A stretch of DNA of 64,000 nucleotides from NCBI RefSeq assembly GCF_024055665.1, contig NZ_JAMXMC010000013.1, forward strand, positions 1-64,000, written 5' to 3'. Source of the stretch: Ideonella oryzae (lineage in GTDB: Bacteria > Pseudomonadota > Gammaproteobacteria > Burkholderiales > Burkholderiaceae_C). Every line of letters begins with the position of its first letter. The stretch's first letter is position 1. The notes under the pieces were generated by a model. That model did no database searches. It was not told the DNA's origin and was given only the letters and a program-made list of their open reading frames with translations. Positions 1 to 64,000 of this stretch are shown here, one piece after another. The position numbers and the translations under genes are program-made.

Positions 1-86
1 ACCAGCGCACCGCCACCATCGACCCCGGCGACGGCATGACCTGGCGCGTGGGCTTCTCGCTGCTGCGCCACGTCGTCGACATCTGA
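1..86 (+). CDS. C-terminal end of an unidentified protein (partial)
   Basis: An open frame enters from the left edge (codons from base 3) and stops with TGA at 84-86. Only about 27 residues are visible, ending in GMTWRVGFSLLRHVVDI. The codons are GC-rich at the third position, like genuine genes here. I do not recognise the family, and the fragment is too short to assign one. It runs towards the leader-distal end of the CRISPR array, which begins 36 bases further on. Confidence 0.5.
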   Translation, partial: QRTATIDPGDGMTWRVGFSLLRHVVDI

Positions 87-122
87 TCGAACTTCGTCAA
101 GAGGGCCTTGGGGCCGCGCTTA

Positions 123-3100
123 CTTCTGAGCTGCCTGTGCGGCAGTGAACTCGGCCCGGGGCCGGAGACCATCACCCTCACCTTTCTGAGCTGCCTGTGC
201 GGCAGTGAACATCGTCATATCTACGCCGTTGATCTTCATGGTTTTCTGAGCTGCCTGTGCGGCAGTGAACATCAAGGCCAAGATGGGCGAGAGCCACATC
301 AATTTCTGAGCTGCCTGTGCGGCAGTGAACACTCGGCACTGTACGTCTACCTGGTGGCGGATTTTCTGAGCTGCCTGTGCGGCAGTGAACATACATGGCC
401 GAGTGGTGTTTGCGGTACATCCTTTCTGAGCTGCCTGTGCGGCAGTGAACGCTGGCCCTTGCTCGATCAGGCAGGCCAGGATTTTCTGAGCTGCCTGTGC
501 GGCAGTGAACAGCTTCTCGGTTCCCTCATCCAAGGGGGCAATTTTCTGAGCTGCCTGTGCGGCAGTGAACCGCAATCACCCTGCCCGCGTGGGCTTGAAG
601 AATTTCTGAGCTGCCTGTGCGGCAGTGAACCCGCGCGGGTTGCCATGTTCCTGGCGCAGATCTTTCTGAGCTGCCTGTGCGGCAGTGAACACCCGGCGGT
701 AATTGGTGCTGTCGTTCCAATTTTTCTGAGCTGCCTGTGCGGCAGTGAACTCCAATGCCACCGGCGTGGTGAACACAGGCGTTTTCTGAGCTGCCTGTGC
801 GGCAGTGAACAGGAAGAGCCACCGCTGCCAAAGAGGCCGGACTTTCTGAGCTGCCTGTGCGGCAGTGAACTATGTCAATGGCAACACCACAAAGTCCAGG
901 GTTTTCTGAGCTGCCTGTGCGGCAGTGAACCTTCGGTCGGTGGGCGTTGATAGTGCGACAACTTTCTGAGCTGCCTGTGCGGCAGTGAACGTCATAGTCC
1001 ACCGCCCATAAATCACCGGCCTTTTCTGAGCTGCCTGTGCGGCAGTGAACGCAGCCACGCAACAGGCCGGACAGCTCATATGTTTTCTGAGCTGCCTGTG
1101 CGGCAGTGAACCCAGCGTCAGGCCATCATCGACCTCTGGTACGTTTCTGAGCTGCCTGTGCGGCAGTGAACATCCGCCCGGTAAGTTCGGCTTACACACT
1201 GGTGTTTCTGAGCTGCCTGTGCGGCAGTGAACGGTCCGCTCGATCAGGCCGCGTGCACGTGCTTTTTCTGAGCTGCCTGTGCGGCAGTGAACTCGGGCGT
1301 CATCAAGAGCGGCAGCGCGCCAGCTTTCTGAGCTGCCTGTGCGGCAGTGAACGACCCTGTACGTGCGTGGGGGCTACAGCCAGTTTTCTGAGCTGCCTGT
1401 GCGGCAGTGAACGCCAAAGAGACATGGACCAAGCGCGCCTTGTTTTTCTGAGCTGCCTGTGCGGCAGTGAACATGCGGTACAGGCCGCCGTCCTCGATGT
1501 CGATTTTCTGAGCTGCCTGTGCGGCAGTGAACGAAGCGACATCAGCTGCGAGGAAGCTGGCATATTTCTGAGCTGCCTGTGCGGCAGTGAACCAGGGCAA
1601 TTTCGTCGAGGATCAGCTTGGATGTTTCTGAGCTGCCTGTGCGGCAGTGAACGGTGACGGTGAAGGCCGGCGCACCTTCACTGTTTTCTGAGCTGCCTGT
1701 GCGGCAGTGAACAACCTGCCTTCGGCTTCACCAGCGTGCTGGACTTTCTGAGCTGCCTGTGCGGCAGTGAACGTTGACACGACTCAGACGCTCTTCATCC
1801 GGGTTTTCTGAGCTGCCTGTGCGGCAGTGAACGTCCTACGTGCAGTACACCGGCAGCTCTGTGCTTTCTGAGCTGCCTGTGCGGCAGTGAACTGCGCTGG
1901 CGGCAGAGGGGAGGCGGAGAGCATTTTCTGAGCTGCCTGTGCGGCAGTGAACGCCGTTTTCGCCGATGTCGCCCACCTTCAAGCTTTCTGAGCTGCCTGT
2001 GCGGCAGTGAACTCACGGGCCTGGCGCTGGGGTCAGTGCTTAACTTTCTGAGCTGCCTGTGCGGCAGTGAACTTCTTCAGGATTGTTCGGCCAGCGTTCA
2101 CAGTTTTCTGAGCTGCCTGTGCGGCAGTGAACTTCTTGTCCCAGCGCAGGAATTGAGCCGATGCTTTCTGAGCTGCCTGTGCGGCAGTGAACCGCGCCAG
2201 TACACGCTGCGTTCAGCGACACCATTTCTGAGCTGCCTGTGCGGCAGTGAACGCACTACGGGCATAACAGCCGCAAGCCGACATTTTCTGAGCTGCCTGT
2301 GCGGCAGTGAACGAGTCAGGCGAAGTAATAGCCGAGTGGGGTGTTTTCTGAGCTGCCTGTGCGGCAGTGAACATCGAACGCTTGAAGGCCGTTCGCCCTG
2401 ATGCTTTCTGAGCTGCCTGTGCGGCAGTGAACGACGGTGACATCGTCGCCTACCGCGTTGTGAATTTCTGAGCTGCCTGTGCGGCAGTGAACATCCAGGC
2501 GAAAGGCGTCGATCAGATCAGCATTTTCTGAGCTGCCTGTGCGGCAGTGAACTGCAGGACCGGCACAAGGTGCTGGTGCCCGGCTTTCTGAGCTGCCTGT
2601 GCGGCAGTGAACGAAATAATCGCCCGTCATGCCGTCGCGCACGATTTCTGAGCTGCCTGTGCGGCAGTGAACATCGTATCGACCTTCGCAGACCTGCACG
2701 CGCATTTCTGAGCTGCCTGTGCGGCAGTGAACAACATCTCGAATGGGATCACCTCGGTCTTGACTTTCTGAGCTGCCTGTGCGGCAGTGAACAGAACCGC
2801 TGAACAACACTTCGCCTTGCGCGATTTCTGAGCTGCCTGTGCGGCAGTGAACTGCCGCAGCTTCGCCGGCATTGCGTGCGTCGCTTTCTGAGCTGCCTGT
2901 GCGGCAGTGAACTCGTTGAAAGTCATGTCGCTCTCCTGGTTGCGTTTCTGAGCTGCCTGTGCGGCAGTGAACACTACACGCACGGGAATTTTGAAGGTCT
3001 GAGCTTTCTGAGCTGCCTGTGCGGCAGTGAACGATGTGGTGAAACACTACAAGCTCGTCAGCATTTTCTGAGCTGCCTGTGCGGCAGTGAACAAGGTGGG

Positions 3101-3332
3101 CTCCTGCGCTTCGGCCTCGGCGATTTTCTGAGCTGCCTGTGCGGCAGTGAACAGGGGATTGGGCTTCTGCTGTGGACGCGGTGCTTTCTGAGCTGCCTGT
3201 GCGGCAGTGAACGACCGGCTCCGAGGCGGGTGCCCTTCCAGGCATTTCTGAGCTGCCTGTGCGGCAGTGAACGGCGCGTTCCTGCCGCCGATCGATGTGC
3301 AGATTTTCTGAGCTGCCTGTGCGGCAGTGAAC
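123..3332 (-). CRISPR. Type I-F CRISPR array, 54 repeats and 53 spacers
   Basis: A 28-base repeat recurs with a 60-base period. On the plus strand it begins TTTCTGAGCTGCC and ends GGCAGTGAAC; its complement begins GTTCACTGCC, as type I-F repeats do. Counting one per period gives 54 repeats and 53 spacers. Spacers are 32 nt except two of 33 nt (1051-1083 and 1172-1204). Every repeat I read is identical except the leftmost one, which has C instead of T at 123; that marks the old, leader-distal end. The repeat RNA can form a CUGCC/GGCAG stem with a GCACA loop and leave a CUCAGAAA handle, as expected for Cas6f processing. The leader and cas6f lie at the right end, so transcription is leftwards on the minus strand and the newest spacer is 3273-3304. 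No two spacers looked alike by eye. Confidence 0.99.
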
Positions 3333-3462
3333 TAGCCTGACCTTGGCTCTAAGTATCTATCGGCCATGACTTTTCGGCTCGGCATGGCTGGTCAACCCTT
3401 TCGGCAGGCGTTTGCACAAGTGCTTGAGAATCAAACACTTGCGGCCCCCGCCAGAAAAAGGG
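3333..3462 (-). promoter_or_regulatory. CRISPR leader with IHF site
   Basis: This 130-base gap separates the newest repeat from the cas6f stop codon and is less GC-rich than most of the window. It contains AATCAAACACTTG at 3429-3441, a full match to the IHF consensus WATCAANNNNTTR, about 97 bases from the first repeat. IHF bends the leader during type I-F spacer integration in characterised systems, so this is probably the integration leader. I could not identify a convincing sigma-70 promoter for the array, although one should lie here. Confidence 0.75.
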
Positions 3463-4023
3463 TCAGAACCAGGGGATGGTCGCAGTGCCGCTCAGGCCGT
3501 AGCCGTTGAAGTCGCCTTCCTGTGCTGCCTGGCAAGGTCCCAGTCGCAGGAAGAGCTTGAAGCGCTGTCCGGTGCTGCCACTGGACAATGACAGGAAGGG
3601 CAACCTCAAAGTCTCGGCGCAACTGTCGGGTATCTGTTCCAGTGCTTGTTCCGGCGTTAGGTTGTGCCGGCGCATTTGGCGCCGCCGCAGGCGGTCAGGG
3701 CTGCTCTTGGCCTGTACGCGGCGCAGGGGGCGCTGAGAGGCCTCCGCAGGCACAGCTGCCATGGGCCGCACATCCGAATGGTCGTGCATGCCTTGCAGCC
3801 AGTTGTGCTCCATCAGCCGTGTCAGCTCGGCTGCAGTGCCGATCAGCCGCAGCGTGCGGCCTAAGGTTGCAGGGGATTCGGCATAGCCCGGAAAGCTCAC
3901 GGCGATCTGCTGGCTCTGCACCTGTGCCAGCAAACGGTGCAGCTTGCCGAAGAGCGCGGCCATCAATTGGTGCGGTGTGAACTCTGGATCTGGGCGCAGA
4001 TGGATGTCGATGTAGTGGTGCAT
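3463..4023 (-). CDS. cas6f: Type I-F CRISPR endoribonuclease Cas6f (Csy4)
   Basis: This is the pre-crRNA endonuclease that cuts below the repeat hairpin and stays bound to the crRNA 3' end in the Csy complex. The 186-residue protein matches the remembered Pseudomonas aeruginosa Csy4 along its length. It starts MHHYIDIHLRPDPEF and has FGKLH with His29 at the catalytic position. An arginine-rich helix, RLRRRQMRRH, fits the RNA major groove, and the late STGQRFKLF segment carries the catalytic-serine region. It ends IPWF like its homologues. I chose the ATG at 4023: an upstream in-frame start would overlap cas7f and add residues absent from the family, and AAAGG lies just before this ATG. The cas7f stop is 7 bases upstream. 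It is the last gene of the operon, next to the leader. Confidence 0.97.
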   Translation of the reverse strand: MHHYIDIHLRPDPEFTPHQLMAALFGKLHRLLAQVQSQQIAVSFPGYAESPATLGRTLRLIGTAAELTRLMEHNWLQGMHDHSDVRPMAAVPAEASQRPLRRVQAKSSPDRLRRRQMRRHNLTPEQALEQIPDSCAETLRLPFLSLSSGSTGQRFKLFLRLGPCQAAQEGDFNGYGLSGTATIPWF

Positions 4024-4030
4024 GGTCCTT

Positions 4031-5071
4031 TCACTCCTTGCCGGCGTCGCCAAACACGCCGCCACGGATCAGCGTGGCCATCACGAAGTGCTGCTGATCC
4101 ACCGGCGGCACTTTGTCCTTGAGCAGCCAGCCATCGAGCAGGTTGTAGAAGTCCAGCTTGTCGGTTGGCTTGCGGCAGGCCTTGCCCAGCGTGGTCACCG
4201 AGCCGTAGGGCTCTACGGCAATCGGCCCCAACTCGGCCACGTCGGGGTGCCAGGTGTCGATGGTGCGCAGGGCGTTGCCGAGCTTTTGTGAGTGGATGCC
4301 AGCCACGTTCAGTACCTGGTACAGCGTCTTGCTCTTCTTGCTATTGCCCTTGTCCAGAATGAGCTCCTGCGAGGGATAGACCTCCTGCGCAGCACCAATG
4401 CGGGCATAGGCCGTGACCTGCAGCAACACGTGGCTGCTGCCGGACAGGCCTTGAGAGATCAGCGCGGCCAGGGCGCCCAGTTCCGATTCGGCTGTTCCCG
4501 GCGCCGCGAAATCACGCAGTGGCAGGCTCAGCGCGTCGAACACCCAGGCTCGGGCCGCTTGGCCTTGCACCAGATGGACAACGTGAACCTCCACCTGTTC
4601 GGCACCCACTCGGTTGCGCCAGAGGAAGCGTGCATTGGCCAGGTTGTGGGCGTAGCGCCGGGCAAGCTCGGTAAAGCCTTGTGCCTCCACATAGCCCTTC
4701 ACCGTGCTCAGCAGCTTGGTCTGGTAGTCGGCGTTGTTGCAGGCGGAGGGGAAGCCTGTGCCGCCCAGTACGCGCAGTGTGAAGCTGACCTTCAGCGTAT
4801 CTGCGTCGGCGGGCAGGGCTGCCACATCCACGGTCTGCAGGTTGGGGTTTTCGATGGCGGCATCCAGCTTGGCCGGATCCTGGTCCTTGGTTTTGAGCCG
4901 ATTGGAGATCGTTCCCCGCACGGACTTCTCATTGATCGTAACGGGGGCCCACCCTGCACTGTTGCTTCGGCCGTCCCACGTGCCCGCGAAGAACTGTGCG
5001 TCGGAGGGGTCCAGCTTGCGCTCAAAGGCGAGCACGGAAGCGGTCTTGAGGGTGGTTTCCTTGGTTGCCAT
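4031..5071 (-). CDS. cas7f: Type I-F Cascade backbone protein Cas7f (Csy3)
   Basis: This is the 346-residue backbone subunit. In the type I-F surveillance complex several copies polymerise along the crRNA spacer. It opens with [20 protein letters not shown], and the middle contains [15 protein letters not shown] and [19 protein letters not shown], segments I recognise from Csy3 proteins. The length is that expected (about 340). AGGGAGAAC lies a few bases before the ATG, the same ribosome-binding pattern as at cas8f. Spacing is 18 bases after cas5f and 7 bases before cas6f, consistent with one polycistronic message. No truncation or altered motif was seen. Confidence 0.97.
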
Positions 5072-5089
5072 AGTGTTCTCCCTGAAGGT

Positions 5090-6109
5090 TCAGTTGGGGG
5101 TGGCCGCGGTGGCCTGGGGGTCGATAAAGCAGCGATACAGGCCGTGCTCGCTGGGCTGAGTCGGGTCGTGGTCGTGCCCGCTTTGCCAGATCATCTCGTT
5201 GACGCACTGCAGCCTGTGCGGGCTGATCCACTGGCCAATGGACCACACGGTTTCGACGAAACGAAAGGGGGTGGCCATGTCCCGCGCACCAGCCACGCTG
5301 CCAGCCGCCAGCAGCGGTGACAGCGCGGTGAAGCCCACCGGGATAGGCACGATCCAGCCCGGGCGAGGGTCGGTCACCCACGCGGTGTGGCTGTCTGGCG
5401 CGCCTTCGGTATCAGTAGTTGAGCGTGCAACCGCCCGGCTGGTCCAGCGCGTCAGGTCCAGCCAGGCATCCAGCGTGCTGGCTTGTGGATGCTGGACACG
5501 CAACTCGGCCAGACGTTGCGCCAGGAGGTCATCGCGCGCAATCAGCGCAAAGCCCGGCATCAAGCGTCGCGCCAGCCGGCGGAACTGCTCGCGCTGCTCC
5601 TCGGGATCGTCGGGGACCAAAGCCAGCAGGGGCCGTGACGGCCGTCGTTTGCTGGAGGCTAAGGGTGGCATCACGCTGCCCCCCGCCAGGCGCATACCGG
5701 CCAAGGTTTGGACCATGTGCTCTGCCAGGGTTTCACGCGCGGCATCGTCGAGCAGCGCCTCGGCCAGCCTCACCTCGAACACCAGGCTGATGTCCAGGTG
5801 CACGCGGCCTTCCTCTACGATGGCCGCGGTGCTGCCGTCTTGAAGCACGGGGTTGCGGGTGAGGTGAAAGGCCCGTGTGTAGCCTTCCGTTGTGACCTGC
5901 GCCTCGAAGCCATGGCACACCACGCCAACGCCCAGCAGGTTGATGCCGGCTTGCGGGCCCAGTCGGCGCTCCAGCGCGGTCATCAGGCCGGTGAAGGCGG
6001 TGATGGCCGGGAAGCCCCAAGTGAGCGGGCTGGAAATGGCATTGGCGTTCTGCACCCGGATGTGCGGCAGCAGCAGCACGCCGAGGTGGGGGAGATGGGT
6101 TTGGCTCAC
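5090..6109 (-). CDS. cas5f: Type I-F Cascade subunit Cas5f (Csy2)
   Basis: This 339-residue subunit forms the tail of the Csy complex with Cas8f and grips the crRNA 5' handle. The N-terminal stretch LGVLLLPHIRVQNANAISS and the following SPLTWGFPAITAF are typical Csy2 sequence, and the protein ends with the characteristic GLYRCFIDPQ segment. Its ATG overlaps the cas8f stop by four bases, suggesting translational coupling. Length is close to the family norm (about 325-340). The proline/arginine-rich segment near residues 155-170 is probably a loop. Function is assigned from family resemblance and operon position. Confidence 0.96.
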   Translation of the reverse strand: MSQTHLPHLGVLLLPHIRVQNANAISSPLTWGFPAITAFTGLMTALERRLGPQAGINLLGVGVVCHGFEAQVTTEGYTRAFHLTRNPVLQDGSTAAIVEEGRVHLDISLVFEVRLAEALLDDAARETLAEHMVQTLAGMRLAGGSVMPPLASSKRRPSRPLLALVPDDPEEQREQFRRLARRLMPGFALIARDDLLAQRLAELRVQHPQASTLDAWLDLTRWTSRAVARSTTDTEGAPDSHTAWVTDPRPGWIVPIPVGFTALSPLLAAGSVAGARDMATPFRFVETVWSIGQWISPHRLQCVNEMIWQSGHDHDPTQPSEHGLYRCFIDPQATAATPN

Positions 6110-7380
6110 AGCACGCCCTCCCGTTCCATGGCCTTGAACAGCTCTCGGGCCTGCTTGCGCCAGCGCAGATACTCGGGGTCGCCCATGGGCAGCGGGTCAC
6201 ACAACTCGTGGTTGAGCCAGTTGGCGAAGTCCTGGGCCAGTTCGTCGATGAGATCAGGCACCGGGTCGCTCTCGCCATCGGGGTCCAACCAGGCGCGGTG
6301 GGCGGCCGGCAGCTTGCATCGCGATCCTGACGACCAGCCGGGTTCCAAGGTCTGCTGCTCCGCGGTGAACAGCATCAGTTCTTCCAGGAGCGCTTCCACC
6401 CACTCACCGCGTTGGGTGCGAGTGGCCAGATTGCTTGCGGGATCGCCTTCCAGGAAGCGGCGCAGCAGCAGCGTCAGTCGGCGAGCTTCCGGTCGGTGGC
6501 GAAAGACCTTGAACAGCGAGACCGTGCCCAACACGGGGCGGACCTCTGCCGAACGCCACACCGGCGGCAGCGAGGCCAGCAGCAGGTTGTCGCCCCGCCG
6601 CTCGCTGTTGAGCTGGCTGATGTTCTGCGGTTTGGTGCCGCCCAGCTTCTGAATGGCCAGGTGGGGATACTCGCGCACCGGGCGTTCGTGCCAATGCCCC
6701 GCCTTCCTGGCCTCTCGGGCGGCCTTGGCTTCTTCGCTGAAGCGGTCTTCTTGCAGCGTCTGGTAGACGCGATGGACCAGAGAGGTGGGATACAGCGGTG
6801 CCAGCAGGTGGTAGCCCGTGTCGTCGTGCGGGTCGTCTCCAACCGGCCAGTAGAGCTGCTTGGCCAACGTGTGTGAGCTGAGGCCCCCCCGCGCTTCGGA
6901 CAAGCCCGCAAACGTTGCCATCCAGGCATTGGCTTGGGCCGCGTCGTCACTGAGGGCCGCGCCCAGATCCGCGTCGGCCTGCGCCGTCAGGCCCAGCAGG
7001 CTCTGGCCCTGGTGCGTCAGCTTCAAGAACTTGTAGACATCCAGCGCGGCGGCGTTGCCCACCACGTCGGTGTCAAACGCGTCCCCCAACGCGTGACTGC
7101 CCAACTCATCCAGCGGCGACAGCGAGCTGGGCTCGCGGTACAGGCTGCTGCCTTTTGCCTCGGGGTGGATGGGCTTGAGCGAGTGAGTGACCGCCTGGAT
7201 CTGCCCGACGCGGCGGGCTGCATCCCCCAGCCAGGCGGCGGGCTGGAATTGCGCCTGCAACTCAGCGCGTTTGGGGTCGTCTTCGGCGAGCTTTTCCAGC
7301 TTGGCTGCAAGCCGCTGTTGTAGAAACTCTGTGATCACCGATCGGATGGCGGTGGTTCGCAGGGAATCGGGTGGTGACAT
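6106..7380 (-). CDS. cas8f: Type I-F Cascade large subunit Cas8f (Csy1)
   Basis: This is the large subunit of the type I-F complex, which reads the PAM and works with Cas5f at the crRNA 5' end. The 424 residues agree with the usual Csy1 length (about 430). The N-terminus is helical (SVITEFLQQRLAAKLEKL) and the C-terminal part contains LIDELAQDFANWLNHEL followed by GDPEYLRWRKQARELF. A longer frame opens at 7476 but would overlap the end of cas3. The ATG at 7380 has AGGGAGAAC directly upstream and gives the family-typical start MSPPDSLRTTAI, so I used it. That leaves a 53-base gap after cas3, the largest inside the operon. Confidence 0.95.
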   Translation of the reverse strand: MSPPDSLRTTAIRSVITEFLQQRLAAKLEKLAEDDPKRAELQAQFQPAAWLGDAARRVGQIQAVTHSLKPIHPEAKGSSLYREPSSLSPLDELGSHALGDAFDTDVVGNAAALDVYKFLKLTHQGQSLLGLTAQADADLGAALSDDAAQANAWMATFAGLSEARGGLSSHTLAKQLYWPVGDDPHDDTGYHLLAPLYPTSLVHRVYQTLQEDRFSEEAKAAREARKAGHWHERPVREYPHLAIQKLGGTKPQNISQLNSERRGDNLLLASLPPVWRSAEVRPVLGTVSLFKVFRHRPEARRLTLLLRRFLEGDPASNLATRTQRGEWVEALLEELMLFTAEQQTLEPGWSSGSRCKLPAAHRAWLDPDGESDPVPDLIDELAQDFANWLNHELCDPLPMGDPEYLRWRKQARELFKAMEREGVL

Positions 7381-7433
7381 TCGGTTCTCCCTGAAATGGA
7401 TCGTGAGTAGGTCGGTCAAGTGGGTGGCGTGCT

Positions 7434-10400
7434 TCACCTCCTTTTCGCAAAGCCAAGTGCAGGGTGGTAGCGCCACCCATCGGTGCTGTCAGGCACGGCC
7501 ACCGTGCCAAAGCGCTTCGCGCACAGATCGAGGGGCAGGTCCAACGCTTGGGCCAATTCGGCCAGAGCGCTGGCATAGTCGGTGATCCCCCAAGCCTCCA
7601 TGCGGTCACTCCGCACGGCCTCGTCCTGCAGACGGTGGTGCAGGGAGCGATCGATGGACACGTAGAGGCTTTGACCGCGCTTGGGACCCTCCATCACACG
7701 GTGCAGCAGGACATCGTCTCCGTCTCCGTCTTCGTCTTCGTCAGGCAGCAGCACCAAGGTCACGTCAGGCGAAGGCGGCTCCTGGCGGAAGGGCTGGGCG
7801 CGTTGCAACACAGCGGTGAGCGTGGCGTCTTGCGGGGCGGCATGCCACCAGGTGCTTGCGTTGAGTTCGGGCGCTGGCGGTGTCGCAGCCACCTGGCTGC
7901 GGGCACGGCTCATCAGCCCTCGTACAGGCGTGGGCGCTGGCGTGGCGCTGGGCAGCATGTGTCGCTGCAGCCGGGCGTGCTCCAGGTCCACCAGGCGCTG
8001 CTGGGCTTGCAGCACTGATGGCGGCACGATGCGGGGGCGGGCGTCGATGGCGGCCAGTTCCTCAGGGCGCAGCAGAGCATGGAGATCGTGGGTGCTCAGG
8101 TGGAACGCGGGCTCGTCCGTCTCGAAACCGGGGCGGCAGAAGGCCGCCCGGCCAGGTTCGCGGAAGTGGCGCAGGTTGTGGTCGAAGACCAGCACATTGG
8201 GGCTGTCCACCGGCCCGGGCCGGTGCCGACGAACGCGGCCGGCCAGTTGGATCAGGGAGCGCATGGACGAGGGCTCCACCACCGCCCAGTCGTAGTCATG
8301 GTCCCGGCCTACTTCCGTCACGGGCGAGCCGAGCACGATGAAGAGCTGATCGGGCTCGGGCGTGGTATCCAGCCGCTGGCGAATGTCCGGCAGCGAGAAC
8401 ACGGCCGATGGGTCATGCCGGGCCAGGGCACGGTCGAGCTGCTGTTCAATCGCCGAACGGATCAACAGTGGGTGGCGGGAGTGGTAGACGCACAGGTGCA
8501 CCCGGCAGTCAGGTGGCATCGGCTGGCGGAACAGGGCCAGGGCTACTTCGAACAGTGGTTCGATGTTGGCCATGCGGACCAGACCGAAGCTGACGCGGTG
8601 GCCGCTGACGGGATCCACGCTGTGATGCAGTCGGTGCAGGCTCGCTGCGGCGGCCAGCATGGCCGGCGCCCAGGCGGCAGCCAGGGCGGCGAGGTCTTTG
8701 GCCCCCAGCTGGGGCGGCGCGGGGGCGGGCAGCAGCGCAGCGCGGCGTCGCGGCTGAGCCGCCAGCCGGGCCAGTGCGGCTTGGCGCTGTTGGGCGAACT
8801 GGGCGTGAGTGCGGGCAAAGCTGGCGGGATCCGGGCAGTCCTGCGCTTGTTGGTCGAACTCATCCACCCAGGCGCAACAGACCACCGGTGGGGTGTCGGC
8901 GCCCCCGGGGTGGGCACCGCAGTTGCGTTGAAAGTGGTGGCGGCCATTCCGGTAGGCCTCGAACAGCCCCTGGATGAGGGCCGGCGGCAAGGTGGCCGAA
9001 GACAGCAGCACCCGCGCGCCCAGCAGACCGGCCCAATGCACAAGCCGAGTGAGTGCGGGCAGATCGGCCAGGTCAAAGTCGTCGGGTTCGTCCAGCACCA
9101 AGTCCCCACTCATCAGGCGCAACATGGGGGCGATCTGTCGGCCCCCACGCTGGCTCTCGGTGGCTGGGGTGAGGTGATCGATGGTGCACACGAGCAGTGG
9201 CGCCAGCAGCAGCTTGTTGACTTCGGGGTCAGCCACGGCACGGCGCAGCAGGGGGTGCTGGTCGGGCGCACCTTCGAACAGCACATGGCCGTCTTCCTCC
9301 AGAAGCGCCTGCCCGGAGGCTGACCCTCGCGCCTCGGCCTGGGTCTCATAGAACTCGAACAAGGCTCGACTGGCTGAGCCACCGACGCGGATGGCCAAGT
9401 CGTCGTCGCCCAATCCGAGCAGGGCACGGAAGGATTGACCGGTTTGCAGCGTCAGCGTTCGCAAGCCCAAGGCAAAGGCGCAGCGCAGACCTTGAGAGGG
9501 ATCGGCCAGTGCGTACATGATGCGGGCATTGGCCAGGGTTTTGCCGCAACCGGTGGAGGCCATGTTGACGAGAAAGGCACCCTGCTCCTGGGCACGCTCG
9601 CGCAGGCCGGCGGCCAGCTCGGCCGACTTGTCCTGCCAGCGAAAGCGCTCATCGCGTGTGCGCTGCCTCAGCTTCCTATGGGCACCCAAGCGGGGCAGAT
9701 GTTGGGCCAGCCGGGGTAGAAATCGAGCCACTTCCGAGCCATGCTGGGCCACACCCAGCAGATGCTCGTCGAGTCGCTGGTTGGGGCGACCACCTTCAAG
9801 GGTGTTGGCCCACAAGGGGTGCTCGTCGTCGCCTTTCACTCGCTCGGCGCTGTCGCCCTTCAGGCGGGAGTAGTGGTGATCGGCCAGCATCAGGCTGAGC
9901 CGGCTCAGGTGCATCACGAAGGGGTTGTTCAGCAGGCTTTCCGCGGTGGGCTGGCGGGTTCGCCAGTCGGCCAGACGCCTGGCGATGCGGCTGGCCCGGC
10001 GGCGCCAAGCCTCGCTGCTGACGGGGAGACCCTGCGAGAAGTGCCAATAGGGGGCGAAGGCGGCCGGTTCGGCCTGATCAAAGGCCTGCTCGTTCCAGGC
10101 GGGCTGCACCTGCGTGAGCAGGCCGCGAAGCCGCGACATCTGAAACTTGTCGCTCCCGTCTTTGCTTCTGGGCAAGGCCGGCAGCCGGTGGTGGGTGACC
10201 ACCAGCCAGCCCAGCGCCAACGCCAGCGGGGCGTTCTGCAGGGTCTTGAAAGGCGAATCGAAGTGACCCTGGAGTCCGTCGCAACGGAGTTCCCGCAGCC
10301 AGCGAGCATCGTCTTCGGGGCTGGGGCAGGTCAGCCGACCCAGCCAAGTCGCATCGTCGTCATGGCCGACAAAGGCCTCCAGCAAGCGCAGCGACACCCA

Positions 10401-10847
10401 CTCATGTCGAATCAGGTTGCGGCCTTCCAACTGGCCTTTCAAGCGAGCCTGGAAGGCGTCGATGGATTTGCCCAGGTCATGCAGCAAGCCGGCCATGTCG
10501 ACCAACAGTCGGATCAGCTCACCGCTGTGCCATTGGTTCTCATCGGCACTGCGCAGCACATTGCGTCGGGTGGTGTTGGTGGGCACCGCACCTTGCTCGT
10601 TGAACCGCCGCCGATCGCCCACCACCCACAACAGCTCCGAGTGATCAATGCCCCGGATCCAGTGGCAGGCCACAGCGGTGTTCTTGCGAGCGGTCTTGCG
10701 CAATAGGCGCCGCAGCGTGTCCAGACCGTCCTGCGTGATGGGCGTTTGCCAGGTGCGGTCACCGCGCCGCTCGGCGAACTGGTCCAGGATGCGACGGGTT
10801 TCGCTCAATGCGCGCTTGTCGCACTGGGAGACGAGCAGAACGTTCAT
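7434..10847 (-). CDS. cas3: Type I-F Cas2-Cas3 fusion nuclease/helicase
   Basis: This 1137-residue protein combines Cas2 (adaptation) with the Cas3 nuclease-helicase (interference), the hallmark fusion of type I-F. The first ~95 residues (MNVLLVSQCDKRALSETRRI onwards) form the Cas2-like domain. An HD nuclease follows, with HDLGK at 123-127 and a later VTHHRLP. Helicase motifs come in order: Walker A STGCGKT near 430, a DEPDD box near 584, SSATLPP near 614 and QLAGRVRRHR near 867. A C-terminal domain completes the protein. All catalytic motifs look intact, so degradation of target DNA should be possible. The start overlaps the cas1 stop by four bases (ATGA). The Cas2 domain would pair with Cas1 for spacer integration. 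Confidence 0.98.
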   Translation of the reverse strand: MNVLLVSQCDKRALSETRRILDQFAERRGDRTWQTPITQDGLDTLRRLLRKTARKNTAVACHWIRGIDHSELLWVVGDRRRFNEQGAVPTNTTRRNVLRSADENQWHSGELIRLLVDMAGLLHDLGKSIDAFQARLKGQLEGRNLIRHEWVSLRLLEAFVGHDDDATWLGRLTCPSPEDDARWLRELRCDGLQGHFDSPFKTLQNAPLALALGWLVVTHHRLPALPRSKDGSDKFQMSRLRGLLTQVQPAWNEQAFDQAEPAAFAPYWHFSQGLPVSSEAWRRRASRIARRLADWRTRQPTAESLLNNPFVMHLSRLSLMLADHHYSRLKGDSAERVKGDDEHPLWANTLEGGRPNQRLDEHLLGVAQHGSEVARFLPRLAQHLPRLGAHRKLRQRTRDERFRWQDKSAELAAGLRERAQEQGAFLVNMASTGCGKTLANARIMYALADPSQGLRCAFALGLRTLTLQTGQSFRALLGLGDDDLAIRVGGSASRALFEFYETQAEARGSASGQALLEEDGHVLFEGAPDQHPLLRRAVADPEVNKLLLAPLLVCTIDHLTPATESQRGGRQIAPMLRLMSGDLVLDEPDDFDLADLPALTRLVHWAGLLGARVLLSSATLPPALIQGLFEAYRNGRHHFQRNCGAHPGGADTPPVVCCAWVDEFDQQAQDCPDPASFARTHAQFAQQRQAALARLAAQPRRRAALLPAPAPPQLGAKDLAALAAAWAPAMLAAAASLHRLHHSVDPVSGHRVSFGLVRMANIEPLFEVALALFRQPMPPDCRVHLCVYHSRHPLLIRSAIEQQLDRALARHDPSAVFSLPDIRQRLDTTPEPDQLFIVLGSPVTEVGRDHDYDWAVVEPSSMRSLIQLAGRVRRHRPGPVDSPNVLVFDHNLRHFREPGRAAFCRPGFETDEPAFHLSTHDLHALLRPEELAAIDARPRIVPPSVLQAQQRLVDLEHARLQRHMLPSATPAPTPVRGLMSRARSQVAATPPAPELNASTWWHAAPQDATLTAVLQRAQPFRQEPPSPDVTLVLLPDEDEDGDGDDVLLHRVMEGPKRGQSLYVSIDRSLHHRLQDEAVRSDRMEAWGITDYASALAELAQALDLPLDLCAKRFGTVAVPDSTDGWRYHPALGFAKRR

Positions 10848-11857
10848 GTCGTGGAGCTTTCACTGGCCGGGGCGGAGCTGCCTTGCGCCAGTCGGCCAAA
10901 AGCCTCTGCCGTGGCCTTGACCGTGTCGATCATGAAGTCCAACGCCTCGCTGCGGGTCAGCGCTTCGATGCAGGCCTGCCGGAATTCCTGTTCGCTGTGT
11001 CCGTGCATGGCCGAGACAAAGGCCTGCGGCAGGATCACCGCATCCTTGATCAGATCGGCCACGTCGAAGACCAGTCCGCCGCGCCGGGTTTTGCCGTGTA
11101 GCACCGCCAGCCCATGCGGAAGACCCAGCACCCAGGTGGCTGTTGCGCCCAAACCATAGGCCAGATAGTTGCCATGGTCCAGGAACCGGTTGGCCGCGTC
11201 GGTGCTGTCACCGCGCTTGGCACGTGTGAATTCGCCGTAGCCGCTGGCCAGGCTGGCCATCCGGTAGAGCTGCTTGCTCATCCGGGCTTCTTCGGTGAGC
11301 AAGGTCATGGTGTCCGGGGCCGCCGTGATGGGGGGCAGCGTGCCCTGGATGGCAGAGGTCAGGGCATTCAGATCAGGGTTGAATCCTTGCTCTTTCAGAC
11401 TCTTGCTGCCTGACCAATGTTGTTGAAGGCGTATCAGTCGGGCCTTTTGAAACGCCTTGGCAGCGCCGAGTCGCAAGGCATCGTCAAACCAGAACCGCAC
11501 CCAGTGCTGCAGGTACTCGGTGGGCCGGTACTCGCTTTGGGCGGGCATCCAGGCTACTTCGAGAGATGACTCGGTGCCCGCAAACAGCGGCGTTCCGCCT
11601 CCGCCGCAGAAACCCAGCATCACGCCCGCCTTGGCCAGCTCGCGCACTGCGGCTTGAGTGATGGACGTGCCTGTCCCCAGCAACAACGTGGTGGTATTGG
11701 CGATGGGAATGTTCCAGTAGAGCGACTGCTGCCCTTGCTCCGTCACATACTCGACGCGTCCACCATTGACCAATACCCGGCAGTGCTCCAGATAGTAGAG
11801 ATTGGCCCGCTTGGAATGCAGGATGGTCTTGAGGTCGCCTGCTGCAATTTGATCCAT
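10844..11857 (-). CDS. cas1: CRISPR integrase Cas1 (type I-F)
   Basis: This is the spacer integrase, acting with the Cas2 domain of the next gene and probably IHF at the leader. It has 337 residues and strong resemblance to I-F Cas1: ELKTILHSKRANLYYL-like start, GFCGGGGTPLF, and LLTEEARMSKQLYRMA with the metal-binding glutamate. HGLAVLHGKTRRGGLVFDVA carries the histidine and aspartate. I placed the start at the ATG of MDQIAAGDLK (11857), where family members begin; a second in-frame ATG seven codons upstream is possible. It is the first gene of the cas operon. Only about 65 bases separate it from the preceding CoA-transferase remnant, so its promoter must lie there or upstream. Confidence 0.97.
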   Translation of the reverse strand: MDQIAAGDLKTILHSKRANLYYLEHCRVLVNGGRVEYVTEQGQQSLYWNIPIANTTTLLLGTGTSITQAAVRELAKAGVMLGFCGGGGTPLFAGTESSLEVAWMPAQSEYRPTEYLQHWVRFWFDDALRLGAAKAFQKARLIRLQQHWSGSKSLKEQGFNPDLNALTSAIQGTLPPITAAPDTMTLLTEEARMSKQLYRMASLASGYGEFTRAKRGDSTDAANRFLDHGNYLAYGLGATATWVLGLPHGLAVLHGKTRRGGLVFDVADLIKDAVILPQAFVSAMHGHSEQEFRQACIEALTRSEALDFMIDTVKATAEAFGRLAQGSSAPASESSTT

Positions 11858-11924
11858 GGTGTCCCCATGCGAAGTCAAGGGACATCCTAGGCATCAAGGT
11901 GGCTCACCAGGCGAACTGGACATT

Positions 11925-13138
11925 TCAACAGTTCGAGGGACGTCCCTCCATTGGGGGATGCCGCAGCAGGGCCTCATCGTGCTCCCCCAGTGCGGGCGCC
12001 CGCGTGCGAATGGCCCCCGGCGTGGCCGAGAGCTTGGGCACGATGCCCGGCACCTCCAGCACCTGGCCGGTGGCGGTGACGATGCGCTCGATCATGCCGC
12101 GGGCCCGGTAGTGCGGGTCCTCGGCGATGTCCTGCACCGTGTAGATGCGGCCCACCGGCACGCTCACCGCCTGCAGGGTGGCCACCACCTCGGCCACCGG
12201 GCGCTGCACCGTCCAGGCGGTGATGGCCGCGTCGATCTCGTCCACCCGGGCAGCGCGGCCGGTGTTGTGCGCCAGGTCGGGGGCCTCGCCCAGGTCGCCG
12301 CGGCCGATGGCGGCCATCAGGCGCTTGTAGATGCTGTCGCCGTTGCCGCCGATCACCACCTGGCCATCGGCGCAGCGGTAGGCGTTGCTGGGGGCGATGC
12401 CCGGCAGGGCCGAGCCGGCCGGCTGGCGCACCAGGCCGGCCGCGCTGTACTCGGGCAGCAGGCTTTCCATGCAGTTGAAGACGGCCTCGTACAGGGCCAC
12501 GTCCACCACCTGGCCGCGGCCCTTGGGGCCTCCGGGCCGACGGACTTGGTGCGGGCCTGCAGGGCCAGCAGCACGCCGATGACGCCGTGCAGCGCGGCCA
12601 GGGTGTCGCCCAGGCTGACGCCAGCGCGCACCGGCGGCCGGCCGGGCTCGCCCATCAGGTGGCGCAGGCCGCCCATGGCCTCGGCCACCACGGCAAAGCC
12701 CGGCAGGTCGCGGTAGGGGCCGTCCTGCCCGTAGCCGCTGATGCGCAGCATGATCAGCCCGGGGTTGCGGGCCGCCAGGGCCTCGTAGCCCAGGCCCCAT
12801 TTCTCCAGCGTGCCGGGCTTGAAGTTCTCGATCAGCACGTCCGCCTCGTCGATCAGGCGGCGCACCTCGGCCCGGCCCTCGTCGGTGCGCAGGTCCAGCA
12901 CCACGCTCTGCTTGTTGCGGCTCTGCACCTGCCACCAGACGCTGGTGCCGTCCTGCACCACCCGCCACTGGCGCAGCGGGTCGCCGGTGCCCGGGGGCTC
13001 CACCTTGATGACCTGGGCGCCGAAGTCGCCCAGGGTCTTGCCGGCAAACGGACCGGCGATCAGCTGACCCAGTTCGACGACCTTCAGGCCGGCCAGCGGG
13101 CCGCCATCCTGCGTCGGGGGGATGTGCGGAGTTCTCAT
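11925..13138 (-). pseudogene. CaiB/BaiF family III CoA-transferase, frameshifted
   Basis: Two overlapping minus-strand frames together give one complete family III CoA-transferase of about 404 residues. The 5' frame runs from MRTPHIPPTQDGG through LAGLKVVELGQLIAGPFAGK, FKPGTLEKWGLGYEAL and GYGQDGPYRDLPGFAVVAEA to TKSVGPEA. The 3' frame resumes at KGRGQVVDVALYEAVFN and continues through the C-terminal EDPHYRARGMIERI to the stop at 11925. One base is missing in the G tract at 12525-12528. Such enzymes move CoA between acyl-CoA and a free acid; the substrate cannot be told here. The two halves show no other damage, so the mutation is recent or a sequencing error. The start is uncertain: an upstream in-frame start at 13189 also exists. 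Confidence 0.85.
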
Positions 13139-13272
13139 CTCTGTTGCAGTTTGTCTCTGGGAGAAGTTCGTCATGGTGACATTGATCACGCGATGTCAGC
13201 TTGGGGGATGGCCCCCGCCCTCAGCCCTCCCTAGGCTGCCGGCTCCTTCAACACCTGGGAACGGGGACTGCG

Positions 13273-13965
13273 ATGAATTCACTTTCCAAAGCACTGGCGG
13301 CCGAATGCCTGGGCACCTTCTGGCTGGTGCTGGGCGGCTGCGGCAGCGCCGTGCTGGCGGCGGCCTTTCCCGGCCTCGGCATCGGCTTTGCCGGGGTGGC
13401 CCTGGCCTTCGGCCTGACGGTGCTGACCATGGCCTATGCCGTGGGCCACGTCTCGGGTGGGCACTTCAACCCTGCGGTGTCGCTGGGTCTGTGGGTGGCT
13501 GGCCGCCTGCCCAGCGCTCGGCTGCTGCCCTATGTGCTGGCGCAATTGCTGGGTGCGGCCCTGGCAGGCGCGGCGCTCTATGCCATCGCCACCGGCAAGC
13601 CTGGGGTGACCCTGGGTGGCTTTGCCTCCAACGGCTATGGTGAACACTCGCCCGGCGGCTACGGCCTGGCCGCCGCTGCGCTGACCGAGGTGCTGCTGAC
13701 CGCGGTCTTCCTCATCGTCATCCTGGGCGCCACCAGCGAGCGCGCGCCCGCGGGCTTCGCGCCGATCGCGATTGGCCTGGCGCTCACGCTGATCCACCTG
13801 ATCAGCATCCCCGTCACCAACACCTCGGTGAACCCGGCGCGCTCCTTCGGCGTGGCGCTGTTTGCCGAGCCCTGGGCCCTGCAGCAGCTCTGGCTGTTCA
13901 TCGTGGCGCCGCTGGCCGGCGCCGTGCTGGGGGCCCTGGTCCACCGGAGCCTGCTGGCCGAATGA
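13273..13965 (+). CDS. aqpZ: Aquaporin Z
   Basis: This inner-membrane water channel has 230 residues, the usual AqpZ size, and six hydrophobic segments plus two half-helices. Both pore motifs are visible: [10 protein letters not shown] in the first half and [11 protein letters not shown] in the second. NPARSFG carries the arginine of the selectivity filter typical of strict water channels. The ATG follows GGGGA at a good distance. The next gene starts inside its stop codon (ATGA), so the two are translationally coupled. No cofactor or solute partner is suggested by the context. Identification as AqpZ rather than a glycerol facilitator rests on the filter residues and the short loops. Confidence 0.95.
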
Positions 13966-14792
13966 ACGCCTTGCCCTCACCCTCGCCGAGCCCCCAGCCC
14001 CGCTACCGGGTGCTGGCGGGTCACCTGGTGTCCAACCGGTCACTGGTGCAGCTGCGCCAGGCACTGGAGCGCCTGGCTGGCTGCACGACCGATGCCTGGG
14101 TGCTGGGGCCGGCCGAGGAGGCCGACGTGGTGCTGCTGCCGCGTGGCGTGCCCATGCCGCCCGTGGCGCCGCCGGTGCGCCTGGTGTGGGTGGATGCAGC
14201 CGAGCGGGTCGCCACGCCGGGGATGGGGCAGGGGTGTTCGCTGGCCGAGCCCTTCGAGGCCTCGGCGCTGCTGGCGGTGCTGCGCGACGTGGAGCGCAAG
14301 CAGCCGGCGCGCCGTCGTCAGGCGGGGCCGCCGTCCTGGCACCGACCCCGCCCGCCGGAGCCCGCGGCGGTGCCCTCGTCGGTGTCCCCCGCGGTGCCGG
14401 CGATGCACGCCGTGCCGCCGGGCGTCGCGGCGGCGTTGCCCCAGGCCGTGCCGACGCCGCGCTGGAAAGCCGGCCCGCATCTCTACCGTCTGCGCCGCTG
14501 GCCGGCGCCGGGCAGCCTGGTGCACCACCGTTACCTGCCCCGCCTGGCCAGCCTGCTGCTGTCGCGTTCGCTGAGCCTGGCGGGGCTGGCCGCGCTCAGC
14601 AATGTGGGCGAGACGGAGTGCGAAGGCTTCCTGGCTGAGATGGACCGCCAGGGGCTGCTGAGTTGCCTGACCGAAGAGGAGCCGGCTGCTGTGCCGGACC
14701 CGGCAGGGCCGGCGGCCGGCGACGCGCGCGCCGCGCCGTCCACCGAAACCGGCTGGATGGCCCGGCTGCGCGCCCGCTGGTCGGCGGGCTGA
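13962..14792 (+). CDS. Hypothetical two-domain protein coupled to aqpZ
   Basis: The 276-residue protein has no signal peptide or membrane segment that I can see. Residues 15-115 ([19 protein letters not shown] onwards) look like a compact alpha/beta domain resembling a receiver or nucleotide-binding fold without its acidic pocket. Residues 120-165 are a proline/alanine-rich linker. Residues 170-235 ([34 protein letters not shown]) read as a winged-helix-like module. I do not recognise the family and propose no function. The start codon overlaps the aqpZ stop by four bases, so the pair is probably cotranslated. Codon use matches its neighbours, so it is very likely a real gene. Confidence 0.75.
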
Positions 14793-14814
14793 CGCCAACC
14801 GGCCGGCCGCCAGC

Positions 14815-15702
14815 TCAGGCCGGCTGTTCTTCCAGCAGGTAGCTGGCGCCGTCGAACTGGGCCAGCGTGTCCACCAGGAAGGGCAGCTCGGCGGCCAGTT
14901 CCTGGTGCAGGGGCCAGGGCGGGTTCAGGATGAACACCCCGCTGCCCACCAGGCCGAAGCCCTGCGGGTCGGGTTGGGACACGGTCAGACGCACGTGCAG
15001 CCAGCCCTTGGGCGCCAGGGCCGTCAGGCGCTTGGGCAACTGCACCGCTTCTACCCGGCTGACCTGCGGGTACCAGACCATGTACACGCCCTCGGCAAAG
15101 CGCTGCACCGCGTCGCGCAGGCTGGCCACCACCTTGCCGTAGTCCTGCACCAGTTCGTAGGACGGGTCGATCAGCACCAGGGCCCGGCGGGGGGAGGGCG
15201 GCACCTGGCCCTTGAGGCCGGCAAAGCCATCCTCGTTGAGCACCTGCACCGTCTTGGTATTGCCGAAATGGGTGGCCAGGGTGCGGGCGTCGGCCGGGTG
15301 CAGCTCAAACAGGCGCATCGAATCGCCCTTGCGCATCAGCTGGCGGGCGATGGAGGGCGAGCCTGGGTAGAGCGCCAGCGGCGGCGTCATGCCCTTTTCC
15401 AGCACCGGGGCCTGGCCGTCCTCGCCGGGCTGCAGGTTGAACTCCTGCACCAAGCGCACGTAGTCGGCGGTCAGCGGCGGCAGGTCGGCACGGCTCCACA
15501 GCCGGCCGATGCCCTCGCGGTACTCGGTGGTCTTCTGGGCCTGCGCACCCTTGAGCAGGTAGCCCCCGGCGCCAGCGTGGGTGTCGATGTAGCGGAAAGG
15601 CTTGTCCTTCTCGCCCAGGTAACGCAGGACGCGCGTGAGCACCAGATGCTTTAGCACATCCGCATGGTTGCCTGCATGGAAGCCGTGACGATAGGCCAGC
15701 AT
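14815..15702 (-). CDS. rlmJ: 23S rRNA (adenine(2030)-N6)-methyltransferase RlmJ
   Basis: This cytoplasmic SAM-dependent enzyme methylates A2030 of 23S rRNA. The 295-residue protein starts MLAYRHGFHAGNHADVLKH, the diagnostic RlmJ N-terminus. It has YIDTHAGAGGYLL (the SAM-binding loop) and a LIDPSYE catalytic motif. The last is the DPPY-type motif of N6-adenine methyltransferases with serine in the third position. Length is close to the E. coli enzyme (280). It converges on the gene pair to its left and diverges from the old yellow enzyme gene at 15764, with about 60 bases between the two starts holding both promoters. Confidence 0.95.
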   Translation of the reverse strand: MLAYRHGFHAGNHADVLKHLVLTRVLRYLGEKDKPFRYIDTHAGAGGYLLKGAQAQKTTEYREGIGRLWSRADLPPLTADYVRLVQEFNLQPGEDGQAPVLEKGMTPPLALYPGSPSIARQLMRKGDSMRLFELHPADARTLATHFGNTKTVQVLNEDGFAGLKGQVPPSPRRALVLIDPSYELVQDYGKVVASLRDAVQRFAEGVYMVWYPQVSRVEAVQLPKRLTALAPKGWLHVRLTVSQPDPQGFGLVGSGVFILNPPWPLHQELAAELPFLVDTLAQFDGASYLLEEQPA

Positions 15703-15763
15703 TCGGGGGGTCTTTCAGGACAGATCAATCCCGCACTGTACCGGGCTCGCTACGCTTCGCGCC

Positions 15764-16867
15764 ATGGACAAACTCTTCACCCCCTTCCAGGCCGGCGCGA
15801 TCGCGCTGGACAACCGCGTCGTCATGGCGCCGCTCACCCGCAACCGGGCCACGAACCAGGTGCCCAACGACCTGATGGTCGAGTACTACCGCCAGCGCGC
15901 CAAGCCGGCCAACGGCATGGGCCTGATCATCACCGAGGCCACGCCGATCAGCCCGATGGCCCACGGCTACCTCGACACCCCGGGCGTCTACACCCCCGAG
16001 CAGGTGGCCGCGTGGAAGAAGGTGACCGACGCCGTGCACGCCGAGGGCGGCAAGATCGTGGTGCAGCTCTGGCACGTGGGCCGCATCTCGCACAGCTCGC
16101 TGCTGCCTGGCGGCGCGGCGCCGGTGTCTTCCACCAGCAAGGTGGCCAACAGCAAGACCTACATCGCCGGTGGCTTTGCGCCCACCTCGGCGCCGCGCGC
16201 GCTGACGGTGGAGGAGATCGCCGCCACGGTGCAGGACTACCGCCATGCCGCGCGCTGCGCGATGGAGGCCGGTTTTGACGGCGTGGAGATCCATGCCGCC
16301 AACGGCTACCTGATCGAGCAGTTCCTGCGCGACAGCTGCAACGACCGCAGCGACGCCTACGGCGGCTCCATCGAGAACCGCGTGCGCTTCCTGCGCGAGG
16401 TGGCCCAGGCCATCGTGGCCGAGATCGGCGCCGGGCGCACCGGCATCCGCCTGTCGCCCATCACCCCGGCCAACGACATTGGCCAGGACAGCCACGCCCA
16501 GGCCCTGTTCGCTGCGGTGGCCGGCGTGCTGGCGCCGATGAAGCTGGCCTATGTGCACGTGGTTGAGGGCGCCACCGGCGGCCCGCGCGACCTGTCCGAC
16601 CAGGGCATCACCTTCGACTTCGCCGCGCTGCGGGCGGCCTTCGACGGCGTGGCCTGGATGGTCAACAACGGCTACGACCGCGCCATGGCCATCGCGGCGG
16701 TGGACAGCGGTGCGGCCGACCTGGTGGCCTTCGGCAAGCCGGCCATCTCCAACCCGGACCTGACGCGTCGCCTGCGCGAGAACGCGCCGCTCAACCCGGT
16801 GGACCCGGCCAGGCTCTACGGCGGCAGCGGCCCCGAGGGCTACACCGACTACCCGACCCTGGGCTGA
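15764..16867 (+). CDS. nemA: Old yellow enzyme family alkene reductase (NemA-like)
   Basis: This FMN-dependent flavoenzyme reduces activated double bonds, nitrate esters or N-ethylmaleimide with NADPH. The 367 residues match the family size. FQAGAIALDNRVVMAPLTRN is the N-terminal FMN/substrate region. VEIHAANGYLIEQFLRD contains the HxxN substrate-binding pair, and DAYGGSIENRVRFLREV is the family signature. VDLVAFGKPAISNPDL-like sequence near the end closes the TIM barrel. The ATG is the first in-frame one after the divergent promoter region. The physiological substrate cannot be inferred. Members vary in name (NemA, YqjM, xenobiotic reductase), so the symbol is a best guess. Confidence 0.92.
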   Translation: MDKLFTPFQAGAIALDNRVVMAPLTRNRATNQVPNDLMVEYYRQRAKPANGMGLIITEATPISPMAHGYLDTPGVYTPEQVAAWKKVTDAVHAEGGKIVVQLWHVGRISHSSLLPGGAAPVSSTSKVANSKTYIAGGFAPTSAPRALTVEEIAATVQDYRHAARCAMEAGFDGVEIHAANGYLIEQFLRDSCNDRSDAYGGSIENRVRFLREVAQAIVAEIGAGRTGIRLSPITPANDIGQDSHAQALFAAVAGVLAPMKLAYVHVVEGATGGPRDLSDQGITFDFAALRAAFDGVAWMVNNGYDRAMAIAAVDSGAADLVAFGKPAISNPDLTRRLRENAPLNPVDPARLYGGSGPEGYTDYPTLG

Positions 16868-16883
16868 GTCCGCACGGTGGGGG

Positions 16884-16900
16884 CGCGGCCGCCGGCCGCG
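16884..16900. terminator. GC-rich hairpin between convergent genes
   Basis: A perfect inverted repeat with arms CGCGGCC and GGCCGCG and a 3-base loop sits in the 36-base gap between the nemA stop and the stop of the oppositely oriented MOSC gene. There is no T run on either side. It could slow or end transcription from both directions, but this is inferred from position only. Confidence 0.35.
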
Positions 16901-16903
16901 TCC

Positions 16904-17497
16904 TCAGTCCACCTTGTTGCGGTGCATCTTGGCCCGGAACAGCTCGGGCAGGGCCAGTTCGCGCGGACCGGGCTCCAGCTCGAAGGCATCCCCAGCCTGC
17001 ACCCAGCCCGGCTGCAGCACCGCGAAGTAGCTGCCGCAGAAGCCCGACTGGGCCATCATCTTGGCGGCCTGGGCAAAGCCCATGGCGGCGTTGAATTTGA
17101 AGCAGGGCTGGCGCGGCTCGCTGACCACCAGCACCGCCCGCTGGCCATCCCGTTCGGGCAGGTGCAGCCGGTCGCCGATCCACAGCTGGCGCTCGGTCAG
17201 GCCTTCCAGCGTCAGGTTCTCGCCCACCAGGCCGGGTGGCACCTCGGCGTCCCAGCCAGCCACGCGGGCCTGGGCCCGCACCGTGCGCCAGAAGGCCAGG
17301 TGCTCGCTGGGGTAGGCGTAGACGGCCTTGGACAGGCCACCATGCACCGTGGGGTCGGCCTGCTCGTCGCCGGCCAGGCCCATCGGCCCGATGGCCACCG
17401 GCCCGCTCTGCGGCCGCTTGGCGATGGCCGTCATCACGCGTCGACCACCGATCTGCACCGGCTGCGCGGTGCCCACGTTCACGCTCAGAACTCTCAT
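16904..17497 (-). CDS. MOSC-domain protein (YiiM-like)
   Basis: The 197-residue protein belongs to the MOSC superfamily, which handles molybdenum cofactor sulfur chemistry or related reductions; YiiM of E. coli confers 6-N-hydroxylaminopurine resistance. Visible motifs are GPMGLAGDEQADPTVHGG near residues 37-54, KAVYAYPSEHLAFW, and GENLTLEGL. A conserved cysteine lies in SEPRQPCFKFNAAMGF. The last motif with its cysteine is the expected catalytic segment. I start at the ATG giving MRVLSVNVG, the usual family beginning; another ATG three codons upstream is possible. A much longer frame running into the next gene is an accident of high GC. No obvious operon partner. Confidence 0.9.
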   Translation of the reverse strand: MRVLSVNVGTAQPVQIGGRRVMTAIAKRPQSGPVAIGPMGLAGDEQADPTVHGGLSKAVYAYPSEHLAFWRTVRAQARVAGWDAEVPPGLVGENLTLEGLTERQLWIGDRLHLPERDGQRAVLVVSEPRQPCFKFNAAMGFAQAAKMMAQSGFCGSYFAVLQPGWVQAGDAFELEPGPRELALPELFRAKMHRNKVD

Positions 17498-17544
17498 GGC
17501 CCGCATTGTGCGGGTGCGCGCCTGGCCGCAGGGCGGCCAGGGTG

Positions 17545-18735
17545 TCAGGGGCCGTTGCCGCCCAGCCCGGCCAGGTCCTGGGTGGCCCGGTCCACGTCGT
17601 TCTGGTACTCGGTCAGGTAGCGGTTGCGCTCCTCGCTCTGCCATTCGGCGTCGGAGAAGCGGTCCAGCCCGTAACGCTGCGAGGTGTGCACCACGCCGGC
17701 ACGGCGCGGCAGCATGGCCCGGTCGGGGAACTGGTCGGGCAGCAGCAGAAAGCCCTCCACGTCCTGCAGCCGCAGCGGGAAGGCCGGCTGGGCATCGCGG
17801 ATCAGCCTGCCGAACAGCGTCAGGCGGAAGCGCTGGGCCCCGGTGCCCACTTCGTCGTTGAAGGTCAGCAGGGCCAGGGGCTGGCCGCGGGCATCCACCA
17901 CCCGGGCGTTGACCACGTAGCGCCCGGCCTGATGCACTTGGGCCTGCAGGTCGAAGACCAGCGAGCCGTTCACCACCGATTCGCGGATGCCGCCCCATTC
18001 GGCGGGCACCAGCGGCTGGTAGACCACGTCGAAGGACACCATCCCGCTGCGGCCGTCCTGGTTGAGCTCCACCTGCACGCGCACGGTGCCGGCGTAGTCG
18101 GCAAAGCCCTGCAGCGACGGCGCCAGCAGCGCGCTGTAGGTGCCGTCCCCGGCCAGCAGGTCGGCGCCCAGGCCGGCGTCGTTGAAGTCGATGGCCACCT
18201 GCGGGCGGCCGGCGGCCTGGCGCGGGTCGGGCAGGTCGAAGGCCACCGCGCGAGGGATGGTCAGCGGCATGCTCTGGCCGTTGTCGTCCACCGCGGCGAC
18301 GGTCAGCTTCACCGTCTCGGCGCCGCTGGCGAAGACCTTCTCCTGTGTGGTCACGATGTGCACGCCCGAGGCCGGGGCCTGGCCAGGGCGGCGCAGCGGC
18401 AGGCTCTGCTGGATGGGGGCGAAGGGGCGCAGCTGATCCGGGTGTTCGCGCAAGGGGCGCGACTCCGGCGGGTAGACCGTGGCCTGGCGGTAGCTGGCCA
18501 GCGTCTCCTGCGCGCGCGCCAGCCGCTCCTGCGCCAGGGACAGGCGGCGGTCGCGCTGCTTCAGGCCGGCGGCACTGTAGGGCGCCCGGGAGGCGACAGC
18601 GGCCGGCTGCGCGGGGGCGGGCGCTGACGCGGGGGCGGGTGCTTCGGCCGGGCCGGGCGCGGCGCCAGCCGACCACCAGCCCAGGCCGGCGGCCAGCAGG
18701 CCCGCGCCCAGTGTCATCCACACCCGCTTGCGCAC
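17545..18735 (-). CDS. Exported protein with choice-of-anchor X-like domain
   Basis: A 396-residue exported protein. Residues 1-26 form a signal peptide (RKRVWMTLGAGLLAAGLGWW, cut after AGA). An alanine/proline linker and a short helical segment rich in Arg and Gln follow (residues 55-85). Residues 125-270 look like immunoglobulin-like beta domains. They contain NDAGLGADLLAGDGTYSALL, the pattern I associate with 'choice-of-anchor X' domains of cell-surface proteins. It lies 18 bases downstream of the exported hydrolase-like gene, in the same direction, and is probably cotranscribed. I cannot name a substrate; a role as binding partner or chaperone for the hydrolase is inference from linkage only. 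Confidence 0.75.
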   Translation of the reverse strand: MRKRVWMTLGAGLLAAGLGWWSAGAAPGPAEAPAPASAPAPAQPAAVASRAPYSAAGLKQRDRRLSLAQERLARAQETLASYRQATVYPPESRPLREHPDQLRPFAPIQQSLPLRRPGQAPASGVHIVTTQEKVFASGAETVKLTVAAVDDNGQSMPLTIPRAVAFDLPDPRQAAGRPQVAIDFNDAGLGADLLAGDGTYSALLAPSLQGFADYAGTVRVQVELNQDGRSGMVSFDVVYQPLVPAEWGGIRESVVNGSLVFDLQAQVHQAGRYVVNARVVDARGQPLALLTFNDEVGTGAQRFRLTLFGRLIRDAQPAFPLRLQDVEGFLLLPDQFPDRAMLPRRAGVVHTSQRYGLDRFSDAEWQSEERNRYLTEYQNDVDRATQDLAGLGGNGP

Positions 18736-18753
18736 CGTCGGCTCCTCCTGCGC

Positions 18754-19644
18754 TCAGCGCGCGTTGTTGACCATGTCGGTGCGCACCAGCGACACCACGC
18801 CACCCCAGTTGCCGTTGGTGTAGTGGTTGTAAGCCTCGTTGTCATCGCGGAACTTGACCGAGTGGTAACCCCACTTGGCGCGGCCGCCCTCGTTGGCCGC
18901 AGTGCCCAGCGTCAGATCGTTGCAGAGCCAGTCGCTGGGGTTGCAGAACGAGGCGCCGCTGCTGCCCGAGACGCCGCCCGAGGAGTGGTAGGCCACGACC
19001 TCGTCGTCCTGCCCGGGCAGGACGGCCGAATACAGCGTGCCGGAGGCGCCGGCGTACATGTAAAACCAGGTCGAACGGGTGCTGCTGTGGTCGTACATGG
19101 CCCGGGCGGTGGTGGTCTTCAGGTCCGACACCAGGGGCTCGGACATCGCCCAGTCGCCCAGGTCGGCCAGCTCACTGCCACCGGCCGCACCGGCGGCGAT
19201 GTCCACCCACTTGATGTTCCAGCCGGTCTGTGTGCCGGCGCCGCTGGCGCTGCATACGCCCGCGCTGTTGGGGCTGGCGTTGGTGATGGTGCGGCTGCTG
19301 CCGCCGTACATCGCCAGGGTGTAGCCCATCATCAGGTCGCCCGCGCTGTGGGCGGCGATATAGCACCAGTTGCTGCCGGTGCAGTAGCAGTCCAGCGCGT
19401 TGCGGATCAGGTAGTTCTGGTCCGAGATGTGGTTGTAGCCGTCCCAGTTGACGGCCTTCTTGTTCACGCCCGCGGCGGTGGAGGACGGGCCCCAGTAGGT
19501 GAAGTCGGCGTAGTTGCCGGCCACGCCGCCGCCGCCGCGGCCATTGACCCAGAGCGAATAGTTGGTGGCCAGGGCGGTGCCCGCCACGGCCATGGCGGCC
19601 AGGGCGGCGAACGCCCACATCCAGGTGCGTGGTGCCTTCTTCAC
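18754..19644 (-). CDS. Exported alpha/beta-hydrolase-like protein
   Basis: A 296-residue exported protein starting at GTG 19644, chosen because GAGGAGAGG sits seven bases upstream; upstream in-frame starts lack a binding site. Residues 1-27 (KKAPRTWMWAFAALAAMAV, cut after ALA) are a signal peptide. A possible catalytic triad can be read in order: Ser in IAAHSAGDLMMGY (nucleophile-elbow context), Asp in LPGQDDEVVAYH and His in AYNHYTNGNWGG. This suggests an esterase, lipase or peptidase fold, but the overall family is not one I recognise. Paired cysteines (CYCTGSNWCY, CNPSDWLC) could form disulfides in the periplasm or outside. A palindromic site lies 27 bases upstream of the start. Confidence 0.75.
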   Translation of the reverse strand: MKKAPRTWMWAFAALAAMAVAGTALATNYSLWVNGRGGGGVAGNYADFTYWGPSSTAAGVNKKAVNWDGYNHISDQNYLIRNALDCYCTGSNWCYIAAHSAGDLMMGYTLAMYGGSSRTITNASPNSAGVCSASGAGTQTGWNIKWVDIAAGAAGGSELADLGDWAMSEPLVSDLKTTTARAMYDHSSTRSTWFYMYAGASGTLYSAVLPGQDDEVVAYHSSGGVSGSSGASFCNPSDWLCNDLTLGTAANEGGRAKWGYHSVKFRDDNEAYNHYTNGNWGGVVSLVRTDMVNNAR

Positions 19645-19670
19645 GGTGCCTCTCCTCCTCGCGGTGTTTT

Positions 19671-19692
19671 CGCACGAACGAACGGTCGTGCG
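19671..19692. promoter_or_regulatory. Palindromic operator upstream of the exported hydrolase gene
   Basis: Perfect 7-base arms CGCACGA and TCGTGCG are separated by 8 bases, 27-48 bases before the GTG start at 19644. The size, position and inner ACGA/TCGT symmetry resemble TetR-type operators. No regulator gene is adjacent, so the binding protein is unknown. Confidence 0.45.
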
Positions 19693-19830
19693 GCGCGATG
19701 GTCGCGTGTCCACGGGGGCGGGCGCCATCACGGAAAACCCCAGTCTGGCGGGGCAGCGCGGCGCGGTGGTGACAGCCGGGATGGCCCGGCTTGACGCGAT
19801 CGGAGGAGCGCGGTGGCGGGGAGAGCGCGC

Positions 19831-20088
19831 TCAGTGGCGCGGCATGCGGTGCAGCGTCACCGGCTTGGGTTGGGCCGGGTCGCTGTTGCTGCTGCAGCCG
19901 CAGCAGCCATCGCCACCACCGCAACCCCCACCCGTGCTGCCGGCGGCCTTGCGCAGCCAGGCGGCGTTGGGGGCCAGGGGCAGCAGCTTGCGGGCCAATG
20001 GGCGGCGCAGGGCGGCGGGCAGCAGGGTCCAGGCGGCGTACAGGCCGGCGCCTCCAACGATCAGGGCCACGATCAGATGTTGCAGCAT
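19831..20088 (-). CDS. DUF6587-like membrane peptide of the feo operon
   Basis: An 85-residue protein with one N-terminal membrane helix (LIVALIVGGAGLYAAWTLL), a basic juxtamembrane stretch and a cysteine-rich segment CGGGDGCCGC near residues 55-66. It starts 16 bases after the feoB stop in the same direction. I recall such small DUF6587-type proteins following feoB in proteobacteria. The four cysteines could bind iron or an Fe-S cluster and so mimic the role of FeoC, which is not otherwise visible here; that is inference. The ATG at 20088 is preceded by AAGGAGCC, a good ribosome-binding site, which supports expression. Confidence 0.75.
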   Translation of the reverse strand: MLQHLIVALIVGGAGLYAAWTLLPAALRRPLARKLLPLAPNAAWLRKAAGSTGGGCGGGDGCCGCSSNSDPAQPKPVTLHRMPRH

Positions 20089-20104
20089 GGTGGGGCTCCT
20101 TGCT

Positions 20105-22012
20105 TCAGGCAGTGAGTGCCAGGGTCACGTGGTAGGTGACGAAGGCGGCCCCGTAGGCCAGGGCGAAGAGGTAGATCGCCATGGCCGCGGGGTAGCGCCA
20201 GGAGTTGGTCTCGCGGCGCACGGTGGCCAGCGTGGAGATGCACTGCGGGGCGAACACGAACCAGGCCAGCAGCGACAGCGCGGTGGCCAGGGACCAGCTG
20301 TGGGCGATCACCGGGGCCAGGGCATCGGCCACCGCGTCATCGGCGGCCGAGAGGGCGTACACCGTGCCCAGGGCGCCCACCACCACCTCGCGGGCGGCCA
20401 TGCCCGGCACCAGGGCGATGGCGATCTGCCAGTTGAAGCCGATGGGTTCGAAGACGACCTCCAGCAGGCGGCCCAGGTGGCCGGCGAAGCTGTACTGGAT
20501 GGCTGCGCCGGGGGCGCCCGCCGGTGCCGCCGGATAGGTGGCCAGGAACCACAGCACCACGGTCAGCGCGAAGATGATGGTGCCCACCCGGCGCACGAAG
20601 ATGCGCGCCCGTTCCCACAGACCCAGGCCGAGGTTGCGCAGGCTGGGCAGGCGGTAGGGCGGCAGCTCCAGCATCAGCGGCTGGTAGCGGCTCTTGTGCC
20701 ACAGGCGCTTGAAGAGCCAGGCCACCAGCACCGAACCCAGCACGCCGGCCAGGTAGAGCGCGAACAGCGTCAGGCCGCGCAGGTTGAAGGGCCCCATCGT
20801 GGTGTTGGGCACGAAGGCGGCGATCAGCAGCGCATAGACCGGCAGCCGGGCCGAGCAGGTCATCATCGGCGCGATCATGATGGTCGTCAGCCGGTCCTTC
20901 CAGTTGCTGATGGTGCGGGTGGCCATGATGCCGGGCACCGCGCAGGCAAAGGAGGACAGCAGCGGGATGAAGGCCCGGCCCGACAGGCCGACCTTGCCCA
21001 TCAGCGTGTCGAGCAGGAAGGCCGCCCGCGGCAGGTAGCCGGAGTCCTCCAGCACCAGGATGAAGGCGAACAGGATCAGGATCTGCGGCAGGAAGACCAG
21101 CACGCTGCCGGCCCCGGCGATGGTGCCGTCCACGATCAGGCTGCGCAGCGGGCCGTCGGCCATGTGCGCGCTGACCCAGGCACCCAGGGCCTTCATGCCG
21201 CTGTCGATCAGGTCGGTGGGCACGCTGGCCCAGGAGAACACCGCCTGGAAGACGATGAACAGCAGCACCGCCAGCAGCAGTGGGCCCACCACCGGGTGCA
21301 TCACCCAGCGGTCGAGCTGGGCGTCCAGCCGGGGTTTGCTGGCCACCGGCGGCTGCACCCGGGCCAGGATGCGGCGCACCTGCTGCTGCAGGGCCATCAC
21401 ATCGTCCAGCGAGGCCTCTTCGTTCACATTGATGCAGGCTGGCACATGCTGGCCGGCGGCCGCCGTGAGGCTGGGCCCCAGCTGGGCCAGCAACTGGGCA
21501 TGGCCGTCGTTGCGCACGCCCACGGTTTCCACCACCGGGCAGCCCAGTTCCTCGGCCAGGGCGGCGGTGTCGATGGCCAGGCCGCGGTCGCGGGCCACAT
21601 CGGCCATGTTCAGGGCCAGCACCATCGGGCGGCCCAGGGCGCGCAACTCCAACACCAGGCGCAGGTTCATGCGCAGGTTGGTGGCATCGACCACGGCCAC
21701 GATCAGGTCGGGCACATCCTCGCCCGCGCGTCGGCCCTCGATCACCTCCAGCGTCACCTGCTCGTCCAAGGTGGCCGGGCGCAGGCTGTAGGTGCCGGGC
21801 AGGTCGATCACCGAGACGGTGCGGCCATCGGGCAGGCGCACCTGCCCCATCTTGCGCTCCACCGTCACGCCCGCGTAGTTGGCCACCTTCTGGCGGGCAC
21901 CGGTCAGCAGGTTGAACAGGGCGGTCTTGCCGCAGTTCGGGTTGCCCACCAATGCCACGCTCGGGGCGCGTTGCTTGAGTTCGCCCAGGGTGGCGGCCAC
22001 GGTCTCGCTCAT
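20105..22012 (-). CDS. feoB: Ferrous iron transport protein B
   Basis: This is an inner-membrane Fe(II) permease with a cytoplasmic GTPase domain. The 635-residue protein starts with the G domain: GNPNCGKTALFNLLTG (G1) near 22-37, DLPGTYSL (G3) and LNMAD (G4). A helical spacer and about eight or nine membrane segments follow, with the Gate-type segment FACAVPGIMATRTI. It is shorter than E. coli FeoB (773) but near the size of many betaproteobacterial members. The feoA stop lies 10 bases upstream and the DUF6587 gene 16 bases downstream, so the three form one operon. Iron control by Fur is suggested by a site before feoA. No key GTPase residue appears missing. Confidence 0.96.
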   Translation of the reverse strand: MSETVAATLGELKQRAPSVALVGNPNCGKTALFNLLTGARQKVANYAGVTVERKMGQVRLPDGRTVSVIDLPGTYSLRPATLDEQVTLEVIEGRRAGEDVPDLIVAVVDATNLRMNLRLVLELRALGRPMVLALNMADVARDRGLAIDTAALAEELGCPVVETVGVRNDGHAQLLAQLGPSLTAAAGQHVPACINVNEEASLDDVMALQQQVRRILARVQPPVASKPRLDAQLDRWVMHPVVGPLLLAVLLFIVFQAVFSWASVPTDLIDSGMKALGAWVSAHMADGPLRSLIVDGTIAGAGSVLVFLPQILILFAFILVLEDSGYLPRAAFLLDTLMGKVGLSGRAFIPLLSSFACAVPGIMATRTISNWKDRLTTIMIAPMMTCSARLPVYALLIAAFVPNTTMGPFNLRGLTLFALYLAGVLGSVLVAWLFKRLWHKSRYQPLMLELPPYRLPSLRNLGLGLWERARIFVRRVGTIIFALTVVLWFLATYPAAPAGAPGAAIQYSFAGHLGRLLEVVFEPIGFNWQIAIALVPGMAAREVVVGALGTVYALSAADDAVADALAPVIAHSWSLATALSLLAWFVFAPQCISTLATVRRETNSWRYPAAMAIYLFALAYGAAFVTYHVTLALTA

Positions 22013-22022
22013 GGTCGTCTCC

Positions 22023-22271
22023 TCAGGCCGCCACGGGCGTCACCGCCACGCAGCCGGCTTCCACCAGGCGCAGGGCGAACAGGGTGTCGCCCACCAGCAC
22101 GGCCAGGGGTTCGCGCCCACCCGGGCCGCGCTGCACGATCTGCACCGGCTCGCCAGGCAGAAAGCCCAGCTCCGCCAGCCGCAGCAGCGTGCCGTCATCG
22201 ATCACGGGGCTGGCCGCTTCCAGGCGGTCAACCAGGGCGCGGGCGCCCGTGGGCAGTTGGGACAACAACAT
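22023..22271 (-). CDS. feoA: Ferrous iron transport protein A
   Basis: An 82-residue SH3-like cytoplasmic protein that supports FeoB. The sequence LRLAELGFLPGEPVQIVQRG and the ending GDTLFALRLVEAGCVAV follow the FeoA pattern (LxxLGFxPGxxV and a C-terminal LRxxEAxxI-like strand). The ATG at 22271 is followed 10 bases after the gene by feoB. No strong ribosome-binding sequence precedes it. It is the first gene of the feo operon and lies 29 bases from a Fur-type palindrome. Confidence 0.93.
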   Translation of the reverse strand: MLLSQLPTGARALVDRLEAASPVIDDGTLLRLAELGFLPGEPVQIVQRGPGGREPLAVLVGDTLFALRLVEAGCVAVTPVAA

Positions 22272-22299
22272 GGCGCAAACCAGATCCGGGTGGAACGTG

Positions 22300-22318
22300 A
22301 ATGAGATTATGTCTCATT
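22300..22318. promoter_or_regulatory. Fur-box-like palindrome upstream of feoA
   Basis: Perfect arms AATGAGA and TCTCATT are separated by TTATG, giving a 19-base site of the size and base composition of Fur boxes. It lies 29-47 bases before the feoA start, where bound Fur would block the promoter when iron is plentiful. The assignment follows established Fur control of feo genes and has not been tested here. Confidence 0.7.
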
Positions 22319-22621
22319 TGCACTGATCAGGGTGAACCCGCAACGTTCAGTCGACATGCACATTCGGTCATGCGTCTTTGGCATGGCTTCCCCGGAGGCA
22401 CGGCGGTTACCACCGAATTACACTGAAAAACCACCCCCTTGCGCAGCCGGGGCAGGGCCGCCCGTTCACACCCGATCGGGGCCGACACCTGGACCGTGGC
22501 TGCCTGTCTGCCCCCTTCACGGGATGGGGCGAGTGCCTCGGGCGAGTTCCTCGCCAGAGGCCCGTCCCGGCCTGCAGGTGCTGGCCCCATTCCGCGTTTC
22601 CCCTCTTGAGGAGCACTGTCC
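22319..22621 (+). other. pckG upstream region with a leader hairpin
   Basis: About 300 bases without a gene lie between the feo promoter and pckG. I see no reliable promoter match. A strong hairpin occupies 22535-22561: outer arms GCCTC/GAGGC, inner arms GGCGAG/CTCGCC, one mismatch and a three-base loop. It lies about 60 bases before the pckG ATG and has no T run. It may be part of the 5' untranslated region. Frames through this gap have no family resemblance and were not called. Confidence 0.4.
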
Positions 22622-24493
22622 ATGAACCATCCTGCCGCCCCCGGCGTGTCGTTGAACGCACCGGCCTACGTCAAGAATGCCCGCCTGCTGGCCTGGGTTC
22701 GCGAGATCGCGGCCCTGACCCAGGCCAAGGACGTGTACTGGTGCGACGGCAGCCAGGAGGAGTACGACCGCCTGTGTCAGCAGCTGGTCGACGCTGGAAC
22801 CTTCAAGAAACTCGACCCGGTCAAGCGCCCGGGCTGCTACCTGGCCGTGACCGACCCGTCCGACGTGGCCCGTGTGGAGGACCGCACTTTCATCTGCAGC
22901 CAGAAGAAGGAAGACGCCGGCCCCACCAACAACTGGATGGCCCCGGCCGAGATGCGCGCGCTGCTGCAAAGCGGTGAGCAGGCCCTGTTCAAGGGCTGCA
23001 TGGCCGGCCGCACGCTGTACGTCATTCCCTTCAGCATGGGTCCGCTGGGCTCGCCCATTGCCCACATCGGCGTGGAGCTGTCGGACTCGGCCTATGTGGC
23101 CGTGAACATGAAGCTGATGACCCGCATGGGCAAGGCTGTGATCGACCTGCTGGGCACCGACGGCGACTTCGTGCCCTGCGTGCACACCGTGGGTGCGCCG
23201 CTGGCCGAGGGGGCGAAGGACAGCACCGTCTGGCCCTGCAACCCGACCACCAAATACATCGTCCACTACCCCGAAACCCAGGAGATCTGGTCCTACGGCT
23301 CGGGCTACGGCGGCAACGCCCTGCTGGGCAAGAAGTGCTTCGCGCTGCGCATCGCCTCCACCATGGGCCGCACCCAGGGCTGGCTGGCCGAGCACATGCT
23401 GATCCTGGGCGTGACCAACCCCGAGGGCAAGAAGTACCACGTCGCGGCCGCCTTCCCCAGCGCCTGCGGCAAGACCAACTTCGCCATGCTGATCCCGCCG
23501 GCGGCCTTGGGCGGCTGGACCGTCACCACCATCGGTGACGACATCGCCTGGATCAAGCCCGGCAAGGATGGCCGCCTCTACGCCATCAACCCGGAAGCCG
23601 GCTACTTCGGTGTGGCCCCGGGCACCAACTTCAAGACGAACCCCAACTGCATGGAGTCGCTGAAGAGGGACGTGATCTTCACCAACGTCGCGCTGACCGA
23701 CGACGGCGACGTCTGGTGGGAAGGCATGGACGGCGAGCCGCCGACCCACGCCATCGACTGGCAGGGCAAGGACTGGACGCCGCAGATCGCCAAGGAGACC
23801 GGCGCCAAGGCTGCGCACCCGAACTCGCGCTTCACCGTGGCCGCCACCAACAACCCGGCGCTGGACCCGGCCTGGGATGATGCCAAGGGCGTGGCCATCG
23901 ATGCCTTCATCTTCGGCGGCCGCCGCAGCACGACGGTGCCGCTGGTGACGCAGGCCCGCACCTGGACCGAGGGCGTCTACATGGCCGCCACCATGGGTTC
24001 GGAGACCACCGCCGCCGCCTTCGGCGCCCAGGGCGTGGTGCGCCGGGACCCCTTCGCCATGCTGCCCTTCTGCGGCTACAACATGAGCGACTACTTCCAG
24101 CACTGGCTCGACATCGAGCACAAGCTGGAGGGCGAGGGCGCTCACCTGCCCAAGATCTTCTGCGTCAATTGGTTCCGCAAGGGCGCCGACGGCAAGTTCG
24201 TCTGGCCGGGCTATGGCGACAACGCCCGTGTGCTGAAGTGGATGATCGGCCGCATCGAGGGCCAGGCCCTGGGCGAAGGCCACTTCTTCGGCGTCAGCCC
24301 GCGCTACGAGGACCTGGACTGGACCGGCCTGGACTTCTCCAAGGCCCAGTTTGACAGCATCATCGATGCCGACCCTGTGGCCTGGAAGGACGAACTCGCC
24401 CTGCACCAGGAGCTGTTCGACAAGCTGGCCTACCACCTGCCGACCGAGCTGAGCGCCACCAAGCAGAAGCTCGAGGCCGCGCTGGCGCGCTGA
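22622..24493 (+). CDS. pckG: Phosphoenolpyruvate carboxykinase (GTP)
   Basis: This enzyme converts oxaloacetate plus GTP to phosphoenolpyruvate, the entry to gluconeogenesis. The 623 residues fit the GTP class. Key motifs are [13 protein letters not shown] (P-loop, with the active-site cysteine in SACGKTN), IGDDIAWIK for metal binding, and [27 protein letters not shown] near residues 480-495 is the family nucleotide-binding region. GAGGAG lies nine bases before the ATG. It is monocistronic, with a phosphoesterase gene 40 bases downstream. In this window it complements glycerol and amino-acid use (glp and dadA loci), a functional link by metabolism rather than by operon. Confidence 0.97.
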
Positions 24494-24533
24494 GCCGATC
24501 TGCCCGAGCCCGCATGGGCGACACTTGCCGCCC

Positions 24534-25310
24534 ATGCGACTCCAGCTCCTGTCCGACCTGCACCTCGAGACCGAGACCTTCGACCCGACGCCGGCCCCCG
24601 GTGCCGAGCTGCTGGTGCTGGCCGGCGATGTGGACGCCACCTGGGACGGGCTGGCGTGCTTTGCCGACTGGCCGGTGCCTGTGCTCTTCGTGCCTGGCAA
24701 CCACGAGTTCGACCGCCGCGACATGGACGAAGCCCTGGCCGGTCTGCGCGCGCGCTGCGCCGCGCTGGGCATCACCCTGCTGGAGCACGACGAGACGCTG
24801 CGCACCGGCGCCGACGGCCGGCGGGTGCGCTTCCTGGGCACGGTGCGCTGGAGCGATTTCGAGCTCTTCGGTCCCGCCCAGCGCGAACGCGCGATGCGCG
24901 CGGCCGGCTACTTCACCCGGGTGCAGCAGAGCACCCGCGGCGGGGCGGTCTTCGACCCTGAGGCGGTGCGCGCCGCTGGCCTGGCCGACCGGGCCTGGCT
25001 GGAGACGGCGCTGATGCAGCCGGCGCAGGGCGCCTGGGATGCCACCGTGGTGATCACCCACTTTGCCCCCAGCCTGCGCAGCGCCGACCCGCGCTACGGC
25101 CAGCAGCCGGGCACGGCCAGCTTCTGCAACGCCGATGACGACCTGATCCCGCGGGCCGACCTGTGGCTGCACGGCCACCTGCACTGCCGCCACGACTACC
25201 GCATCGAGCGGCCGGGGCGTGCGCCCGCGCGGGTGGTCTGCCAGGCCCGCGGCCTGGCCAAGAAGGGCGAGGCCGACGGTTTTGAACCTCACCGCCTCAT
25301 CGAGGTCTGA
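24534..25310 (+). CDS. Metallophosphoesterase (calcineurin-like)
   Basis: A 258-residue cytoplasmic phosphoesterase of the calcineurin-like superfamily. The metal-binding motifs run in order: LLSDLHLE (DxH), LVLAGDVDATW (GDxD-type), FVPGNHEFD (GNHE), VVITHFAPS (H) and LWLHGHLHCRHDY (GHxH). All residues for a two-metal centre are present. The substrate cannot be predicted; close relatives are simply named metallophosphoesterase. The frame can also open at a TTG three codons earlier, but the ATG at 24534 places the DxH motif at the usual distance and I prefer it. It follows pckG by 40 bases and may be read through from it. Confidence 0.9.
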   Translation: MRLQLLSDLHLETETFDPTPAPGAELLVLAGDVDATWDGLACFADWPVPVLFVPGNHEFDRRDMDEALAGLRARCAALGITLLEHDETLRTGADGRRVRFLGTVRWSDFELFGPAQRERAMRAAGYFTRVQQSTRGGAVFDPEAVRAAGLADRAWLETALMQPAQGAWDATVVITHFAPSLRSADPRYGQQPGTASFCNADDDLIPRADLWLHGHLHCRHDYRIERPGRAPARVVCQARGLAKKGEADGFEPHRLIEV

Positions 25311-25387
25311 GCCACAGACTTGATCCCGGGCAAGAGAGACCGGGACTGTCCTGACACACTTGAACCAGAACTCACCAGGAGATGACG

Positions 25388-25810
25388 ATGAAGATCCTCG
25401 TGCCCGCCGATGGCAGCCCCTACACCAAGCGCATGCTGGCCTACCTGGCCGCGCACGACGAGTGGCTGGGTTCCCAGCACCAGTACACCGTCATCACCGT
25501 GGTGCCCGCCGTGCCGCCGCGCGCCGCCGCGGTGCTGGACAAGGCGATGCTGAAGTCCCATTACGACGACGAGGCCGAGAAGGTCTTCAAGCCCATCCGC
25601 ACCTTCTTCAATCGCCAGAAGATCGCGGCCGAGTTCGTGGCCAAGGTGGGGCCGGCGGCCGACCAGATCACGGCCCAGGCCAAGAAGGGCGGTTACGACC
25701 TGCTGATCATGGGCTCGCATGGACATGGCACCCTGGGCAACCTGGTGCTGGGCTCGGTGGCCACCAAGGTCATGGCCGGCTGCGAGGTGCCGGTCTTGCT
25801 CGTGCGCTGA
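25388..25810 (+). CDS. Universal stress protein (UspA family)
   Basis: A 140-residue single-domain Usp. It begins MKILVPADGSPYTKRML, and the C-terminal part GSHGHGTLGNLVLGSVA is the ATP-binding loop of the ATP-type Usp subclass, followed by VPVLLVR. Two in-frame ATGs lie six bases apart; AGGAG directly touches the first and is six bases from the second, so I chose 25388. Such proteins raise tolerance to starvation or other stress, usually as dimers; the exact role is unknown. It stands alone, between the phosphoesterase and dadA. Confidence 0.93.
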   Translation: MKILVPADGSPYTKRMLAYLAAHDEWLGSQHQYTVITVVPAVPPRAAAVLDKAMLKSHYDDEAEKVFKPIRTFFNRQKIAAEFVAKVGPAADQITAQAKKGGYDLLIMGSHGHGTLGNLVLGSVATKVMAGCEVPVLLVR

Positions 25811-25911
25811 GATCGCCCATCCCCTCCGCAGGATCATTAGAGAAACTGATCGCCTCTGAAATTCATTAAAGAACCTTCATTGCCGCGCCACCCCTGCGCA
25901 GAATGCGTCCA

Positions 25912-25940
25912 TTGACATCGGTCAGGTGTCGGGTTCCATT
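25912..25940 (+). promoter_or_regulatory. Possible sigma-70 promoter of dadA
   Basis: TTGACA at 25912-25917 is a perfect -35 box. A weak -10 candidate (TCCATT) lies 17 bases on, 21 bases before the dadA start. The upstream gap (25811-25911) is AT-richer than the coding sequence. Support is moderate because the -10 is poor. Confidence 0.35.
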
Positions 25941-25960
25941 TTTTCTTGCGAGGTTGCGGC

Positions 25961-27271
25961 ATGAAGGTCATCGTTCTCGGCGCGGGCATCATCGGCACGG
26001 CCACCGCCTGGTTCCTGTCCCAGGAAGGCCATGAAGTCACCGTGGTGGACCGCCAGCCGGACGCCGGTCTGGAGACTACCTACGCCAACGGCGCGCAGAT
26101 CTCGGTCTGCTTCTGTGAACCCTGGGCCAATGCCAGCGCGCCCTTCAAGGTGGCCAAGTGGCTGCTCAAGGACGATGCGCCACTGCTGTTCCGCCCCCAC
26201 CTGGACCCGTACCAATGGCGCTGGGGCCTGAAGTTCCTGACCCAGTGCACCGACGCGGCCTTCGCCCGCAACGTGCAGCAGCTGGTGTCCCTGGGCATGT
26301 ACAGCCACGCCGCGCTCAAGGAAATCCTGGCCAGCACGACCATCGAATACAACCGCCTGGAGAAGGGCATCCTGCACTTCTTCTCCTCGCAAAAGGACTT
26401 CGAGGCCGGTGCCCAGGCGGCCGAGCTGATGCGCGACTACGGCGTGGACCGCCGCATCCTCAGCCGCGAGGACATGCTGAAGATCGAGCCGGCCCTGGCC
26501 CACTCGACCCAGCAGATCTTCGGTGGCACCTACACCCCGAGCGACGAATCCGGCGACGCCAAGGTCTTCACCCAGCAGCTGGCCCAGCGCTGCGCCGAGC
26601 GCGGTGTGAAGTTCCTGTGGCAGCACGAGGTGCAGGGCTTTGACCTGCGTGGCCGCGAGGTCTCGGGCGTCAAGCTGGTGGACCACAGCACCGGCCTGTC
26701 GCGCACCGTCACCGGTGACCAGGTGGTGGTGGCCATGGCCTCCTACACCCCGGCCCTGCTGCGTCCGCTGGGCATCGACCTGGACATCTACCCGGCCAAG
26801 GGCTACTCGGCCACCATGCGCCTGAAGAAGCCCGAGGCGGCCAGCATGGTCAGCCTGCTGGACGATGGCGCCAAGGTTGCCATCTCTCGCCTGGGCGACC
26901 ACATCCGCGTGGCCGGCACCGCCGAGATGGCCGGCCTGGACACCCGTCTGGACACGCCCACCGCCAAGGCCCGCTGTGCGGCCCTGGTGCGCCGCTACGA
27001 GCAGCTCTTCCCCGGCGTGGCCGACACCAGCGAGCCCAACTTCTGGACCGGCCTGCGCCCGAGCACGCCCAACAACATCCCCTACATCGGCCGCAGCAAG
27101 ATCAGCAACCTGTGGCTCAACGCCGGCCACGGCACGCTGGGCTGGACCCACGGCGCCGGCTCCGGCAAGGCCATGGCCGAGCTGATCAGCGGCAAGCGTC
27201 CGGCGCTGCAGTTCGGCTTCTGCGGCGAGGCCCTGCCTGCCGGCAAACCCCAGGTGGCCGTGGCTGCCTGA
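25961..27271 (+). CDS. dadA: D-amino acid dehydrogenase small subunit DadA
   Basis: This FAD-dependent membrane-associated enzyme oxidises D-amino acids (notably D-alanine) to 2-oxo acids and passes electrons to the respiratory chain. The 436 residues begin MKVIVLGAGIIGTATAWFL, the dinucleotide-binding fold, followed by EVTVVDRQPDAGLETTYANG. The C-terminal FAD segment contains LRPSTPNNIPYIGRS and LWLNAGHGTLGWTHGAGSG, both typical of DadA. I started at the ATG at 25961, which puts the Rossmann strand at residue 2. A longer frame adds only five residues. No alanine racemase gene follows, unlike the Pseudomonas dadAX pair. Confidence 0.94.
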   Translation: MKVIVLGAGIIGTATAWFLSQEGHEVTVVDRQPDAGLETTYANGAQISVCFCEPWANASAPFKVAKWLLKDDAPLLFRPHLDPYQWRWGLKFLTQCTDAAFARNVQQLVSLGMYSHAALKEILASTTIEYNRLEKGILHFFSSQKDFEAGAQAAELMRDYGVDRRILSREDMLKIEPALAHSTQQIFGGTYTPSDESGDAKVFTQQLAQRCAERGVKFLWQHEVQGFDLRGREVSGVKLVDHSTGLSRTVTGDQVVVAMASYTPALLRPLGIDLDIYPAKGYSATMRLKKPEAASMVSLLDDGAKVAISRLGDHIRVAGTAEMAGLDTRLDTPTAKARCAALVRRYEQLFPGVADTSEPNFWTGLRPSTPNNIPYIGRSKISNLWLNAGHGTLGWTHGAGSGKAMAELISGKRPALQFGFCGEALPAGKPQVAVAA

Positions 27272-27359
27272 GCACCGCTTTCCCTGGTTGCGCCCGACCC
27301 GGGCGGCGAGAGTGGCCCTTGCGTGCCACAATCGCCGCCCTTTTCGTTTCCGCGCCGCC

Positions 27360-28676
27360 ATGACGACCGCTTCGCTCTCCGCCGGCGCCACCGCCGCCCC
27401 CGGCTTCTGCGCCATCGACTTCGGCACCTCCAACTCGGCCATCGCCTTGCCGGTGGCCCCGGGCCAGGTGCGCCTGGTCGAGGTGGAGCCCGGCCAACGC
27501 ACCATGCCCACCGCCGTCTTCTACGCGCTGGAAGACCTGGCCCCCGACCAGGCGCCCGAGCGCCTGTACGGCCGCGCCGCGCTGCGCGCCTATGTGGACG
27601 GCGTCGAGGGCCGGCTGATGCGCTCGATGAAGAGCGTGCTGGGCTCCTCGCTGATCGAGCAAAGCACCGACCTGGGCGAAGGCCATGCGGTGACCTTTCT
27701 GGAGGTCATCGCTGGCTACCTGCGCCACCTCAAGACCCTGGCCGAGCGCGAGGCCGGCCACGCCATCCCGCGCGCGGTGCTCGGTCGGCCGGTGTTCTTC
27801 GTCGATGGCGACCCGGCGCGCGACGCCCAGGCCCAGGCGGCGCTGGAGGCCGCCGCCCGCCAGGTCGGCTTCCAGGAGGTGGCCTTCCAGTTCGAGCCCA
27901 TTGCCGCGGCGCTGGACTATGAAGCCACGGTCGACCACGAGCAGCTGGTGCTGGTGGCCGACATCGGCGGCGGCACCTCGGACTTCTCGGTCGTGCGGGT
28001 GGGGCCGCAGCGCCGTTCGCGCATCGACCGCGCCGACGACATCCTGGCCAGCCACGGTGTGCATGTGGCCGGCACCGACTTTGACCGCCATGTGGAGCTC
28101 AGCGCCATCCTGCCGCTGGCCGGCTACCGCGCCCGGGGTCCCAAGACGGCCGAGCGCGAGGTGCCCAGCAAGGTCTATTTCGACCTGGCCACCTGGCACC
28201 TGATCAACACCGTCTACACCCTGCCGCGGGTGATGGAACTGCGCAGCATGAAGGCCTTCTATGCCGATCCGGGCCTGCACCGCCGTCTGATGACCATTGC
28301 CGAGGAGCGCCTGGGCCATGGCCTGCTGGCGCAGGCAGAGGCCGCCAAGATCGCGGTGGCCGAGGGGCGCGAGGCCAGCATCGCGCTGGGCAGCCTGGAG
28401 CGCGGGCTGCAGGCGCAGTTGGGTGAGACCCAGGCGCTGGACGCCATTGAGGCGGACCTGGAGCGCATCGTCCAGACCGGGCTGGAGACGGTGCGGCTGG
28501 CCGGCGTCACGCCCGAGCGCATCGAGGCGGTCTACCTGACGGGGGGCTCCACGGGCTTGGCGCCGCTGGCCCAGCGCATTGCCGCGCCCTACGCCCAGGC
28601 GCGCACGGTGCGCGGCGACCGGCTGGCGTCCGTGGCCCAGGGTCTGGGCCTGCACGCCCAGCGGGTCTTTGCCTGA
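27360..28676 (+). CDS. Hsp70-family protein (YegD-like)
   Basis: A 438-residue ATPase of the actin/Hsp70 superfamily. It has the phosphate-1 motif AIDFGTSNSAIALP near residue 20, LVADIGGGTSDFSVVRV (phosphate-2) near 200, and VYLTGGSTGLAPLAQRI (adenosine motif) near 390. The substrate-binding domain and C-terminal lid of DnaK are missing, as in E. coli YegD, which has the same length. Its client and function are unknown. The ATG at 27360 leaves a normal N-terminus; upstream starts lack a binding site. It is monocistronic and convergent with the YecA-like gene at 28704. Confidence 0.9.
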   Translation: MTTASLSAGATAAPGFCAIDFGTSNSAIALPVAPGQVRLVEVEPGQRTMPTAVFYALEDLAPDQAPERLYGRAALRAYVDGVEGRLMRSMKSVLGSSLIEQSTDLGEGHAVTFLEVIAGYLRHLKTLAEREAGHAIPRAVLGRPVFFVDGDPARDAQAQAALEAAARQVGFQEVAFQFEPIAAALDYEATVDHEQLVLVADIGGGTSDFSVVRVGPQRRSRIDRADDILASHGVHVAGTDFDRHVELSAILPLAGYRARGPKTAEREVPSKVYFDLATWHLINTVYTLPRVMELRSMKAFYADPGLHRRLMTIAEERLGHGLLAQAEAAKIAVAEGREASIALGSLERGLQAQLGETQALDAIEADLERIVQTGLETVRLAGVTPERIEAVYLTGGSTGLAPLAQRIAAPYAQARTVRGDRLASVAQGLGLHAQRVFA

Positions 28677-28703
28677 AAGTCAGCGCCCGCTTCAAGGCGC
28701 TTC

Positions 28704-29426
28704 TCAGTGCTTGGGACCCGGCTTGCGGGGGCCGCTGCCCGGGCCGCGGGGGGCGGCTTGGCCCGGTGCCCTGGCACCGGGGCGCGGGCCGGCGCGGCGG
28801 GTGCCGCCGGCTCGGGGCTGACCCGACTGAGGACGGGTCACGTCGGCCAGCATCAGCGCGCCGCTGACCAGGGCCTCCACGGCTTCGCCCAGGTCGGCCG
28901 GGGGCTCCAGTTCCTCGATGGCGGCCAGCAGCTCGTCGGCATCTTCCAGGTCGTCCGGATCGAAGGCGCGGTAGATGGCTGCCAGCGGCTCCATCACCTT
29001 CTGTGGCTCCAGTCGCATCAGCTGCGGGAAGAACTCCATCGCCAGCGCGAAACCGGCAGCCCAAGGCATCACCGTGGCCAGCGGGTCCATCTCGTCGCCG
29101 TCCTCGTCTTCCAGCTCGAAGATCCAGGGGTCGAACCACTGGCGGCCGTGGATGGCACGGTTCAGTTCGGCATGGCGGCGGCGGGCCAGGGCGGCAATGG
29201 GGGCCGGGTCCACGCCCTTGGGCAGCGGCCGGCCCTCGGCGTCGAACACGTGACGCAGCCACTCGGCGTCGGGGACCGGGGTTGGCTGCAGCAGCACGCC
29301 GGTCAGAAAGCCGTCCAGCATCGACAGGTCCAGCGGCTCGAGCGGGGCGGGCAGGGCATCCAGGGCGGATTCCAGCGCGTCCATGTCGATGTCGGACAAC
29401 GGGGTGGTGGGGTTTGAAGCTGCCAT
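28704..29426 (-). CDS. UPF0149/YecA family protein
   Basis: A 240-residue protein of the YecA/YgfB (UPF0149) family. LEPLDLSMLDGFLTGVLLQP near residues 29-48 is the family opening. WAAGFALAMEFFPQLM matches the second conserved helix (often WxxGFxxG), and the acidic segment ELEDEDGDEMDPLATVMPW lies between. The C-terminal tail, from about residue 195, is rich in Gly, Pro and Arg and seems disordered; the SEC-C zinc motif of some relatives is absent. Function is poorly known. The ATG at 29426 is chosen because MAASNPTT starts just after a palindrome; a longer frame adds 17 unconvincing residues. Confidence 0.88.
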   Translation of the reverse strand: MAASNPTTPLSDIDMDALESALDALPAPLEPLDLSMLDGFLTGVLLQPTPVPDAEWLRHVFDAEGRPLPKGVDPAPIAALARRRHAELNRAIHGRQWFDPWIFELEDEDGDEMDPLATVMPWAAGFALAMEFFPQLMRLEPQKVMEPLAAIYRAFDPDDLEDADELLAAIEELEPPADLGEAVEALVSGALMLADVTRPQSGQPRAGGTRRAGPRPGARAPGQAAPRGPGSGPRKPGPKH

Positions 29427-29441
29427 CGTGACATTGTCACG
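29427..29441. promoter_or_regulatory. 15-base perfect palindrome at the YecA-like gene start
   Basis: CGTGACA and TGTCACG flank a single T. The site touches the ATG of the gene at 29426, so a bound protein would block its translation start or promoter. It resembles a helix-turn-helix operator; the N5 spacing of GTGA and TCAC is one short of a CRP/FNR site. The binding protein is unknown. Confidence 0.4.
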
Positions 29442-29454
29442 CCGCGCAGGGTGT

Positions 29455-29594
29455 CCCTCTTCGGAGGGATACCGCAAAAGCGGAATTTCCCTACAGTGAC
29501 GGGCATGGAAGCGCCATCTGCTTCCCCCGGTCCCAACGACGTCCTCTTGGAGGACTTGAGCGACCTGCCCCGCAAGGGGTGGGTCGTTTTTTTT
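29455..29594 (+). ncRNA. Candidate structured small RNA with intrinsic terminator
   Basis: Five stem-loops follow each other on the plus strand in a gap where both flanking genes are on the minus strand. They are CCCTC-TTCG-GAGGG (29455-29468), CCGC-AAAA-GCGG (29472-29483), GGAAGC/GCTTCC (29507-29525), GTCCTC/GAGGAC (29541-29555) and the terminator at 29561-29586. The first uses a UUCG tetraloop and the last a GNRA tetraloop. The terminator implies a plus-strand transcript ending here, and no plus-strand gene lies upstream within 700 bases. A 31-codon ORF (29505-29600) overlaps the terminator and is less likely to be the product. No known RNA family was recognised and no clear promoter was seen. 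Confidence 0.5.
29561..29594 (+). terminator. Strong rho-independent terminator
   Basis: An 11-pair stem (two G-U pairs) begins CGACCTGCCCC, closes a GCAA tetraloop and ends GGGGTGGGTCG. Eight T residues follow at 29587-29594. The T run is on the plus strand, so it ends a plus-strand transcript, not the minus-strand lysR or YecA-like genes. Confidence 0.85.
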
Positions 29595-29606
29595 GCCTGA
29601 GCTCCG

Positions 29607-30578
29607 TCAGGCGACGGGAGCATCCGGGCCAAAACCCTCCTGGAAGGCGTGCCGCAGAAACTCGACCAGCAACTGCACCGTGCGGGGCACCTGGGCCGTG
29701 CGTGGCCGAATGGCCCACAGATGGCGCCCGAACACCCCCACCGGCCGCCAGCCGGGCAGCAACGGGGTCAGCAGGCCGGTGCGCAGGGCGGCCTGGATGC
29801 TGAAGTCCGGCAGCAGGGCGATCCCCAGGCCGGCCAGCGCCGCTTCGCGCAGGGCCTCGCTGTTGTTGGCGGCCAATGGCCCGGCAATGCCCACCGTCAC
29901 CCGCTCCTCCCCGCCGCTTTCGGGCTCGAAGCTCCAGCCCGGGGCCTCGTCCGCCCGGGGGTAGAACAGGCAGCGGTGCCGGGCCAGCTCGGTCGGATGG
30001 GTGGGCGTGCCCTGGGCCGCCAGATAGCCGGGGCTGGCCACCAGCAGGGTTTCGGTGGGGCACAGGGCCCAGGCCACATGGGTCTCGGGCGGGTTGTCGG
30101 TGTGGCGCAGCGCCAGGTCGAAGCCCTCGGGCGCCAGGGCCACCAGCCGGTCCGACAGGTCCAGCTCCAGCCGCAGTTCCGGGTAGGCCTGCAGGAAGGC
30201 CGGCAGGCGCGGAAAGAGCTGCTGGCGCGCCAGGGCGACCGGGGCGGTCAGCCGCAACAGGCCGCGCGGCTGGCCGGCCAGGTCGTGCACGCCGGCAAAG
30301 GCTTCGGCGATGCTGGCAAAGGCCGGGCGGGTGCTGTCGGCCAGCTGGCGGCCGGCCTCGGTCAGGCGCACGCTGCGGGTGGTGCGGCGCACCAGGGGCA
30401 CGCCAGCAGCGGCCTCCAGTTCGCTGATGCGCAGACTCATGGCCGCCTTGCTCAGGCCCAGGCGGCGGGCCGCGGCGGTGTAGCTGCCGGCCTCGCCCAG
30501 CACGGTCAACGCATGCACATGCGCCCAGAGGCTGCCCAGGGGGCGGGAGGCGTCGGCACGCAAGGATTCATTGTTCAT
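29607..30578 (-). CDS. LysR-family transcriptional regulator
   Basis: A 323-residue regulator. The N-terminal winged helix-turn-helix reads FTVLGEAGS-type: HALTVLGEAGSYTAAARRLGL followed by SKAAMSLRISELEAAAGVPL. The substrate-binding domain follows (LRLTAPVALARQQLFPRLPA, LALRHTDNPPETHVAW and GLGIALLPDF near 250). It diverges from the mmsA-type dehydrogenase gene, 93 bases away, and is probably its regulator. The ATG at 30578 was preferred over an upstream TTG because it lies at the normal distance from the HTH. A 34-base palindrome overlaps the start, which suggests negative autoregulation. The effector is unknown; a branched-chain or methylmalonate-related compound is a guess from the target. 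Confidence 0.9.
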   Translation of the reverse strand: MNNESLRADASRPLGSLWAHVHALTVLGEAGSYTAAARRLGLSKAAMSLRISELEAAAGVPLVRRTTRSVRLTEAGRQLADSTRPAFASIAEAFAGVHDLAGQPRGLLRLTAPVALARQQLFPRLPAFLQAYPELRLELDLSDRLVALAPEGFDLALRHTDNPPETHVAWALCPTETLLVASPGYLAAQGTPTHPTELARHRCLFYPRADEAPGWSFEPESGGEERVTVGIAGPLAANNSEALREAALAGLGIALLPDFSIQAALRTGLLTPLLPGWRPVGVFGRHLWAIRPRTAQVPRTVQLLVEFLRHAFQEGFGPDAPVA

Positions 30579-30597
30579 TTCAGTGAACAATGATTCC
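30564..30597. promoter_or_regulatory. LysR-type operator overlapping the lysR start codon
   Basis: An inverted repeat has 14-base arms (GGATTCATTGTTCA and its complement with one mismatch) around a 6-base centre. The inner 8-base arms ATTGTTCA/TGAACAAT are perfect. It contains a T-N11-A pattern as LysR proteins require. It covers the start codon of the regulator gene and lies about 75-108 bases before mmsA, suiting both autorepression and activation. Confidence 0.75.
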
Positions 30598-30671
30598 AGA
30601 ATCTGGGCATTGGCGCCAGGCCGGTCGCTGCCTAGACTGAGGGCCTCTCAGAACCTACACCGGAGACCGCC

Positions 30672-32192
30672 ATGGGCGCCCCTGAAGCCTTCACCCGCAG
30701 CACCGACATCGGCCACTTCATCGGCGGCAAGCCGGTGCCTGCCAGCAGCGGCCGCAGCCAGGCCGTCTACAACCCCGCCACCGGTGCGGTGAGCTGCCAG
30801 GTGCAGCTGGCCAGCGCCGACGACGTGAACGCCGCCGTGGCCGCCGCTGCCGCCGCCTTCCCGGCCTGGGCCGACACGCCGCCGATCCGCCGCGCCCGCG
30901 TGCTGAACAAGTTCCTGGCCCTGCTCAACGAGCACCGCGACACGCTGGCGGCCATGATCACCGCCGAGCACGGCAAGGTCTTCACCGACGCCCAGGGCGA
31001 GGTGACCCGCGGCATCGAGATCGTCGAGTTCGCCTGCGGCGCACCGCAGCTGCTCAAGACCGACTTCACCGACCAGGTCTCCACCGGCATCGACAACTGG
31101 ACCCTGCGCCAGCCCCTGGGCGTGGTGGCCGGCATCACGCCGTTCAACTTCCCCTGCATGGTCCCGATGTGGATGTTCCCGATGGCCCTGGCCACCGGCA
31201 ACACCTTCGTGCTCAAGCCCAGCGAGCGCGACCCGTCGCCCAGCCTGTTCATCGCCGAGCTGCTCAAGCAGGCCGGCCTGCCCGACGGCGTCTTCAACGT
31301 GGTGCAGGGCGACAAGCTGGCGGTGGACACGCTGCTGAACCACCCGGACGTGAAGGCGGTGAGCTTCGTCGGCTCCACTCCGATCGCCCAGTACATCTAC
31401 GAGACGGGCGCCCACCACGGCAAGCGGGTGCAGGCCCTGGGTGGCGCCAAGAACCACATGGTGGTGATGCCCGACGCCAACCTGGAGCAGGCGGTGGACG
31501 CGCTGATCGGTGCGGCCTACGGCTCGGCCGGTGAGCGCTGCATGGCGATCTCGGTGGCGGTGCTGGTGGGTGACGTGGCCGACAAGATCATCCCGATGCT
31601 GGCCGAGCGTGCCAAGACGCTGAAGATCAAGAACGGCATGGAGCTGGACGCCGAGATGGGCCCCATCGTCACCCGCGAGGCGCGTGACCGCATCGAGGGC
31701 TACATCGCCGCCGGCGTGGCCGAGGGCGCCACCCTGGTGGTGGATGGCCGCGGCACCACCGTGGCCGGCCACGAGAAGGGCTTCTGGACGGGCGGCACGC
31801 TGTTCGACCACGTGACCCCGGCCATGCGCATCTACAAGGAAGAGATCTTCGGCCCGGTGCTGGCCTGCGTGCGGGTGAAGGATTTCGCCGAGGCGCTGGA
31901 CCTGGTCAACGCCCACGAGTACGGCAACGGCGTGGCCTGCTTCACCAGCGACGGCCAGGTGGCGCGCGAGTTCGGCCGCCGCGTGCAGGTGGGCATGGTG
32001 GGCATCAACGTGCCCATCCCGGTGCCCATGGCCTGGCACGGCTTCGGCGGCTGGAAGAAGAGCCTGTTCGGCGACATGCACGCCTACGGCGAAGAGGGCG
32101 TGCGCTTCTACACCAAGCAGAAGAGCATCATGCAGCGCTGGTCCAACAGCATCGCCAAGGGCGCCGAGTTCGTCATGCCCACGGCCAAGTAA
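30672..32192 (+). CDS. mmsA: Methylmalonate-semialdehyde dehydrogenase (CoA-acylating)
   Basis: This NAD- and CoA-dependent enzyme converts methylmalonate semialdehyde to propionyl-CoA in valine and thymine breakdown, or malonate semialdehyde to acetyl-CoA. The 506 residues are the usual MmsA size. [19 protein letters not shown] and [19 protein letters not shown] are aldehyde dehydrogenase NAD-site motifs. [18 protein letters not shown] holds the catalytic cysteine, and the ending [14 protein letters not shown] is typical for this subfamily. No hydroxyisobutyrate dehydrogenase is nearby, so valine use is not certain. Transcription from the 93-base divergent region with the lysR gene suggests control by that regulator. 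Confidence 0.94.
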
Positions 32193-32299
32193 GCCTGGGG
32201 CTTTCCCTCGGCATACCCCCATGGGTTGACGAGGATCAGGCGGACGACTGGACAAGCCGGGCGGGTCGGCCTGAAGCTGTGGCTTCGGGAGGATCTGCC

Positions 32300-32971
32300 A
32301 TGGCCCCTGTCACCGCATCCCCATCGCCGCCGGGCGCGCCGGATCTGGCGCGCGCTCAGGCGCTCTACCGCCAGCGCGCCGCGTTCTATGACGCGGAGCT
32401 GGCGCCCTTCGAGCCCCTGCGGCGCGAAGCCGTGGCCCTCCTGGGCCTGCAACCCGGCCAGCAGGTGCTGGACCTGGGTTGCGGCACCGGCCTGAGCCTG
32501 CCGCTGCTGGCCGAACAGGTCGGCCCCACGGGTCGCGTCTGGGGGCTGGAGCCCTGTTCCGAGATGGCCAGCCTGGCCCGCCAGCGTTGTGCCGGGGCCG
32601 GCGGGGCCCCGGTGCAGATCTGCCAGGCCGATGCCCTGCATGCCGACTGGCCGGGGGATCTGCAGGCCGACGCGGCCCTGTTCCAGTTTGCCCACGATCT
32701 GCTGCAGCAGCCCGAGGCGCTGGCGGCCGTGATGGACCACCTGCGCCCTGGCGCCACAGTGGTGTCCTGTGGGCTGGAGTGGGCGCCGACCTGGGCCTGG
32801 GCAGCCAATGCCTGGGTCTTCAGCGCGGCGCTCTACTCGATGACCACCCTCGACCGGCTGCACCAGCCCTGGCAGCACCTGGCCCGCTGGCTGCCGGATC
32901 TGCAGGTGCACAGCACCTGGATGGGCTGCATCTACTTCGCCATCGGCCACAAGCCCGACAGGGGCGGCTGA
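32300..32971 (+). CDS. SAM-dependent methyltransferase
   Basis: A 223-residue class I methyltransferase. GQQVLDLGCGTGLSLPLLAE near residue 55 is the SAM-binding motif I, GRVWGLEPCSEMASLARQ is motif II, and ADALHADWPGDLQADAALFQ is motif III/IV-like. The C-terminal region (LYSMTTLDRLHQPWQHLARW) is characteristic of the ubiquinone-biosynthesis-like small methyltransferases, but the substrate is unknown. The ATG at 32300 is preceded by GGGAGGA at seven bases, so I chose it over an upstream GTG in the same frame. It lies 107 bases after mmsA and may have its own promoter. Confidence 0.88.
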   Translation: MAPVTASPSPPGAPDLARAQALYRQRAAFYDAELAPFEPLRREAVALLGLQPGQQVLDLGCGTGLSLPLLAEQVGPTGRVWGLEPCSEMASLARQRCAGAGGAPVQICQADALHADWPGDLQADAALFQFAHDLLQQPEALAAVMDHLRPGATVVSCGLEWAPTWAWAANAWVFSAALYSMTTLDRLHQPWQHLARWLPDLQVHSTWMGCIYFAIGHKPDRGG

Positions 32972-33066
32972 CGTGCGCGTCTCCCAGGTTTGAAGGTGGG
33001 GTGGATCCCGAGCGCTCCCGCGTCCAAGGGACGCCAGAGACTTTCGCTGCGGTGCACAATGAGCAT

Positions 33067-33726
33067 ATGAACACCCGGTCCCTCACCGCCGACCGCCCCC
33101 AGACCCTGGGGGAGGAGATCGCCAACGCGATCAGCCATGGCTTGGGCTTTTTGCTGGCTGTGGCCTCTTTGCCCATCCTGCTCTGGCAGGCCCAGCGCCA
33201 GGGGGGCGGCACGCTCAATTTGGTCGCCGTCAGCGTGTTTTCCGGCACGATGATGTTGCTGTACCTGGTGTCCGCGGTCTACCACGCCCTGCCGCAGGGC
33301 CGTGCCAAGCTGTGGATGAACCGGGCGGACCATGCCGCCATCTACCTGTTCATCGCCGGCAGCTATACCCCCTTTGCCCTGGGGGCTTTGCGCGAGCACG
33401 GCGGCTGGTGGCTGCTGGGGGTGATCTGGGCGCTGGCGGTGGCTGGGGTCACCGTCAAGCTGCTGGACCGGCTGCGCCACCCCTGGTGGTCCACCGGCCT
33501 CTATGTGGCCATGGGCTGGCTGGCGCTGTTCGCGCTCAAGCCCATGGTGGCGCAGATGGCCATGTCCGGCCTGCTCTGGCTGGTGATCGGCGGGCTCAGT
33601 TACACGCTGGGCGCGGTGGTCTTCATGCTCGACAACCGGGTGCGCTACGCCCACTTCGTGTGGCACCTGTTCGTGCTGGGCGGCAGCACATGCCACTTCT
33701 TCGCGGCCCTCTGGCACGCGCAGTGA
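33067..33726 (+). CDS. Hemolysin III family membrane protein (YqfA/TrhA-like)
   Basis: A 219-residue protein with seven membrane segments, of the PAQR/hemolysin III family. LGEEIANAISHGLGFLLAVA at the N-terminus carries the first conserved helix and SH motif. LVSAVYHALP (SxxYH), ADHAAIYLFIAGSYTPFAL and VWHLFVLGGSTCHFFA (HxxxH-type) complete the metal-binding set. The name hemolysin is historical; E. coli TrhA/YqfA has a role in membrane fluidity. The ATG at 33067 starts MNTRSLTADRP, and the long upstream frame belongs to the methyltransferase shadow. No operon partner; it converges on the diguanylate cyclase gene with 10 bases between the stops. Confidence 0.9.
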   Translation: MNTRSLTADRPQTLGEEIANAISHGLGFLLAVASLPILLWQAQRQGGGTLNLVAVSVFSGTMMLLYLVSAVYHALPQGRAKLWMNRADHAAIYLFIAGSYTPFALGALREHGGWWLLGVIWALAVAGVTVKLLDRLRHPWWSTGLYVAMGWLALFALKPMVAQMAMSGLLWLVIGGLSYTLGAVVFMLDNRVRYAHFVWHLFVLGGSTCHFFAALWHAQ

Positions 33727-33736
33727 GCGCAGGCTC

Positions 33737-35050
33737 TCAGCCGAAGGTCGAATCCACGGGCGTCTGGCCCGGCACTGCCTGCCCCGTCTCGGACACTGCT
33801 GGCACATAGCGCCGCCAGGTGCGCTTGCCCGCCTGCTTGGCCTGGTACATGGCCTGGTCCGCGCAACGCAGCAGGGTTTCCCGGTCGCGCGCGACGTCGG
33901 CAAAGCTGCACACGCCAATGCTGGCCGACACATGGTTCACCGTCTGATCCTGCAGCCCGTAGGGGCGCGAGAGCGCGTCCACCAGCTGCCGGGCGATCCC
34001 GTCCAGGGCCTCGGCCGAGCCGGTGTTCTCCAGCAGGACGGCGAACTCGTCCCCGCCCAGCCGACAGACCACATCCGTCTGCCGCAGCTGGGCGCGCAGG
34101 CGCTGCCCCACCTGGCAGAGCAGGGCGTCGCCCTGGTCGTGGCCCAGGGTGTCGTTGACGCGCTTGAAGCCGTCCAGGTCGATGTAGATCAGCGCTGCCT
34201 GGTCCCGGCCCAGGGCCAGGTCCAGCTGCTCCATGAAATAGTGCCGGTTATTCAGGCCGGTCACCGGGTCGGAATAGGCCAGGTCGTTCAGCCGGGCCTC
34301 GGCCAGCCGGCGCTGCCCCAGTTCGTGGTGCAGGCGCACATCGCGCTGCTGCAGCTGCTGCATCATCTGGTTGAAGGCATTGCGCAGGGCGAGCACCTCG
34401 GCACTGCCGCCGGCTTCGGAGCGCAGCGAGAAGTCGTGCTGGCGCCCCACCTGCAGGGCGGCGTCGACCAGCGCGGCCAGCGGGTCCGCCACGCGGGCGG
34501 CCACCCGCCGCCACAGCGGCACCGAGATGGCGAAGGCCGCGCCGGCCACCAGCAGGCTGAAACCCACCGCCCGCAGCAGGGCCCAGTAGGTGGGCCGCAG
34601 CGTGGCCTCCATGGCCAGCGTGCCCACGACGGTGCGGTGGCGCACCACCGGCTGGTAGCGCACCACGCTGCACCAGCGCAGCTGCCAGCCCTGGCCGTCC
34701 GCCCGGGGCTGTTGGCAGTCGGGCGCCGACGCGCCGGCTTCGGCCGGCCGCTGGTAGCGGGCCAGCAGGCTGCCGTCGGGCAGGAACAGCCAGGCCCGGA
34801 TCACTTCCGGCGAGCCGCGCAGCGAGCCCAGCAGGTCCTGGGCCTCGTCACCGCTGTTGAACATCACCGCGGCTTCGCTGTTGGTGGCGATGACCGCCGC
34901 CAGACTGGCCAGGCTGGCCTCCAGGTGGGCACGGCGACTGAGCATCTCGTGCACCAGCATCACCGCCACCACGCCGGCCAGCAGCGCGGCTGTCAGCAGC
35001 AGGCCGAAGGTGGTGATCAGGCGGCGGATGGGGGGCGCGGTGACGGCCAT
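33737..35050 (-). CDS. Membrane-anchored diguanylate cyclase (GGDEF)
   Basis: A 437-residue inner-membrane diguanylate cyclase. Residues 10-35 are the first membrane helix. A periplasmic sensor of about 125 residues follows, with two visible cysteines, then a second helix (AVGFSLLVAGAAFAISVPL). A HAMP-like segment (RVADPLAALVDAALQVGRQ) leads into the catalytic domain. LGGDEFAVLLENTG is the intact active site, and RQTD lies five residues upstream, the inhibitory I-site that binds c-di-GMP. It should therefore make c-di-GMP and be feedback controlled. It is the last gene of the TonB receptor / YfiR operon, which suggests control by YfiR in the periplasm. Confidence 0.92.
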   Translation of the reverse strand: MAVTAPPIRRLITTFGLLLTAALLAGVVAVMLVHEMLSRRAHLEASLASLAAVIATNSEAAVMFNSGDEAQDLLGSLRGSPEVIRAWLFLPDGSLLARYQRPAEAGASAPDCQQPRADGQGWQLRWCSVVRYQPVVRHRTVVGTLAMEATLRPTYWALLRAVGFSLLVAGAAFAISVPLWRRVAARVADPLAALVDAALQVGRQHDFSLRSEAGGSAEVLALRNAFNQMMQQLQQRDVRLHHELGQRRLAEARLNDLAYSDPVTGLNNRHYFMEQLDLALGRDQAALIYIDLDGFKRVNDTLGHDQGDALLCQVGQRLRAQLRQTDVVCRLGGDEFAVLLENTGSAEALDGIARQLVDALSRPYGLQDQTVNHVSASIGVCSFADVARDRETLLRCADQAMYQAKQAGKRTWRRYVPAVSETGQAVPGQTPVDSTFG

Positions 35051-35073
35051 GCGGTGGGGGAGGGAATGCCGGA

Positions 35074-35601
35074 TCAGCGGGCGCCGGTGACGAAAGTCGC
35101 CATTTTCAGCATTCGCGGGCTGAAGTCGATACGCACCTTGCGTGCCATGGCCAGGTTGACCTCGAAGCCCAGCTTCAGGTCCCGCTTCTGGATCTCGATC
35201 ATCAGTCCCTGCTCGGCCAGCCCGTCCCCGTCGGTGATGGTCAGGATGGGGGCCTGTTCCAGCCGGGGCAGCAGCTCAGGCAGCCAGCGCCGCTGGCTGT
35301 CGTCCAGGTACAGCGCATGGCACTTGCCCAGTGCATCCTGGGGTCCCACATGCACCACGGCGATGTGCAGCCCGTTGAGCACCGTCTTGCCCGCCAGCTT
35401 CTCGAGCTGGGCATCCAGCGGGGTCTGGCCCACCACGCACAGGCGAAAGGGTTCGTCCGGGGCCACCGGCCACTGGGCGAACTGGATGAAGTTGTAGAGG
35501 TAGGCGGCCTTCATGGCCCGCTCATCCACCTGGGCGTGGGCCAGCGGGCCGGCCCCCAGCAGCGGCAGCAGGGCCAGCAGCGTCAGCAGGGGGCGTCTCA
35601 T
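35074..35601 (-). CDS. YfiR-family periplasmic protein
   Basis: A 175-residue YfiR-like protein. Residues 1-23 are a signal peptide (RRPLLTLLALLPLLGAG, cut after AHA). The mature part begins QVDERAMKAAYLYNFIQFAQWP, the family signature. It contains FRLCVVGQTPLDAQLEKLAG and ends EVNLAMARKVRIDFSPRMLKMA, also characteristic. In Pseudomonas, YfiR is a periplasmic repressor of the diguanylate cyclase YfiN. Here the cyclase gene follows 23 bases downstream, so the same job is likely. The start codon overlaps the TonB receptor stop by four bases. The conserved cysteine pair of some YfiR proteins is only partly visible (two cysteines). Confidence 0.88.
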   Translation of the reverse strand: MRRPLLTLLALLPLLGAGPLAHAQVDERAMKAAYLYNFIQFAQWPVAPDEPFRLCVVGQTPLDAQLEKLAGKTVLNGLHIAVVHVGPQDALGKCHALYLDDSQRRWLPELLPRLEQAPILTITDGDGLAEQGLMIEIQKRDLKLGFEVNLAMARKVRIDFSPRMLKMATFVTGAR

Positions 35602-37535
35602 CGGAAGCTCCCCTGCAGGCCCACCCAGGCGTAGCGGGCCCGCCGGGCCGGGTCCGGCGGCGCGCTGTAGTAGCCATCCAGGGTGTGGTCGGGGCTGTTG
35701 CCCACGTTGCGCCAGCCCACGGTCAGGTCCAGGCCCGCCACCGCCTTCAGGCCCAGCAGGGTCAGATCGATGCGGGTGCTGGTGGGCACGGCACTGTCCG
35801 AGGCCGTGCGGTAGGCCCCGGTGTGGCGCAGGGCCGTGCTCAGGCGCCAGCGCTCGCTGCCCAGCGGCACGCTCAGCTGCAGCTTGCCGATGTGGCGCGG
35901 CGCATAAGCCAGGGTGCCCCCCAGGTTGTTGCTGGCGTGCTGGACGACCTGGCTGGCCCGCAGGCGCAGGCCCTGCCATTGCCATTCGCCCTCCAGCTCC
36001 GCGCCGTGGCTGTCGAGCTGTTCGACCTGCGGATCCGGCCAGATCAGATGGCGCACGCTGGAGCGGTAGACACTGGCCAGCAGGCGCAGGTCATCGTGCC
36101 GGTACTCGGTGGACAGCTCCCGGTGCAGTGCGCGTTCGCCGTGGGTTTGCGGGACCTCGCCAAAGCCCTCCTCGGCAGCCGAGGCAAAGCGCGTGGCGCG
36201 CCCCACGGAGGCCTTGACCTGCCAGTCGGGCGTGGCCCACCACACCAGGGCCGCATGCGGGCTGGCGGTCCAGTCCACATGGGAGCGGCGGTCCCCGCGC
36301 ACCCCCAGGGTCAGCCGCCAGTCCGGCGCCAGGCGCCATTCGTCCTCGGCCGACACGCTGACGCTTTTGCGCTGCATGCCGTCCTGCACGAGCAGGCCCT
36401 GGTTGTCCTGCTCCCGGTAGCGCAGCACCGGGTCGGCCCGCAGGCGCAGGCCCAGGGCCAGCCGGTGGTCGGTCCAGCCCGCGTAGCCGGCCTGGCCCTC
36501 CAGGCTCCACCAGTGGCCGTTGGAACGGATGCCGCCCAGGTAGTCGCCCGCCGAGGGCCAGTCCAGGGTGTAGTCGTACTTCTGGGCGCCCCACTGGGCG
36601 CGCAGCAGGGTCTGCCAGCCGCTGTCCCAGGCATGCTGGTGACCCAGGGCCAGCACGTCGCCACCATCGGTGTGGCGCTCGTCGGCCGGGTCCCAGGGGT
36701 AGTGGCGCTGCACGCTGCGGCGGCTGCCCAGGGCCTGCAGGTCGAAGTCCTCCCACTGACCCTTGAAGAAGTAGCTCAGCGCGTTGGCCTGCCCGGCCAT
36801 TGGCAGGTGGCCCACCTCGCTGGTGGGCACGCTGTCGTTGCGCCGCATCGTGAGCGAAGCCAGCCATTCGCGGCCGTCATCCAGGCGCCGGCCCGCGCTC
36901 AGCCGGGCCTGGCGGTCCTGGTTGGCGCCGGCGGCCAGCGCCGCCTCCACCCCGTCCAGGTCACGGCCGCGCCGGGTGACGATGTTGATCACGCCCAGGA
37001 AGGCGTTGTTGCCGTACATGGCCGAGCCGGCGCCCGGCGCGTACTCGATGCGCTCGATCAGTGCCGGGTCCAGCAGACCGTCCTGCCCCAGGAAGACCTG
37101 GTCGAACAGGTTGTCCACCGCGGCGATGCCGTCCACCAGCATCAGCACCCGGCCGGCATAGGCGCCGGGTCCGCCGATGCCCCGGGCGCCCAGGTAGACG
37201 TAGTCCAGGTCGGTGCTCAGGTGCAGGCCGCGCATCTGGTCCAGCACCTCGCCCAGGGTGCGCAGGCCCAGGGCCTGGATGTCCTGGGCGGTCAGCACCG
37301 AGACGGCGGAGGCCGCATCGGTGATCTGGCGGGCGAAGCGGGCCGCGCCCACCACCTCGGTGTCGAGCAGCTGCTCCAGTGGCAGCTGCGTCAGGTCCGG
37401 GCCGGCGGTTGTCTGCGCGGCGCCCACCAGGGGCAGGGTGCCCAGGGTGGCCAGGGCGGTCAGGGCCTTCCAGCGGATCGGTCGGTGGCGGGGACGAGGG
37501 CGGGTGGGCTGGGATGAGGTCGCGTAGCGGGGCAT
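35598..37535 (-). CDS. TonB-dependent outer-membrane receptor
   Basis: A 645-residue outer-membrane receptor. The N-terminal signal region (ALTALATLGTLPLVGAAQ) precedes a plug domain: EVVGAARFARQITDAASAVS, LGEVLDQMRGLHLSTDL and GVINIVTRRG (plug end) near 170. The rest is a beta barrel ending with YAWVGLQGSFR; the C-terminal residue is not aromatic, but a Phe lies next to the end. The plug's FAVDGIxxxDNLFDQV-type segment, LMLVDGIAAVDNLFDQVFLG, is shared with receptors that pair with YfiR and GGDEF genes. The ligand is unknown. It is the first gene of the operon. Confidence 0.9.
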   Translation of the reverse strand: MPRYATSSQPTRPRPRHRPIRWKALTALATLGTLPLVGAAQTTAGPDLTQLPLEQLLDTEVVGAARFARQITDAASAVSVLTAQDIQALGLRTLGEVLDQMRGLHLSTDLDYVYLGARGIGGPGAYAGRVLMLVDGIAAVDNLFDQVFLGQDGLLDPALIERIEYAPGAGSAMYGNNAFLGVINIVTRRGRDLDGVEAALAAGANQDRQARLSAGRRLDDGREWLASLTMRRNDSVPTSEVGHLPMAGQANALSYFFKGQWEDFDLQALGSRRSVQRHYPWDPADERHTDGGDVLALGHQHAWDSGWQTLLRAQWGAQKYDYTLDWPSAGDYLGGIRSNGHWWSLEGQAGYAGWTDHRLALGLRLRADPVLRYREQDNQGLLVQDGMQRKSVSVSAEDEWRLAPDWRLTLGVRGDRRSHVDWTASPHAALVWWATPDWQVKASVGRATRFASAAEEGFGEVPQTHGERALHRELSTEYRHDDLRLLASVYRSSVRHLIWPDPQVEQLDSHGAELEGEWQWQGLRLRASQVVQHASNNLGGTLAYAPRHIGKLQLSVPLGSERWRLSTALRHTGAYRTASDSAVPTSTRIDLTLLGLKAVAGLDLTVGWRNVGNSPDHTLDGYYSAPPDPARRARYAWVGLQGSFR

Positions 37536-37585
37536 ATCGCTTCATATCGGCGATGTGTCCCAAAGGTGAAGGCCCCTTCCCAAAA

Positions 37586-37609
37586 GAAGGTGCCCTGCCG
37601 GGCACCTTC
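37586..37609 (-). terminator. Terminator after the glp operon
   Basis: A perfect 10-base stem (GAAGGTGCCC with GGGCACCTTC) closes a TGCC loop. On the minus strand it is followed by TTTT, so it ends transcription coming from glpV. It sits in the gap before the TonB receptor start. Confidence 0.7.
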
Positions 37610-37632
37610 TGCCACCGCCCGGGCGACCGGGC

Positions 37633-39366
37633 TCAACGCACCTTGCCGGCCTTCCAGGCGTTCAGCAGGGTGTCATAGGCGATGGTCTCGCCCTTGGGCT
37701 TCTCGTTGGCCAGCTTCTTCCACGGGGCGTGCTGGTCCGACAGCCACTTGTCGGCGCTCTCCTTCGGGTTGAGCTTGGGCGCGCAGTGGCTCATGCCGGC
37801 GCGCTGCAGCCGGGCCATCACGTCGTCCATCTCCTTGGCCAGGTTGTCCATCGCCGCCTGCGGGGTCTTTTCGCCCGTGACGGCCTGGGCCACGTTCTTC
37901 CACCAGAGCTGGGCCAGCTTGGGGTAGTCGGGCACGTTGGTGCCGGTGGGCGTCCAGGCCACCCGGGCCGGGCTGCGGTAGAACTCGATCAGGCCGCCGT
38001 ACTTGTCGGCGTTCTTGGTGAAGTACTCGCTGCGGATGTCCGAGTCGCGGATGAAGGTCAGGCCCTGGATGGACTTCTTCAGCGAGGTGGTCTTGGCCGT
38101 CACGAACTGGGCGTACAGCCAGGCCGCGGCGGTGCGGTTGGGATCCCCGTTCTTGAAGAAGGTCCAGCTGCCCACGTCCTGGTAGCCGTTCTGCATGCCG
38201 GGCTTCCAGTACGGGCCGTTGGGGCCGGGGGCCATGCGCCACTTGGGTGTGCCGTCGGCGTTGACCACCGGCAGGCCCTTCTTGGTCATGTCCGCGGTGA
38301 AGGCGGTGTACCAGAAGATCTGCTGGGCGATCTGGCCCTGGGCGGGCACCGGGCCGGCCTCGCCGAAGGTCATGCCGGTGGCTTCCTTGGGCGCGTACTT
38401 CTTCATCCAGTCGATGTACTTGGTCAGCGCGTACACCGCCGCCGGCGAGTTGGTGGCGCCGCCCCGCTCGACCGAGGCGCCCACCGGGGTGCACTTGTCG
38501 TCGGCCACGCGGATGCCCCATTCGTCCACCGGCATGCCGTTGGGAATGCCCTTGTCGGCCGAACCCGCCATGGACAGCCAGGCGTCGGTGAAGCGCCAGC
38601 CCAGCGAGGGGTCCTTCTTGCCGTAGTCCATGTGGCCGTAGATGGGCTTGCCGTCGATGGTCTTCACGTCGTTGGTGAAGAAGTCGGCGATGTCCTCGTA
38701 GGCGCTCCAGTTCAGCGGCACGCCCAGCGCATAGCCGTACTTGGCCTTGAACTTCTCCTGCAGGTCCTTGCGGGCGAACAGGTCGGCACGGAACCAGTAC
38801 AGGTTGGCGAACTGCTGGTCGGGCAACTGGTAGAGCTTGCCGTCGGGCGCGGTGGTGAAGCTGGTGCCGATGAAGTCCTTCAGGTCGATGCCCGGGTTGG
38901 TGAACTCCTTGCCCGCGCCGGCCATGTAGTCGGTCAGGCTCATGATCTGGCCGTAACGGTAGTGGGTGCCGATCAGGTCGGAGTCGCTGATCCAGCCGTC
39001 GTAGATGGACTTGCCCGACTGCATGGAGGTCTGCAGCTTCTCGACGACGTCGCCCTCCTGGATGATGTCGTGCTTGACCTTGATGCCGGTGATCTCCTCG
39101 AAGGCCTTGGCCAGCACCTTGGACTCGTACTCGTGGGTCGTCAGCGTCTCCGAGACCACCGAGATCTCGTTGACACCCTTGGCCTTGAGCTTGGCGGCGG
39201 CGTCGATGAACCATTTCATCTCGGCCAGCTGCTGGGTCTTGTTCAGCGTGGAGGGCTGGAACTCGGTGTCGATCCATTTCTTGGCGGCGGCCTCGTCGGC
39301 CCACGCACTCTGGCCGACGATCGCGCACGCGGCGGCCAGCGCCAGTGCGGTGTGGTGCAACTTCAT
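37633..39366 (-). CDS. glpV: Glycerol ABC transporter substrate-binding protein
   Basis: A 577-residue periplasmic binding protein of the family attached to glpSTPQUV loci, which in Rhizobium leguminosarum import glycerol. Residues 1-23 are a signal peptide (LHHTALALAAACAIVGQ, cut after AWA). DEAAAKKWIDTEFQPSTLNK starts the mature protein. It has typical extracellular-binding-protein segments VVSETLTTHEYESKVLAKAF and PDQQFANLYWFRADLF. Length is larger than sugar-binding proteins (about 430) but normal for this family. The ATG at 39366 follows GAGGAGACA; a longer frame adds 21 residues without a signal. It is the last gene of the operon, with a terminator 24 bases after its stop. Confidence 0.92.
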   Translation of the reverse strand: MKLHHTALALAAACAIVGQSAWADEAAAKKWIDTEFQPSTLNKTQQLAEMKWFIDAAAKLKAKGVNEISVVSETLTTHEYESKVLAKAFEEITGIKVKHDIIQEGDVVEKLQTSMQSGKSIYDGWISDSDLIGTHYRYGQIMSLTDYMAGAGKEFTNPGIDLKDFIGTSFTTAPDGKLYQLPDQQFANLYWFRADLFARKDLQEKFKAKYGYALGVPLNWSAYEDIADFFTNDVKTIDGKPIYGHMDYGKKDPSLGWRFTDAWLSMAGSADKGIPNGMPVDEWGIRVADDKCTPVGASVERGGATNSPAAVYALTKYIDWMKKYAPKEATGMTFGEAGPVPAQGQIAQQIFWYTAFTADMTKKGLPVVNADGTPKWRMAPGPNGPYWKPGMQNGYQDVGSWTFFKNGDPNRTAAAWLYAQFVTAKTTSLKKSIQGLTFIRDSDIRSEYFTKNADKYGGLIEFYRSPARVAWTPTGTNVPDYPKLAQLWWKNVAQAVTGEKTPQAAMDNLAKEMDDVMARLQRAGMSHCAPKLNPKESADKWLSDQHAPWKKLANEKPKGETIAYDTLLNAWKAGKVR

Positions 39367-39474
39367 CGTTTGTCTCCTCGATGGTTCAACTGCGGACTCG
39401 CTGCCCCGATCTGTGGTTGGCTTCGCCATGGCCCCGGGGCAGCGCCGGGCCGGACGTCAACGGTGGGGCTGGTC

Positions 39475-39783
39475 TCAGCCCTTTCTCATCACCCAGGCCA
39501 GAAAGCCCATGGACAGCACGAAGCTGAACCAGATGCTGGGCTCCTGTTCCAGCTTCAGCCATTCGGCGATGTGGCCGGCCAGGCCGACGAAGGCCAGGTT
39601 GATGTAGGCGGCGCTCAGCAGGCCGATGAACAGGCGGTCGCCCCGTGTGGTGGCGATGGGCAGAAAGCCCTTGCGCAGCGTGGTGGGCGACTTGATCTCC
39701 CACACCGTCATGCCGATCAGCATCAGCACGATGGCACCGAAGAACACCGCCACTGGCGTGGTCCAGACCATCCAATCCAACAT
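39475..39783 (-). CDS. glpU: DUF2160 membrane subunit of the glycerol transporter
   Basis: A 102-residue inner-membrane protein with three probable helices: TTPVAVFFGAIVLMLIGMTV, LFIGLLSAAYINLAFVGLAG and SFVLSMGFLAWVMRKG. It matches the DUF2160 family, found in the glpU position of glycerol ABC loci. The ATG overlaps the glpQ stop by one base (TGATG), so translation is coupled. A 108-base gap separates it from glpV. Its function in transport is unknown; it may stabilise the permease or the binding-protein interaction. No catalytic motif is seen. Confidence 0.88.
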   Translation of the reverse strand: MLDWMVWTTPVAVFFGAIVLMLIGMTVWEIKSPTTLRKGFLPIATTRGDRLFIGLLSAAYINLAFVGLAGHIAEWLKLEQEPSIWFSFVLSMGFLAWVMRKG

Positions 39784-40587
39784 CACACTCTCCCCATGGC
39801 AAAGCCCTTGGCGATGTAGTGCCGCACGAACCAGATCACGATGGCGCCGGGCACGATGGTGAGCACGCCGGCGGCGGCCAGCGTGGCCCAGTCCATGCCG
39901 CTGGCGCTGACCGTGCGGGTCATCGTCGCCACGATGGGCTTGGCGTTGACGCTGGTGAGGGTGCGTGCCAGCAGCAGTTCCACCCAGCTGAACATGAAGC
40001 AGAAGAAGGCCGTCACGCCCACGCCGGCCTTGATCAGCGGCAGGAAGATCGTCAGGAAGAAGCGCGGGAAGCTGTAGCCGTCGATGTAGGCGGTCTCGTC
40101 GATCTCGCGCGGAATGCCCGACATGAAGCCCTCCAGGATCCACACCGCCAGCGGCACGTTGAACAGCAGGTGGGCCAGCGCCACCGCGATGTGCGTGTCC
40201 ATGAGGCCCAGCGTGGTGTAGAGCTGGAAGAAGGGCAGCAGGAACACCGCGGGCGGCGTCATGCGGTTGGTCAGCAGCCAGAAGAACACGTGCTTGTCGC
40301 CGATGAAGCTGTAGCGGCTGAAGGCATAGGCCGCCGGCAGGGCCACGGTGATCGAGATCACCGTGTTCATCGCCACGTAGATCAGGCTGTTGATGTAGCC
40401 CGAGTACCAGCTCTCGTCGGTGAAGATGGTGGCGTAGTTGGCCCAGGTGAAGTGGGTGGGCCAGAGGCTGAAGCCGCTGAGGATCTCCTCGTTGGTCTTG
40501 AAGCTCATGTTGACCATCCAGTAGATGGGCAGGAGCGCGAACACGAGGTAGGCCAGCAGGAACAGCGTCCGTTTCTGAAAGCGGGGT

Positions 40588-40595
<8 letters not shown>
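39783..40595 (-). CDS. glpQ: Glycerol ABC transporter permease GlpQ
   Basis: A 270-residue permease with six membrane helices. The EAA-loop motif is EIDETAYIDGYSFPRFFLTI, which docks on an ATPase. WILEGFMSGIP precedes the loop as in MalG-type permeases. It pairs with the permease encoded just upstream (glpP); the two genes overlap by eight bases. The name follows the Rhizobium glp nomenclature and should not be confused with the phosphodiesterase GlpQ of E. coli. It forms the channel with GlpP in the inner membrane, taking glycerol from GlpV. Confidence 0.9.
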
Positions 40596-42554
<1,959 letters not shown>

Positions 42555-42555
42555 C

Positions 42556-43635
42556 TCAGCACCCTCCCGGTCGTTGCGGCGCGAGCAGCAGCTCGCCCCG
42601 GGCGTCGAAGACATGCACCTGCGCCGGGCTGACGTGCAGGCTGATGGGGGCGCCCAGCGCGAACTCGTGCACCCCGGTGAGCTGGGCCACCAGCTCGCCC
42701 ACGGCGGTCAGCACATGGACGAAGGTGTCGGAACCGGAGATCTCGGCCAGCTCCACCGTGCCGGCCAGGGCCACGTCGCCCGCACGCGGGGCCACGCGCA
42801 GCGCGCTGGCGCGCACGCCCACGGTCAGCTCCCGCAGGTCGGTGGGGGGCAGGGCCAGGGCCAGCGCCGGGCCGCCGGCCAGCTGCAGGCCGCCTTCGGT
42901 GGCCAGGGCCGGCAGCAGGTTCATCGGCGGGTCGCTGAAGGCCCGGGCCACGCGGATGGAGCGCGGGTGGTGGAAGACCTCGGCGGTGGGCCCGTACTGC
43001 AGCAGCTCGCCCTGGTCCATCACCGCGGTCCAGCCGCCCAGCAGCAGGGCCTCGGCCGGCTCGGTGGTGGCGTAGACGACGGTGCCCTGGCCGCTGGCAA
43101 AGAGCTGGCACAGCTCCTCGCGCAGTTCCTCGCGCAGCTTGTAGTCCAGGTTGACCAGCGGCTCGTCCAGCAGCATCAGCGGTGCGCCCTTGGCCAGGGC
43201 CCGGGCCAGTGCGACGCGCTGCTGCTGGCCGCCGGAGAGCTCGGCCGGCAGGCGCTCGAGGAAGACCCCGATGTGCAGCCGCTCGGCCAGGGCCCGCACC
43301 TGGCGGTCGATCTCGGCCGCGGGCCGGCCCCCCAGCCGCAGCGGCGAGGCGATGTTGTCGTACACCGTCATCGACGGGTAGTTGATGAACTGCTGGTAGA
43401 CCATGGCCACATTGCGCTGGCGCACCGGCAGGCCCGTCACGTCCTGGCCGTCCACGCGCACCCGGCCGGTGCTGGGCGCGTCCAGGCCGGCCATGATGCG
43501 CATCAGACTGGTCTTGCCGGCCTGGGTCGCGCCCAGCAGCACCGTCACGGCACCGGGCTGCGGGGCCAGGTCCATCTCGTACAGCCAGGGCGCGGCCCCG
43601 ACCCGTTGGCTGATGCCTTCCAGCGTCAGCTGCAT
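42556..43635 (-). CDS. glpS: Glycerol ABC transporter ATPase GlpS
   Basis: A 359-residue ATPase. Walker A is [14 protein letters not shown]. The Q-loop region reads [17 protein letters not shown], the signature is the perfect [15 protein letters not shown], and Walker B is [12 protein letters not shown]. The H-loop position is threonine ([10 protein letters not shown]), not histidine. The C-terminal third is an OB-fold regulatory domain. It overlaps the glpD stop by ten bases and is followed immediately by glpT. Together with GlpT it should form a heterodimeric motor with one good ATP site. The ATG at 43635 gives [13 protein letters not shown]. Confidence 0.9.
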
Positions 43636-45251
43636 GGGTTCACCTTCATGTCGGTTCCGTCGTTCTCGGGGTGGGGGTGCGATCGCAGCCAGTCGCTCAC
43701 GCGTTGGCGTTCTTCGGGGGTGTAGTGCAGGCCCAGCTTGCTGCGCCGCCACAGCACGTCGTCGGCGTCCTGGGCCCATTCCTCGCGCTGCAGCAGGCGC
43801 AGCTCGGCCTCGTACAGGCCCGGCGCCACCTCGGCGCCCAGCCCGGCCAGGGAATGGGCCTGGCCGATCAGCGCGCCCACCCGGGCCCCGTAGGCCCGCG
43901 CCAGGCGCCGCGCCAGCGGGCCCGGCAGCCAGGGGTGGCGCTGGCCCAGGGTCTGCACCAGGCGCTCGAAGTCGGTGTCCGGGCGGCGGGCCGGGCCGAT
44001 CCAGTCGCGCAGGTCGCCGCCGGGCAGGAAGGCGCCTTCGGTCCAGGGCCGGCGGGCCTCGCCCAGCATCTGGCCGACCTCGGTGGCGGCATCCTCGGCC
44101 AGCTTGCGGAAGGTGGTGATCTTGCCGCCCCACACGCTCAGCAGCGGCGCGCCCTCGCGGTTGGGCTCCAGCAGATAGTCGCGCGTGACGGCCGAGGGGT
44201 CGCCCGAGGCATCGTCCAGCAGCGGTCGCACGCCGGCATAGGTCCACACCACGTCGGCCGGCGTGACCGCGCGCTTGAAGTAGCGGCTGGCCTGGGCGCA
44301 GAGGTAGGCGATCTCGTCCTCGGCGATGGCCGCGCCGCGCGGGTCGCCGTGGATCTCCTGGTCGGTGGTGCCGATCAGCGTGAAGTCCCGCTCGTAGGGG
44401 ATGGCGAAGATGATGCGCTTGTCCGGGTTCTGGAAGATGTAGGCGTGGTCGTGCTCGAAGCAGCGCCGCACGACGATGTGCGAGCCCTTGACCAGGCGCA
44501 GGCTCTTGGTGGCCAGGGCCTCTTGGCCGGCGGGCCGGGCGGTCTCGCGCAGAAAGCTCTCGGCCCAGGGGCCGGCGGCGTTCACCAGCGCGCGGGCCCG
44601 CACCGGGCAGCGCCGGCCGTCGGCCAGGGTCAGTGTGGCCTGCCAGCCCTGGGCGTCGCGCTGGGCGTGGCTGACCCGCGTGCGGGTGAACACCTGGGCG
44701 CCGTGGGCGCGGGCGTCGATGGCGTTGAGCACCACCAGGCGGGCGTCGTCCACCCAGCCGTCGGAGTAGACGAAGCCGCGGGTGAAGCGGTCCTGTAGCG
44801 GCGCGCCCACCGGGTGCTGGCGCAGGTCCACGCCGTGCGAGCCGGGCAGCACCTCGCGGCGGGCCAGGTGGTCGTACAGGAACAGGCCCAGGCGGATCAG
44901 CCAGGCCGGGCGCATGGCCGGGTCGTGCGGCATCACGAAGCGCAGCGGCCACATGATGTGCGGCGCGCTCTTGAGCAGCACCTCGCGTTCCTGCAATGCC
45001 TTGCGCACCAGCGAGAACTCGCGGTACTCCAGGTAGCGCAGCCCGCCGTGGATCAGCTTGGTGCTCGACGATGAGGTGTGCGCGGCCAGGTCGTCCTGCT
45101 CGGCCAGCACCACGCGCCAGCCGCGCCCGGCCAGGTCGCGGGCAATGCCGCAGCCATTGATGCCGCCGCCCACGACCAGCACGTCGCAGTCCAGCGGGGC
45201 AGCAGCCATGGCGTCACCGGGGGTCGCCGGTGCGGACGAGGCGTTGGGCAA
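43626..45251 (-). CDS. glpD: Aerobic glycerol-3-phosphate dehydrogenase
   Basis: This membrane-associated FAD enzyme oxidises glycerol 3-phosphate to dihydroxyacetone phosphate and passes electrons to quinone. DVLVVGGGINGCGIARDLAG is the FAD fold. SSSSTKLIHGGLRYLEYREF carries the active-site HGG segment, and VNAAGPWAESFLRE lies near residue 190. Length is about 541, normal for GlpD. I start at TTG 45251, because AGGAG sits seven bases upstream; an ATG 14 codons further (45209) lacks such a site and is the alternative. It is the first gene of the operon. The promoter region to glpR holds the GlpR-type repeats. GlpK makes its substrate. Confidence 0.93.
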   Translation of the reverse strand: MPNASSAPATPGDAMAAAPLDCDVLVVGGGINGCGIARDLAGRGWRVVLAEQDDLAAHTSSSSTKLIHGGLRYLEYREFSLVRKALQEREVLLKSAPHIMWPLRFVMPHDPAMRPAWLIRLGLFLYDHLARREVLPGSHGVDLRQHPVGAPLQDRFTRGFVYSDGWVDDARLVVLNAIDARAHGAQVFTRTRVSHAQRDAQGWQATLTLADGRRCPVRARALVNAAGPWAESFLRETARPAGQEALATKSLRLVKGSHIVVRRCFEHDHAYIFQNPDKRIIFAIPYERDFTLIGTTDQEIHGDPRGAAIAEDEIAYLCAQASRYFKRAVTPADVVWTYAGVRPLLDDASGDPSAVTRDYLLEPNREGAPLLSVWGGKITTFRKLAEDAATEVGQMLGEARRPWTEGAFLPGGDLRDWIGPARRPDTDFERLVQTLGQRHPWLPGPLARRLARAYGARVGALIGQAHSLAGLGAEVAPGLYEAELRLLQREEWAQDADDVLWRRSKLGLHYTPEERQRVSDWLRSHPHPENDGTDMKVNPCS

Positions 45252-45306
45252 GCGGTGTCTCCTGGGTTGAGCGGGCACCGGAAGGGTGCGCGCTTGTTCT
45301 TATTTT

Positions 45307-45366
45307 TTCGTTTTAACTAAAGCGGTGTTCGTTTGCAATGGGGATTTCATCGTTTGCTTTCGTTTT
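45307..45366. promoter_or_regulatory. Phased TTCGTTT repeats, probable GlpR operators
   Basis: Four copies of TTCGTTTK occur between the glpD and glpR starts. They are at 45307-45314, 45328-45335, 45349-45356 (first base A) and 45359-45366. Their starts are 21, 21 and 10 bases apart, close to whole helical turns, so proteins bound to them would lie on one face of the DNA. DeoR-type regulators like GlpR bind such short repeats. Repression of both glpD-V and glpRK is inferred. Confidence 0.6.
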
Positions 45367-45378
45367 GGGGCGGTGACA

Positions 45379-46155
45379 ATGCCATCCATGACCCCCAATC
45401 CCCGCCAATCCCAGCTGCTGGACGAGGTGCGTGCCCGTGGCGCGGTGACGGTCGAAGCCCTGGCCGAGCGTTTCAACGTCACGCTGCAGACGGTGCGTCG
45501 GGATGTGAAGCTGCTGGCCGAGGCCGGCCTGCTGGCGCGCTTCCATGGCGGCGTGCGCCTGCCGCACTCCACCACCGAGAACATCGCCTACCGCCAGCGC
45601 GAGTCGCTCAACGCGGAGGGCAAGCGGCGCATCGCGCGCGCGGTGGCGGCGCGGGTGCCCCACGGCTGCTCGCTGCTGATCAACCTGGGCACCACCAACG
45701 AGGCGGTGGCCCGCGAGCTGCTGCAGCACAAGGGCCTGCGGGTCATCACCAACAACCTGAACGTGGCGCGCATCCTGGCCGACAACCCCGACTGCGAGGT
45801 CATCGTCACCGGCGGCGTGGTGCGCCACCGCGACCGCGGCATCGTCGGCGAGGCCACGGTGGACTTCATCCGCCAGTTCAAGGTGGATATCGGCATCATC
45901 GGCATCTCGGGCATCGAAGCCGATGGTTCGCTGCGCGACTACGACTACCGGGAGGTCATGGTGGCGCGGGTCATCCTTGAGCAGAGCCGCGAGGTCTGGC
46001 TGGTGGCCGACCACGGCAAGTTCAACCGCCCGGCCATGGTGGCGCTGGCCCGGGTCGACCAGATCGACCTGCTGTTCACTGATGCTGCGCCGCCCGAGCC
46101 TTTCCCGGCCCTGCTGGCCGAGGCGGGCGTGCAGCTGGAACTGGCCGCGCCCTGA
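45379..46155 (+). CDS. glpR: DeoR-family glycerol regulator GlpR
   Basis: A 258-residue regulator. The N-terminal helix-turn-helix is [20 protein letters not shown] (DeoR-type, residues 26-45). The sensor domain has [17 protein letters not shown] (the phosphate-binding loop), [19 protein letters not shown], and [15 protein letters not shown] near residue 220. It resembles E. coli GlpR, which releases DNA when glycerol 3-phosphate binds. The ATG at 45379 leads to [10 protein letters not shown]; a farther start would add an odd 31-residue leader. It lies 56 bases before glpK and is probably cotranscribed with it. Confidence 0.92.
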
Positions 46156-46211
46156 GCCGTCCGTCCGGCCCGCGCGCCACGCCACAGAAGCACAAGACAA
46201 GGAGACACGCA

Positions 46212-47708
46212 GTGAGCCACATCCTGGCCCTGGATCAGGGCACGTCCAGTTCGCGCAGCATCGTGTTCGACGAGCGCGGCCACATTGTCGCCATGGCCCA
46301 GCGCGAGTTCCGCCAGATCTACCCCCAGCCCGGCTGGGTCGAGCACGACCCGATGGAGATCTGGGAGAGCCAGTGGGCGACCGCCCGCGAGGCCCTGGCG
46401 CGGGCCGGCCTGGAGGCCCGCCAGCTGCGGGCCATCGGCATCACCAACCAGCGCGAGACCACGGTGGTCTGGAACCGCCGCACCGGCGAGCCGCTGCACC
46501 GCGCCATCGTCTGGCAGGACCGCCGGGCCGAGGGCATCTGCAGCGCCTGGCGCGAAGCCGGGCTGGAGCCCCAGGTGCGCCAGCGCACCGGGCTGCGCCT
46601 GGACCCGTACTTCTCGGCCAGCAAGCTGCGCTGGCTGCTCGACCATGTGCCCGCCGTGCGCGAGGCCGCCACGCGCGGCGAGCTGGCCTTTGGCACGGTG
46701 GACAGCTGGCTGCTGTGGCAGCTCACCGGCGGGCGGGTGCATGCCACCGACGTGACCAATGCCTCGCGCACGCTGATGTACAACCTGGCCCAGGGCGGCT
46801 GGGACGAGGCCCTGGTGCAGGCCCTGGGCCTGCCGCCGGAAGCGCTGCCCGAGGTTCATCCCAGCAGCCATTTGTTCGGCCAGACCGAGTCCCACCTGCT
46901 GGGCGCGCCCGTGCCGGTGGCCGGCATGGCGGGCGACCAGCAGGCCGCGCTGTTCGGCCAGGCCGGCTTCGGCCCGGGCATCGCCAAGAACACCTACGGC
47001 ACCGGCTGCTTCATGCTGCTGCACACCGGCGGCCGGGCCCAGCTCAGCACCCACGGCCTGGTGACCACGGCCGCCGCGGCCGCGCCGGGCCAGGGGCCCC
47101 AGTTCGCGCTGGAAGGCAGTGTCTTCATCGGCGGGGCGGTGGTGCAGTGGCTGCGCGACGGCCTGCGCGCCATCAGCGCCAGCTCCGAGGTGCAGGCCCT
47201 GGCCGAGAGCGTGCCCGATGCGGGCGGCGTGATGTTCGTGCCCGCCTTCACCGGCCTGGGCGCGCCCTACTGGGACACCGAGGCCCGCGGCACCATCGTC
47301 GGCCTGAGCCGCGGCAGCACCGTGGCCCACATTGCCCGTGCCGCGCTGGAGAGCATCGCCTTCCAGAGCGCGGCGCTGCTGCAGGCCATGAGCCAGGACG
47401 TGGTGGCCGCCGGCGGTGAGCCCGTCAGCGAGCTGCGGGTGGACGGCGGCGCCTGCGTCAACGACCTGCTGATGCAGTTCCAGGCCGATCTGCTGGGCAT
47501 CCCGGTGGTGCGGCCGGCGGTCGTCGAGACCACCGCGCTGGGGGCGGCCTACCTGGCCGGCCTGGCCACCGGCGTGTGGGACGGGCCCGAGGCCCTGGCC
47601 GGCCAGTGGCGGGTGGAGCGCCGCTTCGAGCCCACGCTGCCGCGCGAGCAGGCCCGCGAACGCATGGCTCGCTGGGACCAGGCGGTGCGCCAGGCCATGG
47701 CGGGTTGA
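46212..47708 (+). CDS. glpK: Glycerol kinase
   Basis: This enzyme phosphorylates glycerol with ATP, trapping it and making the substrate for GlpD. The 498 residues start at GTG 46212 behind [27 protein letters not shown] is the N-terminal nucleotide motif. Other signatures are [41 protein letters not shown] and [15 protein letters not shown], all strong GlpK matches. [20 protein letters not shown] is the second kinase motif. It stands next to glpR rather than inside the transporter operon, but in the same regulon. No uptake facilitator gene (glpF) is seen, because the ABC transporter does that job. Confidence 0.96.
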
Positions 47709-47715
47709 TCGGGTC

Positions 47716-47753
47716 GAGCGGGCTGAGCGGGCTGAGCGGGCCCGCGGCTCAGC
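47716..47753. repeat. Triplicated 9-base repeat and hairpin after glpK
   Basis: GAGCGGGCT occurs at 47716-47724 and 47725-47733, with a third copy ending in C at 47734-47742. An overlapping inverted repeat has arms GCTGAGC (47731-47737) and GCTCAGC (47747-47753). It lies between the convergent glpK and ion-channel genes and covers the channel stop codon. It may act as a bidirectional terminator, though no T run follows. Confidence 0.4.
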
Positions 47754-48189
47754 GGTCGGCCGAGGGCCGCGCCTCGCGCCAGAAGCGCTCCATCGCCAGG
47801 TAGGCGTAGGAGGCCGACCAGCCGATCAGCACCAGGCCGTTGAGCGCCTCGGCCCCGGCCAGCAGGCGCAGCGGGCCCACCGGCACCAGATCGCCAAAGC
47901 CCAGCGAGGTGAAGGTCTCGGCCGAGAAGTAGAGGCTGCTGCCCCACTCGGTGCGTCCCGAAGCGGTCAGGCTGCCCAGTTGCAAGCGCTGCAGGGCGTA
48001 GAGCGTCAGGCCGTAGAGCGCGATCTCCAGGGCATGGGCCACAAAGGCGGCCAGCATCACCACCAGCAGCTTGCTGCGGCTGGGAATGCGCAGCCGGGGC
48101 AGCAGGGCGTCGACGCGGCTGAGCACCTCGTAGTGCACCAGCGTGGTCAGGGCCAGCAGCGTCAGGACGGAGAAGACAACCAGCAGCAT
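47749..48189 (-). CDS. Two-helix potassium-channel-like protein
   Basis: A 146-residue protein with at least three hydrophobic stretches: LLVVFSVLTLLALTTLVHY, LLVVMLAAFVAHALEIALYG and LLAGAEALNGLVLIGWSASY. FTSLGFGDLVP sits in the pore position, a variant of the TVGYGD selectivity filter of potassium channels. There is no cytoplasmic TrkA-N domain in the same protein. It is probably a small ion channel of the Ion_trans_2 type, working as an oligomer. Selectivity for potassium is inferred from the filter. It lies 19 bases after the acyl-CoA synthetase gene in the same direction and may be cotranscribed. Confidence 0.8.
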   Translation of the reverse strand: MLLVVFSVLTLLALTTLVHYEVLSRVDALLPRLRIPSRSKLLVVMLAAFVAHALEIALYGLTLYALQRLQLGSLTASGRTEWGSSLYFSAETFTSLGFGDLVPVGPLRLLAGAEALNGLVLIGWSASYAYLAMERFWREARPSADR

Positions 48190-48208
48190 GGGCTCTGAAC
48201 GCGCGAAT

Positions 48209-50050
48209 TCAGCGCGGTGCGTACAGGGCCTGAAGCTCGTTCTCGAAGCGGGCCATCAGGTTCTGGCGCTTGAGCTTGAGCGTCGGCGTGAGCATGGTGT
48301 TTTCGATCGTCCAGGGCTCCAGGCTCAGCACCACCGCCCGCGGCACCGCGTAGCGCGGGAAGCCGGCGGCGCGCTGGGCCAGCCGCTTGAGCACCGCCTC
48401 GTGGGCCACGCTGCTGCGCAGGCTGGCCGGGTCCTGCCAGTCCAGCCCGAGGCTGAAGGCCAGGCGACGCCATTCGTCCTCGTGCAGCACCGCCAGGGCG
48501 CCGATGAAGGGCTTGTTCTCGCCCACCACGCAGCACTGGGCGATCAGCGGGTCCTCGCACAGGGCCTGTTCCAGGTCGACCGGCGGGATCTTCTCGCCGG
48601 TGGAGGTGACGATGATGTCCTTGATGCGGCCGCGGATGTAGATGCGCCCGTCGAGGATCTCGGCCTGGTCGCCGGTGCCCAGCCAGCCGTCGGGCGTCAG
48701 CACCCGGGTGGTGTCCTCGTCGCGGTGCCAGTAGCCCTGCATCACCGAAGGGCCCTTGACCTGCAGCTCGCGGTTCTCGCCGATGCGCACCATCACGCCC
48801 GGCAGCGGCCGGCCCACGCTCATCGGGTCGTTGCTCTCGAGCCGGTTGGCCGAGACGATGGGCGAGGTCTCGGTCATGCCGTAGCCCTGGATGATGGGCA
48901 GGCCCAGGCCCAGGAAGGTGCGGGCTACCGCGGCCGGCAGGGCCGCGCCACCGCTGACCGCCACCCGGATGCGTCCGCCAAAGCGCGCCAGCACCGGCCG
49001 CGCCACCAGCAGTGACAGCAGCGGCCAGACCAGGGCGTCCAGCAGGCGCGGCGCGCCGTCGGCGTCCGGCGGCAGCTCCTGGCGGGCCCGGAAGCGCCGC
49101 CAGCCCACCGCGATCGTCCAGTTCATCAGCCGGGCCTTGAGCGGTGAGGCCGCCATCACCTCCTGCAGCTTGGCGTAGACCCGCTCGTAGATGCGCGGCA
49201 CCGACACCAGCACGGTGGGCCGCTGGATCAGCATGTCCTGGGGCAGCTCGCCCACCGAGCGGGCGTAGGCCACGCAGCTGCCGGTGGCGATGGGCAGGTA
49301 GTAGCCCACCGTGCGCTCGAAGGTGTGCGACAGCGGCAGGAAGGACAGGAAGCGGTCCTGCGGCGTGGGGGCCACGCACTGCAGCACGGCGTTCAGGTTG
49401 GCCACCACGTTGCGGTGGGTCAGCTTGACGCCCTTGGGCCGGCCGGTGGTGCCCGAGGTGTAGACGATGGCGGCCAGGTCTTCCGGGCCCGGCCCGGGGC
49501 GGTCCGCCGAGGGCACGCCCGCGGCCAGCCACTCGGCCAGACCCAGCACCGGCACATGGGCCGAGGGCAGGCGGGAGAGGTCCTCGGGGCTGGCAGTGGC
49601 GTCGCCGGTGACCACCACGGCCTTGAGGGCCGGCAGGATGGCGCCGGTGTGCAGGATGGCCTCCCACTGGCGGCGCGTCTCCAGCACCAGCAGCGAGGCG
49701 GCGCTGTCGGCCAGGATGTAGCCGATGCTGCCCGGGTTGTCGATGGCGTGCAGAGGCACCGGCACCCGACCCAGGGCCATCGTGGCCTGGTCGATGCTCA
49801 TCGCGTTCAGGCCGTTGGGCAGCAGGATGGCCACCCGCCCGCCCTCGGGCAGCGGCATGGCGGCCAGGGCGTCGCGCCAGCGGGCCACGCGCTCGCCCGC
49901 CTGGGCCCAGCTGATGGATTCCCAGCGCTGCTTGGCGGGATCGAAGGCCCGATAGGCCTCGCCCTGCGGCGACAGGGCCACGCGGGCCGTCAGCAGGGCC
50001 GGCAGGGTGGAGACGTCGGTGATCGGGGCGGTGAGGGAGGAAGGACTCAT
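48209..50050 (-). CDS. AMP-dependent long-chain acyl-CoA synthetase
   Basis: A 613-residue adenylate-forming enzyme that links fatty acids to CoA. AIVYTSGTTGRPKGVKLTHR near residues 190-210 is the P-loop motif. IIQGYGMTETSPIVSANRLE is the A5 motif, DGWLGTGDQAEILDGRIYIR is A7/A8, and DIIVTSTGEKIPPVDLEQAL is A10 with its lysine. Overall resemblance is to the FAA1/FadD15 type of long-chain synthetase rather than E. coli FadD. The chain length of the substrate cannot be told. It precedes the channel gene with 19 bases between. The ATG is at 50050 (MSPSSLTAPITDV). Confidence 0.92.
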   Translation of the reverse strand: MSPSSLTAPITDVSTLPALLTARVALSPQGEAYRAFDPAKQRWESISWAQAGERVARWRDALAAMPLPEGGRVAILLPNGLNAMSIDQATMALGRVPVPLHAIDNPGSIGYILADSAASLLVLETRRQWEAILHTGAILPALKAVVVTGDATASPEDLSRLPSAHVPVLGLAEWLAAGVPSADRPGPGPEDLAAIVYTSGTTGRPKGVKLTHRNVVANLNAVLQCVAPTPQDRFLSFLPLSHTFERTVGYYLPIATGSCVAYARSVGELPQDMLIQRPTVLVSVPRIYERVYAKLQEVMAASPLKARLMNWTIAVGWRRFRARQELPPDADGAPRLLDALVWPLLSLLVARPVLARFGGRIRVAVSGGAALPAAVARTFLGLGLPIIQGYGMTETSPIVSANRLESNDPMSVGRPLPGVMVRIGENRELQVKGPSVMQGYWHRDEDTTRVLTPDGWLGTGDQAEILDGRIYIRGRIKDIIVTSTGEKIPPVDLEQALCEDPLIAQCCVVGENKPFIGALAVLHEDEWRRLAFSLGLDWQDPASLRSSVAHEAVLKRLAQRAAGFPRYAVPRAVVLSLEPWTIENTMLTPTLKLKRQNLMARFENELQALYAPR

Positions 50051-50099
50051 GGCGAGTCTGATTGTGACCGCTCGCCCCGGCCCGGCCCAGGGCAGGGAC

Positions 50100-51410
50100 T
50101 CAGTTTTCCGGCAGCACCCAGTCCTCGTCCAGGTGCACCAGCTGGCAGGCCACCCCGCCTTCGGGGCGGCGGCTGTTGCACTGGCGCAGGGCGTCGGTGG
50201 CGGCCTCGTCGGGCGAGGCGGCTTCGGTGCGCAAGCCCCAGGCGGCCCCGCTGGGCGAGCGGGCGAAGGCGCGGTGGCCGCGCCCGGTCACGTACTCGCG
50301 GTTGAAGGCCCGCACCGCCCCCGGGCTGCCCAGCACCGACTCGAGCGTGACCTTGGGCAGATTGGCCTGCTCGGCCTGGGCCTCCTCCTCGTCGTCGGCC
50401 ATGCGCTCGCCCCAGCGCTTGGCCGCATGCAGGCTCAGGCTGACCGACAGGCCCAGCACGATCACCGCCGCGATGGCCAGACCCGAGTGCCGCTCGCGCT
50501 GGGGTTCGCCGTAGTCGTTGGGGTGTTCGTCGCCCGGCACCAGCATGATGACGATGCTCAGGATGGGGCCGATCACCGGCAGGCCGAACAACAGGGCCCA
50601 CCAGCCGCTGCGGTTGAAATCGTGCATGCGCAGCGTGGTCAGGCGCCAGCTGAAGAACATGACCCAGATCACCACGCCCAGCAGCAGCGCACCGGTCATC
50701 CAGCCCGGCCATTTGATCAGCAGGAACAGGCTCAGCGCCATGCCGGCCCAGGCCATCAGGCTGCCGGCCAGGTAGCTCATGCGGCCCAGGCGACCATCGA
50801 AGCTGCGGCCCAGCAGGGGCACCTCGTCCTCGGTCACGAAGCGCTCGGCGGCCGGGTCGGGCAGGGGCTTGAGGCCCCGCCGGGCCCGGGCCGCGGCCAC
50901 GCGCTCGGCCCGGTCGGCGGCGCGTCGTTCCTCCTGGGCGGCCAGGGCGCGGGGGATGTCGGTGGCGCACTGGCGGCACAGGATGCGGCGCGGTTGTCGC
51001 TCGCCGCAGGTGGGGCAGGTGACCTCGTCCAGGGCGGCGGGGTCCGGCGCCAGGCGCATGGGCGGCTCCGGCTGCGCCGGGGCGGGCGCAGGCTCGGTGG
51101 GGACCAGCGAGAGGCCCGGCTCTGCCGGGGCGGGGGCGGGTGAGGGTGTCGGGGCCGGGCGCACGCTGGCCGGCATCGGGGTGTCGGGCTCGACCTTCAG
51201 CTCGGCGCCCAGGGCCGCAAAGCGCTGCACCCAGGCCGCCGCCTGCTCGGCCGGCAGGCCGCGCTTGATGACCACCGAGCGGCCGGAGAACAGCTTGTCC
51301 AGCCGGGGGCCGTCGAGCTTGAGCCAGGCGCCCAGCTTGTGCTGGACGGTCGCGCGATCGAAGCCATCGCGCACGGTGCCGGCGAACACCAGCCGAACCG
51401 GAGTATCCAT
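50100..51410 (-). CDS. DUF805 membrane protein with zinc-ribbon motif
   Basis: A 436-residue protein. Residues 1-75 form an alpha/beta domain (LVFAGTVRDGFDRATVQHKL) of unknown function. A proline/alanine-rich linker follows. Residues 135-155 carry CPTCGERQPRRILCRQC, a zinc-ribbon. Residues 205-300 form a DUF805 membrane domain with FDGRLGRMSYLAGSLMAWAG and RMHDFNRSGWWALLFGLPVI. A final segment (LAIAAVIVLGLSVSLSL) is a further helix, followed by a periplasmic-type tail. Proteins of this architecture occur in Burkholderiales, but no function is known. The start lies 90 bases after the trpS stop. Confidence 0.8.
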   Translation of the reverse strand: MDTPVRLVFAGTVRDGFDRATVQHKLGAWLKLDGPRLDKLFSGRSVVIKRGLPAEQAAAWVQRFAALGAELKVEPDTPMPASVRPAPTPSPAPAPAEPGLSLVPTEPAPAPAQPEPPMRLAPDPAALDEVTCPTCGERQPRRILCRQCATDIPRALAAQEERRAADRAERVAAARARRGLKPLPDPAAERFVTEDEVPLLGRSFDGRLGRMSYLAGSLMAWAGMALSLFLLIKWPGWMTGALLLGVVIWVMFFSWRLTTLRMHDFNRSGWWALLFGLPVIGPILSIVIMLVPGDEHPNDYGEPQRERHSGLAIAAVIVLGLSVSLSLHAAKRWGERMADDEEEAQAEQANLPKVTLESVLGSPGAVRAFNREYVTGRGHRAFARSPSGAAWGLRTEAASPDEAATDALRQCNSRRPEGGVACQLVHLDEDWVLPEN

Positions 51411-51500
51411 GGGCCCCTCAGGGTGTTGATGCGCCTCGCAGGCTAGGGGGCAAGGGTCGCTTCGGCAATCCCCTGTGCGGGGGGCTGGGTTGGATCCAGA

Positions 51501-52805
51501 TCAAGCCTCGGCCTGTTGCAGGGCCGTCAGGGCCTGGCCGACCTCGTCGGCCAGCACCCCCTCGCCCAGCGCCACCGGGGCGCCGGCCAGGGCGGCGGCG
51601 CCTTCCAGCTTCAGACGCTTGACCCATTCGCCGGCCTCCCGGCCGCCGGCAAAGCCCTGGCTTTGCAGCAGCACGCGGCCGTCGTGGGCGCTGAGCTTGA
51701 AGTAGAACTGGCCGTCGGCCTCGCGGTACTGCTTGAAGACGGGCAGGGCGGCCTTGGCCTTGGCCACCGGCGCCGTGCTGGCGGCCAGCGGCTGGAAGCG
51801 GCGCAGGCCCACCGCGTGGCGCAGGCGGTCCAGCAGCGGCCGGGCCAGGGCGCGGGCGCGCTCGGCGCCCTTCTGCAGGATGGCTTCGATCTCCTCCGGG
51901 TGGGCCATCAGCGCGTCGTAGCGCGCACGCATCGGGCCGATCTGGCGGTTGATCTGCTCGAACAGGCGGGTCTTGGCCTCGCCCCAGGCCAGGCCGGCGC
52001 GCAGCTCGGCGCGGAAGGCGGCGCGCTCCTCGGCCGTGGCGAAGGCGTCGAAGATGGTGACCAGGTGGGCGCTGTCCGGGTCCTTGGGCTCGCCGGGCAG
52101 CTTGCTGTCGGTCACGATGCGGGCAATCGCCTCGCGCAGCGCCTTCTCGCCGCCCTCGAACAGCGGGATGACGTTGTCGTAGCTCTTGCTCATCTTGCGG
52201 CCGTCCAGGCCGGGCAGCAGCTCCATGGTCTCGTCCACCTGCGCCTCGGGCAGCACGAAGAACTCCTCGCCAGCCCCGAACAGGTGGTTGAAGCGGGTGG
52301 CCACGTCGCGCGCCATCTCGATGTGCTGGATCTGGTCCTTGCCCACCGGCACGCGGTGGGCGTTGAACATCAGGATGTCCGCGGCCATCAGGATGGGGTA
52401 GCAGTACAGGCCCATGGTCACGCCGGCATCGGGCTCTTCGCCAGCCGCCGTGTTCGCGTCCACCGCGCCCTTGTAGGCATGGGCCCGGTTCATCTGGCCC
52501 TTGCTGGTCACGCAGGTCAGCAGCCAGCACAGCTCGGGGATCTCGGGGATGTCGCTCTGGCGGTAGAAGACCACGCGCTCGGTGTCCAGGCCGGCGGCCA
52601 GCCAGGTGGCGGCGATCTGCAGGCGCGAGCGTTCGATGCGGGCCGGGTCGTCGCACTTGATCAGCGCGTGGTAGTCGGCCATGAAGAAGAAGCTCTCCGC
52701 GCCGGGCTCGCGGCTGGCGGCGATGGCCGGGCGCAGGGCACCGACGTAGTTGCCGAGGTGCAGGGTGCCGGTGGTGGTGATGCCGGTCAGGACACGCTGT
52801 TGCAT
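51501..52805 (-). CDS. trpS: Tryptophanyl-tRNA synthetase with C-terminal extension
   Basis: This enzyme charges tRNA-Trp. The 434 residues include the class I motifs [11 protein letters not shown] (HIGH-type) near residue 15 and [13 protein letters not shown] (KMSKS) near 197. The catalytic core ends near residue 345, close to the whole length of the E. coli enzyme (334). The additional ~85 residues contain [20 protein letters not shown], a pattern I associate with DUF1508/YegP-like repeats. Such extended TrpS proteins are found in this group of bacteria. The start at 52805 lacks a clear ribosome-binding site; an ATG 11 codons upstream is the alternative. Confidence 0.94.
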
Positions 52806-52936
52806 GGGAAGGGGGGTGAATGCGGATGTGGGGGCCATTGTCGCAAGTCGGCGTCGCCCTTGGTCACGCCTGGGCCGGCGCGGCCGGCCTACACTGCCGG
52901 CTGCTTCACTCTGCTCCATGGCGGAGCCCACCTGCC

Positions 52937-54382
52937 TTGGTCCTGCGCACCTCCTTTCGCCAACTGCTGCTGCTGGCCTTCGTGCTGACCGCCGCCGCGC
53001 TCGGCGCGGTGTCGCTCAGCGGCCTGCAGGCGCTGCAGGGGCTGATGGCCAAGAGCCGGGAGGCGGCCCAGCAGGCCGTGGTGCTGAACCTGGCCGTCAG
53101 CGGCCTGGGCGACCGGGCCACTGACATGGAGCGCGCCGCCCGTCAGTACCTGGTGTTGGGCGACCCGGCGCTGCGCCAGCGCTACGACGCCGCGGTGCGC
53201 GAGGCCCGCAACGCGATGCAGCCCCTGGTCGATTTCGAGCCGACGGCCACGCAGGCCCGCCATTGGCTGTCGGCGGCCGGCCAGATCCGCCGCCTGCTGG
53301 ACGACGCCGGCCTGGGCTCGCCCGAGCGCGACCAGGCCCTGAGCCAGGGCTTCGACCAGTTGGGCGAAGGCACGCGGCGCCTGACAGTGCAGGTGCAGCG
53401 CAGCATCGCCGAGCGCAACCAGGCGGTGCAGGACGCACTGGAATCCCAGCGGGCCCGTCTGGTGCGCCAGGTGGCGGTGGCCATCGTGGTGGTGGCGCTG
53501 GCGGCGCTGGCCTTCGGCCTGTGGCTGACCCGGCCGCTGCGCCAGTTGGGCCGCGCCATCACCGCCCTGGGGGAGGGGCGCATGGCCGAGCCGGTGGAGA
53601 TCTCCGGCCCTTCGGACCTGGCCCGCCTGGGCCACCAGCTGGACTGGCTGCGCCGGCGCCTGATCGAGTCCGACGCCGACAAGGACCGCTTTCTGCGCCA
53701 CACCTCGCACGAGCTGAAGACACCGCTGGCCGCGCTGCGCGAGGGCGCCTCGCTGCTGCAGGAGGGCGTGGGCGGGCCGCTGAGTGCCGGACAGGCCGAG
53801 ATCGTCGGCATCCTGCGCCACAACACTGCGGTGCTGCAGCAGCAGATCGAGGACCTGCTGCGCTACAACGCCGCCGCCTTCGACGCCCAGCGCCTGCAGC
53901 GCCGGCCCACCCGGCTGCGCAGCCTGGTCGAAGGGGTGGTCGAGGCCCAGCGCCTGAGCTGGCAGGCCCGCCACATCACGGTTGATGTCTCGGGCGGTGA
54001 GCGCCTGGAGGCGCCGGTCGACCCCGACCGCCTGGGCATGGCCCTGGGCAACCTGATGATCAACGCCATCCGCTTCACGCCCGAGGGCGGCACCATCCGC
54101 TGGCGGCTCTGGCGCGAGGGCGAGCAGGCGGCGCTGGAGATCCAGGACAGCGGCCCGGGCGTGGCCGAGCCCGACCGCGAGCACATCTTCGACCCCTTTT
54201 TCCGTGGCAGCCTGCAGCCCGAGAACCAACCTCGCGGCAGCGGCATCGGCCTGTCCATCGTGCGCGAGCAGGTGGCCGCCCACGGTGGCAGCGTGGCGCT
54301 GCAGCCCGGCCCGGGCGGCGCCAGCTTCCGTATCCTGCTGCCCCTGGGCGACACCCGCACACCCCGAGCTCCCCATGTCTGA
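52937..54382 (+). CDS. qseE: Sensor histidine kinase QseE/GlrK-like
   Basis: An inner-membrane sensor kinase of about 481 residues. The first helix is [20 protein letters not shown] and the second is [19 protein letters not shown]; a helical periplasmic domain of about 145 residues lies between. A HAMP-like linker leads to [19 protein letters not shown], the H-box with the phosphorylated histidine. [14 protein letters not shown] (N-box), [20 protein letters not shown] (G1/F) and GSGIGLSIV (G2) are all present. The start is uncertain: I use TTG 52937, giving LRTSFRQL, with GGAG 11 bases before; no good ATG exists. The order kinase, lipoprotein, sigma-54 activator matches qseEGF (glrK-yfhG-glrR) of enterobacteria. 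Confidence 0.88.
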
Positions 54383-54974
54383 CGTGATCTTCCTGTTCCG
54401 CCGCCCCGCCCCGGCATGGGCCCTCTGCCTGCTGGGCCTGCTGCTGGCGCTGTCCGGCTGCGACACCCTGCCGCCCCCGCCTGTCGAGGGCCCCGCGGCC
54501 GAGCCGCCGCAGGCCAGCGCGTCGGCCCCGACCTGCGAGCTGCCTGTCGCTGCGCCCACCCACAGCGACCGCGACCTGAGCGGCCGCCGCCTGTTGCAGT
54601 GGCAGGACGAGCTGCGCAATGCGACCGGCGAGCCGCTGCCCGCCCGCATCGCCCGCCTGAGCGCCGACACCCCCACGCCGGCCCACCAGGTCGAGCTGGG
54701 CCTGGCGCTGCTGCACACCCGCAACCCCGGCGACGCCGCCCGCGCGCAAGGCCTGCTGGAGGCCGTGGGCAAGGCCAGCGGCGACGAGGCGGCGGCCTGG
54801 GCGCCCTGGGCCCGGCTGCTGGCCGGCCGGGCGGCCGAGCAGCGCCGGCTGGAGGAACAGTCCGACCGCCTGGCCCAGCAGCTGCGCGACAGCCAGCGCC
54901 GCATCGACCAGCTCAGCGAGAAACTCGAGGCCCTGAAGGCCATCGAGCGCTCGCTGGGGCCCAAGCGGCCCTGA
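54375..54974 (+). CDS. qseG: Outer-membrane lipoprotein QseG-like
   Basis: A 199-residue lipoprotein. After a hydrophobic signal (WALCLLGLLLALSGC) comes the lipobox LSGC with the lipidated cysteine near residue 29. The mature protein has a proline-rich linker, a helical core with two tetratricopeptide-like helices (AHQVELGLALLHTRNPGDAA) and a C-terminal coiled coil. The last is RRLEEQSDRLAQQLRDSQRR with IDQLSEKLEALKAIERS. It occupies the position of QseG, which connects the kinase QseE to outer-membrane signals in E. coli. It overlaps the kinase stop by eight bases. Sequence likeness to QseG is weak, so identity rests on position and architecture. Confidence 0.8.
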   Translation: MSDVIFLFRRPAPAWALCLLGLLLALSGCDTLPPPPVEGPAAEPPQASASAPTCELPVAAPTHSDRDLSGRRLLQWQDELRNATGEPLPARIARLSADTPTPAHQVELGLALLHTRNPGDAARAQGLLEAVGKASGDEAAAWAPWARLLAGRAAEQRRLEEQSDRLAQQLRDSQRRIDQLSEKLEALKAIERSLGPKRP

Positions 54975-55018
54975 GCCTCCGCCCGAAAGACGCCCTGAGC
55001 CGGCCCCGAGGAACGCCC

Positions 55019-56446
<1,428 letters not shown>

Positions 56447-56496
56447 CCTTGTGTATCAGGCACTTGGCTGAATTGTTGCGCTGCAGCGAAAAAGCC

Positions 56497-56514
56497 TGTC
56501 GCTGATCGGCGACG
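56497..56514. promoter_or_regulatory. GlrR/QseF-type binding site 2
   Basis: TGTC-N10-GACG (N10 = GCTGATCGGC) differs from the consensus in the last base. Its core TGTCGC/GCGAC is palindromic. It is 78 bases downstream of site 1 and about 75-90 bases upstream of the sigma-54 promoter. Confidence 0.55.
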
Positions 56515-56587
56515 CTTTTGCCCCTGAAAACCGGGGTTGGGCTGGGCGTTGGTTCGCAAGTCATTGACTTGAAACGACTTTTCCGTC

Positions 56588-56602
56588 TGGCACGGGCTTT
56601 GC
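56588..56602 (+). promoter_or_regulatory. Sigma-54 promoter of opgG
   Basis: TGGCACGGGCTTTGC matches the -24/-12 consensus TGGCACG-N4-TTGC at every fixed base. GG and GC are ten bases apart, as required. The predicted start of transcription is about 56613, two bases before the annotated opgG ATG. Confidence 0.75.
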
Positions 56603-56614
56603 CCTGTCAGCGGC

Positions 56615-58288
56615 ATGACTGCACCTGTCCGCCGCTTCTCCACCGCCCCCAGCCCGGCCCGCCGGATGCTGCTGCTGCTGGCGGTGGCGCTGCTGGCCGC
56701 CCACGCCGGTGCCCGTGCCGCGGCCCCTGAGGCCACGCCGGCGCCTCTGCAGATGGCGGCCGCTCCCGCGGCTTCCTCCGCCGTGCCCACGGCGCCCACC
56801 GCGGCCTCCACCGCGGCGGCCGTCGTCGCCCCCTTCTTCGACCGCCTGGGCGAGCGGGCCCGCAGCCTGGCCGGCCAGCCCTATGCGCCGGTGCCCAGCC
56901 GCACTCCGCAGGCCCTGAAGGACCTGAGCTACGACCAGGCCCGCGACATCCGCTTCCGGCCCGACCACGCCGTCTGGCGCAGCCTGGGCCTGCCCTTCGA
57001 GCTGATGTTCTTCCACCTGGGCAAGTACCAGACCGAGCCGGTGCGCATGCACGAGCTGTCGCCAGATGGCGAACGCGCGCTGCCCTACCGGCCGGAGGAC
57101 TTCGATTACGGCGCCAACACCGCCTTGCAGCCCGCCGCCTGGGGCGACATCGGCCACGCCGGTTTTCGCGTGCACTACCCGCTCAACGGCAGCGCCTACA
57201 AGGACGAGTTGATCGTCTTCCAGGGCGCCAGCTACTTCCGCGCCCTGGGCGCCGGCCAGCATTACGGCCTGTCGGCCCGCGGCCTGGCGGTCGATTCGGC
57301 CGGCGGCAGCGGCCCCGAGGAATTCCCCCGCTTCACCGACTTCTGGGTCGTGCGGCCTGAGGCCGGCGCCAAGGTGCTGACCGTCTTCGCGCTGCTGGAT
57401 TCCCCGCGCGTGGCCGGCGCCTACCGTTTCGACATCCAGCCCGGCCAGAGCACCGCGGTGAACGTCCAGGCGCGCGTCTTCCTGCGCCAGACCACCCAGC
57501 CCATCCGCATCCTGGGCATCGCGCCGCTGACCAGCATGTTCCAGTTCGGCGAGAACCAGCCTAACAAGGACGACTTCCGCCCCGAGGTGCACGACAGCGA
57601 CGGCCTGATGGTGGCCAGCGGCACCGGCGAATGGCTGTGGCGCCCGCTGCAGAACCCGCGCTGGCCGCTGGTCACGTCCTTCACCATGCCCTCGCTGCGC
57701 GGCTTCGGCCTGATGCAGCGCGACCGCAGCTTCGCCAGCTACGAGGATCCCGAGGCCCGTTATGAAAAGCGGCCCTCGGCCTGGGTGACGCCGGTGGGCG
57801 ACTGGGGCGCCGGCCGCGTGGAGCTGATGCAGCTGCCCACGCCGGACGAGACCAACGACAACATCGTTGCCTACTGGGTGCCGGCCCAGCTGCCCGCCGC
57901 GGGCCAGCCGCTGAACCTGGCCTGGCGCATCGACTGGCAGGGCGACGCCCAACAGCGCCCGCCCGCCCTGTGGGTCAGCCAGACCCGCGCCGGCCGCAGC
58001 TTTGCGCCGCTGGCCACGGGCGAGCGCCAGTTCGTCATCGACTTCAACGGCACGGTGGGCGGCAAGCCCCTGCCCGACAACGCCGCCGTGCAGGCGGTGG
58101 TCAGCAGCAACGACGCCGGCCGCATCACCGAACAGAACGTCTATCGCGTGGACGCCACCGGCGCCTGGCGACTGACCCTGCGCGTGCAGACCCTGGACCC
58201 GGCCCGGCCGGTCGAGCTGCGCGCCTACCTCCGCACCGGTGCCGACACCGTGAGCGAAACCTGGACCCAGATCCTTCCTCCGCAATGA
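56615..58288 (+). CDS. opgG: Periplasmic glucan biosynthesis protein OpgG (MdoG)
   Basis: A 557-residue periplasmic protein needed for branching of osmoregulated periplasmic glucans. It has a signal region (ARRMLLLLAVALLAAHAGA near residues 15-34, cut after ARA). An alanine-rich linker precedes the OpgG domain: YDQARDIRFRPDHAVWR near 100, FELMFFHLGKYQTEPVRM and GPEEFPRFTDFWVVRPEAGA. The C-terminal part is Ig-like. The ATG at 56615 lies only about two bases after the predicted sigma-54 start site. If the promoter is right, the true start may be the ATG at 56666 (MLLLLAVALLAAHAG), which keeps the signal peptide. The stop overlaps the opgH start (ATGA), so the pair is translationally coupled. 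Confidence 0.93.
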   Translation: MTAPVRRFSTAPSPARRMLLLLAVALLAAHAGARAAAPEATPAPLQMAAAPAASSAVPTAPTAASTAAAVVAPFFDRLGERARSLAGQPYAPVPSRTPQALKDLSYDQARDIRFRPDHAVWRSLGLPFELMFFHLGKYQTEPVRMHELSPDGERALPYRPEDFDYGANTALQPAAWGDIGHAGFRVHYPLNGSAYKDELIVFQGASYFRALGAGQHYGLSARGLAVDSAGGSGPEEFPRFTDFWVVRPEAGAKVLTVFALLDSPRVAGAYRFDIQPGQSTAVNVQARVFLRQTTQPIRILGIAPLTSMFQFGENQPNKDDFRPEVHDSDGLMVASGTGEWLWRPLQNPRWPLVTSFTMPSLRGFGLMQRDRSFASYEDPEARYEKRPSAWVTPVGDWGAGRVELMQLPTPDETNDNIVAYWVPAQLPAAGQPLNLAWRIDWQGDAQQRPPALWVSQTRAGRSFAPLATGERQFVIDFNGTVGGKPLPDNAAVQAVVSSNDAGRITEQNVYRVDATGAWRLTLRVQTLDPARPVELRAYLRTGADTVSETWTQILPPQ

Positions 58289-60465
58289 CCATGACCCACA
58301 CCCGCACTCCGAGCACCACCCCGTCGGGCGCCACCGCGGCGCCGGGCATGCCCCCCATCCACCGCGGCAGCATGAAGCCCCAGCCCTGGCTGGGCGTGAC
58401 GCGCCGCCTGCGCGGCGAAACCGCCCCGGCCGACGCGCCCTGGCGCGAGAGCGCCGCGCGCAGCGCCGCTGCCCCCGCCGCCTGGGAAGCCGCCGCCAAG
58501 ACCCGCCGCCGCTGGCTGCTGTTCTGGGTGCTGTCGGCCACCCTGCTGTCGGCAGGCCTGCTCTGGAGCATCCAGCCCAGCGCCGGCACCAATGTGGTCG
58601 AGCTGGCCCAGGTCGCCCTGTTCACCCTGCTGTTCGCCTGGGTGGCCGCCGGAGCCATCACCGCGGTGATGGGCTTCTGGGTCACCCTCAAGGGCGACCG
58701 CCACACCCTGTCGGCCCAGGACGCCGAGGGCGTGACCCTGCCGGCCGATGCCCGCACCGCGGTCATCATGCCCATCTGCAACGAGGACGTGACCACCGTC
58801 TTCGCCGGCTTGCGCGCCACCTGCGAATCGCTGACCGCCTCGGGCGCCCAGCGCCTGTTCGACGTCTTCGTGCTGTCGGACACCAACCGCCCCGAGGTGC
58901 GCGCCGCCGAGCTGCGCGCCTGGCAGACGATGCGCGAGCAACTGGCCGCCGGGGGCAGCGACATCCGCGTGTACTACCGCTGGCGCCAGCTGCGCACCCG
59001 CCGCAAGGCTGGCAACGTGGCCGACTTCTGCCGCCGCTGGGGCCGTGACTACCGCTACATGGTGGTGATGGACGCCGACAGCGTGATGAGCGGCGACACC
59101 CTGGTGACGCTGGCCCGCCTGATGGAGAAGAACCCGCGTGCCGGCATCCTGCAGACCGCTCCGCGCGCCTGCGGCCATGCCACCCTGCACGCTCGCGCCC
59201 AGCAGTTCGCCAGCCGCGTGACCGGCCGCCTGTTCACCCTGGGCATGCAGTTCTGGCAGCTGGGCGAGGCCCACTACTGGGGCCACAACGCCATCATCCG
59301 CGTCGAACCCTTCATGAAGCACTGTGGCCTGGGCACCCTGCCGGGCACCGGTGCGCTGGCCGGCGAGATCCTCTCGCACGACTTCGTCGAGGCCGCGCTG
59401 ATGCGCCGCGCCGGCTACGAGGTGTGGCTGGTGGGCGACCTGGAAGGCAGCTACGAGCAGCAACCGCCGCACCTGCTGGCCGAACTGCAGCGCGACCGCC
59501 GCTGGTGCCAGGGCAACCTGCAGAACGCCCGCCTGATCGCCGAGCCGGGCCTGAAGGGCGTGCACCGCGCCATGCTGGCCACCGGCGCCATGTCCTATGT
59601 GTCGGCCCCGCTGTGGCTGGCCTATGTGGTGCTGGGCGCCGGCATCTGGATGAACAGCAACGACGACACCGTGCCCACCCTGCTGACCCATCGCAGCGTG
59701 ATCACGCTGTGGATCACCACCGGCCTGATGCTGGCCCTGCCGCGCGTGCTGGGTGTGTGGGCCGTGCTGCGCCGCGGCGAACAGGCCGCTTTCGGTGGCA
59801 CCGTGCAGCTGATCGCCAGCTCGGTGCTGGAAGCGCTGATGTCGGCCATCCAGGCCCCCATCCGCATGGCCGCCCACAGCCTCTTCGTCATCGGTGGCCT
59901 GACCGGCTGGACGCTGGAATGGAAGTCGCCCCCGCGGGAAGCCAGCGACGTGAGCTGGACCGAGGCACTGCGCCGCTTCGGCCCACTGACCGCCGTGGTG
60001 GCCGTGGCCCTGGTGGCGGTGTCCAGCGTGTCGCCCGCCACCACGCTGTGGCTGCTGCCCATGGGCCTGCCGCTGCTGTTCTCGGTGCCCTTCACGGTGC
60101 TGAGCAGCCAGGGCGTGCTGGGCCAGCGCCTGCGCGACGCCGGCTGGCTGACCATCCCCGAAGAAGCGCGCTCGCCCGCCGTGCTGCGCCAGGCCTGGCA
60201 CTACGCCCAGCTCTACGCCAACCTGCCGGCCCTGGCCACCGCGCTGCTGTCGGACCTGCCGCGCCTGGCGGCCCTGGCCATGAAGGCCGTGGGCCCGCGC
60301 CACACCGGCCAGGGCCTGCGCGGCGAAGCCCGCCGCCAGCGCATGCTGCAGCTCAGCCGCAACGCGCAGGACGCCGCCGCCGCCGAGCAGCTGCACTTCC
60401 TGAACGAGCCGCACAGCCTGCGCCTGCTGCACGCCGCCACCGCGGGCCAGGCCATGCCGCGCTGA
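58285..60465 (+). CDS. opgH: Glucan synthase OpgH (MdoH)
   Basis: A 726-residue inner-membrane glycosyltransferase that polymerises the glucan backbone from UDP-glucose, working with OpgG. Helices at about 78-100 and 110-140 (LLFWVLSATLLSAGLLW, ALFTLLFAWVAAGAI) precede the family 2 catalytic domain. In it VVMDADSVMSGDTLV is the DxD site, LSHDFVEAALMRRAGYEVW carries the catalytic aspartate, and RDRRWCQGNLQN is the QxxRW-type motif. Several C-terminal helices follow. A possible ATG two codons later would change nothing important. A strong terminator lies 25 bases after the stop. Confidence 0.95.
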   Translation: MTMTHTRTPSTTPSGATAAPGMPPIHRGSMKPQPWLGVTRRLRGETAPADAPWRESAARSAAAPAAWEAAAKTRRRWLLFWVLSATLLSAGLLWSIQPSAGTNVVELAQVALFTLLFAWVAAGAITAVMGFWVTLKGDRHTLSAQDAEGVTLPADARTAVIMPICNEDVTTVFAGLRATCESLTASGAQRLFDVFVLSDTNRPEVRAAELRAWQTMREQLAAGGSDIRVYYRWRQLRTRRKAGNVADFCRRWGRDYRYMVVMDADSVMSGDTLVTLARLMEKNPRAGILQTAPRACGHATLHARAQQFASRVTGRLFTLGMQFWQLGEAHYWGHNAIIRVEPFMKHCGLGTLPGTGALAGEILSHDFVEAALMRRAGYEVWLVGDLEGSYEQQPPHLLAELQRDRRWCQGNLQNARLIAEPGLKGVHRAMLATGAMSYVSAPLWLAYVVLGAGIWMNSNDDTVPTLLTHRSVITLWITTGLMLALPRVLGVWAVLRRGEQAAFGGTVQLIASSVLEALMSAIQAPIRMAAHSLFVIGGLTGWTLEWKSPPREASDVSWTEALRRFGPLTAVVAVALVAVSSVSPATTLWLLPMGLPLLFSVPFTVLSSQGVLGQRLRDAGWLTIPEEARSPAVLRQAWHYAQLYANLPALATALLSDLPRLAALAMKAVGPRHTGQGLRGEARRQRMLQLSRNAQDAAAAEQLHFLNEPHSLRLLHAATAGQAMPR

Positions 60466-60489
60466 GCTGCGGCCCCCGTGCCTCCTGCC

Positions 60490-60513
60490 AAGGGCCCTTC
60501 GGGGCCCTTTTTT
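60490..60513 (+). terminator. Terminator after opgGH
   Basis: A perfect AAGGGCCC / GGGCCCTT stem closes a TTCG tetraloop and is followed by a T run to 60513. It ends the opgGH transcript. Confidence 0.88.
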
Positions 60514-60688
60514 GTTGCTGCTGGTGACAAGCATGACAGCCCGTATGAAAACTCCCCCGGATGGGTGACGGAGTGCCCGAACCCCCTTCCTAGAATCCGC
60601 GCGACCCGGGGCGTGCGAGTGTGACGAGTGTGGAGTGGGCGTGCGCTGCGAGGTCCACACAACAGCCGGCCAGGGAGGGCGGCACACC

Positions 60689-63600
60689 ATGATCAGCAGC
60701 CTGACGAGCGCCTTGGCGAGCACCTTGGGGCTCTTCGACGATGAGCAGCGCCTGTACCGGCTCGATTCGCCCTGCGCCGAGCTGGCGGGCCTGCACGTGC
60801 AGGCCTGGGCCCTGCGCGAAGCGCTCAGCCGCCCCTGGGAGCTGCAGCTGCTGGCCGTCAGCGAAACCCAGGGCCTGGACCTGCAGGCCCTGCTGGGTCA
60901 GCCCCTCACCCTGGTCACCCGCCTGGCCGACGGCAGCGAGCAGCGCCGCACCGGCCAGGTGCTGCAGGCCGCGGCCGAGGACAGCGACGGCGGCCTGGCG
61001 CGCTACCAGTTCACCGTCCAGCCCTGGCTGGGCTTTCTGGACCAGGCGCTGCGCAGCCAGGTCTGGCAGGACACCCTGCTGACCGACCTCATCGACAGCG
61101 TGCTCGGCCGCTATGCCGCCTGGGCCAGCTGGCGCTGGGCACCCTGCGTGAGCGAGCACCTGGGCGCCTCGGCCCAGGCCGGCGTGCGGCCCTACACCGT
61201 GCAGTATCGCGAGACCGATCTGGCCTTCCTGCAGCGCCTGCTGGCGCGCGAAGGCCTGGCCTACCGCTTCGAGGAGTCCGAAGACGGCCAACCCGGCCCC
61301 GCCGTCGTCTTCTTCGCCGACAGCACGGCCAGCCAGAGCTGCCCGGAGGACGCGGGATCGGCCGCCTGGGGCGGCGTGCGCTTTCACCGCGACGGCGTGC
61401 AGGAGGGGCAGGACACCCTCCAGGCCTTTGGCGGCCAACGCCAGCAGGCCGTGGCCGTGCTCAGCGCCACCCGTTACGACCCCGAGCAGGCCCGCCTGGT
61501 GGCCGCCGAGGTGGCCACCGTCGGCAGCGTGGGCGGCGAAAACGCCCCCTGGCTGGAAACCTACGAGAGCCTGGGCGAGAGCGGCCACGGCGCCCTGCTG
61601 GCCGACAGCGGCCAGCTCCAGCGCAGCCTCACCCTGGCCCAGCAGGCCGTCGAAGCCCGCCACAAGACCTGGCTGGGCCGCTCGGTGGTGCGCAGCTTCA
61701 GCGCTGGCCAGCGCTTTGCGCTGACCGATTCCCCGCTGGACGCGCTGGACGAGCTGCGCCCCGAAGAGGACAAGCAGTTCCTGCTCACCGAGCTCACCCA
61801 CGCCGGCCTCAACAACCTGCCCAAGGACCTGGCCGAGACCCTGGCGCGCCAGTTCCAGCCCTGGGGTGGACGGCGCCGCCACGACCCGCTGGCCGAGTTC
61901 TGGCCCGAGTGGCTGGAGCCCGCGCTGATCCGCCAGGCCCAGGCCCGCGGCTACGCCAACGCCTTTGCCGCCATCCGCGCCCACGTCCCCTGGCGGCCGC
62001 TGTGGGTGGATGAGCACGGTCAGTGCCTCTACCCGCGCGCCGTGGCGCCGGGCCCGCTGCTGGCCACCGTGGTGGGCCCTGACGGCAGCACCAGCCCGCA
62101 GGGCGACCAGGAGGTGCACACCGACCGCCTGGGCCGGGTGCGCATCCGCTACGAATTCCAGGGCAGTCCACAGGCCCAAGGAGACAACGCGCCGGGCACC
62201 GCCCAAAGCAACGGGCTCTCCAGCCCCTGGGTGCGCGTGCTGCAGCCGCTGGCCGGCGAAGGCCAGGGCCTGCAGTGGACCCCGCGCATCGGCCACGAGG
62301 TGCTGGTGGGCCATGTGGACGACGACCTGGAGCAGCCCATCATCCTGTGCGGCCTGTACCACGGCCGCGGCGAGGGCGGCGTGCCCGCCACGCCGGGCGG
62401 GCAGGGGGCCGAGGCGGACACGAGCAGCTTTGCCAGCAGCAGCGACGCCAGCCCCTCGGCCCAGGGCAACCTGAGCGGCGGCAACAGCCCCGCCTGGCAC
62501 GGCGGCGCCCCGGGCGAGCTCAGCCAGGGCGGCCAGCGCAACGCCGCGGCCCTGTCCGGCTACAAGAGCAAGGAATTCGGCGGCAGCGGCTACAACCAGC
62601 TCGTGTTCGACGACAGCGACGGGCAACTGCGGGTGCAACTGGCCAGCACCCAGCACGCCAGCCAGCTCAACCTGGGCCACCTCATCCACCAGGCCGACAA
62701 CCACCGCGGCAGCTTCCGCGGCACCGGCTGGGAGCTGCGCACCGACGCCTACGGCGCCGTGCGCGCCCGCCAGGGCCTGCTCATCAGCACCTTCGGTACA
62801 CAAGCCGCCGAGCCCGCGGGCGACAACGCCGCGGGCATCGCCCTGGCCCGGCAACTGGGCACCCTGAGCCAGACCTTCAGCCAGGCCGCCGCCACCCACC
62901 AGACCGTGGCCTTCTCCGGCCAGCTGGGCAGTGCCCAGGCCGGCCAGAGCCTGGTCGACCCGAAGGCAGCGCCCATCCCCGCCTGGCTCACCCAGGTCAG
63001 CGGCATGGTCAGCGCCCAGGACGCGGACCAAGCGCAAGCCGATGCGGCCGGCAAGAACACCCAGGCCAGCGACGACAAGCTGCCCCACAGCACCGACGCC
63101 ATCGCCGCTGTGAGCGCCCGTGGCGGCCTGCTGCAAACCGCGGCGGCCGACATCGTCTACGCCGCCGGCGAGAACATCCACCAGGCCAGCGCGCAGGACA
63201 TCGACCAGGCCGTGGCCGGCGCCTGGCGCCTGCACACCGGCCAGGCCATCGGCATCCTGGGCGGGGCCATCCAGCCCGGCAGCCAGGCCGCGGGCACCGG
63301 CGTGACCCTGATCGCCGGGCAGGACCCGCTGAGCATCCAGGCCCAGGCCGGCACCGCCCAGCTGGCCGCGCAAAAGCAGCTGGCCATCCAGAGCCAGAGC
63401 GCCAGCGTCAACTGGGCCGCAGCCAAGAAGATCACCCTGGCCACCGCCGGCGGCGCCTCCATCACCCTGGAGGGCGGCAACATCACCTTCGAGTGCCCGG
63501 GGACCATCACGGTCAAGGCGGGGACGAAGAGTTTTGAGGGGGCCAGCAATGAGCCCATCCAGATGCCGGAGTTGCCTCGGGGCAGCATGAACTTCGACGA

Positions 63601-63778
63601 GAAATTCCAACTGGTGGATGACGCCGGTGATCCTCTGGCCAACATGAGAGTTCTGCTCACCAGAGCGGATGGATGGTCTTCAGAGTTGGTGACAGATGCA
63701 AGTGGCCATTTGCCAGTGCAGCAGAGCTTTGCCAAAGAGGCCTTGACGATCACGGTTGTGGGACGAGTGGGAGTGTGA
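60689..63778 (+). CDS. vgrG: Type VI secretion tip protein VgrG
   Basis: A 1029-residue spike of the type VI secretion system. Its N-terminal part is gp27-like: LHVQAWALREALSRPWELQL, VQYRETDLAFLQRLLAREGLAYRF-type and LITDLIDSVL-like segments. HTDRLGRVRIRYEFQG marks the gp5 OB-fold near residue 480. WVRVLQPLAGEGQGLQWTPR and IGHEVLVGHVDDDLEQPIIL follow. A DUF2345-like repeat stretch comes next, and then IDQAVAGAWRLHTGQAIGIL-type repeats of the beta needle. The last ~60 residues (EKFQLVDDAGDPLANMRVLL) are a transthyretin-like extension. The start at 60689 is preceded by GGAGGG, 11 bases upstream. The effector gene begins one base after the stop. Confidence 0.95.
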   Translation: MISSLTSALASTLGLFDDEQRLYRLDSPCAELAGLHVQAWALREALSRPWELQLLAVSETQGLDLQALLGQPLTLVTRLADGSEQRRTGQVLQAAAEDSDGGLARYQFTVQPWLGFLDQALRSQVWQDTLLTDLIDSVLGRYAAWASWRWAPCVSEHLGASAQAGVRPYTVQYRETDLAFLQRLLAREGLAYRFEESEDGQPGPAVVFFADSTASQSCPEDAGSAAWGGVRFHRDGVQEGQDTLQAFGGQRQQAVAVLSATRYDPEQARLVAAEVATVGSVGGENAPWLETYESLGESGHGALLADSGQLQRSLTLAQQAVEARHKTWLGRSVVRSFSAGQRFALTDSPLDALDELRPEEDKQFLLTELTHAGLNNLPKDLAETLARQFQPWGGRRRHDPLAEFWPEWLEPALIRQAQARGYANAFAAIRAHVPWRPLWVDEHGQCLYPRAVAPGPLLATVVGPDGSTSPQGDQEVHTDRLGRVRIRYEFQGSPQAQGDNAPGTAQSNGLSSPWVRVLQPLAGEGQGLQWTPRIGHEVLVGHVDDDLEQPIILCGLYHGRGEGGVPATPGGQGAEADTSSFASSSDASPSAQGNLSGGNSPAWHGGAPGELSQGGQRNAAALSGYKSKEFGGSGYNQLVFDDSDGQLRVQLASTQHASQLNLGHLIHQADNHRGSFRGTGWELRTDAYGAVRARQGLLISTFGTQAAEPAGDNAAGIALARQLGTLSQTFSQAAATHQTVAFSGQLGSAQAGQSLVDPKAAPIPAWLTQVSGMVSAQDADQAQADAAGKNTQASDDKLPHSTDAIAAVSARGGLLQTAAADIVYAAGENIHQASAQDIDQAVAGAWRLHTGQAIGILGGAIQPGSQAAGTGVTLIAGQDPLSIQAQAGTAQLAAQKQLAIQSQSASVNWAAAKKITLATAGGASITLEGGNITFECPGTITVKAGTKSFEGASNEPIQMPELPRGSMNFDEKFQLVDDAGDPLANMRVLLTRADGWSSELVTDASGHLPVQQSFAKEALTITVVGRVGV

Positions 63779-63779
63779 G

Positions 63780-64000
63780 ATGAGTTCTGTGCCGCCAAGC
63801 AATGAGAGATCTCGGCAAGCAGTGGTCGACAAGGACGGTCGGCCCAGTTTTCAATGGTCGCTTACCCGCTCTTCGCTGACCGACACGGTGAAATTGGTCG
63901 CAGGGCCGTTCAATGTGCTGCCTGTGGTGTTTGTGCCGGGGATCATGGGGTCGAACTTGAAGGACTTGAGCGGTCAACCAGTTTGGCGACTTGATAATGT
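63780..64000 (+). CDS. Alpha/beta-hydrolase-type T6SS effector (5' part)
   Basis: The gene runs off the right edge; about 73 residues are visible. The segment LPVVFVPGIMGSNLKDLSG, followed by VWRL, is the oxyanion/GxMGS start of PGAP1/LCAT-like lipases. This supports a phospholipase or esterase effector of the Tle kind. The ATG at 63780 lies one base after the vgrG stop, so it is probably loaded onto that spike. The catalytic serine is outside the window. The codons are clearly less GC-rich than those of vgrG's body, suggesting that this effector came with the VgrG tail. Immunity genes would follow outside the window. Confidence 0.75.
   Translation, partial: MSSVPPSNERSRQAVVDKDGRPSFQWSLTRSSLTDTVKLVAGPFNVLPVVFVPGIMGSNLKDLSGQPVWRLDN

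Follow-up and report, generated by a model that had tools for sequence, protein, structure and literature searches.

The promoter region at positions 56388-56614 of the window, by which we mean the whole 64,000-nucleotide stretch of Ideonella oryzae DNA that was analyzed, is very probably the output promoter of the QseE-QseG-QseF system, driving opgGH through QseF, IHF and sigma-54. On this model, phosphorylated QseF would bind two palindromes at and just past the end of its own gene, IHF would bend the DNA between the QseF sites and the promoter, and QseF would remodel sigma-54 RNA polymerase at the -24/-12 element. Transcription would begin at the opgG start codon and yield a leaderless mRNA running into the overlapping opgH, and the amount of periplasmic glucans made would thereby depend on envelope signals. 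Most work on QseEGF has been in enterobacteria, in which the system acts on a small RNA and on rpoE. The conserved QseF-type sigma-54 control of opgGH predicted here from sequence comparison is new, on a promoter type that is itself known.

All of the genes concerned are on the + strand. The first, qseE (52937-54382, start codon approximate, in an open frame spanning 52820-54382), encodes a sensor histidine kinase with HAMP, HisKA and HATPase_c domains. It is overlapped at its 3′ end by qseG (54375-54974), encoding a putative outer-membrane lipoprotein with a lipobox, LSGC, that was read by eye; the qseG product had no match in Pfam or NCBIfam, and its name rests on gene position and on relatives adjoining qseF. 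Next comes qseF/glrR (55019-56446, stop codon at 56444-56446), for a response regulator and sigma-54 activator with Response_reg and Sigma54_activat domains. Its best NCBIfam match among 112 families is GlrR (NF011695) at 609.8 bits, short of the curated cut-off of 763 bits, and we therefore call the protein QseF-like on the basis of relatedness, synteny and the recognition helix, and not by the equivalog rule. At the position that we take to be the recognition helix of QseF/GlrR, placed by eye, the E. coli residues RNRTEFYKLL and their 10-residue counterpart in the window are nearly identical. After a gap of 168 bp from the qseF stop codon lies opgG (56615-58288; Pfam MdoG, 6e-184), the first gene of the predicted transcript, and then opgH (58285-60465), encoding a family 2 glycosyl transferase, with its start codon overlapping the opgG stop codon. 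A single copy of rpoN was found in the genome. On the 3′ side of opgH, a long frame at 60635-63778 would encode a putative type VI secretion protein resembling VgrG.

A preliminary description of this DNA had placed a -24/-12 promoter just before opgG, and it is indeed there: TGGCACGGGCTTTGC at 56588-56602 (+) agrees with TGGCAC-N5-TTGC at 10/10 positions. The two upstream TGTC-N10-GAC(A/G) sites are equally real, and they are longer palindromes, TGTCGC-N6-GCGACR, than had been recognized: UAS1, TGTCGCCGACGAGCGACA, at 56419-56436 (+), and UAS2, TGTCGCTGATCGGCGACG, at 56497-56514 (+), the latter ending in GACG, not GACA. UAS2 is downstream of the qseF stop codon, and UAS1 is inside the 3′ end of qseF. 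Since UAS1 overlaps the gene in this way, the last QseF residues are dictated by the binding site. The overlap (56419-56446 in the window) also occurs at L021, L028, L036 and other loci, and the qseF stop codon falls within a site in 16/55 loci. Three features go beyond the preliminary description. The first is a weak third QseF-type site inside qseF, AGTCGCCGGATGGCGACG at 56388-56405 (+), with one mismatch to TGTCGC-N6-GCGACR; it is identical in the 3 congeners that have the block and similar in L032 and L083. The second is an IHF-type box on the - strand at 56557-56569, CAAGTCATTGACT as written on the + strand, with one mismatch to the IHF consensus. The third is the predicted +1 at 56614 (+), placed by the sigma-54 spacing rule 12 nt downstream of the C in the -12 GC and uncertain by about 1-2 nt, which is one base before the opgG ATG at 56615. 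A sigma-70 promoter scan of 56200-56800 found none.

For a system of this kind the natural yardstick is the glmY promoter of E. coli, where QseF is reported to bind three UAS with the consensus TGT-N12-ACA, assisted by IHF (PMC6075780). In that promoter TGTCGCTTTCTGGCGACA and TGTCTCTTTTTAGCGACA are 63 bp apart, a third site is 33 bp further up, and TGGCACAGTTACTGC lies 107 bp after the nearer site. In the window, UAS1 and UAS2 are 78 bp apart, the third site is 31 bp further up, and TGGCAC begins 91 bp after the start of UAS2, within the approximately 80-130 bp from nearer site to -24/-12 that we used to define a QseF-type promoter. The paired sites TGTC-N10-GACA (TGT-N12-ACA) of that definition are found as well, despite the divergent end of UAS2, and so is an IHF box between sites and promoter. 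The two promoters are alike in having two similar palindromes, a third site and a -24/-12 element, and in adjoining qseEGF; they differ in that glmY specifies an sRNA and lies upstream of qseE, whereas the window promoter would drive opgGH, downstream of qseF, as a predicted leaderless message. E. coli also provides a protein-coding envelope gene under QseF and sigma-54, rpoE (PMC6075780), although this is another target, away from qseEGF, and the likeness is by description, not by sequence. Spacing is tightly kept among 126 related promoters that are distinct in sequence: in 42 of them the distance from the start of the nearer site to the -24 element is exactly 112 bp, and between nearer site and promoter the IHF consensus is perfect in 80/126 and has one mismatch in 35/126, compared with 0.4% and 7% in shuffled sequences. 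Moreover, 109 of the 115 IHF boxes with at most one mismatch sit 31-32 nt before the -24 element. The IHF box is part of the layout, a point on which the preliminary description needs refinement.

Caution is needed with the individual motifs. In the window, where 3.36 matches to the -24/-12 pattern with at most one mismatch would be expected, there is 1; for TGTC-N10-GACR the expectation is 3.59, and 3 matches occur, in 2 places. Each motif is at chance level, and single-motif statistics carry no weight in the argument. In its generic form, TGTC-N10-GACA, the site occurs 72 times per strand across the genome, too frequently for a genome-wide regulon to be built from it. Exact matches to the longer palindrome TGTCGC-N6-GCGACR, in contrast, number only two in the 4.70-Mb genome, UAS1 and UAS2 themselves; with one mismatch allowed there are 51 on the forward and 62 on the reverse strand, and 185 and 190 for a reversed control pattern. 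The combination is what counts. A site pair with a promoter of at least 9/10 was found in 43/58 qseF loci against 0/3480 dinucleotide shuffles, and a single site with promoter in 47/58 against, again, 0/3480.

These 58 loci comprise 55 loci from the 53 genomes, among 200 family genomes searched, that gave a strong QseF match, together with three congeners; both totals include two second, more distant QseF-like copies (L072 and L073). In the count of 55, which excludes the congeners and applies a looser standard of one site and a promoter of at least 8/10, site and promoter stand before opgG or opgH at 40/55 loci, with OpgG next in 22/55 (19 genera) and OpgH without OpgG in 18/55 (14 genera). 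They precede a BON-domain gene in 2 and other genes in 5, and the pattern is absent from 3 OpgH loci, where the -24/-12 is good and the nearer site is off pattern, and from 5 others. At 5/55 loci neither promoter nor Opg gene lies within the stretch examined; in G103, one of these genomes, the two occur beyond that stretch, and in G133 they occur at a different place in the genome. The G103 locus (L064 in this count) is scored as promoter-less, although it has a promoter beyond an insertion, and the totals given here keep that score. Since the loci that supplied the 126 promoters were partly chosen for OpgG, gene shares among those promoters are biased, and the 55-locus shares are the ones to use; named and unnamed loci overlap in part. 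A search for one site plus promoter matched 73/399 family genomes, once each except for G358 and G393 (twice), against 2/399 for the reversed control. Twenty of the places were absent from the loci already collected: opgG or opgH is next in 8, two more are behind qseF (L194 and L197), and the other 10/20, which lack both Opg genes and a promoter context of QseF type, look like chance matches. Cultured relatives that share the arrangement of the window include Hydrogenophaga pseudoflava, Roseateles depolymerans and Rhodoferax sp. OV413.

The genome is rich in activator-like candidates (a first look with the QseF query gave 111), one of which, rather than QseF, might work at these sites. We consider this very unlikely. 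In sequence the sites are close to the operators that QseF uses in E. coli, the two recognition helices are nearly identical, and the sites track QseF: among 80 named OpgG loci, the promoter is present in 63/67 with qseF adjoining and in 1/13 without it (three of these 13 having less than 1 kb of upstream sequence), and the sole promoter-bearing locus of the 13, L112, belongs to a genome with qseF on another contig. Likewise, site and promoter were found before opgH in 0/17 sampled genomes with OpgH and no QseF match, the upstream stretch being approximately 3 kb in 15 of these and 1.5 kb and 0.5 kb in the other two. Over the 200 genomes, which we take from the sampling rule and the handles to be the same for the QseF and OpgH surveys, 45 have both proteins, 8 have QseF alone, 17 have OpgH alone and 130 have neither, an odds ratio of 43, for which any p-value is only indicative, since the genomes are related and the counts thus not independent. 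Ten more distant OpgG genes (40-48% identity) have no site plus promoter (0/10); as 8 of the 10 come from genomes with QseF, these genes fall outside the circuit. QseF remains the likely activator. In the genus of the window (g1), QseF is found in 4/16 genomes, and opgG adjoins the QseF gene in the same four; G073 has a distant OpgG and no QseF, and 11/16 are without QseF and OpgG at the thresholds used. This patchy distribution suggests joint gain or loss of the qseEGF-opgGH block.

Loci in which opgGH and qseF have come apart are especially instructive. In one genus with 2 genomes (G225 and G355) where opgGH adjoins qseF, 2 others (G133 and G294) have neither site nor promoter behind qseEGF; the two sites and the promoter are found instead at opgGH, which lies roughly 50 kb from qseEGF in G133 and on a separate contig in G294. 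Similarly, in the genome of L112, labeled a Thiobacillus MAG, opgGH and qseF are on different contigs; opgGH has the sites and the promoter, and behind qseF there is a 9/10 -24/-12-like sequence and no site. At the G103 locus (L263), an insertion of approximately 1.5 kb separates qseF from the sites, and opgG is directly preceded by the two sites, the promoter and, at +1, an ATG. The insertion, which holds a Fic-like frame (labeled by eye), amounts to a natural insertion test of the operator. In the separated loci, then, sites and promoter accompany opgGH, not qseF. This bears on the notion that the palindromes are a terminator hairpin closing the qseEGF operon, with opgG under some unrelated promoter. 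On the + strand a short hairpin could arise from UAS2, with CTTTTG after it, and a terminator-like sequence was also called on the - strand, but TTTT occurs within 10 nt after the nearest site in just 15/126 related promoters (AAAA in 60/126), the sites hold narrow distances to the IHF box and promoter, and they remain with opgGH when it is apart from qseF. We judge a terminator very unlikely on these grounds and set it aside. The idea in the preliminary description that QseF and sigma-54 act on opgGH directly is supported by the glmY-like layout, its recurrence before opgG or opgH, the co-occurrence and the separated loci taken together.

A +1 counted from the -12 element falls at the opgG ATG, which implies a leaderless sigma-54 mRNA. 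The same arrangement recurs: among 93 OpgG-first promoters, an ATG in the OpgG frame lies 0-4 nt from the predicted +1 in 77 (53 of them at offset 1), against at most 7/93 in any other 7-nt window, and 16/93 have no ATG at +1. In the genus of the window, the ATG at 56615 is conserved in all four block-bearing genomes, our own included. It may be asked whether the sigma-54 promoter is correct and translation nonetheless begins downstream, at the in-frame ATG at 56665, behind a leader of some 50 nt. Later in-frame starts exist in 67/77 loci, the window among them, so that judging by that locus alone a downstream start is possible. But the ATG at 56665 is a TTG in one congener (G063), the ATG at +1 has no later in-frame ATG, GTG or TTG before the mature domain in 10/77 loci and no later ATG in 32 more, and in-frame ATGs are concentrated at +1, with no such excess in the adjoining windows. 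A downstream start is, in our estimate, rather unlikely, and the opgG mRNA is probably leaderless, with initiation likely at the 56615 ATG. The pattern is looser before opgH, where 21 OpgH-first promoters divide into 10 with an ATG in the OpgH frame, 6 with a short separate frame and 5 with none. A conserved frame of 66-68 codons begins at the predicted +1 in front of opgH at L035, L042, L046 and L207, and also at L056, where no opgH was found; it would specify an unnamed small protein from a predicted leaderless message. In Sinorhizobium meliloti, 171 start sites of naturally leaderless mRNAs are reported (PMC3616915), which are similar in having the AUG at or adjoining the 5′ end; unlike that set, the case predicted in the window involves a sigma-54 promoter and shows conservation in many genera.

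Given the precedent of E. coli, where the same promoter type drives the sRNA glmY, the promoter might be supposed to serve an sRNA, or qseF itself, with opgG a mere neighbor. There is some encouragement for this elsewhere in the family, as discussed below for genus g33, but with the opgG ATG at +2 of the predicted transcript there is no space for an sRNA in the window, and Rfam gave no credible match, only sub-threshold ones, for the window and four relatives. As for qseF, the promoter is directed away from it, and opgGH retains the promoter when separated. We regard either version as scarcely credible for this locus, where opgGH would be the target. Across the order, opgGH is not always the target, a second refinement of the preliminary description. 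A stricter pattern matched 39/399 genomes order-wide, and 26 of the places, examined outside the family of the window, are followed by OpgG in 2 (L214 and L215), OpgH in 3 (L229-L231), BON-domain-like proteins in 13 (L216-L227 and L235), bactofilin-like proteins in 2 (L238 and L239) and other things, some of them chance matches, in 6. Pfam found BON in 3/3 candidates tested, one of them scoring right at the cut-off. For the single bactofilin-like stretch submitted it gave no match, and that label was assigned by eye. Within the family, a few members (L066, L067 and L194) also have, instead of opgGH, a gene for a small BON-domain-like (OsmY-like) protein. In genus g33 (L069 and L197), a short transcript is predicted 3′ of the promoter and before a helicase-like gene, with a terminator-like end at L069 made up of a GCCAAGC...GCTTGGC-type hairpin and a T-run. 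It had no Rfam match and is possibly a sigma-54 small RNA, a candidate counterpart of glmY. As an output of QseF the promoter is thus conserved, while the genes behind it vary and are for the most part envelope genes; here they are opgGH. We lean, by no great distance, towards a broader interpretation in which, in this order, an ancient output socket for QseF, IHF and sigma-54 lies at the 3′ end of qseF, and different envelope genes have replaced one another in it (opgGH, only opgH, periplasmic BON-domain proteins, proteins of bactofilin type and possibly a small RNA), with a leaderless mRNA and double control of glucans in the glucan lineages. If this is true, glucan output would be governed twice, by envelope sensing at transcription and, at translation, by whatever controls leaderless initiation.

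The opgGH operons of enterobacteria (mdoGH) contain the same two genes, and the expected output, glucan synthesis, is the same; no QseF or sigma-54 control of them is evident among the literature matches listed. Indeed, in the titles and abstract openings of those matches, a collection with most subscription journals outside its scope, neither QseF or sigma-54 control of opgGH nor a conserved leaderless sigma-54 mRNA is reported. The most likely output of QseEGF in this other group, across approximately 30 genera of the family of the window, would be envelope glucans, and osmoregulated glucan synthesis would gain a dedicated envelope-sensing switch. The comparison depicts a regulatory layout that is kept while its payload changes, and it suggests that leaderless sigma-54 mRNAs form a conserved class.
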